Assembly: GCA_029204225.1 (NCBI GenBank)
Contig: CM055097.1
Coordinates: 51,060,195 to 51,124,194, forward strand
Direction: 5' to 3'
Length of the DNA stretch: 64,000 nucleotides
DNA from: Diphasiastrum complanatum
Lineage: Eukaryota; Streptophyta; Lycopodiopsida; Lycopodiales; Lycopodiaceae
Shown here: in pieces, positions 1-64,000 of the stretch
Layout of the letters: each line of letters opens with the position of its first letter
How positions within the stretch are numbered: position 1 is the stretch's first letter
Translations under genes and position numbers: made by a program
The notes under the pieces: generated by a model
What the model was told of the DNA's origin: nothing
Seen by the model: only the letters and a program-made list of their open reading frames with translations
The model's database searches: none

Positions 1-189
1 TGAAGTTAAGGTTTTATTTTCTTCACACACTTCAATGTGCTTTAAACTTTAGCCAATAATCTTTATTACATGGCTTTCTTATTTATTTTGAATTACCAAA
101 GTTTTACCCATAAATCATGAACATAAAAAAAAATTTGACTACCTAAAACTGCTTTTTTTTTTTTTTCAATTCTTCAAATATCTATCTTG

Positions 190-435
190 GCCCACCATTT
201 TAATGAATGTTTAACCACAAGCCCAAACTCACTATCTTTAACTCCAAAGGATCGAATTTTTCCAAAGGATTGAAGAACCTTTGTACTGTCAAGTCGAATT
301 TTTCAAAAGACTCAAATTTTTTCGATGACTTAAATTTTTTAAAAGACTCAATTTTATTTTCCCGAAGACTAGAATTTTTTCAAAGATTCGTCTCGAATTT
401 TTCCAAGGATGTTAATTTTTTTCAAAGACTCAAAT
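190..435. repeat. Degenerate minisatellite with AATTTTT cores
   Basis: Imperfect units of about 25-30 bases recur, each with a core like TCGAATTTTTCCAAAGA or CTCAAATTTTTT. The reading frame across it is rich in Phe, Ser, Lys and Asn only because of the repeat, so I do not call a gene. Nothing else is recognisable in positions 1-190. Confidence 0.6.
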
Positions 436-502
436 GTTTGATATTCGAGATGCGAGATGTGTGAGATCGGCCATCATCCAAATCATCGGCCGCCACCTAG
501 AT

Positions 503-586
503 CGGCCTCCATTGCCCGTCAACGACGGGCACTCTTTACTAGTATATATATACAAATATATATATACATACATACGTATAAATATA

Positions 587-646
<60 letters not shown>

Positions 647-686
647 TAGTAAAGAGTGTCCGTCGTTGACGGGCAATGGACGGCCG
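503..686. mobile_element. MITE-like inverted repeat with (TA)n core
   Basis: The left arm (503-550, beginning CGGCCTCCATTGCCCGTC) is repeated as its reverse complement at 640-686, with about two mismatches over some 46 bases. The centre is almost pure TA, about 90 bases. Each arm holds a smaller palindrome, GCCCGTC-AAC-GACGGGC. The layout suits a foldback or MITE-type element, or a fragile TA cruciform. I see no convincing target-site duplication. Confidence 0.6.
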
Positions 687-808
687 ATAGTCGTTGACGA
701 GTGGCCGATGTATGTGTGTGTATGTACGTGAGTGCATGTGTTATCTGTGTATGTGGATTTGTTTGTATGATTTGTGCTTGAAGGTGTGTGTGATTTATGT
801 GGTCAATG

Positions 809-809
<1 letters not shown>

Positions 810-844
<35 letters not shown>
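810..844. repeat. (GT)n microsatellite
   Basis: A run of GT dinucleotides inside a longer GT-rich stretch (from about 707). Reading frames here encode only Val/Cys or His/Thr repeats. From 850 to 1640 I see AT-rich sequence with no recognisable gene. Confidence 0.9.
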
Positions 845-847
<3 letters not shown>

Positions 848-1841
848 AACAGACGACATGCATGACGGAGCCCATAGCAATACTGGACCACTTCTTGAAA
901 ATGCCAAAAAAGTAAACGACCGACTTTATTAGCACACCAAGCAAGTTGTTGCAAGTATGGATAAAGTTAGATACTAGTGATGAAAAAGGGATTGAAGTCT
1001 CTTGGAGACACTAATCTCAATAATTCAAGATGCCCAGTTCTTGGTGAACCCTAAAATAGTGTGCAATTGAAAAAATGAACACCATTCATTCGACCTTCCA
1101 TCATATGAATGTATTGGTGATGTAACAGTTCGACCAAGGTTACCAAAAGCAAAAAACTTGTCTTTCAAATAGGAAACTAGGTTGGATCAAAACCAAAAGA
1201 TCGCATGTGTTAGGATTTCAGAGATAGATTGTCACATCCATTCTTGTCAAGGTATTATAGGAGCAAGAGGAAAGGATGAAATATATTGATCAAGCAAACT
1301 TGTACATCAAGAGAATAAAAAACTACAGAGTTGGGAAGAAAGAAAAAGGAAGAACCCTAGAGGTAAGAACAAAGGCAAACTTCGTGTCAAATTTTTATTT
1401 CAATTTCAATAAATAAAAAAATGTCTAGTTTTAGATATTCAACTTCTGCTATTTTCCACAGTCGTTGCAAGGATGGGATTAGTAAATATGTTCTTCAATA
1501 GAGCATGGATGCTAGACAGAGAAAAGAACTTTGGGTAAAACTTTCTGTTCATGATCTATGGGTAAAATTTTGGTAATTCAAAATAAATACGAAAGCCATA
1601 TAATAAATCTTAGTGCGGTTCTGCTCATCGATGATATTTTTTTAGGTGGATTGATAGGAGAAGGGGAGAACATATGGGGTGGGCGGAGTGCGGGTGTGCT
1701 CCCTAATAGTTAAAAGCAAGTTGTTTGGGCAAGAGGCCGATGGTTTAAGTGCTTGGGGGAGATGGGTGGGTTTTGCCATGTGACAAAAAAAGGACGAGGG
1801 AGTGTTAAAAAAAGATATGCTCCTGTCCTTAAAAGCCTTAG

Positions 1842-1867
1842 TTTTTTTTTTTTTTTGGGGGGGGGGA

Positions 1868-1940
<73 letters not shown>
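1842..1940. repeat. Poly(T)-poly(G)-(GA)n tract
   Basis: About 15 T, then about 10 G, then roughly 37 GA dinucleotides. Homopurine tracts of this kind are prone to slippage and triplex formation. The Arg/Glu frames through it are artefacts. Confidence 0.9.
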
Positions 1941-1942
<2 letters not shown>

Positions 1943-2117
1943 TCTTTCTTGATGGGACTTTTTTGTCTCCTTTTAAAAAAAAGAAAACTTAATTTACACG
2001 GAGCCAAAAAGCCCCTTTACTTTTTTTATTTTATGGAGAGTGGGGGTTCACATTTTTAAGTGGATTTACATTCGTATTTTTTTATGAGAGTTTTACATTT
2101 AAGAAAAAGTGTATGGG

Positions 2118-2160
2118 TGTGTGTGTGTGTGTGTGTGTGTTGCGTGCGTGGGGGGCGGGG
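2118..2160. repeat. (GT)n and G-rich tract
   Basis: A GT dinucleotide run ending in a G-rich stretch (GTGGGGGGCGGGGGGA). Confidence 0.85.
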
Positions 2161-2304
2161 GGATAAATATTGATATATTTACTTTTAATGGAATGGAGAC
2201 ACCCCCTTGTTTATATATCTATACACACACACATTTTAGCCTTTTTCATTTTTTTTAGGGGCATGGAGGGACCTCCCTCCCTCTATGGGTGGTTGGTCGG
2301 CCTG

Positions 2305-2305
<1 letters not shown>

Positions 2306-2364
<59 letters not shown>
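2306..2364. repeat. (GA)n microsatellite
   Basis: About 29 GA dinucleotides, ending in AAGTGGGGCCC. Confidence 0.9.
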
Positions 2365-2367
<3 letters not shown>

Positions 2368-2467
2368 GGGGCCCGTGGGAAAGAGAGAAGGAGAAAAAAG
2401 GACTCTAGACTCTATACTCCATACTCCATACAATATATCTCATCCACAAAAGGTTTTTTATATGGAG

Positions 2468-2578
2468 ATGTGTGTGTGTGTGGGCGCGCGCGTGCACGTG
2501 TGCGCACACACACACGCATTCGTTGTGTCGGGGGTCACACACACACAACGAACACGCGCACATGGACACACACACAGG

Positions 2579-2637
<59 letters not shown>

Positions 2638-2660
2638 GCATGCGCACGTGCGCACGCACG

Positions 2661-2715
<55 letters not shown>

Positions 2716-2752
2716 GTGCGTGCGCGTGTGTGTGTGTGTGCATGCACATGTG
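2468..2752. repeat. Alternating (GT)/(GC)/(AC) tract
   Basis: Nearly 285 bases of alternating purine-pyrimidine sequence: GT runs, GCGCGC patches, two long AC runs (about 2585-2633 and 2665-2711), then GT again. This composition favours Z-DNA. All long frames across it are His/Thr or Cys/Val repeats and are not genes. Confidence 0.9.
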
Positions 2753-2859
2753 TTCCAAATCCCCCCCTCCCCCTATTTTTCTCTTTTTATTGTCTCTTTT
2801 ACTCCCCTCACCCATCCCCTCCTTTTTTTTTTTGTGCATTTTTTGGCCCATGGATAAAA

Positions 2860-3850
2860 GCTTGTGGGTATATGCATCTGAAGCAAGAAGTTGACAGAAT
2901 TTAAATGACTATCTTCTGAATGTGCAACCTTTCATCATAGTGCATATGGGCTCATCAAGAATTTTTTAAGTCCAATTTCCATAGCAAGTTTATGTGTTAG
3001 GTGAGTGTTGAAATTGCTTATAATCTTAGGCACTGCGAGAACTTGTCGAGCCACGAAGCTATCAAATGAGTAAGCATAGGTATCTTATGGGTAGCATTGT
3101 CAATGGAGATATCACCAGAATATTTTGCAATAAACACACATATGTTGTGAAAATTGTAAGGCTATAATGTGATTGTGAAATCTATACATGTGGTCAAAAT
3201 CTAAAGATAATTTGATTCACTTTTTTATACTAACAAAAATGATTTTCTTTTCTTTCCTATAAAGTAGCTAGGAAGTCAAGCTATGTTATCCATCCATACA
3301 TGAAAAAGTACAATATGGCCTTCTTTCATAGAAAGATTGCATCCACGGTGATCTCAAAAAAATGATGACTAAGTTGAGTGACATATAAGCTTGTTAGATC
3401 TCATGATGCATGTTCACACTATATTGTGTTTAGTTTAGTGTCTTGGGTAAAAATCATAACTTTTGTCCTCTCATTTATATATTGATACTTCTTGTAAGAG
3501 ATTATTTCTTATGACTACAAAATGAAGAAGTATTTGCACTCACGTACATTACTACGAAGTTAAAAAAATTCAAAGAAAAAGAGTTGTTGAAAAGAGTTAC
3601 CTTACCATGGTATTAGCTTGGAAAAATATATGCTAGTCATAATTGTTTACGATATGAGCTTTCTTTTATAGAGCTATATTCTTTTCTTTTTGCTTGTAAT
3701 TTATTCTTATCATTCTTACTAAACTTTCGTGATTTTGGAACAGAGTACATACTTAGAATGAAATGAAATAGAACTAGATAAATTGCTCAATAAGAAACGA
3801 GTGTTGAGAAGTAATGCCAAGAATTATAGAAAGTTGAATTTAAAACTAGA
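2860..3850. other. Non-coding AT-rich stretch
   Basis: About 1 kb of AT-rich sequence without a supported gene, RNA or element boundary. Confidence 0.5.
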
Positions 3851-3855
3851 AAGAA

Positions 3856-4158
3856 ATGGGAGAATCTAATGAACAAGTTGTGTATATAGTGGATCCCAAA
3901 CATGGAGAAGTTTGGTTCAAATTGGTCACAACAAAGGCAATGGACGAGAAAATGTTTTTTATGGGTTTGGCAACTCTCAATACCTTGCGACTAGCAGATG
4001 TCTCAATGAGACAAAATGTAAATGGTGGACTCTGTCTTTGTGGATCTGTGATGCAAGATCAATATGCGATTCTTGTGGATGGGTGGAAAAGGAGGTGTTC
4101 TGAGAGACCTTATTATCTCAAGCAAATAGAATTTTGGAGGCCTTTAAAGAAACTGGAG
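3856..4158 (+). CDS. Candidate exon, unrecognised protein
   Basis: An open frame of about 100 codons starts with ATG (MGESNEQVVY) and runs to a good plant splice donor, CTGGAG|GTAAGTAG, at 4158/4159. Its composition is ordinary and not repeat-driven (Trp, Cys and Met present; ends FWRPLKKLE). I do not recognise the family. No partner exon was found nearby. It could be a real exon, a remnant of a mobile gene, or chance. Confidence 0.25.
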
Positions 4159-4724
4159 GTAAGTAGTCTTTGAAAATAAATTTTGATTGTATGTATACAT
4201 AATTCAAATGGTGCTTACGTTTTCTATATTTAATTAATTATATCATGTTTAGGTTTGTCTCTTCCAAGCTCTCACTTTTTGACAAAATACTTTGTTCCAA
4301 TGAAACCCTGTAAGCGTGAAATGCTGGACCAGCGTGAAGATGATGGTCTTGTACACCACCATATCTCTGCGCCATCTCACCACCTCGCGCCAGTTCTCCT
4401 CCTCGTGCTTCTTCTGATGGGGCAAGAGAGTATACATAGTATATACGGTCAACGAATTAGAGAATGTTGACGTGGACGAGGATGCTGCAAATCTCTTACT
4501 TCACATTTTACGTGAAGTGTCTCTCACTTCGCAAATTTTGGGAAGTGCTTGGAACGTTTCTCGTTGAAAATAGACGTCTGTCAGGGTTTTTCTCTCTCTT
4601 TGAGAGTTTGCGAAAAAGCCGACAGTGCTTGTAAAAATGTGAAGGTGCCCTTAAAAAGATGACAGTGTCTTTAAAACAATTTAAGTTCTTCAAAATAGTT
4701 GAAAGGAAGAAGCTGAAGCCAATT

Positions 4725-4945
4725 GCCGCATTTTGTGGAAAAGTGCAAAAAAGTCGACACTGTCGCATTTTGAAAAAATGTGAAAAAGCCGACACTGTCG
4801 AAAAATAGTTGAACTGCTGAACTATGCTGAAGTGTCACATTTTCGAAAAAGCCGACACTGTCGCATTTTGAAAAAAGCCGACACTGTCGCATTTCGGGAA
4901 AAGCTGACACTGTCACATTTCAGAAAAAGCCGACAATATTAAAAA
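4725..4945. repeat. Minisatellite of GCCGACACTGTCGCATTTT units
   Basis: Six or so imperfect units of about 25-35 bases share AAAAAGCCGACACTGTCG followed by CATTTTGAAAA. Each unit has the near-palindrome CGACA-C-TGTCG. Weaker copies extend left to about 4610 (GACAGTGCTTG, GACAGTGTCTT). Confidence 0.75.
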
Positions 4946-5337
4946 CATAGTTCATTTCTACAGACTATTGCAACACTTAGTGTATTTTTGCAGATTGTTG
5001 CGACACTTAGTGTATTTCTGCAGAGTTGTTCTAAATGCTAATTCGTAAAAGTTCTTGAAGATGGCCAAGTCTTCAGTGATCTTCAAATTATTGAACTTAA
5101 CATCTGAACTTGAAATATGATAGGATTGGTTACCCTTTGTTGGAGATCAACTGGAAGCCCGTTGTAGACGTTCTTCAAATAATTTGTCTTTCTAAGTTAT
5201 GATTCCTTCAGGTATCAGATGAGCAGACGTAGAACCAAAGTTGGTTTCACTTGACCCTAGATCAACAATCAATAAACGTGTAGGAAGAATCTTGAAATAG
5301 AAATAGTCATTCACCAAGGAGAAAACTGTGGGCTTAA

Positions 5338-5853
5338 TTTCCAACATCTTCCCCACCTCTCACCTCCTCCTCAACCCCCAAATCTGACCTTCCATCAACT
5401 TTCACAGTTCCTCCTCACCCAGTGGATAACCTCCCTGATCCTCTGGCGATGCACAAACACTGGTATCATAAACTCTTTACGGTACTTGACTCAGAAGAGT
5501 CGGCCCTCTTCGAAAAATAATATCCAAACATCACCACCAGAGGCGACTATACACTACCAGGAAAGCTCGATGAGCTACTCAAAAAGAAGTCGACCGATAT
5601 CCTTTCGCTCCTACATCCTCAACCAGAGTGGAGGAAAGCGGCAGTTTTACGCAACCCAGAGCTTATCAAAGAATATCTTACGGCTCCTGGTTTTCTATGG
5701 GCAGATCCAGCGTACCACCCAATGCCTAGAAGGAGGTCTTGGTCAGCCTTGCAGACTACCAGTGTTAGGGCCTACAACTGGCCAATCATAAAGTCAGCAA
5801 AGGGTGTAGGTCGGAGCACAACCATCGATTTCCAACGAGCGCTCAATTTCTGA
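5338..5853 (+). pseudogene. Decayed reading frame, unrecognised
   Basis: One plus-strand frame stays open for 172 codons except for a single TAA at 5518-5520. It begins with a Ser/Pro-rich stretch, then (ATG at 5449) continues MHKHWYHKLFTVLDSEE. After the stop come KLDELLKKKSTDIL, WRKAAVLRNPELIKEY and APGFLWADPAYHPMPRR. The mixed, protein-like composition and one stop suggest a once-coding sequence, possibly a mobile-element gene. I cannot assign a family. Confidence 0.4.
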
Positions 5854-5859
5854 CTGACG

Positions 5860-6300
5860 CGACTAATTCTCCAGATCCCATTGGGATATCACATAGCAAA
5901 AGTGTTAACTGTTATTTGTTAACATAATTTATTCCCACCTTAAAGAACATGACCAGGATAAATGTTATTTTACACAAATATGGGAGCTGCAATGTTTTAG
6001 GATTTGGAAATTCATAAAGAATGCTTTCAAACTTGACTTTCAATACACACCATTTTTCTCTTCTAAGAGCTTCTTCATATGTAAACCCATTACCCATTTT
6101 TGATGTCATCCCCTCCTTGGAGCACCTCACAAATCCACTTCACATGTCATCACCCAATCTCCATGCATTTCGTTCATTCTTACCTTTTGAACCAGTCTGC
6201 CAATTGCCATCAACTTGTTGTAACAGGTGTACTAACCAAATATCTTTTTCCTAGATTTTGCATTACCCTACTGAACAGGTAAAAACGAGTTGAAGATTGA
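5860..6300. other. Non-coding stretch
   Basis: AT-rich sequence with only short frames, none supported. Confidence 0.4.
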
Positions 6301-6410
6301 CCAGTAATCTCCCAACTTAGGAGAGGAGAGTGATGGTTGCAACAAGTTGGAGACTTACCTAGTTCTCTCCCAACTTAGAGGAGAGAGGTGGTTGCAACAA
6401 GTTAGCCTCT
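6301..6410. repeat. Short tandem duplication, about 55-60 bp x2
   Basis: The pattern CTCCCAACTTAGGAGAG ... GGTTGCAACAAGTT occurs twice in direct order, with small differences. Confidence 0.65.
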
Positions 6411-6505
6411 CCACAAGTCCATGTGAAGGTGAAGAGGCATTCCACCAACGTGTTCTTGACATCAAGAATAAGCCAGATTTCAACACAAGATCATAATTTC
6501 CCAGC

Positions 6506-6775
6506 AGTTGCTTAATGCAAAGATTATCAATTTTTCATTACTGCTCTCTGTCTTTCTATTAGTTGGTTTTTTGTTACTCTCTAAGCCTAACACTAGTTGC
6601 TTAATGCAAAGATTATCAATTTTTCATTACTCCTCTCTATGTCTTTCTATAAGTTGGTTTCTTGTTACTCTCTAAGCCTAACATCATTTGCTTAATGCAA
6701 AGATTATCAATTTTTCATTACTCCTCTCTATGTCTTTCTATTAGTTGGTTTTTTGTTACTCTAACATTTATGTGG
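6506..6775. repeat. Tandem repeat, about 90 bp x3
   Basis: Three units start at about 6508, 6597 and 6688 with TTGCTTAATGCAAAGATTAT. They run through a pyrimidine-rich stretch to TTACTCTCTAAGCCTAACA. Units two and three are nearly identical. The array lies about 380-650 bases upstream of the EHD start codon, so it may sit in that gene's promoter region. Confidence 0.85.
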
Positions 6776-6965
6776 GCTCCCTAAGTGTAGGTGAAAGAAT
6801 AGCAATAAAATACTAATAATACTAATATTGATATGATCTTGTACACATTAGTCCTGGCGTTTGGGCAAAGGCCTTGGTGAGTCGGTGGACTAGAAATAGG
6901 TGTCAACAATCTCAGGACTGCATTTAGCGTCGTTACTGAATTGCCTTATGCTTTACCGCGTCGAT

Positions 6966-7045
6966 CGTGCAAGCAGAAGCAGAAGCAGAGACAGCAGCAG
7001 CAGCAGCAATCAGTGTTCATTCCTCCCTTGGCATTTGCATTTGCA
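6966..7045 (+). promoter_or_regulatory. Probable 5' leader of the EHD gene with CAG repeats
   Basis: GCAGAAGCAGAAGCAGAG then (CAG)n, followed by CATTTGCATTTGCATT, lies 110-190 bases before the EHD start codon. Low-complexity sequence like this is common in plant 5' leaders. I cannot place a TATA box or transcription start with confidence. Confidence 0.3.
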
Positions 7046-7155
7046 TTGGCGTTAACGGTTAAAAGGCTCTTGTTAATAAAGAGCGCGTTCGTTAATATGT
7101 AAGTGAGATTACAACATCGATTCTCCGAAAGATCTTTGTAAGATCTTTCAAAGGG

Positions 7156-7243
7156 ATGGATATACTGGCAATACGATCGACCACCCAGTATGCTAAGCAA
7201 GATGAAGCTGCCTACCAGCGTTGGTTCCAATTTGCAGATTCCG
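7156..7243 (+). CDS. EHD: EHD exon 1 (start of EH domain)
   Basis: ATG at 7156 opens MDILAIRSTTQYAKQDEAAY and continues QRWFQFADS, matching the start of plant EHD proteins, where an aromatic-rich helix leads into the EF-hand loop. It ends in phase 1 at TCCG|GTGCGT. The first base of the Asp codon comes from this exon. Confidence 0.88.
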
Positions 7244-9650
7244 GTGCGTTCCTTTTCCCAATTTCACTGTGTGACTAAGTTTTTCTGCCTGTTTGTTAAC
7301 TGATTACTTGATCTTGCTCTCCTATTGCACTGCTGTCATACGTTGCCCGATGGATTGAGATGAGGGCTTTCATAAATCGATGGAAAATTCTCGTATCACG
7401 AAATAAAGGTCACCATCGCGATTTTGTACAAACGTTTCCTCCTCATATTGTGGACACAAATAAGAGATTGTTGTCCGTGTGTGTCCGTGGATGGTACCCA
7501 TTAAACTTTATCACGACCACGTTAGTGTGAACCATTCAGAAAACTGAAGTTAGTTTACGGAAGCTGGAGTACCTCAGGAAAAACGAGACAGTAAAAGATG
7601 CGATTATGTTTGCTTCTTGTATATTCTGGACCGTCTATATAAGCAAGTGGCGTTGCTGGCTTGTAGGATCAGATTTTGGTGCGTAATTGGAGAAGACTAC
7701 AATCCATCTATGGTAAAAGCTGCAATTCATGTAACTTCAGCAAAACGAGATAGCTTCGACAGTGCAGCAGTTCTGAAGGCAACACATGACCCATTCTACA
7801 AGTAGAAAAATACACCATCCACAGAATTTATATTGTCATGATTAGTTCAGCAGACCAATCATGGATGTGTGGAGCTCGCTAATCCACAACCTGCTATATT
7901 GTACTGGATTTATTTCGAACCCAAAGAGTGTTGCACAAATAACTCACCACCCAACCATAGCTCACAAGCCCATGATCATCCCTGAGCTTGGGAGACAACA
8001 ATGGCACCACCAATGAATCCACTAAGCATTGCCATGGAATCCCATACCACCATAACCCATCCCACGTGGCTCATAGGAGATGTCTTGCCTAATTTTGATG
8101 AGCTCTCATTAGTTCAGGTTCCAATCGATTTGAATGCCCCACTTGATACACAATTATAAACCAAATCATAGATTTTAGAAAAAGCACCCATCACCTATCT
8201 ATAGCAAAACTTGTGCTCCAAATCAAGCACTAGAATCTCGAACTTTGAGTCTAACTAAAGTCTAACTTGACTTTACTAAAAATAGGTAAGGGCCCCTAGA
8301 ATTAGCACGCAGGCATGGCCTAATAATCCTAATTAAGCCTAGATGACAACATTAGGGGAAACAATGTGAACATTAAATTTAACATGATGTTGATATTGAG
8401 ATTTGTTCCTTCCTGATACTATTTTTTTACATGCCCACATTGGGGGTATTGTTTTATAGACCACAAGGCCTTTTTATTCCTATACAGGCCTAAAAGCCAT
8501 ATTTATGCATTTATATTTAGGACTAGCCAAGGGCCCAACTTTTATTAGTTAAGTATTTGGAGTGGGGCCCCTTTAGGAGGGCACACTATTTTCCCTCCCA
8601 AAATCATGCCTCCCTTGATTTTTTAAATTCTGCATCTAGACTTCCTCGAGGGAGTATAAGTACATTCATTTTTCAGCTTAAGATTGATAATGGTTGAAAT
8701 TTTCGTGGAAGAACTCTTGCCTTTGCTTATACGGCTTTAGCCGTTGATGAAATGTGATGTTCTTTATCATTCTTTGTGAAAGATTGCTAGATTGTTTCAT
8801 ATATTGTCAATTTATGCTTCGAGACATTAATTAGAAAATCGCTTTTAAGTTGCTTATAGATTGCTTTTTTCATTATTGACATAGAGACTTGATGTCAAAT
8901 TTTATAAGTATGTAGTGCACCCTAGTTCATTTGCAATGGGATGTAGTTGGAGTAGGTCTCATCATTATGCTGCATCATTGTTGTTTGTGTTCTCTCTTTC
9001 ATGTGTATGACTATTGTCTAGCAACAATAGGAATCATTGTATCAAAGCATAGGTTCAAGATTCGAGAGAACAAGGAGGTACTCAACGAATAGGATCAATC
9101 ACCATATGTAGGTTGATTAGACCATCTTCGAGGAGAAGAAGTTGGCGTCCCTAGCCAGCTCTTAATTTTCATTTTTATCTAGAAGGGTGGCAGCTTTGTG
9201 GGAGGAGATTCGGTGCTACAAGGAGAGGAGTTGTGCTGCATGAGGAGACTATGAAATCTGCCTCATATTTCAAGTAGAGATCAATAGCTGGAGGTTTAGT
9301 TGTTTATTGCAGGTTCACTGCATAAAGTTGCTATAGGACTACTAGAACAGATTGCTGGAGGTACTGCCTCAAGATTGCGAAGGCTAGCAACAATCAAATG
9401 CTGCATGTAACATGCACAATGCACAATGCACATCAACAACTGAACATGAAAAGTCCTATATAATATCAACAATGACACATGCAATGTTATGACCTAAGTC
9501 TCGTGCTCAATTGCTCACTACTCATTGGCGAAAATAGTAAATACAAAGTGTATAGCTCACTGCTCAATGATGTATCCGTATCATGTTGCTATTGAGTACT
9601 CTAGCATCTAATATCTACTATTTACACTCAATATTATCATAGCTTCCTAC

Positions 9651-9775
9651 CTTTGCTAGGAGGCTCCTTTGCAGCATCCTTGTCATCATCGCTGCCCTCA
9701 ACCTTAGCCTCATCATTTGAATCTTTGTCCTCATCAACATACTCCGACTCAGAGTTCTCTGTAGCTGATGACACC
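9651..9775 (-). pseudogene. Short acidic coding-like fragment
   Basis: Read on the minus strand it gives ENSESEYVDEDKDSNDEAK followed by more Asp/Glu-rich residues, about 35 codons. It resembles the acidic spacer of a retroelement polyprotein or nuclear protein, but is too short to assign. Confidence 0.2.
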
Positions 9776-10720
9776 AAATGCCCATGATTGGGCTGATCTC
9801 AAATCTACGTCCCGTAAGGAGGTCAGAAGGGCCTACTTGACTTGCGAATTAATTATGATTATGAGGGGTTGGGGCCTCGAGATATCAGATCATAATCAAT
9901 GGTTTAGAGGCCTAAAACCCATGATGGTGGATTTATATGGAACTAGCAGTGACTCATCCGTCAATGGCTCAGTTAGGCTATTGATGTGTCTTTGTGACGT
10001 GTCCCCCAAGATCAGTCTTAGTTGGGGTAGAGCTTTGGGAGGTATAGGTATATCCATAGGTCTCTCCAAGAGGGGAGCTTGATTTGTGAGCTACATGCCG
10101 CTAGACTTACATCCCTCCTACCTTTTAGTTATTGCTTTTGGTCCGTAGCTTGGGGGCTAAATCCGTTTTGTCTAGATTGGTTGGTGGTTTGATACACCAT
10201 CCGTTCTTGTTGTGTTCATTGGCTTTAGCGAAGCAAACAAGTGGAGGCCAAGAATTGGAGAGGATCTTGCAAAGCTGGTCCTTGGGTGAAGAGGTGAAGT
10301 TTGGATTTATCAAGTTTTTGAGATTTTTGTTGGGTTTGGAATCGATTCTTATTGCAAGGTAAGTGCACTACTTGGTTTTGTGATAAAGAAGTTGATTTAA
10401 CCTTAAGAAAACTTGGGTTCTTTGCTTGAGGAAGCTCTTGAAATTTGTATAGAAGGAAGACATAAATGAGCCATAATTGCGGTCTTTTTCATGTGCTAAT
10501 TTTTTTTTTTTTTTTTTTTGCATTTTAGATGAAAGTGTTTTGTTAGCTTTCTTTTGCAAAGCGCCCCCCCCCCCCAAAAAAAAAAAAAATGACTCCTTTT
10601 GAAAGTTGCTTGTTGGAAATAATTTCCACAAAGTCGTATATTGAGGTTTCTTGTGATTTATGGATGTTATTGCCAATCTTTTCAATAGTTTCTAACAATT
10701 TTTGCTGGTAATGGAAATGG

Positions 10721-11104
10721 ATTCCTAGAATCAGAAATTCTACTCCCGAAGAAGCTATTCCTAGAATCAGAAATTCTACTCCCGAAGAAGCTAAGAAGTT
10801 TTTGGATGAGAATCTTCAACATCATAGCATAGGTATGGAAACTGCTTAGTGGCTTAAGCAAGATCTGAATACTCTTAGCATCCGCTTCCATCAGTGTATC
10901 AGTCACTTTGAACTCTTTGGGAAGAGTTTTAAACTTTGGGATACCAAAATATACTTGGATGAAGATCTTACTTTCACCCAAGTGCAAGAATGCAAAAAGG
11001 CATGACAAGAAGCTCCATCAATTGGAAAGCCGCTTATCTAAAAAGATGTTACTATCAGATTTGTAGATCCTAAGCCTATGGTCAATGAGAGTTTGAATTC
11101 TTAG
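10721..11104 (+). pseudogene. Decayed reading frame with in-frame 36-bp duplication
   Basis: A perfect 36-base tandem duplication (10721-10756 and 10757-10792) encodes IPRIRNSTPEEA twice, then AKKFLDENLQHHSIGMETA. The same frame continues with scattered stops (WLKQDLNTLSIRFHQC, YLDEDLTFTQVQECKK). It looks once-coding but I do not recognise the family. A retroelement origin is a guess. Confidence 0.35.
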
Positions 11105-11336
11105 ATAGAAGCAAAGTTAGAGAAATGAAGAGATGCCCAGTTGAACTTGTAAATGGTCTGTGTACCATATAATCCTGGCTATGAAACCTTCTCTTTTTAG
11201 TTAGATTTGTTCTAGTTAAATTTGCTTTGACGACATTGATTTGTTTGGTTGCCATGTTATTTGATCTACCGATTTGTCTCGTATGCCTTTGGCATGAAAA
11301 AGACATTAATAAAGCTTTCTGGCTCTCTCATAATGC

Positions 11337-11337
11337 A

Positions 11338-11401
<64 letters not shown>
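11337..11401. repeat. (CT)n microsatellite
   Basis: About 32 CT dinucleotides within EHD intron 1. Confidence 0.9.
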
Positions 11402-11402
<1 letters not shown>

Positions 11403-11539
11403 AACACCGAGATAAAAAGCATCACATATCATGAATGTCTATTGGAGAGTAGAAGTACTAGCTAGCTTGGTACATGTGAAGGGGTTGGTTGTGGAAGAAG
11501 TAGAGGTGGTGGAGTTAGTAGATAAGGAATTTGACCATT

Positions 11540-12060
11540 TTGATAAGTAGGATTTTTAAAAGGTCAGAGTCATCCTTGCTCTCATGGAAGTATGTGGCAG
11601 TAGTAGTAGTCGAAGGCTGGCGACAATCTTGAGCCATATGGTCAGGTCTCTTATAATGGAAACATAGACGCTTAGAGTGTATCTCGACAAACTTAGTGGG
11701 TTAATAACAACAAATATAAGCAAGAAGAGGAGAGCGAGTGGATGGGGAGGGACCAACAACAAAAATGGAAGGACTATGATGAGCAAAAGTTCAAATGGGA
11801 GGATAGAAGAAGCAATGTTAGGATACTAATGTTGTAAAGTAGTGGCAAGGAGATGGCATTAGATAAGTAAGCAACATCATTTTTGATAACAACATAGAGG
11901 ACACCATAGAGGCCAACAATGTAGCGAGAAACCAGCTCCTTAGTATGAAGATTGGTGAACAAGATAGCTCCATAAAATGGTCAATGTAGGAGTTCAAATC
12001 AGTAGTCTAAGAAAGACTCTGAAAAAGATCTTGTGGAACAAACCACCGAGGGTTGATTAG
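11540..12060 (-). pseudogene. Decayed LTR-retrotransposon gag, antisense in EHD intron 1
   Basis: On the minus strand, fragments such as LFQSLS, TNLHTKELVSRYIVGL and LCFHYKRPDHMAQDCRQP follow in order across shifted frames. The last is a retroviral-type zinc knuckle (C-x2-C-x4-H-x4-C) whose second Cys has become Tyr. The capsid-like part resembles Ty3-gypsy gag (the 'ELVSRYIxGL' stretch). Several stops and frameshifts are present. It is opposite to the host gene, which is common for tolerated intronic insertions. Confidence 0.6.
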
Positions 12061-12821
12061 AGCTCGTCGGAGCTCTGTTTGGAAAGTAGACCATAACTGC
12101 ATCCCCTCACGACCCCACTGGGTAGTAATTGCCTTTACTACTTGTGAGTTTGTACATGGAGCCTATAGCCCTTCCTTCACATGTCAAGGTCCTTCAAGCA
12201 CATTGTATCTTATTGATTCTTTCAACTATTTCTGCCTTCGCTGTTTGCTTGTCTCTTTTTGTGATTGATTGGATACTACTTATCCTATGAAAGATTGTGA
12301 AATTTTAACATGTGCATAAAGTTGAGTTTTACAAATTGAATAACTCCAAAAGATGTGCTTTATTTGTTGTATAGGCCTTGTCGATTGTCTTCGTCGGGCA
12401 TACTGTGATGTATATTAACTGGTTTCAACTCACTTACAAGGTGTAAATTTCTCCATTCATTCCATGTAAAACAGCTGTGTGCATTTTTTGGGTAGCCGTT
12501 ATCACAAATCGCTGGAAGTTATTTAATTGCAGGGATTGCCATTATGATATTACAATGATATTCAAACTATGCACATGATAAAGCATCAATCTACTCTTAC
12601 ATGTATAATGTATAATGTCAATCATCCTCTTGGACTGTGATACTCTAGGGCTCATAGGTATCCGTTTGTAACCTTCTTGAACGATGGCAATTGAGAATCA
12701 CTGCTGTGTTGAATCTAAAACTTAATGAATTATCTCTAGTTTCAAGCTTTAATTTTTGTTCTTTTTCAGTACTTTTTCTTTCCTTAACCTGATGACCTGA
12801 GATGATCCTTGGTTCACACAG

Positions 12822-12901
12822 ATGGTGATGGCCGTGTTACAGGACCTGATGCTGTTAATTTTTTTTCTTTGTCTCAGCTTCCCAGACCAGAGCTTAAAAA
12901 G
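12822..12901 (+). CDS. EHD: EHD exon 2 (EF-hand calcium loop)
   Basis: Entered through CACACAG, it reads (with the preceding base) DGDGRVTGPDAVNFFSLSQL, then PRPELKK. DGDGRVTG is the calcium-binding EF-hand loop of the EH domain and the Leu-Pro-Arg-Glu-Leu stretch is typical of EHD. It ends in phase 0 at AAAAAG|GTTTGA. The expected next exon (the 'W-x-x-A-D' helix) is absent. Confidence 0.88.
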
Positions 12902-13239
12902 GTTTGAGAGCTTTGTCCTTTTTTTAAGGATTCGACTGTGTGATTTGCTAATTAGTTTCTGGTGTGGATGCTACCATAACTTCTCTTGCATTAGAGGTCT
13001 GTATTTTGATCCAAGTATGTTGCATGGTTGATTATATGCTTTTTGGGATGCTTTTTTTGTAGTCTTTGCTTCTTTTGTGATACTTTTAAATACATCTTCT
13101 TTTTCAAGTCAGTGTTCTACATTTTTGACATTTTAGAGATGTCTACATTTCATCACCTTTTGAGACACCGGACATTGGAAAATAAAATGGAACTCATCCT
13201 CAATCTCTTGTATAGAGCAGCACTGACAAATCCGTAGCG

Positions 13240-13780
13240 GTGACCTCACTCGGTTTCCAACAAGCCATTCTGTGGAAATGGCCAAAATACACAAGCATTT
13301 GGAATGTGGTGTTCAAATCTCGCTAGGCGTGTCGTGACGGCTGAAACTGATGCTGTAAAAATCACTGTGGGCGTGAAGAAAGGTGGTCTAGAGCCAGACT
13401 ACGCTCGATTTGGTTGCCTACAGCTCAATGTCAACAATTGCAAAAAATCAAGCCTACACTTACCAAATATCGAAATTTGGTCGTTTCGCTCTCCACGAAG
13501 CTCAGACCCACCCGGCACTGTGCACACCAACTCCGTATCGTCGAGTAGATGCCTGCCAAGTATTCACTTGCGAAGATTGGACGCCCACGGCTCTCAGAAA
13601 AAAAATTTGCCTCCTCCACTACTGGCGCGGTTCTGTGCGCGAGGAGGCGGCCGAAAATCGGGTTTTTTTTTTTTTTTTTTTTTTTTTTTGCGATTCTGTC
13701 CATGATTCGCTGCAGCGAATCGCGATTCTGCGAAGCTGGCGAATCGCGATTTGCTGCAACTATGATTAAAACTATGGTGA
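13240..13780 (-). other. GC-richer island with poly(T) and nested palindromes
   Basis: Between EHD exon 2 and the 14164 exon lies a compositionally different stretch. Its (T)27 run at about 13663-13689 would be a poly(A) tract on the minus strand. Beside it are perfect palindromes: GATTCGCTGCAGCGAATC at about 13705 and GAATCGCGATTC overlapping its end, plus a near-copy of the latter at about 13740. It looks like inserted sequence, perhaps a retroposed fragment on the minus strand, in the place where the missing EHD exons should be. Confidence 0.4.
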
Positions 13781-14163
13781 GGGAAATAAAATGAGATGAG
13801 TCCATAATTTTTACAGGGATTATTGAATAGGAACATCTTGAAGTTTTCAAATTTCGATGGCATTTTAAGGAGTGCATGAAGGTTATCTTGCAAGTTCGAA
13901 ACCTCCACTTCTCTTGATTCTGCTATATCAACTCTTGGTTATGCATTTCGGGAATGAAGAAAAAGATGGTACCAACTCTCCTGGAATATTCTGAAGAAAT
14001 TAATTGTTTAATCTCAGGAGATCCTTTGTTTGTAATTTGCCCCAATGCAGCTGGGCTATCCAAAGACTTTGCCTCAGACTTGTAGATGTGTTGCAGATTG
14101 TTGAGTTTGGCATTCATAGACCGCGATTGAGATACTTATATTTTACTTTGGTTTTTGCTGCAG

Positions 14164-14290
14164 TTCTTTCAATGACAAGCCTACAAGTATTAAGGCTTTG
14201 GGGCCAATTGGGAAGGAACTTTTCGAGACAGAACAAAATGACCTTCTCACTGATCTGAAGGATATTCCAAGGAAGGCCTGTGATCACCGA
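14164..14290 (+). CDS. EHD: EHD exon, post-GTPase region
   Basis: After TTTTGCTGCAG the frame (phase 2 entry) reads SFNDKPTSIKALGPIGKELF, then ETEQNDLLTDLKDIPRKACD and HR. SFNDKP with the LFExEQxDLLxDLxDIPxKACD stretch is characteristic of EHD proteins just after the nucleotide-binding domain. It ends at CACCGA|GTGTAT. Confidence 0.9.
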
Positions 14291-14381
14291 GTGTATTTTC
14301 TTCTTCCATGTTTATTCTGAAATGCACGATAGAAGATTTTTACTTTTGTTTGTTACTAGACTCTCATAGATTTGATAACAG

Positions 14382-14525
14382 ATCAACGAGTTTGTAAAGC
14401 GAGCAAGAGCAGCAAAGATACATGCATGTATCATTGGCCATCTGAAGAGAGAGATCCCGTCGATGATGGGCAAAGCTAAAACGCAGCAAAAACTCATTGA
14501 TAGTCTGGAAGAAGCTTTTGGGAAG
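14382..14525 (+). CDS. EHD: EHD exon, helical region
   Basis: After TTTGATAACAG the frame reads INEFVKRARAAKIHACIIGH, then LKREIPSMMGKAKTQQKLID and SLEEAFGK, 48 codons in phase 0. This is the conserved helical segment of EHD. Donor: GGGAAG|GTAAAT. Confidence 0.92.
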
Positions 14526-14681
14526 GTAAATGCTATCTGAAATTACTTTGGAGAGCTTTCTCGTTTTCAAATGAGAACAACCTTAAGGTTATGTTGTTGA
14601 AGATTTACTACGGCTCATACCTACTTGCATAACCTCAAGGTCTCATATCTACTAACTAGGACATGTCTGATTTTTATCCAG

Positions 14682-14867
14682 GTCCAAAGAGAGCATCATT
14701 TACCTCCTGGAGATTTGCCTGACATAGAGGGATTTCGAGAAAGGTTGATAGGCTATAATCTTGACAAGTTTGATAAGCTAAAGCCAAAAATGATTCAGGC
14801 TGTCGATGATATGCTGGGCCGTGACATTCCAGGGCTGCTTCAAAAGTTTCGCAATCCCTATGATTAG
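14682..14867 (+). CDS. EHD: EHD terminal exon
   Basis: After TTTTTATCCAG it reads VQREHHLPPGDLPDIEGF, then YNLDKFDKLKPKMIQAVDDM and ends LLQKFRNPYD before TAG. The VQRExHLPxGD, KLKPKM and FRNPYD signatures match the C-terminus of plant EHD proteins. The exon is fully open. Confidence 0.93.
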   Translation, partial: VQREHHLPPGDLPDIEGFRERLIGYNLDKFDKLKPKMIQAVDDMLGRDIPGLLQKFRNPYD

Positions 14868-17389
14868 ATTATTGAAGATCTTATTTTGCCGGACGTCGAC
14901 CATCTCGGAGCTTTGACACTCTTGTTTTCAGCACAACACCTGATCAGTTAATGTTGACCGTTGTGATAATCGAAGCCCAGAGGTATTGTTGTCACACTGG
15001 TAGATGCAGTGAGTGTTCTGCTACAAGAAGCAGGTGACATATCAATAGCTAAAATGGTTGCTTGAAAGTTCTCGGCAAAAGTGTTATACTGTATTATGAT
15101 TTTCTGTATACATATAGAGATTATATGTAGAAACTCAACGAGAAGCATTGATCAGGGAAAGATCAAAATCAAAAGTTTTCATGCCATTTGGGCTAATACC
15201 AGTAACAGTACATGCTGTTGTCTTATAATATTATCTTCTTGACCTCCTAATTGAAAGATGACATTTTATTGATTCTAGATTAGTTAGTCTTTTGTGAATT
15301 CAAATAAACACTCCTAAGCTCTATGATGTCGACCACTATTTCTTTCAAAGGAGCACCAAGTTTCTGAAATCAAAGCTCAAATGCTTTGGCTGGCATCATT
15401 GGTATTAGATTCCAAACATCAGTGGCTTACTTTGATGGTTGGAGATGGTCTATTCTGCAATACCTTTTTCCGGTAGAGTAAGAAAATTTTAATACAAACA
15501 TTTGTGGCAGTTTTTCAATCTGGGGTTATGATTGAATGAGGGTGATTATCAAGCAGCTTTCATTTCCCTCTGTTTTTTTAGAACAGCAAAGTTAGATGGG
15601 CTTGATGCTTGATCACATCAACTACTACAATATATAATAAAAAAGGAGGAATAAATATGAACGAGCTTCAAGAGTCTTGACTAAAGTGACGAAAAGAGAT
15701 GCTTAATGTCCCTCAAGGGCCACTAAGACGAGACGCTGCAATGCCACTTTTCTACCTCAGGCTCATTTCCTCAATAACACATGTCTGCATTAGGAGTATG
15801 TATGCCATTAGAGTTATGATCTTTTCGGATATACCTCCTTTTTCTTATTGAAGATCAATTTGGCAATACAAATGTTTGAGATAAACTCTTCTTTGTGGGT
15901 TGGGTAATGGATTCGATATGTTATTATGCTATTTTCTCAAAGGAAAGCCAAAATCGACTGTATTCTACCGCTGCCTAAAGTGACCTTGGTTTGAGTTTGA
16001 TGAAGCAGTGTGCTACGTACTATGTAGGTTGAATCTCCAACATTATATTTTGACATCTTATCCAAAATCCTATATGTAAATAGTACAAATCCTAAAAAGT
16101 GTTTGACAATCATACATTGTGGTGTAGGGACATCATGGCTTTATGTCTTCATAAGCTTACATTATCATGACATATGTAGCATTTTTACAAAAGAAGGTTA
16201 TGAGACCCATTTTAGAGTGTTGTCCCACTGAAATTAGTAAGAAAAACATATTCTTGGAAACAAATGAAGATTAGAAAAGGTAGAATATCCTGCTAAGTTT
16301 GAGATTCATCTCTTTTTGCCATTTTGGTTTAGAATACCTAATGCTCGAAAGTGAAATAAGGCTAAACATTCATCAAGGGTTTGGTTTTATTCCATAGCCT
16401 AAACTCAATCTCAAAGTGGTTGGAAACTTGATTGTTTGATCGTGTTTGTTGATTTTTATATGGTGTTATGGTGGTTGTTTCGAGGGAGTTTTCCAACCTT
16501 TACTTAATGTTTGGTTGGAATGTACTGACAGACACGCATGCACGCACGCATGTGCGCATGTTGGGATAACGGGTTCTAAACAAGCAAATTTTGTATAATT
16601 TTGTATAGGACAATCGAATTTGAGAACCTGGGGCCAAATTGCAATGGCCAAAGAGATCGAGTTCTCAAGTCCAAGAAAGTCTTGAGAGCAAGTACCTTCC
16701 CTAACATAAAATGTTACTTATTTTTGCTTGCTCATTATGAACCCAAGTAAAATATGATTGTCGGTTTAGGACACTAGAGTTGTAGCAAGTTGGGATGATT
16801 TTGGGTCATTGTATGAAAACACTTAAAAAGTCAAAATATTTAAAGGTCTATGGGTGCGTATTTTTCTATATTATGCTACAATATAAAATCTACTAGTCGA
16901 AATTCTCGTTTTGAGAATGAGCATTCAATGAACTAAATTTAGCTAGTGAAAGTTTGAATGCTCTTTTATTACATAGAATATTTCTCAATTAAGATGTTTT
17001 TAGTTATAGATTGGCACTGTAAGTTTTGTCCTTCAAAATCTCAAAAGTAGGAAGTCTTATGAGGTATCAAAAGTAGGCTATATATATTTTTGAATTCTTT
17101 TATTATATTTTTCTTGTTAATATTGTGTTTGACCAAAAGCCTATCTAAAAAGTTAAACTTTTCTTTAGTTTAAAGCATGCAGTTGGGCAATATCAATAAA
17201 ATCGTCATATTACAGCCATAAGTCGAGCCCTTAATGTATAAAAAAAAGTTAGCATTGTCTTGAAGGACAAAAAAATGTTTCTTCTACAACTCTAGTGAAA
17301 CTCATGGGTGGCCAAAACTGTGAGGTGCTCGATTATGGAGTACATTGCCCCAAAAAATATGAAAGAAAAATAGAGGGAGTAATCTAAAC
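14868..17389. other. Gene-poor stretch after EHD
   Basis: About 2.5 kb of AT-rich sequence. I see no intact gene, no RNA gene and no clear element ends. A small alternating purine-pyrimidine patch (CACGCATGCACGCACGCATG) lies near 16535. Confidence 0.5.
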
Positions 17390-18067
17390 TATGTAAGTGG
17401 AAGTTATTTTGGTGGTTAGTTAGTAAGTTTGTTGGTTTTTGGTTTAAAATTAACATTGAACTATGTAAATGGGTTTTATTTGGTTAAGTTTGTTTGGTTG
17501 TTTTAGCTTTGCCAGGTTTAACTGTCATTTTTAGTTGAGTTTGAGCATTAAAATGGGTTTCTCTTCTCGATGTTTTTAAATTGTACTCTCTATTTTTTTT
17601 TATTGTTTAATAATCTAAATGCCTTGTGTAATGGCAATGCTTTTCGTGATTTATCAATCACTTTGTTTCATTATCAAAGCGATAGATTCCATTTTGTTTG
17701 AAAAACTTCAAAACATCGATTCACATGTATATATATAATTGCATAATGCATTTTGGATATTAGAGGTAGAGTTTTAATAACTTTGCTTAAAATTTTTTTG
17801 ATTGTTTTTAAAGGAACACCAAAACGAATCAAACGTGAGCTTAAACGTTGTGAACATTACATGACATTGTAACATGCAATGAATCATACCACACTTACAC
17901 TTTGTGGTTGGCAACCAATTGAAATTTAATTTAAAACTTGGGAAATTCGCAATAAAGCTTATAACATACAAACAAATTTTTTTATAGGAAAATAATGATT
18001 TTTTTAAAACTAGAAAAAACAAATTATTTGTTGTTCTAAGTTTCATATTTTTTGCAAGAGAATGCTT

Positions 18068-18272
<205 letters not shown>

Positions 18273-18463
18273 ATTAATGTCCGTGAGATACCCTAAGGTA
18301 TATAGGACTAGGAAAAGTACATATCATGTGTTTGGGTAACCATGAGCACTATGGCTCATACAACAAGAACTTAAAACTAATGTGAACTACTACTAACTCT
18401 CAAGGCATAAAAATACTCTCAGGTAGGAGAGTGCCTTTGAATTTCTCTACCAAAAATAAATTC

Positions 18464-18555
<92 letters not shown>
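18464..18555. repeat. (GA)n microsatellite
   Basis: About 45 GA dinucleotides in copy 1 of the tandem duplication, with no equivalent tract in copy 2. Confidence 0.93.
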
Positions 18556-18556
<1 letters not shown>

Positions 18557-19215
18557 GAATTTACTTATCAACTTTGCGAGCATGCTAGCTATTTAAGATA
18601 CATAGGACAATTTAGAAATTGGATTAGCTTGTAAGAGCTTTGAGTTGGAGGAAGTGTAAGTTCGAGGATTGAGGCAACATTTTCAAATTGAGACAAGCAA
18701 TGCAAGAGAAAAAAAACTTGACAAGCCTTTTGGAACTTGCGGACTCGAAAACTAAAAGTAGCATGCTCTACCATTAAGGTTTTTGGCTATAAAACCTTGG
18801 CAAAATTTACACTGTCGTGATTGGTTGTTCAATGTAAACTTTCTAAGTGGAAGCTATTTGGTGGTTAATCGATAAGTTTGTTGGTTTTTGGTTTAAATTA
18901 ATATTAAACTATGTAAGTGGTGTTATTTGGTTAAGTTTGTTTGGTTGTTTTAGCTTTGCCATGATAGTTGTAAGCTACTATGATAATTTGCTAAAAGTTT
19001 CAATGCCATTTTTAGTTGAGTTTGAGCATTAAAACGAGTTTTTTTCCTTGATTTTTTTATTCTTTTAAATCTTAGCCTTTTTATTATTATTATTGTTTAA
19101 TAATTTGAATGCCTTGTGCATTACAATGCTTTTCGTGATATATCAATCACTTTGTTTCACCATCAAAGAGATGGGTTGCATTTTGTTTGAAAAACTCTAA
19201 AACATCTACTCATAT

Positions 19216-19534
19216 TATATATATATATATATATACATATATATGTATATATATATACATATATATGTATATATATATACATATATATGTATATATATAT
19301 ATATACATCTATATGTATATATATATACATCTATATGTATATATATATATATACATCTATATGTATATATATATATATACATCTATATGTATATATATAT
19401 ATATACATCTATATGTATATATATATATATACATCTATATGTATATATATATATATACATCTATATGTATATATATATATATACATCTATATGTATATAT
19501 ATATATACATCTATATGTATATATATATATATAT
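19216..19534. repeat. TA-rich 26-bp minisatellite
   Basis: Units of about 26 bases (ACATCTATATGT plus a short TA run) repeat about eight times, after several 20-24 base units with the palindrome ACATATATATGT. Copy 1 of the duplication has only a short TGTATATATATAATTGCATA here, so the array grew in copy 2 alone. Confidence 0.9.
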
Positions 19535-20118
19535 CATAATCACATAATGCATTTCGGATTTAAGAATTAGGGTTTTTTGAACAATTTTTTTTTTTCTGAA
19601 ACTTCGCTTAAATTGTTTTTGCTTCTACTTGGAGGTTTCTTTTTTTTTTTAAAAAAAAAAAAGAGCTTAACTATACAATTAGAATAGACAAAAGTTTTTA
19701 TGTGGACATGTTAGAATTGTTTAGAATATTGACTTGAAATATGCATTATTGGAATAGCGTGCTATGGGGCTTTACTAAAATACATTTTGTTGGAATATTT
19801 GTGTAAAAACAGAAGATACTTGTAATTATTGCAAAATGAAAGACCGCGACTATCTATCTTTCAATTTGTGGCACTTGGTGACATACTCTCAATTGAACAT
19901 AGATGATTCTTGATCTTAAAGGAGAATCATACCACACTCACACTTTATGGTTGGCAACCAATTGAAATTCAACTTAAAACTTGGCAAATTTGCAATAATG
20001 CTTATAACGTACTATCAAATTTTTATCTAGGAAAATAATGATTTTTTCAAACTAAAAAAAACATAATTTTTTTGAGTTCCAAGTTTCACATTTTTTTTTG
20101 CAAGAGAATGCTTTCCAA

Positions 20119-20221
<103 letters not shown>

Positions 20222-20530
20222 ATTGATTTACTTAGCACTTTTGTGAGCATGCCAACTATTCAAGATACATAGGACGGTTCAGAAATTGGAGTACTTTAGC
20301 TTGTAAGAAGCTTTGAGTTGGAGGATTTTAACTAGTAGGAAGTTTAAGTTGCAAACTTGGAGGATTAAGGCAACATTTTCAAATCTAGACAAGCAATGCA
20401 AGAGAAAAAAAACTTGACAAGCCTCCTTGAAAACTCACAAGAACTAAAAGTAGCATGCTGTATCATTAAGGTTTTTGGTTATAAAACCTTGGGGAAATTT
20501 ACACTATTCACGATTGGTTGTTCGATCTTA

Positions 20531-21700
20531 GCTTCAGTTTTTGAGGCTTCTATGTGTTATGTTATCTTGGCAATACATCATTGATTATTAAAGTGACGCA
20601 CCTTTCCAGTCCAATTTTAGTTCATGAATAAAACATCAATTTCTCTCATGCTGGGAAGATTCTCTTTTTATCTCAAATGCATGAATAAGAAAGATTCACT
20701 TCAAGAAATACATGGGTCTGGTAACAGGTATGTATAATGTCAATACTTGCTGAACATGAAACGTAACGAAGTCCTGTCAGAAGATCACGGGACAGCAGTC
20801 TTAGGAGAATGGGCTGGATCATGTCACATCACGCAGAGGGACCTAGCTCCAGTACCAGTAGGATAATTATCAGTTCACTCCATCAATGCTGAAAATGTAT
20901 ACAACATCCTAGCAACAGCTGTACATAGTACCACTTTATCTGCACCAAAACCCTTTTACTTGCAACTTCAAAGAATATGCGGTACATGCTACCCGGACTC
21001 GATTAGAGTCTCTGTCCTTTTAACGATTTTCGTATGGAGAAAAGAATTTCTCTGTTGTTTGCTGTTGGGTTTATTATCACTGGTTTTCTTTCAATGAGTT
21101 ATTGCGTAGCTTGACCACTGAGACGACGAATCGAGATTTCGAGAAGTAGGAGTCTGAAAAGAGTCAAGTTAAACTCGTCTGGTCAAGGTTTTGCATTGAT
21201 CATCTTGCAGTTTCTCGCTGTCTTCCAAATCAGTATTATAATAATTTACGTCCAACTATTTACATCCGTAAAGCCAAGACAGGAAGCCCGAGAATGTACA
21301 AAAAGCAGGCCCATTGCGTAGCGCTGAACGCCGCTGATTCACATTCCATATTACATAGTATCTTTTGCGGAATGTCTACAGTCTACGCTGTATACTGCTT
21401 TCACACCTCTTTCTGGTTTCATTCAAATAACATTTGTCGCCGTCGGCGGCAGAGAAGCTTTGTGCTTCTGCTGCGCTGGGTATATACATTTGGGGATTCT
21501 AGCAACTAGCTAGCATGGTGGCAGCAGCGTGGTACAGTACATTGCAGCGTCATCTCTGGCAGTAGACAATATTACCCTCCAGAGTAATCTTGCTCCCCTC
21601 ATTCATTTTATTTAGCCTTTAATATCCAAGGAGTGCTCATAAAACCAACAAAGTATAGGAATGAAATTGGCAAGTTTTTTTAAAAACAAATATTTTTAAA
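20531..21700. other. Gene-poor stretch
   Basis: Mixed-composition sequence with no supported gene. Short open frames lack splice context or recognisable motifs. Confidence 0.45.
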
Positions 21701-21705
21701 GATAG

Positions 21706-22048
21706 ATGTCTTCAATGAATGCATATCTTTTGGATTCACATGATAGATTGAATGCTTCTAATTATTCAATTTGGAAGCTAAGAATGGAATCACTTTTTAT
21801 TTTACAAGATCTAATGGATATAGTGAGTGGTGAAGAGGATGAGCCTCTTAGTAGCTCCCTCTTACTTCTTGCACTTGCTTCACATTTTGGTTGGATGCTC
21901 TTTCAAATGGATGTTTCTAATGCATTCTTAAATGGTTATTTGGAAGAAGACATCTTCATGGAGCAGCCCCAAGGCTTCATCAAGCTCGGGATGGAAGGTA
22001 AAGTATGTCATCTTCAAATGAGCTTATATGGTTTGAAGCATGCATCAA

Positions 22049-22053
<5 letters not shown>
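21706..22053 (+). pseudogene. Copia gag-RT deletion fusion
   Basis: The frame starts with a copia gag N-terminus (NASNYSIWKLRMESLFILQD) and within about 45 residues becomes reverse transcriptase (FQMDVSNAFLNGYLEEDIFM, then EQPQGF and LYGLKHASR). The rest of gag, protease, integrase and the start of RT are missing, so this is a large internal deletion. It stops where a (GA)n tract begins. No LTR is attached. Confidence 0.85.
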
Positions 22054-22101
<48 letters not shown>

Positions 22102-22201
22102 ATCGTTGAAGCACTGATACATGTTATAGCATCCACCGTTGAGAGAGAGGAACCGCGAGAACCATGAGAGAGGAATCGTGAGAATGGTTCTCACGGTTCT
22201 C

Positions 22202-22268
<67 letters not shown>

Positions 22269-22303
22269 ATCGTGAGAACCGTGATCAAGAGAGAGGGAGA
22301 GCA

Positions 22304-22372
<69 letters not shown>

Positions 22373-22614
22373 ATCGTGAGAACCATGAGTGAGACAGAGA
22401 AACCCTAAACCCTAAACCGTTAGAACCGTGAGTGAGAGAGAGGAACTCTGAGAACCGTTGAGGGAGAGGAACCGTGAGTGAGAGAGAGAGAGCATCATCA
22501 TCATCATCATCATCATCATCGAGAGAGCATCGTTGAAGCACTGATACATGTTATAGCATCCACCATTGAGAGAGAGGAACTGCGAGAACCGTAAGAACGG
22601 TTCTCACAGTTCTC

Positions 22615-22709
<95 letters not shown>

Positions 22710-22990
22710 ACTGATACAGATGTTATAGCATCCACCATTGAGAGAGAAGAATCATGAGAACCGTGAGAACCATTGAGATAGAGGAACCATGAGAACCATG
22801 GGAACGATTCCTCTCTCTCAACGGTTATCACGGTTCTCACGATGAGTGAGAGAGAGAGAGAGGGAGCATCGTGAGAACCGTGAGCGAGAGAGAGGGAGAA
22901 CTGTGAGTGAGATAGAGAGAGGAACCGTTAGAACCGTGAGTGAGAGAGAGGAACTGTGAGAACCGTGAGGGAGAGAGGAACCGTGAGAAC
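22051..22990. repeat. (GA)n array with GAGAACCGTGAG hairpins and a telomere-like motif
   Basis: At least two larger units (starting near 22100 and 22526) share GCATCGTTGAAGCACTGATA and ATGTTATAGCATCCACC, each followed by inverted GAGAACCGT / ACGGTTCTC pairs and long (GA)n runs (22205-22267, 22308-22370, 22621-22709). An (ATC)n run lies at 22493-22520. At 22401-22418 is AAACCCTAAACCCTAAAC, the plant telomere motif. Confidence 0.85.
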
Positions 22991-24017
22991 AATTGATTGG
23001 AACGCGTCAAAGCAGGGCAAAAAGTGAAGTGCAGTTTTTTCCCCTAAAGGACCCCTTTTTGGGCCCGTGGGCCGTCATGTTATCAAAAGGATGGGCCCAA
23101 AAACCCTATATGTGGGCCTTGTCAACTCCTGGCCCCGGACTGAAGTAGCAGACACCCTCAATGGGGGCCTCCACGAGTCATGCCGATTTAGGAGTTAGAG
23201 TTACTATAGTTACTATCAATTAAAATGTGCAACTGCACAACATCATATCCCTTTAACCATATATAATTTTCTTGGACTAATGAAATTGAGAATTTCATTT
23301 TCATCACCACTGACTCAACGGACTTCCAAAAAGTCAAAATTTAATGGCATGCCATGTGCATTCAATTTTTGCTATTCTCATTGCATAGAAACTCGCAAAA
23401 CTCGCAAGTGATTTACTCGTAGAATGTCAAAACCCCTCATACAAATGGAAGAACAAAAACTTGGATTTTGCCTCAAACTCAAGATCTCCAAGAACTCTTT
23501 CATTCACATCAAAGATTACATTTATAGATCAAGTACAATTTGACCTCCTCTACTAACTGAGTAGGTTTGTGGGAATTCCACATAATCATCAGATCCACCA
23601 ATCAATTTAAAATATCCACCCTCCTCTTGATTCCTAACTTCGTGGCTAGGCCTCACCTGATTTCCTTGATTTGAGGAATTTTTCCTTATTTGTAGGAATA
23701 TTTATAACTAACTCCCATGATCAAGTACTAATATTTTCTAGATATTTATACATGTGTTAACACTCTCTCATACATGTCAAATCATCATATGTACATATGT
23801 TTGGATAATCATCAAGCTAGACTTTGACAAATGGCACTTTTTGACATGACTAGCTTTTTGTCTAGTTCACATCTATGTAGATCAAGATATTTCATATCAT
23901 GAATGAACTAATGAGTCTAGGCCTACTATTCACAGATGGGAACAAGCTGCACACATGTGTGATTGAATTATGTACAAAAAATCATGAGATCTACCAGCTA
24001 AATTTTGCACATTTTCT
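22991..24017 (-). mobile_element. Probable LTR of an antisense copia element (left end not placed)
   Basis: The minus-strand RNase H fragment at 24250-24045 is followed by a purine run (CAAGGAG) and TGAGAAAATGTGCAAAATTT, the expected LTR start, at about 24018. The LTR should extend left by several hundred bases; I cannot find its other end. 23020-23170 holds G/C runs (GGGCCCGTGGGCC) of unknown nature. Confidence 0.4.
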
Positions 24018-24044
24018 CACTCCTTGAAATTTAGCTTGGTAAAT

Positions 24045-24250
24045 CTAGAGTACATCTATCTACAACACCAAGTGCTAATCTTAACTTGATAAATGAATTC
24101 TTTGGAAAGGACTTGGTGAGAATATCAACTATACATATTGAAGAAGAAACATGTTGGAGCTTGATTTCTTTGGCTTGCACCTTCTCACTCACGAAGTGGT
24201 GAGCAATCTTGATGCGCTTGCTTCTAGCATGGAATTAGACACGAGAAAGT
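24045..24250 (-). pseudogene. Copia RNase H C-terminal fragment
   Basis: On the minus strand: HARSKRIKIAHHFVSEKVQA, then KEIKLQHVSSSICIVDILTK and FIKLRLALGV. This is the end of the copia RNase H domain (canonical HARSKHIEIxxHFVREKV ... DIxTK). Upstream pol is missing: the complete LTR at 24325 begins just beyond. Confidence 0.8.
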
Positions 24251-24324
24251 TAATCTAGATTGGCAATTTGACAAACAACAAGCATTAATAATCAAAAGCA
24301 TTGATCACATTGAAATCCGAGCCC

Positions 24325-25061
24325 TGTGAAGAATTGAAAAAGATTATCTATGTTAGATATAGGGGTCTTATGTTTTTTCATATCAAGCATCTAGGTGTAG
24401 GATGTTGATAGGAACAAATTTGGCATAGATGGCAAATTATGCATTTTCACTTGTAATGCCACTATTGAGCCAAAATAGAGTAAGAGGCTAAACTTGTGCC
24501 AATTAGAGTGTAGACAAGTGTAATGCTTTTGTTTGATGAGTTCTAAGAGGTCCAATAGGATTTAGAGGTGGAACCATGTGAGGTCCAATAGGAATTTGAG
24601 GTTTGCTTGAATATAGTCCAATAGAATTAAGAGGTGCATGGATCAATGGTCCAGTAGGATTAAGAGATGACAAAGTGTGCTCTAATCATAGTTAAGCATA
24701 GTGGTAGCTTGTGGATCTACTAGTATCATTGTACTCCTCATTTTGGATCTAATTGATTTGGCGATTGTGTGGATTTTGAGTGTCATTGGATTTCTAGCTT
24801 TCTCTCTCTACCCGAGAGCTCATGATGGTTTTTCTCTCTCTACCTGAGAAGAGAAGCTTGTTTTTACTTAGAATAATTTTTGAATACTTCCCACACGTGT
24901 GAGTGAGAGTTGGAAGTGATTGAATGCATGTAGTAGTGTGTTTTTGCCATAGAATCAAAGATAGATCTTGAATCTCAATCTAGTCTTAATCTTGGTGCAT
25001 CTACACACCTTAGGAGATCACAAGTACATGTTGTGGACAATCCACACATGTGAAATCAACA
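24325..25061 (+). mobile_element. Copia LTR, same family as the 58-64 kb element
   Basis: It starts TGTGAAGAATTGAAAAAGAT and ends GTGAAATCAACA, and is alignable throughout with the LTRs at 57965-58699 and 63264-63997. The following primer site is damaged: TGGTATCA joins directly to CCATGCATTTTG, a deletion of about 17 bases relative to 58700. It carries CCCACACGTGTGAG at about 24890. Confidence 0.9.
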
Positions 25062-25793
25062 TGGTATCACCATGCATTTTGATCCATTTAAGTGAAAATT
25101 ATTCATCAATCTTGAGCTAGAAATTGTCAAGGTCCATTTTCCTAGCTATCTTGTTCAATTTTGGATCAAAAGAGATCAAACGGACATTGATTGGGTCTGA
25201 CCTGTACGGAATCAAGTGCTCAGACACGTGTGAGGAACATCCATTTTAGTTTGGAAGTTCTCTCTTATGCTTGATCCATTTATCTTGCTTGATAGCTTGT
25301 TTTGAAGCTATTTTTGTTTAGTTTCTGAAGCAATCAGTTTTATTCAATTTGGTTGAGCCAATCGGAAGTTATAAGCTTTTGAAGAGGGTTAGGTAGGGCA
25401 CCTAGACCTGGGTGGACACATTTGGTTTGGTCAAGAGATTGCTTGGTTGATCCAAAATCACAGTTGTATGCTTACCAATCTCATCTATATGTGATCTAGG
25501 CACTGTTTTGAGATCTTAGCCATTTTGTTTCATGCAATATCATTGTATTTGAGTCAAATTTGGTTTCTTAGTATACTTCACACGTGCTAAGAGTGTTTGA
25601 TCCTAACTTTGCCCATACTCCATCATTTGATGTGAAATAGATCTTGTTTTAGAGAGATTTGTGTAGCTAGTGAGAATCAATTCACAAATAGTTGCAAGAT
25701 CTTTCATAGGAGGAGATAGTACTCTACTATTGGATCCTATTGAGAGTGTGTAGCAACATTTATTGTTTATCATTTGAGTTTTCTTCAATTCAA
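25062..25793 (+). mobile_element. Copia 5' leader
   Basis: The untranslated leader between LTR and gag is nearly identical to 58712-59443. It holds ACACGTG motifs near 25215 and 25580 but no gene. Confidence 0.8.
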
Positions 25794-26197
25794 ATGTCTT
25801 CAATGGGTTCATCCTTGTTGGAACCAAGTGAAAGATTGTCCACTTCAAACTATTCAATTTGGAAAATGAGGATGGAGTCCATCTTGATCCTTCAAGACAT
25901 GATGGACATAGTTATTGGCCTTGAAGAAGAACCACAAGTTCTTCAAGAGGCTCAAAAATTCAAAAAGAGAGCTAGGATGGCTCTCCACTACATTAAGATG
26001 AATGTCTCTAATGAGATATTGAGGGAGATAGGTACTTGTTCAACAACCAAAGAAGCTTGGGATTGTCTCAAGACTATCTATGAGGCTAAGAATACCTCTA
26101 GGCATCTCACTCTTAGGAATCTAATCTTTCAAAGTAGCCAAAAGAGTGATGAGAGTGCATCTAGTTATGTTTTGAGAGTAAAAGATGTTCATAGAGA
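25794..26197 (+). pseudogene. Copia gag N-terminal half, truncated
   Basis: ATG at 25794 opens MSSMGSSLLEPSERLSTSNY, then SIWKMRMESILILQDMMDIV. The frame is open through the conserved KEAWDCLKTIYEAKNTSR and SYVLRVKDVHRE. Then, mid-codon, the sequence becomes LTR of a different family (AAATAGGGTTTGGACCTG at about 26198). The zinc knuckle is therefore absent. Confidence 0.88.
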
Positions 26198-26594
26198 ACA
26201 AATAGGGTTTGGACCTGATATAAAAGGATGTAACTCGTGGAGAGAGTCATCTTCTCTCTTCTGTATCTCATTTCATGCTTATACATGGTTCTCTTGGGTT
26301 CTACTATCCATTGGTGCACTATCTTGGTGATTGCTTGCAATTCTATGTGTAGAATGATCTGTATTTGTTATTTTTGGATCCACACGTGTGAAATATAGTA
26401 GCTTGGTGGTTTTGTACGGACAGCAACAATACATAATCATTTCATTCAAGTTTGATCAAGTTCTATTAGTGTTTGCATCTCAAATTGTGCGTAGATGCTG
26501 ATTTTTCTACATTGGTGAAATTGGTAGTGTATTTCTCTTTCTAACCAAAGATCATTCAAGTAGATTGGATCTTAAGGATCTGAAATCTTTCACA
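26198..26594 (+). mobile_element. 5'-truncated copia LTR (element A)
   Basis: It matches the right-hand 400 bases of the complete LTR at 28723-29368, including the TATA-like TATAAAAGG, and ends AAATCTTTCACA. About 250 bases are missing at its left, where it abuts foreign gag. A CCACACGTGTGAA palindrome lies at about 26380. Confidence 0.88.
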
Positions 26595-26606
26595 TGGTAT
26601 CAGAGC
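26595..26606 (+). promoter_or_regulatory. Primer-binding site of element A
   Basis: TGGTATCAGAGC lies immediately after the LTR. It is the usual copia primer site, complementary to the 3' end of initiator-Met tRNA. Confidence 0.9.
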
Positions 26607-26937
26607 TTGTGTTTCAGGTTATGAAGGAGGAAATCAGATCTATCAATGATTTGGTGAAGATATCAAGTCTAGGGCATGCTAGAGAGGATTCTACACCAAA
26701 ATCAGATTTTTTGCTTTTGTAGATTGGATCTTTTGTAGATCAAAACACTATATAGGTCAATATACTTGTTCAATTTTGTTTTTTAAATTCACATGCTAGA
26801 TTTGGCCGATTTTTGGATCATTGGTTCAGCCTAAGTGGTGGCTTATAGATTGCATATCAAATTTTCAGCATTTGCATGTAGATTTGGAATAGTCAATTTT
26901 TTGTGATTTTGTCAAAACCCTAATTTTGATTGGATCT

Positions 26938-27567
26938 CTAGATAGTGAGGTTGCTGGACTTCATTTGAGTGTGTTTCAATCTTAGGAACTGGCAAAAGTC
27001 ATTAGATTGAGGATAGATCATAGGTTGATCAAGATTCCATGAACTTGGCAAAGTCTTTTGAATAGCAATACTTTGAACAATGTTATCATGAGCATCCAAC
27101 AAGCCATTAAGAATCACTTGAATAAGCTCTCCTTCCTTAATGCTTTCATCTATGCAAGCTAACTCATCATTCAATGCTTTCATTCTCAAAACAAAAGTAC
27201 TTGGACTTTCTTCATTCTTTTGCAAACAAGAAAAGATTTGCCTTCTTAGAGTCAACACTCTAGAAGTAGACTTGGATTCATAAAGCTTCTTCAATGAATT
27301 CCAAGCTTCCAAAGATGATGTGCACTTACCAACTTTCTTGAGAAGTTCATTGGTAACATTCATCTTTATCATGTGTAGAGCCTTCTTGGCCCTCTTGTCA
27401 TACCTCAATTGATCTTGTTGTGTTGTCGGTCTCTCCTCCAAACCTACAACAATATCCAAAACATCATTCATCTCAAGAAGTGACTCCATCCTCACTTTCC
27501 ATAATGAATAGTTACTTGAGGTAAGCCTATCATTGGCTTCCAACATGACTCCAATTGAGGTTGCCAT
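26938..27567 (-). pseudogene. Antisense copia gag fragment inside element A
   Basis: On the minus strand, MATSIGVMLEANDRLTSSNY then SLWKVRMESLLEMNDVLDIV and onward is a copia gag of about 170 conserved residues. It stays open through ELIQVILNGLLDAHDNIVQS and diverges near 27050, before any zinc knuckle. It lies opposite to element A's LTRs and is a different gag subfamily. The sequence upstream of its ATG (27568-27725) could be its leader. Confidence 0.88.
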
Positions 27568-27726
27568 GTAGAAATGACTTGATCTTCTCTTTCAACCTGC
27601 TTCAATGCACAAAGCACTCCTTTGAACAACAACAAATGCTTTCAAAAGAAATCACCAAGATTTGAAACTATCTCACAAATTCTCTTCTAGCACTTATCCA
27701 AGCAAATCAACACATAGAACCTACTC

Positions 27727-28141
27727 ATGGATTTCCAAGGTTTGATGATTTCTTGTGGCAAGATGAAGATGGAGGCTCATTCATGGAGTATCATGGTGGA
27801 TACAAGGCAACAAAGGACAAAGGAGGAGGAGACATGCAAGCAAAAGTTGATCACTCACATTTATTGTTTGTTTGCTGTATTTTTCCAGAGAGTTCAGAGT
27901 TGGAAGCATGGTGGAATCATTTCATTTACATTCTATTTGATTCTTCATGTTCTAGTCACATTTTTACATGTAAAATTGATGTAAGAAATAGTGAAGCATC
28001 CCAAGTGGACACTATTCTCTATATCAATTATGGTTGTTTCTATTTTGAGCATTACATGATCATTGAAAGGAGATCTATTCTTAGGAAGAAGATCATTCTT
28101 ATGATGGATCAAAGTTCTATTGGCAAAAACTATGCTAGGAG
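27727..28141 (+). other. Unassigned internal sequence of element A
   Basis: One plus-strand frame is open for over 130 codons (FPRFDDFLWQDEDGGSFMEY, then HGGYKATKDKGGGDM). It matches no copia domain I recognise and ends at the RNase H junction. It may be an inserted fragment. Confidence 0.3.
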
Positions 28142-28727
28142 CATTGGAAGCTAGGAAAGCGAGTTTTGAGGTACATCACTGGAACTCGAGATTTTGGCAT
28201 ATTGTATGAGGGATCATCACCTAATCTTTTTGGATTTTCAGATTCGGACTATGCTGGAGATGTAATGGATAGGAAATCCATTAGTTCTTATTGTATTTTC
28301 ATAGGTGATGGAGCTATATCATGGATGTCAAAGAAACAAGCCACTATCTCATTGTCATCTAGTGAGGCCGAGTACAAAGCTCTTACACATTGCACAAAGG
28401 AGATGGTATGGATCAAGAGGATGATCAAGGATTTTCACTTGCTGGATTTTTCAGAGAGCCCAATCATCTTTTGTGACAATCAATCAGCCCAGAAGAATGG
28501 CATCCAATCCTATCTTTCATGCTAGGAGCAAGCATATTGAGATACAATATCATTTTGTGAGGGAGCGAGTCATTGCAAAGGAGGTGGAGCTTCAACATGT
28601 GTCTTCAAGGGAATGTGTAGCTGATATCTTCACCAAAGCATTGGGAAAATACTTGTTCATGAAGCATAGGACTTCACTTGGAGTATTATCAAAGTCTATG
28701 CTAAAACTAGTTGAAGAGGGAGTGTGA
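28142..28727 (+). pseudogene. Copia RNase H of element A, frameshifted
   Basis: HWKLGKRVLRYITGTRDFGI leads into FSDSDYAGD, SKKQATISLSSSEAEYKAL and WIKRMIKDFHLL, the copia RNase H domain. At about 28493 a short indel shifts the frame (AQK|NGIQS instead of AQKLASNP). It resumes as NPIFHARSKHIEIQYHFVRE and DIFTKALGKYLFMKHR, ending MLKLVEEGV just before the LTR. Integrase and most of RT are missing. Confidence 0.9.
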
Positions 28728-29368
28728 AAGATTCAACTAGTTTCATCACATTTTGCAATATTTTCATATTTGGCATATTGAGGCCAAAACTTGTTTTAGA
28801 CTTAGAGGTTGACTTTTCAAAGTTCATTAGTATAAATTTCATTTGAACACTTTTTGAAAGTGTGGGAAAGATAGAATGCGAGTTTGAGTAGATTCAATTT
28901 GAATAAGTTGGGTACATTGAATCTAGATCCAAAATTGGTAGGGTTAGCATTTTGGTGGGAAAGCCAAGTGGCCAAATAGGGTTTGGACCTGTTATAAAAG
29001 GATGTAACTCGTGGAGAGAGTCATCTTCTCTCTTCTGTATCTCATTTCATGCTTATACATGGTTCTCTTGGGTTCTACTATCCATTGGTGCACTATCTTG
29101 GTGATTGCTTGCAATTCTATGTGTAGAATGATCTATATTTGCTATTTTTGGATCCACATTTGTGAAATACAGTAGCTTGCTGGTTTTGTATGGAAAACAA
29201 CAGTACATAATCATTTCATTCAAGTTTGATCAAGTTCTATTAGTGTTTGCATCTCAAATTGTGCGTAGATGCTGATTTTTCTACATTGGTGAAATTGGTA
29301 GTGTATTTCTCTTTCTAACCAAAGATCATTCAAGTAGATTGGATCTTAAGGATCTGAAATCTTTCACA
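28723..29368 (+). mobile_element. 3' LTR of element A (complete)
   Basis: A 646-base LTR with perfect 11-base terminal inverted repeats: TGTGAAAGATT at the start, AATCTTTCACA at the end. It is preceded by a purine tract (GAAGAGGGAG). A TATAAAAGG box is at about 28996. The ACACGTGTGAA palindrome seen in the 5' copy is changed to ACATTTGTGAA here. Confidence 0.93.
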
Positions 29369-31690
29369 TGGAATACCAACTCTTTTTCTTTGTATGTGGA
29401 ATAACAATTGGATGGAAAATGGTAGGAACTGACACTAGGTTAAATTCATAATGCATGCCAGCTCTAACGGTCGATGTGGCAGACACAAAAAGTTGTGAAA
29501 TTTATTAGGAAGATATCCCACTACCAGTAATCACTGCCTAGAGATAGCCGCTAGTAATCCAACAATCACTGCCTAAAGATAGCTGCTAGTAATGAATGTC
29601 ACGACATATGTACAGTTGTGAATATATGATAATGCTATTGAGCTTTTCCAAAAAAAACAAAATTGCCTTGAATTCTTCTAGGTTAATTTTTAAGCCTGGA
29701 GCGACATGTAGTTCAGTTGTTGCGGAAAAATATTTTTAAATTAGCCAATAATAAATTGTTGGTTTAATTTATGATCCTTACATTCTCTTTTCCATCAAAA
29801 TATATACATGGAAAAAACCATCCATCGAAAAAATATAGCTACAGTGTCAAATTAATCTACTACTTGCCTCAGATCTCAAATCTCATAAATGTAGATATTT
29901 GATAGGCGTTTCGATGTATGGTAGAACCTCTCCACGTTTCTTGAAATGCAAGCAGTTTGCAAAGCCTAGAGCTCGATAATCTGCCTGTGGGACGCTAACC
30001 ATTATTAGTATAGATTTGCCTGTGGGGCGCTGGCTAGGGCAAATCTGTGGTTCATGTAAGCCATTATTAGCATTAATTCTCCTAGTTAATGTTATCAATT
30101 TCAACTCAACATCTTTAACGTGCTACTACACACTCTATGAAGTTGAACATTTACATGTAAGCATTCCTTGGTGTAGAATTCTCTCTCTTCGGACTACTTT
30201 TTCTCTCCTGAGTTCTATTGATCAGCTTCCAAATTCAAGGTTTCATGGCAACCATAAGGATCATGTTTCGTGATGTGGAATTCTTCTATGGAGAGGATGG
30301 AGATAGCACAAGGATTGCGGAGGATGTGATCAACACACAATTTTCACTGGCAAATCAGAACTTTTGGGCCTATCATTTTGAATAAGCGCTTGAAATGCAC
30401 ACTTTTGTGCGCATTTTCTGAGGACTCTAGTGTTAAAAAAAATTTCATCTAAAATCTATAAGGGATAGCATCAATGCAAAGAAGGAAAGGCTCAATGTAA
30501 GCTGCCTTTGGCAGGAAGAGAGAGCCTAAATAATTTTGACTTGCTTGTAGCCATATCCTATGACACATGGCAAAAAAAATAATTTACTAGTTTTATAAAT
30601 GAAGCTAACACCTTTTGAACCACATTCTAGGTCAATAGCATTTTGACTTGCACAAAAATAAAGGAGGAGCCTATATAGCTATGAAATTCACACAGGAATG
30701 AACTATTTAGAGAGGAGAAAAATGAGTTTGTTTTTTCTTTTCTTTTTATGGTACACATTCTACTGACACTAGAAAATATGAAAGCCCACAAGACAACCTT
30801 GTCCAAAGAGAAAAAAATTTCCTACAAAGGAGCACCACCCACCAGATCACCCACATCCAAATTTGATGAAAAGGGTTTAGCCTATCACTCATTAGACAAA
30901 GAGGAGCAGGTCCCAAGCACACTCTAGGTTATTTTAATGCCAAAGAAAAACACTGACAATAACTGGTCGGGTAAAGGCCAGTTGATATTGGAGAACACTA
31001 TGTTTAGGCATTAAACAATTTCTAGGATGGAAATAGACAAGGGGCCCTACATGTATACAAGGCCTATCACTTAGTAGAAAAGAAACTGTTTAAAATGAGC
31101 ATTTAAGGACCTTGAATTGATCTATTATGATCTACATGCATGAGATATTGCACACTACCAACTCAAATTTCACTATGCTATCAAACAAGATTTGGATTTT
31201 GGCAAGAGCTCTTATACACAAAAAGTAATCATCCATCAAAGACAAGCAAGTTTCATACATATGAGTGAAAAAACTAAGTGTTACTCAAGATTTTAAAGAG
31301 ATAAAATATTCCAACTCTTGGCTAGGTAGAGAAAAAGTATGAGCTTTTAGATAGAGAGAGAATATGTAAGAGTTTGAAACACCAAAATAATTCTATCTCT
31401 ACAAAATGTGATGAGTATAATGAGAGCTCACTCCATATAGTGGTGGATTTTTTACTCTAAAGAAGTATGTGGTGACCGCTTAACATGATTGGGCCCCTCA
31501 TTATGCACCTCTCAATATGATTGGACCTCAAAAATCAATAAGATGAGGATTTAGATTAAGATGCACCACTTGCATTTTTACATTCCTTCAAGTTGGACAT
31601 GGGATACCCTCTCATGGAGGTCACCTAGCTTATGCCAAATCAACATAATGATATGTACATAAAAATGGTGGATGTAGCTTGGAATATAAT
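29369..31690. other. Gene-poor stretch
   Basis: About 2.3 kb with no supported gene. Its right part (roughly 31000-31700) probably includes the LTR of the antisense copia remnant that starts at 31702. Confidence 0.45.
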
Positions 31691-31702
31691 TATATTTTCA
31701 CA

Positions 31703-32760
31703 CTCCTCAAAAGAGGGCTAGGTATGCAACACAGATCCACTAAAAACTCCTAAGGCTAATCTATGCTTGATAAATGAAGCCTTAAGCAAAGTTTTAGTGA
31801 GAAGATCAACTACAAATGATAATGTATCCACATGATCCAAGACGATGTCCTTTGCTTGAACTTTTTCCCTCATAAAGTGATGTGCCACCTCGATCTGCTT
31901 GCTCATTAAGATTTGAAGCAAGGCCTTGGGATGAAATGTTGTCACACATGATTATGAGAATATCTTCAAGATTGATACTAAGCTCCACAAGAAGGCGCTT
32001 GATCCATAAAATCTCCTTGGTTGTAGGTGAGTGCCTTGTATTTAGCTTCAGTTGAGGAAAGTGAGATAGTGTCATGCTTCCTAGAGAGGCAAGAGATGGC
32101 TCCATCTCAAAAGAATATAAAAAATTCACTTGTGGACTTTCTATCAATCTTGTCACCTACAAAATCTGACCCAAGTTATAATGCAGAGATCCAAGATCTT
32201 TCATTTTTGCCTCATCAATGAGTTTGACATTGTTTTCACAAAATAATAATGTCATCTACATAAAGTACAAGGATGATCACATCACTATCTACAAACTTGA
32301 AGTAAAAAGATGGATCATACTCACTAAGAGTGAGATCTAGTGAGAGAAGGAAAGTATTAAGTTGAGAATACCAAGATCTTGGAGCTTGCTTGAGACCATA
32401 CAAGCTCTTGAAGAGTAAGCAAACCTTATCCTCTTGAGCTTACATGATAGATCCCTCGGGTTGGTACATGTAGATCACCTCCTCAAGATAGCCTTTCAGA
32501 AAAGCATTAGTCACATTCATTGGGTACACAAAACAATTGAAAAAAGATGATAAGACAATCAAAATTCTAATTGTAGTCATCTTTGCCATGGGAGCTAAGG
32601 TTTCATCATAATCTAGAACTTTGGCTTAACATATCCCTTTGCACAAAGCCTAACTTTATACTTACAATTGATAGAACCATATTGATTATATCTGAGTCTA
32701 ACCACCCAACCACCCATTTACAACAAAACCTTTTTTCTTCATTTACTTTCTCTCTCACTT
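31703..32760 (-). pseudogene. Decayed antisense copia RT-RNase H
   Basis: On the minus strand and in order: MNVTNAFLKGYLEEVIYMYQ (RT, about 32520-32455), LYVDDIIIL with the catalytic YVDD at 32262-32251, KEILWIKRLLVEL and CDNISSQ (RNase H), and QIEVAHHFMREKVQAKDIVL to FIKHRLALGVF. Many stops and frame changes. A purine tract (CCCTCTTTTGAGGAG) and TGTGAAAATATA at 31702 mark its own 3' LTR start. Confidence 0.85.
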
Positions 32761-32802
32761 TTTTACACAAATCTTACACACACAAACATATGTTGACATC
32801 CT

Positions 32803-32829
32803 AACACACACACACACACACACACACAT

Positions 32830-32927
<98 letters not shown>
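32803..32927. repeat. (AC)n microsatellite
   Basis: About 60 AC dinucleotides, interrupted once by ATGC, between the two antisense copia remnants. Confidence 0.95.
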
Positions 32928-32928
<1 letters not shown>

Positions 32929-33111
32929 TTTAACTCTCTTTATTCTCTTTCTTACTATATAGAAAAAAATTGAAGCAAAACACACAAAAGAAGTACTTGC
33001 AATCACCACAATGGAAGATAAATTAGTAGTAGAGCTAGTAGCAATGACAATGGAGTCACAAATCACAAGATCGCACCTCCAAAATGTGCACACACTTTCA
33101 AATATGAAGAA

Positions 33112-33761
33112 TGTGAAGAATTATGAATCATTAAGATCTGATCTATTCTCTTGATCTTTGATTTAGAAAGACAACACAGTCTACAACATTTGCAACGTAG
33201 AAAATCAACATCCACTTAATAAAAGAGATGCAAACTCAACAAGATATTGATCAAACATCAAACATATGACAAAATGAAGTGGTTTTTGTACAAAAACATT
33301 AAGCCACTGTATTTCACATGTGTGGATCTGAATATAGCATAATATGAGCATTCTACACACAAGATTGCAAGATATCACCAATATAGTGCACCAATGGATA
33401 GATAAACCCAAGAGAACTCATGTATAAGCATGAAATGAGATGTGAGAGAGAGAATGCTTCTCTTCCCACATGTGTATAGCTATATATAGTAGATACATGT
33501 CTCATGAATGACCTTGGTTTCCCTTCATATAAAAAACCCTACTATTCATATGGACTAGATTCAATGTCTCCAGCATTCAAATTTGAATCTACCAAACTTG
33601 ACCTCCTACTATTTCCCTCACCTTCTAAAAGTGATAATGCAAAAACATTTGAGCTAAAATAACTTTGAAATGACTATCTCTAAGTCTAAAATGTAAATTG
33701 GCCTCAATTGCCAAATAAACAAATATGACCAAAATATCAAACTAGTTGACAATTTCTCACA
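33112..33761 (-). mobile_element. 3' LTR of antisense copia element B
   Basis: A 650-base LTR on the minus strand, from TGTGAGAAATTGTCAACTAG (33761) to ATAATTCTTCACA (33112). It has imperfect terminal inverted repeats and is clearly related to the element A LTR in ends, length and the 'AGAATGCTCATA' region. It follows a purine tract (GAAGAGGGAG). Confidence 0.85.
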
Positions 33762-34493
33762 CTCCCTCTTCAACTACTTTTAGCATAGACTTTGAGAATA
33801 CTCCAAGTGAATTCCTATGCTTCATAAACAAGTCTTTTCCCAATGCTTTGGTGAATATATCAGCTACACATTCCCTTGAAGAAACATGTTGAAGCTCCAC
33901 CTCCTTTGTCACTTGCTCCCTCACAAAGTGATATGCCACCTCAATATGCTTGCTCCTAGCATGAAAGATAGGATTGCTTGCCAACTTTTGGGCTGTTAGG
34001 TTGTCACAAAAGATGATTGGGCTCTCTAAAAAATCCAGCAAGTGAAGATCCTTGATCATCCTCTTGATCCATACCATCTCTTTTGTGCAATAAGTAATGG
34101 CTTTGTACTCGGCCTCACTAGATGACAATGAGATAGTGTCTTGTTTCTTTGACATCCAAGATATATCTCTATCACCTATGAAAGTAAAATGTTCACTTAT
34201 GGATTTTCTATTCATTTGATCTCCAGAAAAGTCTAAATCTTAAAATCCAAACAAGTTAGGTGATGATCCCTCATACAATATGCCAAAATCTTGAGTTCCC
34301 ATGATGTATCTCAAAACTCTTTTCCCTAGCTTCCAATGCTCTTCACTAGGATCTTGTATAAATTGGATTAATCTACCAAAAAAATAGCTTAGATCTGGCC
34401 TTGTGATGGTGTGATAGATAAGTGAACCAACTAGATTTCTATAGAGAGTAATGTCCTTGAAAGATCTTTCATTACCTCTTATAGTTTGCTTTA
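33762..34493 (-). pseudogene. Copia RT end and RNase H of element B
   Basis: Minus strand: NLVGSLIYHTITRPDLSYFF then HWKLGKRVLRYIMGTQDFGI, a TAA at about 34238 where a Ser codon is expected, then DISWMSKKQDTISLSSSEAE, KHIEVAYHFVREQV and DIFTKALGKDLFMKHRNSLG to MLKVVEEGV. It is close to element A's RNase H (same subfamily). The 5' part ends abruptly where the LTR at 34494 begins. Confidence 0.9.
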
Positions 34494-35181
34494 TGTTAGA
34501 ATTTAGCAATTTTCACATGGTTTTTGATGAATATTAGACATCTATGTGGATCCACACGTGTGAGGACCTATCCACACGTGTGAGGACCTATCCACACGTG
34601 TGAAATGACACTTGTAATATTCAGATCCATTTTGATTAGCTTTCATTTGAGTCTAATATGACATCTCCTAAATTATAGGAGTTAGGTCCTAGATTGTAGG
34701 AATCTAGAAGGTCAACACAAACCACCAATGGATGATGTGGCAAACTTGATAGATCTTATCCAAAATGGATATGGATAAGTAAAATGAGATATCCCACACG
34801 TGCTGGATACAGCTTAGAGAGAGATTATGGTGATTTTGTACTTGATCCATGATGGATCCATTTTTGAGCTAATGATGAGAAATCTTGGTTTGTGGAGCTA
34901 TCATTGTGTTTTGACTCTCTTAAGCACTTTCTTTGTGGATGAATGCTTTGTAAATGATAAGTAAACTATTTCTCTGTTATTAGGCCGTACAGTAGCTGTA
35001 CTTCACACGTGTGAAGCCATGGATCATCTTTTTTGATTGTTCTTGCTTGGAATCACAAAGATTGTCAAGTAGAAGCTAGATTTGGAAGCTAGTCTTGATA
35101 TAGATCAAGATCCCAAGATACCAATCACTCTTTGTGATCATTTGTAGATCAATTTCAGTCCTTAAACTCTGAAATTTGACA
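34494..35181 (+). mobile_element. 5' LTR of copia element C
   Basis: It begins TGTTAGAATTTAGCAATTTT and ends GAAATTTGACA, about 688 bases. It holds three tandem copies of the 20-base unit TCCACACGTGTGAGGACCTA (from 34551, 34571 and 34591) and the 14-base palindrome TTCACACGTGTGAA at 35002. A primer-site remnant, TGGTATCGGGGCC, follows at 35182. Confidence 0.88.
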
Positions 35182-35803
35182 TGGTATCGGGGCCAAGTCA
35201 AAGAGCTTAGTTGATGATCCAAAAATCTTCATTTTGGTGAAAGCATTGGTGCTAGAGTCACTTTGAAGGAAGGCGACCTTTTCTAATAGTTTACTTGTGA
35301 TACTGAGGTTCAGATTAGTGTGTAAAGTTCATATGTACTTCTCACACGTGTGAGAGGCTGCTGGAGTTGTACTTTCACCAAAACTTTGTGTTTTTTCAAT
35401 ATTTAAGCTTCAAACAAGTTGTGTAGAGTGAAACTAGTGATGTGCTTATGAAAAACCATTGTTTCCATTATAGATTTGATGAGTGAATGGTGTTATAATC
35501 TTATTAAACCTACAAATCCTTGTGAGAGAGTTTGAGGCTTATGTTTTTAGTTCAAGAGTAAAACTAAAACCAATTCTAAACACCATAGGAAGGCATTGGC
35601 ACTTCCAAAAATCAAATCCAAGATTCTAAGTGAATAGATTGTGTAGAATACACTTTCCCAAATCTTTTTGAGTTCAAGATCATTATAGATCTTGCTTCTT
35701 GAGTGTAGTGAGATTCAAGAGAGTAGCATTTTAGCTAAATTATGAGAAAGGAAGAAGGGAGAGCCTTTGAATAGTACATTTGTTGTACTTGTTACTAGAT
35801 AGA

Positions 35804-36703
35804 ATGGGTTCAATTAGAGCCTATCTTCTTGAGGCTCGTGAAAGGCTAAATTCTAATAATTATTCAACTTGGAAAGTAAGAATGGAGTCAGTACTTGTGC
35901 TCCAAGATATGTTTGATCTTGTCATAGGAGAGGAAGAAGAACCTCAAGGAGGGCAAGATCAAGTGAGGTACAAAAAGAGAGCTAGACTAGCATTACATTG
36001 TTTGAAAATGAATGCTAGTAATGAACTTCTAAAGGAAGTAGCATCTTGTACCTCGGCCAAGGAGGCATGGAACTACCTCAAAGAGATTTATGAATCCAAA
36101 AATACCTCTAGAGTGCTTATGATTAGAAACAAAGTTCTTCAAAGCATTAGAGGGAGTGATGAGAGTGCTCAGGAGTATGTCTTGAGAATAAAATCTCTGA
36201 ACAAAGAACTTTCCATCATTAGTGAGGGTATTCATGATTATGAACTTGTTAAAATCATTTTGAATGGTCTTGGAGATGAGTTCTCCAATCTTGTACAAAG
36301 CTTTGCTATTCAAGATGCACTACCTTCCATTGACAAGCTCCATAGTGTGCTTGTGGCCGAGGAGAGTAGGATCCTTCATGTCAAGCAAAGGATTGGATCC
36401 TTAAAGTTGCCTGATGGTGATGAGAAGGCCAAATTCTCAAGCAAGGGAAAGGCAAAGTCAAAGAAGAAGATCCAACACAAGGAGACCAAGAATGATGATC
36501 AACCATCTAGCTCCAAAGGTGGAAAGAAGAACAAAGCCAAACTCAAGTGCTTCTTTTGTGGAAAGAAGGGGCACTTTGCATCCGAGTGTTTCAAGAAGAA
36601 GAATGCACAAGGAGAGAGCAAACAAGGCAACCTCACTCTTGAGGAAGATGAGGATGAAGTGGATTCATCCTTGATGGCTTCTACATCAACATCAAAGAGC
36701 TAG
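35804..36703 (+). CDS. Copia element C Gag, intact
   Basis: The likely start is ATG 35804 (MGSIRAYLLEARERLNSNNY); an in-frame ATG at 35780 is also possible but adds only a hydrophobic octapeptide. The roughly 299-residue protein has the copia gag core (STWKVRMESVLVLQDMFDLV, IILNGLGDEFSNLVQS), a Lys/Ser-rich basic stretch and one zinc knuckle, CFFCGKKGHFASEC (C-x2-C-x4-H-x4-C). It ends TSTSKS before TAG. Gag forms the virus-like particle and binds the element RNA. Of all the retroelement proteins here this is the best preserved. Confidence 0.93.
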   Translation: MGSIRAYLLEARERLNSNNYSTWKVRMESVLVLQDMFDLVIGEEEEPQGGQDQVRYKKRARLALHCLKMNASNELLKEVASCTSAKEAWNYLKEIYESKNTSRVLMIRNKVLQSIRGSDESAQEYVLRIKSLNKELSIISEGIHDYELVKIILNGLGDEFSNLVQSFAIQDALPSIDKLHSVLVAEESRILHVKQRIGSLKLPDGDEKAKFSSKGKAKSKKKIQHKETKNDDQPSSSKGGKKNKAKLKCFFCGKKGHFASECFKKKNAQGESKQGNLTLEEDEDEVDSSLMASTSTSKS

Positions 36704-38382
36704 TCCAATGACACATGGTGGATTGATAGTGGGGCTAGTTCCCACATGACATTCCAAAAGGATTTTTTCTAAACTCTTGTACCTTTTGTAGGCTGTAAAA
36801 GTCTATTCTAACAGCAAGTGATCAAGAGTGTAGAATAGATGGAGTGGGAACTATTCCCTTAAGTCTTGGATCCTCTAAAAGAGTGGATCTTGATAATGTA
36901 CTCTATGTTCCTACACTCACTAAGAATTTGTTAAGTGTAGGACAATTGATGGATGATGGCTTAGATGTCCATTTTAAGCAAGGTGTTTGCTCCATAGTGA
37001 TAATAATACTTGCATTGTAAAGGGATTCAAGCAAGGAAGGCTTTTTAAGCTTGATGCTGATGTTTTTCTTGGAAGTGTGAACATGGTGAAGGAGGAGCTC
37101 AATCAAGTGGAGCTTTGGCATAAGAGGTTGGGCCACCCCAACTTCAAATCTATGGAGATGCTATGCACCAAGGATCTTGCTCTTGGCCTTCCAAAGACAC
37201 TCTCAAATTGTGGAAAAAGTTGTGAAGCTTGTAGCCTCTCAAAGGCACACAAGCTACCTTTTGATATCTCTTCCACTAGATCTACAAAAGCATTAGATCT
37301 TAAGGCATAACATCTTATGAGGCTCTATTTTGTAAGAAGCTGAATCTTAAAGATCTAAGAATTTTTGGATCTACTTGCTATGTTTTTCAAGCATTAGATA
37401 CAAGAAAAAAGGATGATCCTACTTCTATTAAAGGGATCTTTGTTGGTTATGTTGAAAATAGCAAGGGATATAGAGTCTATAATCCAATCACTAAGAAGAT
37501 TTTAGTGAGTAGAGATGTTACTTTTGATGAAGGTAACTACTACAAGCTGAATGAGAAAGCTTCTAATCCATCTTATGTCAAGGATCTTGTAAGGTTTGAG
37601 GAGGAGCCTACATGTGATTAAGATCCTGAAGATCCATCTCAAGATCCGAGGACTCCAAGGAGATCTACAAGAAGGAAGGCCAAGCTCTCAAGGCTCACCT
37701 ATGTTGAAAAATGTGAACAAAGGGAAGATCTACATTCACTTACCTCCTACACTTTTCTAACTTCTATGTTTGATGAGCCAAGTTGCTTTGAAGAAGCTAT
37801 GGAGTCACAAGAATGGAGGGATGCCATGCAAAAAGAGTATGATGCTCTTATGGAGAATCATACATGGAAGCTTGTGGATCTTCCTCAAGGAAGAAAGCCA
37901 CTTGAGTGCAAATGGATCTATAGATTGAAGTACAATCAAGATGGGGGCATCAACAAACACAAGGCAAGGCTAGTGGCAAAGGGGTTCTTGCAAACAAAGG
38001 GAGTAGATTTTGATGAAACTTTTGCTCCTGTTTCTAAGCTAGTTTCTATAAGGTTGATTATTTCTCTTGCAACTACTTTTAATTGGCCTCTATTTCAACT
38101 TGATGTGCTTTTGTTACCTTCCTTAGCAATGGCATAGTGTCTTGGCTTTCCAAAAAGCAAGATACTATTTCTCTATCTTCAACCGAATCGAAATACAAGG
38201 CACTAACATCCGCAACAAAGGAGATCCTATGTTTGAAGAGGCTTTAATTGGAATTGCAAGTCATGGAGGATGAGGAGCAGCCAACAATATTTTGTGACAA
38301 CCAATCAAGCCAAGCATTAGCAAACAATCCCACATTCCCTGCAAGGGGTAGGCACATAGAGATTGCTCACCATTTTGAGGAG
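36704..38382 (+). pseudogene. Copia element C pol with internal deletions
   Basis: In the gag frame, directly after the UAG, comes SNDTWWIDSGASSHMTFQKD (protease DSGA). Stops follow. Then the GAG-pre-integrase zinc region (ELWHKRLGHPNFKSMEML, SCEACSLSKAHKLPF at 37100-37265). The integrase DDE core is deleted at about 37305: the sequence jumps to LRIFGSTCYVFQALDTRKKD. RT starts normally (WRDAMQKEYDALMENHTWKL, KHKARLVAKGF, FAPVSKLVSIR) but at about 38109 (FQLDVL) jumps to RNase H (SWLSKKQDTISLSSTESKYK, CDNQSSQALANNP), losing YVDD. RNase H is cut after HIEIAHHF. It cannot be autonomous. Confidence 0.9.
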
Positions 38383-38484
38383 TGCTAGAATTTAACAATT
38401 TTCACATGGTTTTTGATGAATATTAGACATCTATGTGGATCCACACGTGTGAGGACCTGTCCACACATGTGAAATGACACTTGT
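38383..38484 (+). mobile_element. Truncated 3' LTR of element C
   Basis: TGCTAGAATTTAACAATTTT aligns with the first 100 bases of the LTR at 34494, with TG-C for TG-T at the start. It has only two of the 20-base ACACGTGTGA units where the 5' LTR has three. Homology ends at about 38484. Confidence 0.88.
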
Positions 38485-39149
38485 GATCCATCATACAGAC
38501 ATCTTGTCAATTTGTGCAGGTGTCAGATTATTGTTGACATGGACGGTGCAATCCTACGTCTGTCGAATTGTGACATCCACGTCAACTGCCAGCTTTGCAC
38601 ATCACATTGTGATATGGCTCTGAATATCTTGGATTGCAAAGACCATTTCAAAATTTGGTTGCCGCCATAGTTTTTCGACCACCGAAGGCATGGTTTTGGA
38701 ACTTTCGCGTGGACGGCGAAAATCGACGTGTTGAAATCGATGGACTATAAAATTTTGAGAAATTCGTCGGAGCCCCGCATCGCAAACACTATGTTATTGT
38801 GGGTTATGATGAGGCCTAAAGATGTTGGGGATGGCTTTGATCTCATGGTTGATGGCTTTGGGAGTGACAAAGCACAGATGAGAGGGGCCATGGCAAGGAC
38901 AAGAAGGGAGAGAGGGGGCCACTTTGAAAAGGAATTAAAAAAGAGAGAAAACCATTGAGTTGAAGAGAAGGGGTGACTTCAATTTACAATATGTTTAAAA
39001 GGGAGACAAAGTCGAAGGACAATCCAATTTTTTGTAGCATAAGAGATAACCATAGTCAATGTGGTCATTGAGGCTTTTTTTATATCAATCTTGATCATAA
39101 TCATGGGAGAGGAAGAGGAAAAAGAGGTTTAAGCATGTTTTGGATAGTC
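38485..39149. other. Unassigned stretch with CG-containing sequence
   Basis: It differs in texture from the AT-rich repeats. A 43-codon frame at 38539-38669 (MDGAILRLSNCDIHVNCQLC, then TSHCDMALN) is Cys/His-rich but too short to assign. No other support for a gene. Confidence 0.25.
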
Positions 39150-40241
39150 ATGTTATTTATGTTTTAGTTTCTGACTTTTTAGGTATTGTACATTTGCAAA
39201 TATCGATAGCAATTATGCAAGTTACAAAAAAAACTAGTAATGGAAAACCATATGATCCAATCCTTAAACCACTAATTAATCCTTTCACCTACACATGCTC
39301 CTTTGGGTTGGAAGTTGGAGCATGGACCCCATGAACATTTCACCATAGCACGTTTGACAACACAAAATAGATTCACATTTCCTTTCCCTTGTTTCCATTA
39401 AATAACATTATTTTCATGCTAAAACAACAAAACACTCACAATGTGCAAGCACAACCCCACAACATGTGCTCATGGCAAATTGATACTCCAACCACCAATC
39501 TACCTTTACAACTTTGTAGCATTAATGGTTGAAAAAGTTAATGAACTATTTACAAGTACCCATGTACCTATGGAAAGGATAACCTTCTTGTGATAATCTA
39601 TTTGCAAATATCTATGTCGGTGCCTCCTACAAATAAATGTCTTGCATGCAAGGCTCATGTAGTACTTAGGCTTTTCTTGTGAAGGAAAATATAAAGTACA
39701 AGTCCTACTACATTGTAACATTGGCCCTTTTTCCAACTCCACCCACAACTAACCTCAACCTCATTAGCTCATCAAAAAATGAAATGGAATTGTCTCAAAA
39801 GATCTAGCTCCACTATATGTAGAATTGACAAATTCCAACAACCAACTGACTAGAATCAAATTTAATGGGATGATCTAGTAAACTGCCCATTTAAAAATAT
39901 AAAGCATTTAATGTTTTTCAATTAAATTTTATAAAGAAACTAATGGACCCTGAAGGTTGCAATATGAAAAATTTTGCTATGTGAGGGACTTGGAATAAAA
40001 CAATAGATTCCTAAAAAATTGAAAGAGTGAGCATTGCTTGCACCATTGGTGAGAATGAACCAATTATAGCTCTGTGTAGTGTTAGTATGCAACAAAGGAT
40101 GCTAGTGGTGGGGCGATGGACACTTGGAACAAGATGTTGCTTTCATCCATGACTCTCCCACCATCCTTAGGTTTTTTACAAACTTGAGACTCCTTGACCT
40201 TAGACTTAGTTGAAAATATAAAACCGACAAGGTCTTACAAA
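39150..40241. repeat. Direct repeat DR1 (about 1.1 kb), left copy
   Basis: It aligns in the same orientation with 47632-48710 over nearly its whole length. Shared blocks include TGTTATTTATGTTTTAGTTT, CACTCACAATGTGCAAGCAC, TCTATGTCGGTGCCTCCT, ATCTAGCTCCACTATATGT and CATGACTCTCCCACCATC. By eye the copies are roughly 80-85% alike, with many small indels. I see no coding potential. Confidence 0.85.
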
Positions 40242-40805
40242 GAGGTACCGAATTTTAGAATTCGATCACATTCGATCAGAGCTTACATTGCTGCAATATG
40301 ATATTCCTAAACACTTCTGTTTTCGAGTCAACGAGAGGTTGGTAGGTGTATGTGTATTTATTTTAGTACACATTTGAAATGACTTTCAATGATTTTATTT
40401 AAACCTGTTTCAGTGTTTTCGGTATTGCAATATTTCATTTAACATAATCTCAATGTTGATATTGTTTAACAAGTTTCTTTGATGTACAGATAAGGCCAAG
40501 ACAAGGAAGTCGCATACAGTGCAAGGACTTAAATAGAAGCATAGAAATTGTTGAAACCGCATAAACATTGAGATGATAGACGAGCAACAACAATGTACTT
40601 TTTCAAAAAAAAGTAATACAAAGAAGTCTCAAATGACTTCAAGATTTCATCGAACAATTTGTATTTAGTATTTTGAAAAATGTACATTGTTTTTAAAATC
40701 GATATAATATATTCATGGCATTCAGTAATAGCCCACTTTCTATTTGCCTATCTATTGTTCTATGCATCATCATGTGATGATATATTTCTATGTGTCTGTC
40801 GAAAC

Positions 40806-42507
40806 TTATGTGACAATATCTACATTTCTCAAAGGTGTCTGAGGCATATCCTCGAGCACTATAACCTCATCCATAGATCCCTTGGCAGATTCATCAGTGG
40901 CACCTTCATGCTTGTAGGGCCTTGCACACGATAGTAAAATTTCCAACATTTCATGCCGATACTGATGAATCGCATTTGTTGATACCTCAGGACATTGGAA
41001 CTGCAAGATAAAATATCGAGTGTATGTATGTATTAGCCAATGTTTTAAAAATTATAAATTCACAAAGTTAACAATATATCATCAGGATAATGAAACTTTG
41101 AAAAAAATACCTCATGGATACTAGCATCTAGAGGTTGCACCATATACCAATCCAAGAACGATTTAACATTCCAGATTGAATACCATCCGCAGCTAAAAAC
41201 ATCATCTTGTTGCGAAGATTTAGAAATCACAGCGAAAACTTGTTAATTCAATATAATTTTAAACTCCATGCCATCATGCAAATAAAATACGTAAAAAGAT
41301 TCTTTTTACCTTTGCATCAACAATCTCTATGTTGGTATTTACAATTAGTCCATCCGGCCTGGGCAATAGCTCCACCATCCTCTTGTACATGGACTTAACC
41401 ATGGAATGGGTCGCATGCAAAGATTTCATTGTCATGCACACAGGTGTGCAGCTTCCAGTAGAATCCACTTTCATGGATATGACGTGCACAATGTTTGCTG
41501 CTAGAAAATGACAAGCAATGAATCACTAGAATCTATAAGAGTTTCCAAAAAACAAATCTTAGAGAAAACAAATATTACAAGAAGAAACTATCTTACTTTG
41601 AACAGTATGGGATGGCGAACATTGATGTCTCCTTGCTAGTGTGCCTAAAGAGCCTTCTGGCTTTCCTCTCTTTATTCAACAGATGCCCAAAAAATGGAGA
41701 TACAACAAAAATCTCTTTCGTGACTATACATGTATATTTATATACATAGTATGCACAAGCGGATTCAACTGCTATGTCTGAGATATATGAGGTCTTCCCT
41801 TTTAGCTCCCTACAATGCGGGTCTTTGATATGCATCGCAAAATAAATATCGTCTATACAAAGCGTAAACTCTCCTCCGAGATCATCTATTTTCTTGGCTA
41901 TATACAAGTCAAAATCAATGTACCTCTCAAAATCAAAAAATGTGTCTTTAGGTTCATTAGGAAGTCTGATGTGCAACTCTTTATCAGTTGCATCAACATC
42001 AGAAACAATCATGTCCACCACTATATTTAGGTCATCCGCATGTATAGAAGGAGAATCGTGCAGTTGAAGATAAGGGGTTAGGGGAGGACTCTAAACCAAT
42101 GGAATTGCGGATGTACTAGCCAGATCTTTTCTAATGGGAGGAGGTGAGGGTGAAGAGCTAGGAGACCTGTGCTTGGGTTGCGAACACTTGGGCTGTGCTT
42201 GCTTTCTCTTTTTTCGGGGTGGGACAGGCCCCCTTTCAAGAGGAACTTGCCTTTGTGTGAAGCTAGACTTAAAAATGCTATCATAGGTGTTTCGAAGCCT
42301 CATGACAAGAAGCATGTCCTTGGGCATCAGTGTCACCCTCTTGCCATGAATGGAGCACAACATCGAATCCTCAAACAATTTTGTCTGGAAGTCCTCGTAT
42401 GCAGTATGGAGTGCCTCCAATGCAGTGATATTCCACCTCACTGCATAGAACACTATTTTAGTAATTTTGGAAAAATTCCAAGTCCCATTCTTTTCTTTTA
42501 TGAGGTA
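40806..42507 (-). pseudogene. Histone H3-like / Ulp1-like protease composite gene
   Basis: Four minus-strand exons: 42507-41597, 41500-41310, about 41238-41111, and 41000-40806 (stop TAA). Exon 1 opens with an H3-like histone fold, then a basic, Pro/Ser-rich linker (PPRKKRKQAQ, SPSSSPSPPP), one in-frame TAG at 42093-42091, and a C-terminal region (HIRLPNEPKDTFFDFERYID). Exon 3 has SSQQDDVFSCGWYSIW, like the Gln...Cys-Gly active site of Ulp1/C48 SUMO proteases. Exon 2 has NIVHVISMK, a possible His site. Exon 4 ends MPQTPLRNVDIVT. Junction 3-4 keeps phase; junctions 1-2 and 2-3 do not under my splice choices. I see no Asp at the expected catalytic place. It is probably a decayed transposon-borne gene, and I know no standard plant gene with this architecture. 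Confidence 0.6.
42300..42507 (-). other. Histone H3-like histone fold domain
   Basis: Read on the minus strand from 42507: YLIKEKNGTWNFSKITKIVF, then YAVRWNITALEALHTAYEDF, then QTKLFEDSMLCSIHGKRVTL and MPKDMLLVMRLR. Aligned without gaps to histone H3 from Leu61, it keeps LI(K/R), the Arg-aromatic before helix 2, LFED, LC-x-IH-x-KRVT and MPKD, and the terminal R-x-R. All three histone-fold helices are covered. There is no H3 tail upstream in frame: a TAG precedes at 42510, where an AG could be a splice acceptor. SML, VTLM and RL also recall plant centromeric H3 variants, a weak hint. Confidence 0.8.
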
Positions 42508-42689
42508 CTATGCTCAAAATTAAGCTCAATTGCACAAATTTAACAAAGACCTATGCTCAAACTTAAGTTCGAGCACATGCTCCTTTGCTCGAACGTAAGT
42601 TGGAGCACACAAGCATGTACTAGAGAGGATAGAGAGAAAAGTTAATTTGTTCCAAAATCAAGAAATTCTCCCAATATTACTAGAACGGT

Positions 42690-43680
42690 GTTATAGGACA
42701 GATGGGTGGTCGTATCTTATGTAATCTCCCTCACAGCTTGGTAGAAGGCTGCTTTCGGAATCAGAAGTTTGATGCTCCTATGCAAGGCCCTGATGTCCCT
42801 CAACCATGGACGGCGAGGTCTTCCGCATCTTTGCAGACGTACGGGTTCAAAAGTCTAGGGACGAGACAATTGAACAAAACTGGTAAGCCTAGTGGTTTGC
42901 TTCGTCCGAGCGCATGATGGAGATACTGGGAAAGTCAGGCTGATATCGCTATGACGAGAGAGGGTGTAAGGAATAGGCCTAGGGACAAGGTCGCTCGTAT
43001 CACGAATGCAAGTTGTATGGAAGCAATCAAATGTGAAAGCAAATTACGCGAAAACCTATACAATCCCCAGGAATGGACTTATATAGGGAAAAAATGTTGG
43101 CATGCGTGAATACCAGCAACACATGGCCCAATCAGTACCTAACATGTGGAACCACACATCTGTATACGCACATGTGAAACTACACATCTGGATCAGCACG
43201 CGTGGGATTCCACGTGGAGACACGTGGCCGAATGGTGACATGTGTTCTCGCACGTATAAGCTCGCATGTGTGGTCATGTGGCCCAATCAGTACTTGTTGT
43301 GTGGGACCACACGTCTGTATCCACACGTGTGAAACTTGCACGTGTGGCCATGTGTTTGAATGGTTTGGTGACGTGTGTTCTTCCATGTATTAGCTCGCAC
43401 ATGTGGGCACATGGCCGAATGGCAGATTGATGCGTATTGTAGCACGTGTGGTCTCACACGTGTAGACGGTTATATTATGCACCATAGATCTAATCTGTTG
43501 TTGGATCAATACGTGTACGACTTGGATTTTATTGGTTTTAGCTATATAAATGTTGTTTGATCAGTTAAAATCTTTCGCTAAGTTTTGGATTTTCACTCCC
43601 TATAGCTCTTGGTGTGTCAACACTACTATTTCTTTGCAGTATCACTACCACGTGAGAATCTTTCATAGATTCTAGATGAT
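42690..43680 (+). promoter_or_regulatory. CACGTG-rich LTR-like or promoter-like region
   Basis: 43120-43465 contains more than ten CACGTG, ACATGTG or ACACGTGTG motifs in imperfect repeats of about 130-155 bases: GGCCCAATCAGTAC twice, TAAGCTCGCATGTGTGG / TTAGCTCGCACATGTGG. A CGATATCAGGTC just after (about 43684) could be a degraded primer site, so this may be an LTR, but I cannot define its ends. Confidence 0.35.
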
Positions 43681-43815
43681 CTTGGATCCCTCGCATCGTT
43701 CCGATATCAGGTCATTCACCAATATCGCCATCACACGAGGATTGCCTGATTGTCTTCTTACTCCCTATCACCCCACGTCGTAGAGATACTCGGCCCTACT
43801 GGTCATACTTTCGAG

Positions 43816-44800
43816 ATGGCCGCCTCATCTTCTAATACTTTTGATTCTGCGTTTTGGATCAGAACATAAATCCTATTTTCCAGTGTTGTATAAAGAGTAT
43901 TATGATAGTCTGAATCAGTCTATGTTGATAATGGATAATCTACGATTCATCCATGTCCATGACCTGGTACTTGCCCAACCATCTTCAAAGCGAAGCCACA
44001 GCCGACGATTCACAAAAATCGTGAGTGATTTTAAATGTGTGGTCCATTGTGACCAGCACAATCGATCATGTCGCTTTTTGTAGGAAGGCATGGGCTTTGT
44101 GTTTTATCTTTCTGCTCTTGTTCCTGAGGAGGCAGGAACTTCAAGGCTTAGCATTGAGGGTGCCTCATCATCAACAGATTCTGTGATATCAGAGTCAACT
44201 ATTGTTGATGATGTGTTGGGTGCTGACGATGAGGCAAGATTGGCAGCAATGTACGACCCAGCCGAGTCTCGTGCATTGTTTTTTTGACGTGAATCCATAT
44301 GACAAAACCAAGACTCTCCTCGATTTGCCGGTGTATTACATGTATAGTGTCGCATACCTCTCACTGAATGATGTTGGAGATGTTCTTAATCTGAGGGAGG
44401 ACAAAATATTATCAATTTTGTCTAATTTCATCAAAGAATTCAGGGACTTCATAGATCTCGATGGTGATGATGATCTACGTGCTTCTAATGATTACAAAGA
44501 TGGAGATGAATGGCTGGATGAGACTGAAGCCCTGCAGTCAATCATGTCTGAAAGCAGGGCATACCAGACAAACTTGCCTTGTGAGGAGGAATTTATGAGA
44601 ATCCGGAGCAGATATGTGTCATAGTCTTTGGAAACTAATCCATCCACTGCTTTGACGACCATTGTTGCTGGTCATGATCTACATACTGCTGCACTTATTT
44701 AAGCTGATGAGTGTGATCTGGTAGGTAAATCTGGTTTTATCTGAATGAAATTTGCTTGTATTTTACAGGCTACTGTGGAGGTGGATGCCTTTGCAACAAG
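43816..44800 (+). pseudogene. Decayed acidic protein gene, unrecognised
   Basis: ATG at 43816 gives MAASSSNTFDSAFWIRT, then a shift into HKSYFPVLYKEYYDSLNQSM and RSHSRRFTKIVSDFK. After a stop: EEAGTSRLSIEGASSSTDSV and AMYDPAESRALFF, where one extra T in a seven-T run shifts the frame. It continues DVNPYDKTKTLLDLPVYYMY, ILSNFIKEFRDFIDLDGDDD and EEEFMRIRSRYVS. Donor CTG|GTAGGT at 44720; a 32-base exon at 44769-44800 is bounded by TTTACAG and GTAGGA. Coding-like traces reach about 45200. I do not recognise the family. Confidence 0.45.
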
Positions 44801-45283
44801 GTAGGAATATTTGAGGGAAGGACAGATATCATGACAAAGGGATTCATCCCTATCCAATTATTTGAAGTGCTTTGTAAATAAAGAGATTGGCATTCATCAT
44901 AGCAGATTTTCTTCAGATGCTGCGACAATAATAATGGCAATTAAAGCGTTATCCTATTTCTCGAACGAGCATAAATACCCTCTAAATACATATAAAATTA
45001 TTTTGCGAAGAGAGACATTGTCATAAAAGTATTTGGCTATGTAGCTGAGGAAGTTCCGAAAAGGACTTCCTCCTTAGCTGTTTTCTCCGGATACATTGAA
45101 TTGAGCAAAATAAGATCCATTGATTTTCTAGATCCATATGATAGAAAAAAATTTCTTTATGACCACACAACAAAGCTGATCATTAAAGACAAAGAGAAAC
45201 AATGATTTTGCCTTGCATTTTACTTGAAATGATGCGATATAATACATATACTTTTTTAGTCTGACATCATGAAAATTATTATG

Positions 45284-46955
45284 GGTTGAGTCTTGCATCA
45301 ATATTATTTTCATCTACAAATTTGCACGTCTTTCTGAATTTTTGATAATTTGTTGATCTAGTTTTATATCGAATTTGAATACGCTTGTAGAACCATTGAA
45401 ATAGCTGGATGATGTAACTATTTTTTTGAGGTGTTCCACCGTGTTGTGTATTTCGATGAAATGTTGCTCTGGCTTGCCAATGCGATTTCTCCATTCCTTG
45501 TGATGATCAAATATTTAGACTACCGTAAGCTTTTGCAAAAAATGATGCATGATGTCGTAAAATGTGCTGCAATATCAGAGATACAAATATTGTCATATTA
45601 ATCAATTTAAATTTAGCATATGTGCAATGAGATTATAAATCGAAGAGTTAGTTACATTGAAAAGAGATTTACCATATAATGCGTAATGATCTTCACCCCA
45701 GGCGTCTTTAACTGCATCCACGAACTCAATTGTTGATTTCTCAATTAGTAGGACATCAGTATCAAACAGTTTATCTTTTCTGAGCAATTTGACCATGTTG
45801 TCAAGCTTTGTCCAGACTTCAACTTTTTTAATCCTCGTTGTTCCTTTTTCTTCAAAATCCTTTGTGGCATTGAGTGCATCTATCCAAATTGAGTACTGGA
45901 TTTTAGTTGGTTTTCTGGAATGATTTGATAAGAAACGATGAGTAATTTGATTTGAAAGGGCTGGGGAATAGGAAATTTTTTTATATGTACTTGTCCAAAT
46001 GCCTCTTTGAAAATTTTAAACAATGTGTCATATGCATCCCTGTTAATACCAGAATAATCACATGCTCCTTGTATCAATTTTCGGTCAATGATCTTGCCGA
46101 CTTCATAAGGGCCTCTACAATCTTGGACTTGATTTGAGAATATCGTTGATTTCCTAGTAGACTCGTCGTTGACTTGGCTGTAAGTACTGCATCAAAGACT
46201 TTCCAATCATGTCCTTGTCTTTCAGATTTCATTGGTGACTGAAGCTGATCTGCAAAATAAAAATAAGATTTGGAAAAAAAAACAATTTACAACCATTGAT
46301 GTGCTAGATGAAACAAAACACATGAATAGTTCAAAACATAATCTTACTTGAAAGCATATATTCTTTTTTTCCGTTGAACCCCACTTGTTGAAAGCTCATC
46401 AATACTTTTTAAAATAACTCTTTTTCGCTTATTGTTCAGTATTTTCTTCTGTTATGTGTTTACTTCTACATTTATTTGACAATATGAGGTATGCAATGTT
46501 TGTACAATCAGTTTCATATTGTCAGTTTCTTGGTTAAGGTTTAATATAATATCTTGCAAACAAGAATTATCTATCTTCAAGATTTCATTCTCTTCTTTTG
46601 TTTGCAAAAAAGGAGTCTTTTTCTCTGTAGTTAGTAAGCAAACCATTCAACATATTTTCCAAACAATGGATTTTTTTCATTGAATTACTAATGCCATAGC
46701 TTTTCAATCTTTTACAATAACCCAATAGACCATTGTGTCCTTCACACAAAAATAGTATGAGTTGTGTGACTGATCTAAAATTTGGATGTTGCATTGAGCT
46801 TGGATCGATTGGATACAAACTTCCAACAACCCATATATCACAATGTTTCCTGTCTTTTGTCCTTTGGTGAGCTGGTAAGGTGGATCCTTTCAGATTTTTT
46901 CTCGACAGTGGGGCATATTCTGTGGAAGATCAATATGGAGATGATATTTAGACAT
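45284..46955 (-). pseudogene. Decayed multi-exon mobile-element-like gene
   Basis: Minus-strand exons: (1) about 46955-46349, EYAPLSRKNLKGSTLPAHQR to SLYPIDPSSMQHPNFR, a coiled-coil-like stretch and a basic end (NNKRKRVILKSID), with one frameshift and one TAA, donor TTTCAA|GTAAGA; (2) about 46234-45990 after TTTTGCAG, SERQGHDWKVFDAVLTAKS then frame-shifted EVGKIIDRKLIQGACDYSG; (3) about 45890-45670, fully open, VEVWTKLDNMVKLLRKDKLF to WGEDHYALY; (4) about 45573-45284 after ATATTGCAG, HHASFFAKAYGSLNI-stop-SSQGMEKSHWQARATFHRNT. The last exon's 'GSLxxxSSQGMEKxH' pattern reminds me of proteins of some eukaryotic DNA transposons, a weak recollection. Introns and splice sites look genuine. Confidence 0.5.
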
Positions 46956-46959
46956 CTTA

Positions 46960-47631
46960 ATAATCGATAGATTAATCTAGTAGAAAACCAACTTGTTATA
47001 TATCTTGTAAGCTATTAAAACTCGTCTTAATTAAAAAAAAATTTAATTGAAAAAGTTTGAAATGACCTTGGCCCTCTTTTTGATCCATCACACTCCATGT
47101 TTCTTGCTTTATATGCAAAATCAAAGCTTTGCAGTTATGAGCAAAATATTTTTTCAATAGATGTGTGGTGAAATTGCAAATTTTTGAATTTCAAAAGTTT
47201 GAAACAACCCTACCGCTCCATTTGATCCAACACACTCCATACTTTCTGAATTGCAAAAATTTAGATTCACGTTGGCGCTCATTGTGATCCAAAATATTTA
47301 AAGTTTCTTGCCATGATTTTCAGATCAATAAGACTGTTTTCCTTTGATGTGAACGCTATGAGTAGATGGAAAGAAAACTTTGATGTGCAATATGATTTGC
47401 ATTTACATGAGAAGTTATTTTAGTTAATGATAGAAAATAGAATCTTGAAGTATGGATCCCACGCGTTGCGGCTACCCAACTTCCAGTTAACTACATACGT
47501 TACTAGTGAGGTCAAGTCATCGGAATTGTGCAGGTAGACCAAAAACTTGGTCGGAGTTTTAAAATCTGACGATTTTCTCTCCCTTACGTGGAATTTCTTA
47601 GACAGCCCTTTTGGGCCTTGGAACTCCTCTA
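46960..47631. other. Spacer before right direct repeat
   Basis: AT-rich; no gene seen. Near 47050-47340 the phrases 'TTTGATCCA(A/T)CACACTCCAT' and 'AAGTTTGAAA' recur, suggesting a small internal repeat. Confidence 0.35.
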
Positions 47632-48710
47632 ATGTTATTTATGTTTTAGTTTTTAAGTCTTTAGTTATTTTTAGGTCTGTAAACATTGACTTCCTTATGC
47701 AAGTTAAAAAAAAGACTTATAGTTGAAAAACATATCCAATGCTTAGACCACTAATTACTGCTTGCACCTGCACATGCTTCCTTTGAGTTGGAAGTTGGAG
47801 CCTAGACCATGAGCATTGCATCATAGCATTTTTGACAACACAAAATAGACCCACATTTCATTTCAATTATTGTTTCCATTAAAGAACATTACTTTCATGC
47901 TAAAACAACAAAGCACTCACAATGTGCAAGCACAACTCCACAACATGTGCTTATGGCAAATTGATACTCCAACCACCAATCTAACTTTAAAAAGTTACTG
48001 AACTACTACTTACAAGTACCTTTGTACCTATGGAAAAGAAACCTATTTATGATAGTTTACTTAAGAAATTCTATGTCGGTGCCTCCTCAATGCAAATGTG
48101 TTGTATCCAAGGCTCACGTATTACTTAGAATTTTTTCTCCTTTTGGAGAAAAAAAGAAGTACAAGTCCTACTCATTTTAATATTGTCCCTTTTGTTGAAA
48201 CCCCCCATAACCCACCTCAACTTCATGAATTCATTATTCGATAGGTCTAGCTCCACTATATGTAGAACTGGCAAATTCCAACAATCAGCCACGTAGATTC
48301 GAATCAATGGGCTGATTTACTAAACCGGCTATCTAAAAATATGAAGCATTTAGAGTTTCTTAATGAAATTCTACAAAGAATCTAGTGGAAGTTAAAGATT
48401 GGAAAATGAAAAAGTTGGCTCGGTGAATTAATGGGAGTAAAACAATATTTCCCAAAAAATTAAAAAGTGAGAGCATTGCTTGCACCATTGGTGAGGGTGG
48501 AAACATTGTAGCCCTATGTAGTGTGTAACAGAACATCATGCTTCCAACCAACAATGAGTTGCTAGTGGCAGTGGAGGCTCCCTCTAGATGCTTGAAAAAA
48601 GGTATTGCTTTCACCCATGACTCTCCCACCATCGAGGTTACAAAGTACATTGAGGTTGAAAGTACATTGCTTGGTATCTGTTCTCAAATAGAACTGACAA
48701 AGTCTTACAA
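47632..48710. repeat. Direct repeat DR1 (about 1.1 kb), right copy
   Basis: Same orientation as 39150-40241. Boundaries are set by loss of alignment: left side GGAACTCCTCTAATGTTATT, right side near GACAAAGTCTTACAAAC. The two copies bracket the three decayed genes at 40.8-47.0 kb. Confidence 0.85.
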
Positions 48711-49589
48711 ACAATTGATTAATCACAAAAGTATCAACTAATTATGAAACTAGCAAGAATCAAAAGTCTCATAACCAATCATAAACTTTATTAGGAGGAA
48801 TGTTACCATTTGCCTCTCACAAATCAGCAATTATAATTAGTTGTGCTAAGAAACTTAAGAAAAATAACCATTCATAGTGATGAATCTAGATAGAGAATAT
48901 TCTTTTAATGCTTCAAAATCCGACGACCTTGTTGCAATGCGTTTTGTGACGCTCGAGTGCCGATTCAAAATAGATACATAAATATGAGATTATCTATCTC
49001 AAATCAATTCGAAAATCGCAGCCAATCTTGTAGTGATTGTTGAAGACTCTTGGAGTAGACCCAGTACAATAACAAGAGTTAGGACTTAAAGGAACTGGCT
49101 AGTGGTCCCTAGAATCCTCATTGTTCAGTCGTTGCCATGGCCCATTGGCTGGTTTTAGGCCCTGTACCCAATGGTTTAGGGTGAAGGGTAAACATTAATT
49201 GCTCAAGATAAAACTGTATTTAGATACGTTTAATGTGAACTTCGTGAGAGTTATGTCCAATAGGATAAAGCCCTTGGGAGGGGCTCTAAAGCTTTTGAGA
49301 ACACCAATCCATAGTGTGGCAATTCTAGTAGTGCCTTAGGCATAAAGCTAGGGGGTTAAAGCCAGGGGGTTACTTAGCCTAAAGACCTATTCTATTTTCT
49401 GAAAAATTTCCTTTGTATTTCCAACAACATAAAAATTGATTTGAGGCACACTTATTATAAACAAAATACACATTTGGAATGTGTGTTTACTATAAAATAG
49501 TAAGCACATACTTTTCAAATTGTACTAGAAATAGTAAACTTTTATTTCAATAGCATTTTTCTAGCAATGCTTTATGTTGGGAAAAGCCC

Positions 49590-49667
49590 CCTTGCTTGGG
49601 CCTTCCCCCTTGTGAGGTGCCCTTGGGCTGATGCCCTCGCCTCACAATAGGGAAGGCCCAGGCCCCC
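49590..49667. repeat. GC-rich inverted repeat
   Basis: CTTGGGCCTTCCCCCTTGTG-AGG is matched by CCTCACAATAGGGAAGGCCC-AGG about 25 bases later, with two or three mismatches. The flanks (CCCCCTTGC / CCCCCTTACAGGGGCC) add more G/C stem potential. Confidence 0.6.
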
Positions 49668-50473
49668 TTACAGGGGCCTTCTCCTATAAGTAGATGAGTG
49701 TTCAAAAATCTCGATGTATTTGGAAGAACACTGAAATGCGACAATCATGTTTCTCCAAATATAGTTTCAAGGACTTACAAATCTATAAGGTGCGTCTACT
49801 ATAAAAGAAGAAGTGATTAAATCAAATGCAACTTAAAAACCTGTAATACATGTTTACTATAAATAATAATATTTATTTTTATTTTTATTTTATTTTTTAA
49901 ATAGTCACTTTTGTACTTTGTTTTTGTTTTTTTAATGTTCTTTATGTAGGGGCTGGGTGCATGGAGAATCTAGACCTTCTCGTGGAGAGTCAAGACCTTC
50001 TCACATAAGCACATTTACCTACCCGGGCCACAATGCCATGCCTAAACATATGCTCTCACATTATGGCGCATAATTCCTTGGGTGGCCCGAGTGACGCTTC
50101 AAGTGACAACGAAGAAAAATAACGGGTTCCTCTTAGGAGGAAAGGATCACTCCCTCGAGGGCCTTCTGCCCTAGGAATGGAAAACTGCCCGAGGGAATGT
50201 GCTCGAGCAGGCGGAAGGAAGGTCGGAGGGGAACCTCGCCTTCCCCTACCTAATGCCAAGTGCGAAGATTTTTATTTTATTTTAGTTTATTCGGGTTTTT
50301 TTTAGTTTTGGCAAAAAAAGAATTTATGTAATTTTTTTTTCAAAATAAAAAGCGCACTTTTTTCTCCATGTTTTTATTTGGCATTTTTTCATTTTTTTGT
50401 CTTTCCATTTTCCACACAAAATAGAAACAATTTCAAATTTCTCTCATGTGGACATCCAATGCTGGGGCTGGGG

Positions 50474-50528
50474 CTGCCACATAGCATATGCACCTTCGGT
50501 GCAAAATGTGCATGCCGCTATGTGGCAG
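50474..50528. repeat. 55-base hairpin
   Basis: CTGCCACATAGC and GCTATGTGGCAG are perfect 12-base arms. Inside, GCACCTTCGGTGC forms a second stem and TATGCA/TGCAT pairs extend it. It could be a small foldback element or a structured transcript. Confidence 0.6.
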
Positions 50529-51191
50529 CTCGCTATTGTCCACATGCACATTTCATCATAACTCTATTCAAAATTATCATTAAAATATTGAAGAAAAGTT
50601 CTAGTTTTAAATTTACATGAACATTGTGCTTTTAGAGGTGACTTCATAATAGAAAGAAAATCTAAGCAATCTAAGCATCTAAACAATGGTGGAGGAATTT
50701 GGATGCTGAGAAAAAACAAAGAAAGCTACTAATGTCATAAAGCGGAAGGAAAACATGAGCATTCGGAAAACAGTAGATTAAAAAGAGCGAGAAAACTGCC
50801 CAGCAGCATGCAGCTAATTGCAATTAGTGCGCGAGAGGCTCTGAACTAGCGGAATGACGGGTGGACAGATAAAAGACGAATTCCAATTGATTGATGGACA
50901 CTGGAGGTTGATCGGTTGTTGTTGCAGAAACAGTGATCGAGTGTGGTACTTCCTATCAGGACACGTACTAATTCTCGTGAGTCGTGTGTCGTGACCCGTC
51001 GGAGGAGTCACGAGTGATCGAGAATCATATTCACGGACGCAAACTAGCAGTGATTATGCCAGCAGCTCGCTCGCTGTCGGCCTCTGCACTGTGCAGCCCT
51101 TCCTTTCAAAGTTTCAAGTATTCGAAATCCACATCCATTCACCTTGCTTCTCTTTCACTGCATGACAGGTTGAGTCAAGCAACGATACTCG

Positions 51192-51248
51192 AGAGATGCA
51201 TGAAGCGGCCTGTCCACATCTCTGATCAATTACAGTATATGCATATAC

Positions 51249-51296
<48 letters not shown>

Positions 51297-51466
51297 ATAT
51301 ATCCATATAGTTAGAAGTTAGCACAATGTCGAAACAATGTTCAGGAGATGCATGAAACGGCCTGTCCACATCTCTGATCAATTAGAGTATGCATATACAT
51401 TTAGATATGTCCATATATCCATTTAGCTAGAAGTTAGCACAATGTCGAAACAATGTTTAGGAGCTA
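51192..51466. repeat. Tandem duplication, one copy expanded by (TA)n
   Basis: GAGATGCATGAAGCGGCCTG through GTCGAAACAATGTTCAGGA occurs at 51194-51343 and again at 51344-51465. The first copy holds a (TA)n run (51254-51292) where the second has a short TTTAGATATG. Confidence 0.85.
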
Positions 51467-51469
51467 TCA

Positions 51470-52405
51470 CTTATCGAACATACGCACGCGTGACTTGATC
51501 GGTGAGCGATAACTCTTGTTTTTGAAGCTTAGTCGATCGGGTAAACGAGTGATTGCAAGAATGATACGTCACGGATGGTCCAGCTTCGGGGTATAAATTG
51601 CTTAAAGACTAAGACTCGAATATTGCTGCAACTAGCTGCGTGTGGGCACAATTTCTCGTGATTTGTGAAGTTAGCAAAAGTAGCAACTACTAACAACTGC
51701 CTTCTGCAGCTACATGCTCTGCTCAGTGCTAGATATATATGATCATGTTTGTATGCCTTGAATCCAAAATATTTATGGCGCACATGGTAATGTCGGCGGC
51801 AACACATTTTGTCGTTTGCTTGATGTTAATGTGCACAAAGCGGGCGTCTCCTTGAGCAGTTAAAGTTTTCGTTCATACCAGGCATATCCATTATAATTGA
51901 TTGGTAAGATACATAAGGACTACAAAAAAAACAAAACTAGAGCTTCAGCTTTCCATTTGGGTCATGAATTCTCAGCCTAGTCATCAAATTATATCTTCAT
52001 CCTCGATTTAGATTCTCAAATCAAGATTCAAGAATCAAAATCACTGTTCTGGGTCATTTGTAACTTCAACAATGTGCAAAAGCAGTTCTGCATCTCTTGC
52101 TTTTATGATCAGTTTTTTCCAGATTTCAATGTAGTATTAAGATTCAGTAGTTTAGTTGTAGTAGAGGAACCTGTTACCTGGCGGAAAAATTATTTCCGTT
52201 CTGTTTTGCTAATTTTGCTATTATTTAGAAGCAACCATTTTGGGCCACTGCGTGTTGAACACATAAGGGCTATGTGTTTGCACCCAAGTTATGTGGCAAA
52301 AACTGCAATGAACACCATAGAATATAATACACTAATGAAGATACAAGAGAGATAAATGGCTCCAAATAAATTCAACTCACAAGAGATTTTTTCTATTACA
52401 AATTA
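51470..52405. other. Non-coding stretch
   Basis: No gene, RNA or element end recognised. Confidence 0.4.
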
Positions 52406-52409
52406 AAAC

Positions 52410-52630
52410 TCCCACAAATATCTTATTGACTTTTATTTCCAAATATATCTCAATAACAAAACATCCCCTTCTCTCACAAACAATTCAGAGATATCATATT
52501 GACTTTGACTTTTATTTCCAAATAGCTTCCAAAACAAAACATCCACATCTCTCACAACTTTCACAAATATCATCATATTGACTTTTATCTCCAATAATTT
52601 CCACAAACAAAACATCCACATCTCTAGGAG
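52410..52630. repeat. Tandem repeat, about 75-80 bp x3
   Basis: TATTGACTTTTAT(T/C)TCCAA followed by AAAACATCC(A/C)C(A/T)TCTCTC occurs three times with small differences. Confidence 0.75.
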
Positions 52631-52864
52631 AAAATATATTTGAGCGGGGTCCCTCACAATTTATGGCTCATGAAAGAAAAGGTGTCTTTTTCCGGTCAAC
52701 TTTTAAATAAGTACATTTCATCTTTTCCACACAACTATTGCAAAACCATATACTAAAACCCTCAACTAAAATGAGAATCCATTCTATGGCGAAAAGTCCT
52801 TTCGAATGATTTTCATGTCAAGTAGGCCTTACAATTTTAGCATCTGCTTTGTTGCGGTACTGGT

Positions 52865-53400
52865 TGTTAGGAATATTAATCATGTGTGTGTTCACACCAA
52901 GCGATAATATATCTAGCTATTGTATGGGTCCCCAAAAGGTGTGACCCTTCTATCACCCATCCATTCACATCCATGTAGGCTTAGCCTCGTTCATTGTAAA
53001 AAATTAATAGAAAGTTAATACATTTGTGAACACTTCATTAAGGAGGAGTGTTAAGAATAATAATGTATGTGTTCACACTAATACCTAACATAGTTGGTTG
53101 TTATGTAACTGTTAGTTACATTCACAATGTTTCACAAAGAGACGCCTCTCCACTTCTTCGTCACAATATTAATGTACGTGTTCACGCTAATTGCTAAAAT
53201 AACAGGTTGTTATGTAACCGTTAGTTACATTCACGACATTTCACAAGGGGACGCCTCTCCACTTCTTTGCCATACAACAATATAAGAGGCAATAGCCTCA
53301 TTCACCAGATTTTCTTAAATAAAAAATAAGTAGTTAGAGAAACTTCATGAGTGCTTTGATTTCTATATCACTCTTTATTGATTGATGTTGTTGCATTTCT
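52865..53400 (+). mobile_element. Possible LTR remnant with internal duplication
   Basis: A purine tract AGGAGGAG followed by TGTTAAGAATAATAATGTAT at 53048 looks like an LTR start. A related TGTTAGGAATATTAATCATG occurs at about 52866. Two units of about 115 bases (53049-53160, 53165-53270) share GTTATGTAAC(T/C)GTTAGTTA and ACGCCTCTCCACTTCTT. TATAAGAGGC at 53281 could be a TATA box. No end or coding part is found. Confidence 0.4.
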
Positions 53401-54009
53401 AAATTATTACTAGTGGTAACCTATTTTGACGATCTATTAATAGTTGATGTGTCACTCCTAGATAAGTTTGATCATTAAAATGAGCATTTTTTAATGATTT
53501 TTTTTAAAAACAATTTAAATGTGCTCCGTTGGGCAAAGCTTCTAGTGATGCATCAATCACCTTGTTTTATTCTGGGTCAAAATTTTGACTAATGTGATAA
53601 ATCCATTTATTGTAGATTACGATGCATGGTTATTTTTAAAAGTACATTTAATTTATACAATGGTGTTGGATAAGATCAAGTAAATCTTTGCTCACCCTTT
53701 ACATACGAGAATGGTAATTTTTGGAGATCTGTATGGTGATAGTTTGTCTTAGTGTCGTATGGTTATTTCTAATTAACAAACATGATCATCAACATACTTA
53801 ATTTGGCATGAGTGAGGACCTCCCACTTTACCACTTTACTAAATGACCTAAATTTACCTAAATTTATTTTAAACCGTAAAGGATGCCAATTTTATGAAGT
53901 GTTTAGTTAGTTTGCAAACTATAATGGAGAGATGGTATAAAATTTCAAAAGTGTATTGGTGCAGTTTATATTAAATTTTTCTTTTGCTCATGTGTGTGTG
54001 CACAAACTC
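53401..54009. other. Non-coding stretch
   Basis: AT-rich. Positions 53460-53580 resemble part of the 17.4-20.5 kb duplicated unit (TGAGCATTTTTTAATG..., ATGCATCAATCACCTTGTTT). Confidence 0.4.
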
Positions 54010-54058
54010 ATCATAGAGAGTGCTTGTGCATGTGCACACGTGTGTGCGCGTGCGCGCG

Positions 54059-54132
<74 letters not shown>
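54010..54132. repeat. Alternating (GT)(GC)(AC)n tract
   Basis: GTGCATGTGCACACGTGTGT, then seven GC dinucleotides, then about 33 AC dinucleotides. It is another Z-DNA-prone tract, like 2468-2752. Confidence 0.9.
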
Positions 54133-54134
<2 letters not shown>

Positions 54135-54559
54135 CACTTTCACTTACACTCTCTTTCTCCCATAGCTCCATGTCGCAGATGACATTCATGTTTGCTTCAT
54201 TTAAATGCTGGTCTAACCGGTTCAAGCAGTTGTAGCAAACAATTAATTTCAACAAGGAAATGAGTTTAAAAAGAGAGAAAAACACCTAGTTCAATGAGAA
54301 TTTAAGATGACCTTGTCATCCTCCTTTTTTACAAGGGAAAAAAGATACAATAAAGACCATTAATTTTTTATGAAAGATTGACAACAATAGAAACACAACT
54401 TTTACATGTAAAAATGAATTTGTGCTTGGTAAAGATATAAATCATATTTTGACATCATTGCCAATGGATGTAGAGAAGCTAAGGGTGACTTGTATAGGCT
54501 TAAACACCCTATTGAAGAAAGATGTCGGTCTAATAGTTGCACAGATCACTCCCATTGAT

Positions 54560-54840
54560 CTATAACATTGATGCTCGAGACATCTCAACTTCAACAATCT
54601 AAAATTGTTGAAAAAGCTCAATGTGGTACATGGTTTACCTTCTTTTGGTGATTAAGAACATCATCTATACGAAGGATGTTATTTTTGGCAAGCAACATAG
54701 GGAGAAATTTAGGAAAGGTGGTGTTCAAAGAGCAAAGAGTAAGTTGGATATCATTCATTCTGACTTGTGTGATCCCATGAAGATAATGAAGAATCAATTT
54801 ATTTAATGACATTTATTGATGATCAGATTGTGAAAAATGA
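54560..54840 (+). pseudogene. Decayed copia integrase N-terminal fragment
   Basis: Across shifted frames: HLNFNNLKLLKKLNVVHGLP (GAG-pre-integrase), GKQHREKFRKGGVQRAKSKL and DIIHSDLCDPM, where HSDLC carries the first catalytic Asp of the integrase core. It is followed by stops. The Gln-His/Lys pattern belongs to a copia lineage different from the other elements here. Confidence 0.75.
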
Positions 54841-54959
54841 AAAAGTCATCTATGTTGAATTTAGGGGTATTGCTGTGAAGATTATTAAAATATTATCTTC
54901 CTATCTCGAGTTTGGGGCCATGTCCATGGTGATTTCCACTAATTCTCATGCTGTACATA

Positions 54960-55835
54960 AAAAGAGTGTGAATTGAGCACATATACTTCTAGTGTAGCTC
55001 AGATAGGTTCAATTTTAATGACATGCAGTAGTTTAGATAACATGCAAAGTCATACTGTATGCATGCAAGCCACATGCAATCAGTGCATGCAACATGCAAA
55101 GTAGTTTCTATGATCTACACATGTCTAGGCAGTTTTATGAGTTGACACAATTCCGGTCATCTTTGGCCTTTATAGTCTGTTTGCGACCATTTGCGGGCAT
55201 TTGTGGTCCATTGCGTGCATTTGTTGTAAAGCTGACTTGGGTGCACCCAGTGTGCCCTATAAGACTCTAAGGGGTGATGCTCCCTAAGGTCCTAGAGCAA
55301 GTTAGAAAGTCAAGAACTGAGCCTCCAACCTGTGGTGAGCCAGTCAAGCAATCACAAGTCATGAGCTAGCTCTGGAGCTCGAGTCATGGCCTAGTCAGGA
55401 ACCAAGTTGATTCTGCTGCCGGGATGGCTCTCGGGACCCATGTCCGGGAGCCAGACTGATTCTGCCAGGCTTGCTAGGCTTAATCAACAAAATAAAAACT
55501 AAGTCCTAAAAAGCGTGCTTTACCATAAAGCACTATATTCCAGGACAGAGGGAGCGCGCCGAATCACACCAGAACTATAGGGGGAGTCCGACAGACAGAA
55601 ACTTGGGCAGCTTAACCAGCGCCAAGAATCCAGATGCCAGGTCTCAGCTCTCTCTACCAGCGCGAGCCAGGCACTATGCCCAACAAGTGTTGGTGGGGCC
55701 CTGAGACCAGTCTCGTTCGCAAGTATCATAGGCCTAATTAGAAGCCCTCATTTATTGATTGACCCAATTTAAACTACCATTTAAAGTCAGAAACAAAATA
55801 TCTATTGATAAAATAACTATAAAAAAATTATTATA
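54960..55835. other. Gene-poor stretch with CATGCA cluster
   Basis: 55020-55110 contains seven or so ATGCA/TGCAT motifs in 90 bases. 55230-55740 is GC-richer unassigned sequence with only short frames. Confidence 0.4.
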
Positions 55836-56310
55836 TGTGAGAGATTTCAACTAGTTTAGTCATATTTTGGTAAATTGTCAGGTTTAGTCAGATTTCAACT
55901 AGTTAAAACTAGTTTGGTCTAGTTTAGTCATATTTTGGTAAATTGTCAATAAGAGGCCAAAACTCATTTTAAACTTAGAGATAAACTTTTTCAAGCTATA
56001 TTAGTTTAAAATACATTCAATAATACTTTTTGAAAGTGTGAGAAAGTTGGTAGTCAATTTTGAGAGAGATTCAAATTTGAACTCCGGGTACATTGAATCT
56101 AGACTCAAAAATAGTAGGGTTTACATTTTGGAGGGAAAGCCAAGTGGCCAAATAGGGTTTGGACACTCTATAAAAGGATGTAACTCGTGGAGAGACATAT
56201 ATTCTATCTGCTCTCTCTCTCATTTCAACATTATACATGGTTCTCTTTGGGTTCTACTACTCGTTGGTGCACTATCTTGGTGATATCTTGCAATCTTGTG
56301 TGTAGAATGC
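55836..56310 (+). mobile_element. Solo copia LTR fragment, A/B family
   Basis: It starts TGTGAGAGATTTCAACTAGT and later matches the A/B-family LTR body (AAGCCAAGTGGCCAAATAGG, TATAAAAGGATGTAACTCGT). A partial internal duplication (GTCATATTTTGGTAAATTGTC at about 55859 and 55929) lengthens its left part. No pol is attached; the right end fades after about 56310. Confidence 0.8.
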
Positions 56311-57964
56311 TCATATTTTGAACTTTAATCAAAAGAGATATCTATAAATTTGGTTGTATTGTGAAAATACATGGTAGTTGTACAAGCTCTTCACTCCATG
56401 TATGTAAATCTAAGCAAATTATTTATTTCTAGAAACTGAAATTTTTTTAGTATTTTTCTGATTTCTGGTTTCCAAATGGTTCTTAGCACTGATGTATTGT
56501 TGTTGGCTGATTCTAACGAATCCCCAAGATACTCGGACAGAGCAACTCAAGAACACCTCTCACCTTAGACCGAGGAGGTCTCTGAGAAGGCGAGACTAAT
56601 GAAGACTGAGAGCCGAGAAATACTAGCTAGGAAAGACATGAAAGAACTGTGTAAGCCTCATGGTGAATCCCGGAAGATGGAATGACCATGTAGGAACTAG
56701 TATTTCTAAGCAAATGTAATAAATGCAAGTAGACCCCTCTTAAAGAAAGTAGAGTCAGCGACCTTTTGATGGTGACCTTTAGTGGAGAGCATTATCCCAC
56801 TTGTAGTTTGTGAAATGTGGAAATTCTACTAGGATGCCACCTAAGGAGCTCTTGTGCTTATTTAAGAGACTCCCGCTTTGAGTAGAGGAGATTTTTGTGA
56901 ATTGTATCAACTCCATGCTGAAATGAGAAGAGCCTTCACGAGTTTGGTACATCCATTGAGCTCCTTGATCATGCTTGTTTCTTGAGTGATGCATTTATGG
57001 TCTTGCCCTTCCCTACTTTTGTGTGTGGCTGTTGTCTGTAGGGTGGATTAGATTTGATGCTCTCCTAGAGTGGATTAGTTTCTTTTCTTGTTTGTGGATT
57101 AAGGTAGGAACTAGCATTCAGGTAAACTAAATAGGCTGGATCTGTGGTGTAGTTCTTGCATATCTCTTTACAGTCCAGTTCTTGATGTTCTTGGGATGTC
57201 CAAGAATCAATAGACTAGTTGGTTTCATGATTCTTGGACTTCCAACATGCTGTAGATTAGTTCTTGGTTCTTGTTTTGCCAATTCATGCAAGTGTATCTC
57301 AATTTAGTAAAGTTTAGGCTCTGATTCAGTTCGTTTTTAGGAGTAGATAGCTGTAGAATCTTTTGAATGTTCATTTGGGCTGCACTCTGATCTGTGAATG
57401 AGCGTTCTTGGCTTGCATCTATGTATGAATGTAAGTGCGTTCAAGAGAGACGACCCTGAGTAGTCCTCTGACAGGCAGGACAAAAAATATACTACAATGG
57501 CAATCTGTTCCCTTATGCCTGATCTTGGGTTTAAAACAAGAATGACAATCTCAAGAAGAACCCACCGTCTTTGCTGATAGGCAGAAGTAAGAAATAATTA
57601 ATTTTAAAAACCAACAGATCCTCTGGATCAGAGGATCTGTAAACAATTGTATCCTCTTTCCAACAAGTAGCAAACTCAACAAGTATGAAAATAGCCAAAA
57701 ACATTTGAAAGATGGAGGAAGAGGAATTGCAAGGACATTCAATTTGAAAAATGGTAGAGGCTCCACCTTCTTTGATTGAACATGAAAATGAATTACAATG
57801 TACCACTATTTATGGTGGATTTTGGGCACTTGGCCTCAATTGTGATTGGCCAATTTCTACCTCCCTTGTTATTTGAATTTGAAATTTGGTGGGAATGGAC
57901 CCCCCAATCACTAACTTGACTTTTAGGCCTCTAAACCATTTACTCATGTAAATAGACTAAAAGT
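56311..57964. other. Gene-poor stretch before the complete copia element
   Basis: No supported gene. Ordinary AT-rich sequence with short frames only. Confidence 0.45.
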
Positions 57965-58699
57965 TGTGAAGAATTGAAAAAGATTATCTATGTTAGATAT
58001 AAGAATCTTATGTTTTTTATATCAAGCATCTAGGTGTAGGATGTTGATAGGAACAAAATTGGCATAGATGGCAAATTATGCATTTCCACTTGTAATGCCA
58101 CTATTGAGCCAAAATAGAGTAAGAGGCTAAAGTCGTGCCAATTAGAGTATAGACAAGTGTAATGCTTTTGTTTGATAAGTTATAAGAGGTCCAATAGGAT
58201 TTAGAGGTGGAACCATGTGAGGTCCAATAGGAATTTGAGGTTTGCTTGAAAATAGTCCAATAGAATTAAGAGGTGCATGGATCAATGGTCCAATAGGATT
58301 AAGAGGTGACAAAGTGTGGTCCAATCATAGTTAAGCATAGTGGTAGCTCATGGATCTACTAGTATCATTGTACTCCTCATTTTGGATCTAATTGATTTGG
58401 AGATTGTGTGGATTTTGTGTGTTATTGGATTTCTAGCTTTCTCTCTCTACCCGAGAGCTCATGATGATTTTCTCTCTCTACCCGAGGAGAGCAGCTTGTT
58501 TTTACTTGAAATAATTTCTGAATACTTCCCACACGTGTGAGTGAGAATCGGAAGTGATTAAATGCATGTAGTAGTGTGTTTTTGCCATAGAATCAAAGAT
58601 AGATATTGAATCTCAATCTAGTCTTGATCTTGGTGCATCTACACACCTTAGGAGATCACAATCACATGTTGTGGACAGTCCACACTTGTGAAATCAACA
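57965..58699 (+). mobile_element. 5' LTR of element D
   Basis: TGTGAAGAATTG ... GAAATCAACA. It includes CTCTCTCTACCCGAGAGCTC and CCCACACGTGTGAGTG near 58530. Confidence 0.93.
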
Positions 58700-58711
58700 T
58701 GGTATCAGAGC
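58700..58711 (+). promoter_or_regulatory. Primer-binding site of element D
   Basis: TGGTATCAGAGC immediately after the LTR, complementary to initiator-Met tRNA. Confidence 0.93.
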
Positions 58712-59443
58712 CTACCTAAGGTTACCATGCATTTTGATCCATTTGAGTGAAAACTATTCATCAATCTTGAGCTAGAATTGTCAAGATCCATTTTCCTAGC
58801 TATCTTGTCCAATTTTGGATCAAAAGAGATCAAAAGGACATTGATTGGGTCTGACCTGATATTGTAAGGAATCAGGTGCTCAGACACATGTGAGGAACAT
58901 CCAATTTTAGTTTGGAAGTTCTCTCTCATGCTTGATCCATTTATTTGATTGATAGCTTATTTTGAAGCTATTTTTGTCTACTTTCTAATGCAATCAGTTT
59001 CATTCCATTTGGTTGAGCCAATCAGAAGTTATAAGCTTCTGAAGAGGGTTAGGTAGGGCACCTAGACACATTTGGTTTGGTCAAGAGATTGCTTGGTTGA
59101 TCCAAAATCACAATTGAATGCTTACCAATCTCATCTATATGTGATCTAGGCACTATTTTGAGATCTTAGCCATTTTGTTTCATGCAATATCATTGTATTT
59201 GAGTCAAATTTGGTTTCATAGTGTACTTCACACGTGCTAAGAGTGTTTGATCCTAACTTTGCCCATACTCCATCATTTGATATGAAATAGATCTTGTTTT
59301 AGAGAGATTTGTGTAGCTAGTGAGAATCAATTCACAAATAGTTGCAAGATCTTTCATAGGAGGATATAGTACTCCATTATTGGATCCTATTGAGAGTGTG
59401 TAGCAACATTTATTGTTCATCATTTGAGTTTTCTTCACTTCAA

Positions 59444-59770
59444 ATGTCTTCAATGGGTTCATCCTTGTTGGAACCAAGTGAAAGATTGTCCACTTCAAAC
59501 TATTCAATTTGGAAAACGAGGATGGAGTCCATCTTGATCCTTCAAGACGTGATGGACATAGTTCTTGGCCTTGAAGAAGAACCACAAGTTCTTCAAGAGG
59601 TTCAAAAATACAAAAAGAGAGCTAGGATGGCTCTCCACTACACTAAGATGAATGTCTCTAATGAGATATTGAGGGAGATAGGTACTTGTACAACATCCAA
59701 AGAAGTTTGGAATTGCCACCAATTGCTTCAAGAAGAAGAATCAACTCAAGCAAGCCAACATTACCAATGA
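59444..59770 (+). pseudogene. Truncated Gag of element D
   Basis: ATG 59444: MSSMGSSLLEPSERLSTSNY onward is open for 89 residues to TSKEVWNC. There the middle of gag is missing: the sequence continues in another frame as ATNCFKKKNQLKQANITNEK, the last part of the zinc knuckle and the gag-protease spacer. The segment lost here (from KTIYEAKNTSR) is found, in part, at 61873-62255. Confidence 0.9.
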
Positions 59771-61046
59771 GAAGGAAGACACTATTGCAAGTGATGGAGA
59801 GGGATCTCTTATGGTCTCTAGTTTCTCATCTACTCCTTTCAAGAAGGACGGCCTATGGTATATTGATAGTGGAGCCTCTTCACATATGTGTAGCTCCAAG
59901 GACTCTTTCTCTTCTATAGCACCTTATGATGGAGTCAAGAAATCAATATACACTGCAAATGATTTTCAATGTCCTATTGAAGGCATAGGGAACATTCCCT
60001 TGAAGCTTGCGTCCTCTAAAGTTCTTTCTCTCTCTAAAGTTCTTTATGTACCTAAGCTTACTAAGAATCTTATTAGTGTTGGCCAATTGCTTGATAATGG
60101 CCTTGATGTAAAATTCAATGTTGATACTTGCACTATCAAGAAGAATGATGAGATACTTGCATTAGGATCTAGATTTGGAGGCATCTATAAATTAGATCCA
60201 AATGAGTATGTGAATGCTTGTAATGTTGCTCTTGTGAACAAGCTCTCTATGGAGGAATTATGGCATAGGAGGTTGGGACATCCCAACTACAAATCCATGC
60301 TCTCTATGATCAAAGAGGCCAAAGCTATTGGCTTGCCAAAGTTATTCTCCAAGAAGATCAAGCCTTGTGAGGCTTGTGCTATTGCTAAATCTCACAAAAA
60401 GCCATTTACAAGATCTTCTATCAAAAGCAAGCATCCTTTGGAGTTAATCCACTCCGATGTGCATTTCTCATCAACTATAAGCAAGGGAGGAGCCACTTAT
60501 TTTGTTACTTTCATTGGTGATTTCACAAGATTCACTTGGATATATCTTCTTGCTTCTAAATCTATGGTGTTTGATCATTTCCTTATTTTCAAAGCTTATG
60601 TAGAGAAGCAATTCTCATTCAAGATTAAAGCTCTTAGAAGTGATGGAGGTGGTGAATATATCTCCTATAAATTTCATAATTTTTCTGAGCTTGAAGGCAT
60701 CAAAAGAGAGTCCTCTTGTGCCTACTCTCCATCTCAAAATGGAGTGGCCGAGAGAAAGAATAGATCTCTATGTGAATGTGCAAAATCTATAAGAATTGAG
60801 ACATCTTTGCCCAAAGATTTTTTGGGAGAAGCCATTAATTGTGCAAATTATCTTTGCAATAGGCTCCCACATATAGCTCTTGGAGGAAAGTCACCATATG
60901 AAATCTTATATTTGAAGAAGCCTAAGGTTGATTACCTTAGAGTTTTTGGATGCATATGCTTTGCCCATATTCCCTTGGAAACAAGGAAGAAGGAAGATCC
61001 TAGTGCATGCAAAGGGATCATGGTTGGATACTCATCCACCATATAG
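59711..61046 (+). CDS. Element D protease and integrase
   Basis: The frame is open from the zinc-knuckle remnant. Protease: YIDSGASSHMCSSKD with the DSGA active site (about 59860). GAG-pre-integrase zinc finger: ELWHRRLGHPNYKSM ... CEACAIAKSH. Integrase core: first Asp in LIHSDVHF, second in LRSDGGGEY, Glu in NGVAERKNR, so the DDE triad is complete. This enzyme inserts element cDNA into the host genome. After GIMVGYSST a small deletion brings TAG in frame. Confidence 0.9.
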
Positions 61047-61872
61047 AGTCTTTGTACTCTCTACTTCTCAAGTTATTGAAAGTAGCTTTCATGAAGATCA
61101 ACACTCATCTTTTGAAGAGGCCGAGATCAAGAAGCCTATGGATGCATTACCAATTATTGATTTTGAAGACAATCATGATGTGATGGGGTCGAGATTTGAA
61201 GAAGACTCTCCTCGGATTTTCTCACCAAGAAGATCCATGAGAGATAGATCCGAGACTAAGAGGCTCTCATATGTTGACAAAGGCAAACAAGTGGATCTTG
61301 ATTCCACTAATTATGTTTTTTATGTCTCTCATGAAGAGCCAAAGAATGTACAAGAGGCACTCAATACCAAGGAGTGGTATGATGCCATGAAGCAAGAGTA
61401 TGATGCATTGATCACCAACAATACTTGGGAGCTTGTGGATCCTCCATCCAACAAGCATGTGATTGGTTGCAAGTGGGTATTTCGGATCAAGTTTAATCAT
61501 GATGGCACCATCAACAAGCATAAAGCAAGATTATGTGCCAAAGGATTTGCTCAAATCCATGGTCTTGATTATGAGGAGACCTTTGCACCCGTTGCAAAGA
61601 TGGTGACAATAAGAATTCTTATTTCTCTTGCTTGTTTTTTCAAGTGGAAGGTGTTCCAATTAGATGTATCCAATGCTTTTCTAAATGGTTATCTTGAGGA
61701 GGAGATCTATATGGAACAACCTCAAGGATTCATCAAGGATGAGTCCAAAGTGTGCTTGCTCTTCAAAAGTCTTTATGGACTCAAGCAAGCACCAAGATCA
61801 TGGTATTCAAGACTTAATTCTTTTCTTATCTCACTAGGATTTACTCTTAGTGACTATGATCCTTCCATGTAT
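61047..61872 (+). pseudogene. Element D integrase C-terminus and RT N-terminal half
   Basis: After the frameshift the frame resumes with YRVFVLSTSQVIESSFHEDQ, an acidic linker, then RT: NVQEALNTKEWYDAMKQEYD, GCKWVFRIKFNHDGTINKHK, FAPVAKMVTIRILISLA, and FQLDVSNAFLNGYLEEEIYM with the first catalytic Asp. It ends SLYGLKQAPRSWYSRLNS and DPSMYQYL, where the inserted gag segment begins. Confidence 0.9.
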
Positions 61873-62255
61873 CAATACCTGTAGGCTTCTCACTCTTAGG
61901 AATCAAATCTTTCAAAGTAGCCAAAAGAGTGATGAGAGTGCATCTAGTTATGTTTTGAGAGTAAAAGCTATTCATAGAGAACTTGCTTGTATTGGTGATT
62001 CTATCAATCAAAATGAGCTGGTCCAAGTCATTCTCAATGGCTTGAGAAGTGAATTTGATAACCTTTCCAATCCTATGGCATTGAGGAGGAGCTACCAAGT
62101 TTAGAGGCTCTCCAAAGTGTGCTAATTTCAGAAGAATCAAGACTAGAGTACAAGCTCTTGAGGATGGACAAGCTTTCTCTCACTCATAATGATGACAAAG
62201 CTCTCTTTGCCAAGGATAAGCACAAAGGGAGGAGCAAGAACCAACATCAACAATC
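61873..62255 (+). pseudogene. Gag segment inserted in RT of element D
   Basis: RLLTLRNQIFQSSQKSDESA, then SYVLRVKAIHRELACIGDSI and NQNELVQVILNGLRSEFDNL are gag, not RT. A frameshift follows, then LEALQSVLISEESRLEYKLL and KHKGRSKNQHQQSS, the basic gag region before the zinc knuckle. This is the middle of gag missing at 59712. At the left junction both parent sequences share AATACCT. Confidence 0.92.
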
Positions 62256-63245
62256 CTCAATATTGTCATTCTTCTAATTTATGTTGATGACATTATTCTT
62301 TGTGGAAGTTGTATCAAGCTAGTTGATGAAGCTAAGCTAGCAATTGGATGTGAGTTTAAAATGCAAGATCTAGGAGAGATACATTACATCCTAGGCCTAG
62401 AAATTGATTTTTATAAAAATCATGTCTTTATATGCCAATCTAGATATGCTCACTCTATGTTGAAAAAATTCCATATGGAGAATTCTAAGAGCATAGATAC
62501 TCCAATGGAGCAAATTGTAAAAGATCCTAATAAAGGTGATGAAAGATCCTTTGAGGACATCACACTTTTTAGGAGTCTTGTAGGCTCCTTGATTTGGCTT
62601 ACCATTACTAGGCCCGATCTAAGTTTTTGTGTGCACAAATTGAGTCAATTTATGCAAGATCCTAAGATCCATCATTGGAAGATGGCCAAGAGGATTCTAA
62701 GATATGTCTCTTCATCTTGTGATCATGGTCTACTTTATAAAAGTTAAGATCTATCCATTGTTGGCTACTCGGATTCGGACTTTGCAAGTGACAAGATGGA
62801 TCGAAAGTCTATTAGTGCATACACTATCTTTCTTGGAGGCAATCTAATATCTCGGCTTTCCAAAAAGCAAGATACTATATCTCTCTCTTCATGTGAGGCC
62901 GAGTACAAAGCACTCACTACAACTACCAAAGAGGTGCTTTGGATCAAGAGGTTATTAATGGAGCTAAAGTGCATCAAGGAAGATGATCTACCAATGATCA
63001 AGTGTGATAACATCTCGGCCCAAGCTCTTGCCAGTAATCCCATATTTCATGCAAGAAGCAAGCACATAGAAGTAGCACACCATTTTGTGAGAGAAAAGCT
63101 TATTGGAGGAGAAATCTATTTGGAGCATGTCAAATCATCCTCTTGTATTGCCGATCTACTCACCAAGCCTTTGAGCAAAAGTGCTTTCATCAAGCATAGA
63201 TCTAATCTTGGAGTTATATCAAGATCAATGCTTAAATCTTCATAG
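62256..63245 (+). pseudogene. Element D RT C-terminal half and RNase H
   Basis: RT resumes with LIYVDDIILCG (catalytic YVDD), MQDLGEIHYILGLEIDFYKN and SLVGSLIWLTITRPDLSF. A TAA at about 62746 follows YKS. RNase H: GYSDSDFASDKMDRKSISAY, LSKKQDTISLSSCEAEYKAL, CDNISAQALASNPIFHARSK and DLLTKPLSKSAFIKHRSNLG, ending SMLKSS and a stop. Apart from the stop the domain is intact. Confidence 0.92.
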
Positions 63246-63248
63246 ATA

Positions 63249-63263
63249 ATTTTTTAGGAGGAG
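63249..63263 (+). promoter_or_regulatory. Polypurine tract of element D
   Basis: TTTTTTAGGAGGAG directly precedes the 3' LTR. The purine run primes plus-strand DNA synthesis in LTR elements. Confidence 0.8.
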
Positions 63264-63997
63264 TGTGAAGAATTGAAAAAGATTATCTATGTTAGATATA
63301 GGGGTCTTATGTTTTTTATATCAAGCATCTAGGTGTAGGATGTTGATAGGAACAAATTTGGCATAGATGGCAAATTATGCATTTCCACTTGTAATGCCAC
63401 TATTGAGCCAAAATAGAGTAAGAGGCTGAACTCATGCCAATTAGAGTGTAGACAAGTGTAATGCATTTGTTTGATGAATTCTAAGAGTTCTAATAGGATT
63501 TAGAGGTGGAACCATGTGAGGTCCAATAGGAATTTGAGGTTTGCTTGAAAATAGTCCATTAGAATTAAGAGGTGCATGGATCAATGCCCAATAGAATTAA
63601 GAGGTGACAAAGTGTGGTCCAATCATAGTTAAGCATAGTGGTAGCTCGTGGATCTACTAGTATCATTGTACCCCTCATTTTGGATCTAATTGATTTGGAG
63701 ATTGTGTGGATTTTGTGTGTTATTGGATTTCTAGCTTTCCCTCTCTACCTGAGAGCTCATGATGATTTTCTCTCTCTACCCAAGGAGAGCAGCTTGTTTT
63801 TACTTAGAATAATTTTTTAATACTTCCCACACATGTGAGTGAGAGTTGGAAGTGATTAAATGCATGTAGTAGTGTGTTTTTGCCATAGAATCAAAGATAG
63901 ATCTTGAATCTCAATCTAGTCTTGATCTTGGTGCATCTACACACCTTAGAAGATCACAAGTACATGTTGTGGACAGTCCACAAGTGTGAAATCAACA
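63264..63997 (+). mobile_element. 3' LTR of element D
   Basis: TGTGAAGAATTG ... GAAATCAACA, complete, ending three bases before the window edge. The ACACGTGTGAG motif of the 5' LTR is ACACATGTGAG here. Confidence 0.93.
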
Positions 63998-64000
63998 AAA

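Follow-up and report, generated by a model that had tools for sequence, protein, structure and literature searches.

Can a core histone and a Ulp1-type protease be parts of a single gene and, if so, what kind of element carries it and to what end? The question is raised by a locus in a 64,000-nucleotide stretch of the Diphasiastrum complanatum genome (C6:51060195-51124194; this whole stretch is referred to here as the window). A preliminary description had proposed that a minus-strand frame at this locus leads from an H3-like fold through a basic linker into the exons of a Ulp1-like protease, and that a mobile element may have captured H3 or a centromeric H3.

The window copy of the H3-Ulp1 gene

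The histone assignment is well founded. The translation of 42507-42091 on the minus strand matches the Pfam Histone family (E 3.7e-14, 53.5 bits against a cut-off of 26.4), and its matches in the PDB are histones, headed by the centromeric cnp1 (E 1.6e-11). What had to be redrawn is the extent of the domain. The 42507 frame does contain helices 2 and 3, but its first ~19 residues are the end of a 244-bp insertion, and the domain starts further upstream, its tail (ARTKQT) lying at 42911 and its helices N and 1 near 42820-42720 (minus strand of the window), both of which had been missed. An intron splitting H3 at 42692-42449 was considered and rejected: because this segment is missing in all four aligned relatives (L057-L060, copies of the same subfamily, W) and has MITE-like ends, we take it to be an insertion. 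Comparison with these relatives yields the following gene structure.

40806..42911, minus strand: H3-Ulp1 fusion gene, broken copy of subfamily W; four exons by comparison with relatives L057-L060, with a Histone match and a match to the L015 fusion protein
41597..42911, minus strand: exon 1, comprising H3 tail, H3 fold, basic linker and N-terminal half of Ulp1; includes the 244-bp insertion and three in-frame stops
42720..42911, minus strand: H3-like N-terminal tail (ARTKQT..., first codon unaligned) and helices N and 1; read from the frame and aligned to the tails of relatives
42449..42692, minus strand: 244-bp MITE-like insertion within H3; inverted ends AACAC..., flanked on both sides by CTAT
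42292..42448, minus strand: H3 helices 2 and 3 (RWNITALEALHTAYEDF...LFEDSMLCSIHGKRVTLMPKD); Pfam Histone 3.7e-14 and PDB matches
41310..41497, minus strand: exon 2, catalytic-His region, shifted by a 5-nt gap; from the alignment to W copies
41111..41218, minus strand: exon 3, active-site Gln and Cys-Gly (QQDDVFSCGW), acceptor AG lost in the window copy; from the alignment to W copies
40806..41000, minus strand: exon 4, C-terminal tail with DEVIVLED, which we take to resemble a SUMO-interacting motif (SIM); from the alignment to W copies

The suspicion that this copy no longer functions was justified. Relative to L059, it has three in-frame stops (42857-42855, 42719-42717 and 42093-42091), a 5-nt gap adjoining the catalytic His in exon 2, and an exon-3 acceptor without AG. 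Judging by these lesions, the window copy is dead. The same lesions account for the intron phases that earlier could not be reconciled: the conflict is present in the window copy, but the phases agree in copies of a second subfamily, B, and in L060, and the phase of the exon 1 donor (GTAAGA) is identical in the relatives. The frame shift in exon 2 also disposes of two active-site candidates, FYW as the site of a lost His and DPFHG as the Asp, since the relatives have their His in KHWSVHV.

Searched singly against Pfam, the Ulp1 exons of the window give no match, and Rfam has 0 matches in the 64-kb window. The joined nature of the gene can nevertheless be traced even in this broken copy: one continuous match to the L015 fusion protein extends from helix 2 of H3 to Ulp1 (query 45-274, 27% identity, E 3.6e-20), and another covers helices N and 1 (E 2e-5).

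Related genes and the element that carries them

The genome (1,744,706,496 bases in 5176 contigs) was searched with the Histone profile, and the best 150 of 6325 candidates fall into distinct score groups. Thirteen rows score 163.7-165 bits; the eight of these that were read are canonical H3, and together with three intron-containing genes, also read, they represent the ordinary H3 genes of the host. More than 100 further rows score 95-110 bits, are spread over many contigs and in many cases lie in long open frames. Twenty loci of this second group, each read over 10 kb, resolve into two families. In family A (13/20), H3 has a polyQ/polyP N-terminal region and the protein ends after the H3 fold. 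In family B (7/20), a basic linker and then a short polyP stretch connect H3 to the N-terminal half of Ulp1, all in one frame where the copy is unbroken. A further relative, L055, has H3 alone.

Searches for copies joining both parts, as the preliminary description had suggested, gave a clear answer. For B, all 129 of the best rows (of 9397 candidates) hold both parts, spanning residues 30-287 or more of the 307-aa query, itself a fusion and thus favouring fused copies; 29 of them are free of stops. For W, the best 150 of 3917 candidates all match the N-terminal Ulp1 half of the window copy, with identities of 69-90% if the window itself is disregarded; in 19 of these, a stop-free match goes together with an open frame no shorter than 300 aa. 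Each of the four W copies read has one frame of 352-373 aa that leads from a MARTKQTA-like start through H3 and the linker into Ulp1. Additional copies were mostly picked for the absence of stops (18/20, and 4/4 for W); the 17 stop-free exon-1 frames (14 B and 3 W, picked for that property) align from the tail to the Ulp1 half. The presence of H3 and Ulp1 in one frame is thus borne out by relatives: both domains have profile matches, and paralogues carry them in one gene rather than always in separate ones.

The downstream exons complete this picture. L060 gives a continuous frame across four exons when these are joined at GT-AG sites picked by eye, the first stop being reached at its end; its H3 lacks five residues, RVTLM. 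It is the only one of the four W copies that joins completely. In L057, exons 2-4 are missing; L058 is without its first donor, carries Asn where the His should be and is shifted in exon 2; L059 also has a shifted exon 2, and its sequence breaks off beyond exon 3. With splice sites chosen by eye on genomic DNA, B and W share three introns in place and phase: intron 1 (phase 2) just before the catalytic-His strand, intron 2 (phase 0) after the His exon, and intron 3 (phase 0) after the Cys-Gly exon. Yet the two subfamilies are only 26-29% identical over the Ulp1 domain and 46-51% over H3, and from this divergence we conclude that the fusion is old compared with the expansion of either subfamily.

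The gene lies within a DNA transposon with CAYTAG ends. This setting, which had been anticipated, is supported by termini, transposase and gene order, as the remaining features of the window illustrate.

43784..45205, plus strand: putative gene X, divergent from H3-Ulp1, in exon pieces; four pieces match gene X pieces of L023 by blastp, E 1e-9 to 1e-15
45279..46929, minus strand: transposase-like gene in broken pieces; five pieces match transposase pieces of L023, L018 and L012 by blastp, best E 2e-35
47621..47634, minus strand: element terminus CATTAGAGGAGTTC, exact; the sole exact match of 8, with 3-mismatch matches at chance level
47632..48633, unstranded: flanking direct repeat, copy 1; 74% over 1056 columns to copy 2
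39150..40165, unstranded: flanking direct repeat, copy 2; aligned to copy 1

The direct repeats might suggest an LTR element, but this was rejected, since one repeat adjoins the CATTAG terminus and L018 shows the same pattern with another repeat length. Traits of the CMCT group are found in part. Its 5'-CA..TG-3' termini are seen in L023 and L015, where CA[C/T]TAGAGGAG stands at either end. A C(2)C motif after the second Asp was found by pattern search in two of the 12 rows reaching the region (AGDLKTLK...CIYC in P0121 and ...CLYC in P0125), and as to the H(3-4)H motif of the group, the conserved pair identified by eye is H(2)H (ETHITHY, 11/12 rows). No target duplication of 2-5 bp, another CMCT trait, is seen at the two copies with both ends (L023 and L015); the left end of L017 was not found. 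Tnp2, the transposase of CACTA/EnSpm proper, has no Pfam match among the transposase pieces, which do not amount to a full protein. Overall, the gene is repeated genome-wide in at least two subfamilies (B and W) of one DNA transposon family.

The two domains and their conservation

The H3 module is recognizable throughout (for L023, Pfam Histone 4.7e-28), and is 48-57% identical to host H3 over the fold. In a phylogenetic tree, the H3 proteins of the elements (A, L055, B and W) form one clade (UFBoot 89-94), which is placed beside CENP-A-like rows with weak support (UFBoot 43-83). Leaving out two plant CENH3 rows of this tree gives a similar placement, again with weak support. The top two matches of a combined B and W profile among 5.8 billion proteins are CENP-A-like in appearance, and the element H3s have features between those of H3 and CENH3. 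Among PDB chains, cnp1 is the best match of the window piece and of a W copy, but a B copy is closest to canonical H3. Thus, of the earlier proposal that H3 or a centromeric H3 was captured, the H3 identity holds, whereas a centromeric ancestry is weakly supported.

The N-terminal tail departs from that of H3. Its ARTKQTAR-like start is retained in A and W, and K4 is retained in 25/27 B, 8/8 A (eight tails being found among the 13 A loci) and 4/4 W copies. Lys at the K9 position, on the other hand, occurs in none of the 40 tails (27 B including 2 gaps, 8 A, 4 W and L055), and the full ARTKQTARKS is absent from them. Position 9 is occupied in B by Asp (23/27; the others are 2 gaps, 1 Asn and 1 Gly), in A by Asp (6/8) or Gly (2/8), in W by Leu (4/4) and in L055 by Glu. 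Two nucleosome residues, by what we take to be their numbering His113 and Asp123 of H3, are present in all 17 rows of stop-free exon-1 frames (14 B and 3 W). For exon 1, the AlphaFold model was too poor to be used (mean pLDDT 33.5).

The protease assignment, too, could be upheld through relatives. Their joined exons match Peptidase_C48 in 3/5 rows (best E 3.1e-11; cut-off 20.7 bits, exceeded by the first row with 37.8), and all 10 PDB matches of a profile built from them are Ulp1/SENP proteins (E 2e-5 to 0.063); the PF02902 profile run over the genome gives 3 matches. In the 27 B copies, the active-site His and Gln are each present in 25 and the Cys in 17. Two of the ten copies missing the Cys have gaps, in some the exon is replaced, and the Tyr and Phe found at this position are single-base changes. 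A catalytic Asp is absent from its expected Ulp1 place; in the likely slot, assigned by hand, there is an Asn (MNS, at the end of the next strand) in 25/27 B copies and in 3/4 W copies, the three having that exon. At the C-terminus of both subfamilies is an acidic stretch containing VVVL or VIVL, which resembles a SUMO-interacting motif.

Selection was assessed by dN/dS over 276 pairs of 24/27 B copies, L036, L045 and L051 being left out as their exons 2-3 are replaced or lost, and each region was compared with its one- and two-base shifted frames. The H3 fold has a ratio of 0.155 (shifted frames 0.92 and 1.20), with 0.133 and 0.151 obtained for samples of 16/27 and all 27 copies. The N-terminal Ulp1 half has 0.27 (0.61 and 1.26), exons 2-3 have 0.25 (0.95 and 0.87), and the tail has 0.47 (1.03 and 0.83). 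Neither the linker (0.57; shifted frames 0.52 and 0.86) nor exon 4 (0.51; 0.46 and 0.81) is constrained beyond its shifted frames. Since the values for both domains are far below those of the shifted frames, the H3 and Ulp1 domains of B evidently are under purifying selection. In the four W copies, pN/pS is 0.53 for the tail, 0.29 for H3, 0.38 for the linker and 0.59 for the Ulp1 half, which suggests that in W the protease half, on these few copies, is less constrained.

Precedents and possible function

A transposon with a core histone is not wholly unprecedented. According to the available part of PMC6710886, hAT DNA transposons of Dothideomycete fungi captured a host H3 transcript and amplified it to hundreds of copies; in six genomes all of these have been inactivated by RIP, and in Pyrenophora tritici-repentis many are putatively functional. 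The plant element likewise carries and multiplies a histone H3, but the fungal H3 is that of the host and, in that text, unfused, whereas the H3s found here form a divergent clade, are joined to Ulp1 in two subfamilies, evolve under purifying selection and reside in a CAYTAG element. Ulp1 domains in plant DNA transposons also have precedents. As far as the accessible text of PMC13317346 goes, the KAONASHI/KIU Ulp1 genes of Vandal (non-TIR Mutator-like) transposons are linked to anti-silencing VANC genes, and the Ulp1-carrying VANC (KIU) genes lift silencing from related copies. CACTA-ULP elements, with a CACTA-type chassis and Ulp1, comprise five grapevine Cactavine families and rice proteins (PMC2528002, in part). 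Like these systems, ours has Ulp1 borne by a DNA transposon, with CA[C/T]TAG termini; unlike them, it has Ulp1 fused to H3, a histone being unmentioned in the available portions of both sources, and it is neither Mutator-type nor, by Pfam, provided with a Tnp2 match. The corresponding portion of PMC5735166 contains nothing on Ulp1. Fungal CMCT-group transposons with TET/JBP, for which an escape from silencing has been proposed (PMC12730594, in the part available), are similar in that a DNA transposon of the CACTA-Transib range carries a modifier of chromatin or DNA marks, but this modifier is a dioxygenase rather than a histone and a protease.

Compared with its closest protein families, the fusion shows both kinship and departure. 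It has the histone fold of H3 and CENH3 (CENP-A), but its H3 lacks K9, is joined to a protease or to a polyQ/polyP region, and is transposon-borne. It belongs by Pfam to C48 and has His, Gln and Cys where Ulp1/SENP SUMO proteases have them, but carries Asn in the likely Asp slot and a histone at its N-terminus. No H3-Ulp1 fusion was found in open-licence papers or among the matches listed from 5.8 billion proteins (120 of 355 in one search, 19 of 19 in the other); these matches cover at most 40% of the query, in its H3 part, and the searches see proteins of 0.55 to 1.75 times the query length. Thus, Ulp1 in plant Mutator and CACTA elements and H3 in fungal hAT elements are already in print, and what is new is the H3-Ulp1 fusion, the transposon-specific H3 clade with K4 kept and K9 absent, and the purifying selection on both domains.

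That both halves have been kept by selection suggests that the transposon acts on host chromatin with a home-made histone. The H3-Ulp1 protein might be a chromatin effector made by the transposon for its own use. Its H3 module would pair with host H4 and enter, or dock on, nucleosomes, perhaps those of the element itself, and its Ulp1 module would strip SUMO or a related modifier from nearby chromatin proteins. Methylation of H3K9 silences plant transposons. Nucleosomes containing an H3 module that has K4 but no K9 could not bear this mark, and the most likely net effect would be anti-silencing, as with the Ulp1-carrying VANC genes of Vandal elements. Our confidence differs between the parts of this account. 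The fusion and its transposon setting, as read from the genome, we regard as almost certain, and a protein function maintained by selection as very probable. Anti-silencing as the purpose of the protein is a tentative proposal: the missing K9 could reflect CENH3 ancestry alone, without such a role. Taken whole, the account of a dead window copy belonging to an in-frame H3-Ulp1 transposon gene family, with selection acting on B and a chromatin effector that is likely anti-silencing as the product, is the one towards which we lean. Some observations sit uneasily with it: the Asp is not conserved, the Cys is intact in just 17/27 B copies, the Ulp1 half of W is less constrained and, in the accessible part of PMC6710886, fungal hAT H3 was amplified without sign of benefit.

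Two other functional explanations, each unlikely, deserve attention. One is integration targeting, in which the H3 module would guide the transposon complex to certain kinds of chromatin, such as that containing CENH3, with Ulp1 as an accessory. The weakly supported proximity of the element H3s to CENP-A-like proteins and the cnp1 matches of the window piece and a W copy agree with it, as does a paper on centrophilic integration of retrotransposons via CENH3 chromatin in Arabidopsis, cited in the available part of PMC13317346. However, the B copy is closest to canonical H3 in the PDB. B copies are placed as if uniformly (nearest-neighbour P 0.57; 99/129 placed, from the best 129 of 9397 candidates), and W copies, although mildly clustered (P 0.003; 115/150 placed, from the best 150 of 3917), lean toward contig ends rather than middles (folded mean 0.446, KS P 0.013). 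As copy positions, against unmapped centromeres, lend no support to centromere targeting, we have set it aside as a leading idea.

The other, improbable to a similar degree, is that the Ulp1 part is a pseudo-protease that binds SUMO or SUMO-like proteins without cutting, making the fusion an adaptor between nucleosomes and SUMO. The replaced Asp, the ten B copies missing the Cys and the SIM-like ends of B and W could all be read in this way. On the other hand, Asn serves in the papain triad, His and Gln are each retained in 25/27 copies, dN/dS over the catalytic exons is as low as 0.25, and single-base changes to Tyr or Phe at the Cys position are what decay would give.

It is far less probable that H3 and Ulp1 were trapped and merely ride along. 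According to the accessible text of PMC13317346, DNA transposons commonly capture genes, most of which become pseudogenes, and the hundreds of inactivated hAT H3 copies in six fungal genomes (PMC6710886, in part) are a case in point; against this stand the frame-specific purifying selection in both B domains, identical splice phases in two subfamilies so divergent over Ulp1, and retention of H3 in a further family, A. Finally, a chance juxtaposition of an H3 pseudogene with an unrelated Ulp1 transposon, or an assembly artefact, might have been suspected from the broken and ambiguous window copy alone, but has a negligible probability, being refuted for the family by more than 100 loci on many contigs (best rows of longer lists), with one frame in those read.

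Returning to the chromatin effector, the boldest form of this reading is that a clade of plant transposons encodes its own core histone, with K4 kept and position 9 unmethylatable, as a stand-alone protein in one family and joined to a SUMO protease in two subfamilies of another, and uses it to place silencing-resistant, de-SUMOylated nucleosomes on itself. We consider this rather doubtful at present; if true, it would mean a chromatin state made by the transposon. More generally, if the protein works as proposed, it would offer a handle on the recurrence of Ulp1 domains in plant transposons, and on whether an element can evade H3K9-based silencing by means of a histone that lacks K9.

Insertions and remnants in and near the H3-Ulp1 genes

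Window 42692-42449: MITE-like element, 244 bp, with AACAC...GTGTT ends and CTAT on either side, within the H3 exon
Window 35771-38137, plus strand: broken Ty1/copia-like retrotransposon

A related transposon terminus (CATTAGAGGAGTTTTGAG...) is found near position 386 (minus strand) of L059, a subfamily W copy, within the H3-Ulp1 gene and 3′ of exon 3. It is as if another member of the transposon family had inserted into this gene at that point. The Ty1/copia-like remnant, picked by eye from the ORF list, comprises a zinc-knuckle frame followed by a reverse-transcriptase-like frame.

Repeats flanking and within the elements

Window 39150-40165 and 47632-48633: direct repeat pair, 1.0 kb, 74% identity
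L018 (reverse) 2006-2327 and 8451-8773: direct repeat pair, 323 bp, 92% identity
Window 43124-43336 and 34550-34603; L023:4331-4432: ACACGTGT-rich repeats

Both in the window and in L018, another copy, the stretch immediately beyond one element terminus recurs in the same orientation on the opposite side; the length of these direct repeats greatly exceeds that of an ordinary target duplication. One set of ACACGTGT-rich repeats lies between the divergent gene X and H3-Ulp1, in the upstream region common to both genes, an arrangement seen in the window as well as in L023; such repeats could represent promoter or transposase-binding sites.

H3 genes outside the fusion family, and gene Y

L009-L014, L016, L021, L024-L028: family A members (example, L009:4829-6079, minus strand)
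L023:6842-7456 and L009:6592-6957, both minus strand: gene Y
L055:1-1101: further H3-like gene, beginning MARTKQTAREPQR...

Family A is a second amplified family, the H3 of which is unfused; Ulp1 was not found in its 13 stretches of 10 kb each. Its protein proceeds from a MARTKQTARDPRV... start through polyQ/polyP and the H3 fold to an RERN end, and in L012 a related transposase adjoins the H3 gene. Families A and B have gene Y in common (33% identity between them), the family A version giving a weak PB1-like match below the cut-off (E 0.05). The L055 protein shares 33-49% identity with the remaining H3s in the comparison, and its sequence possibly represents a third lineage of transposon H3.
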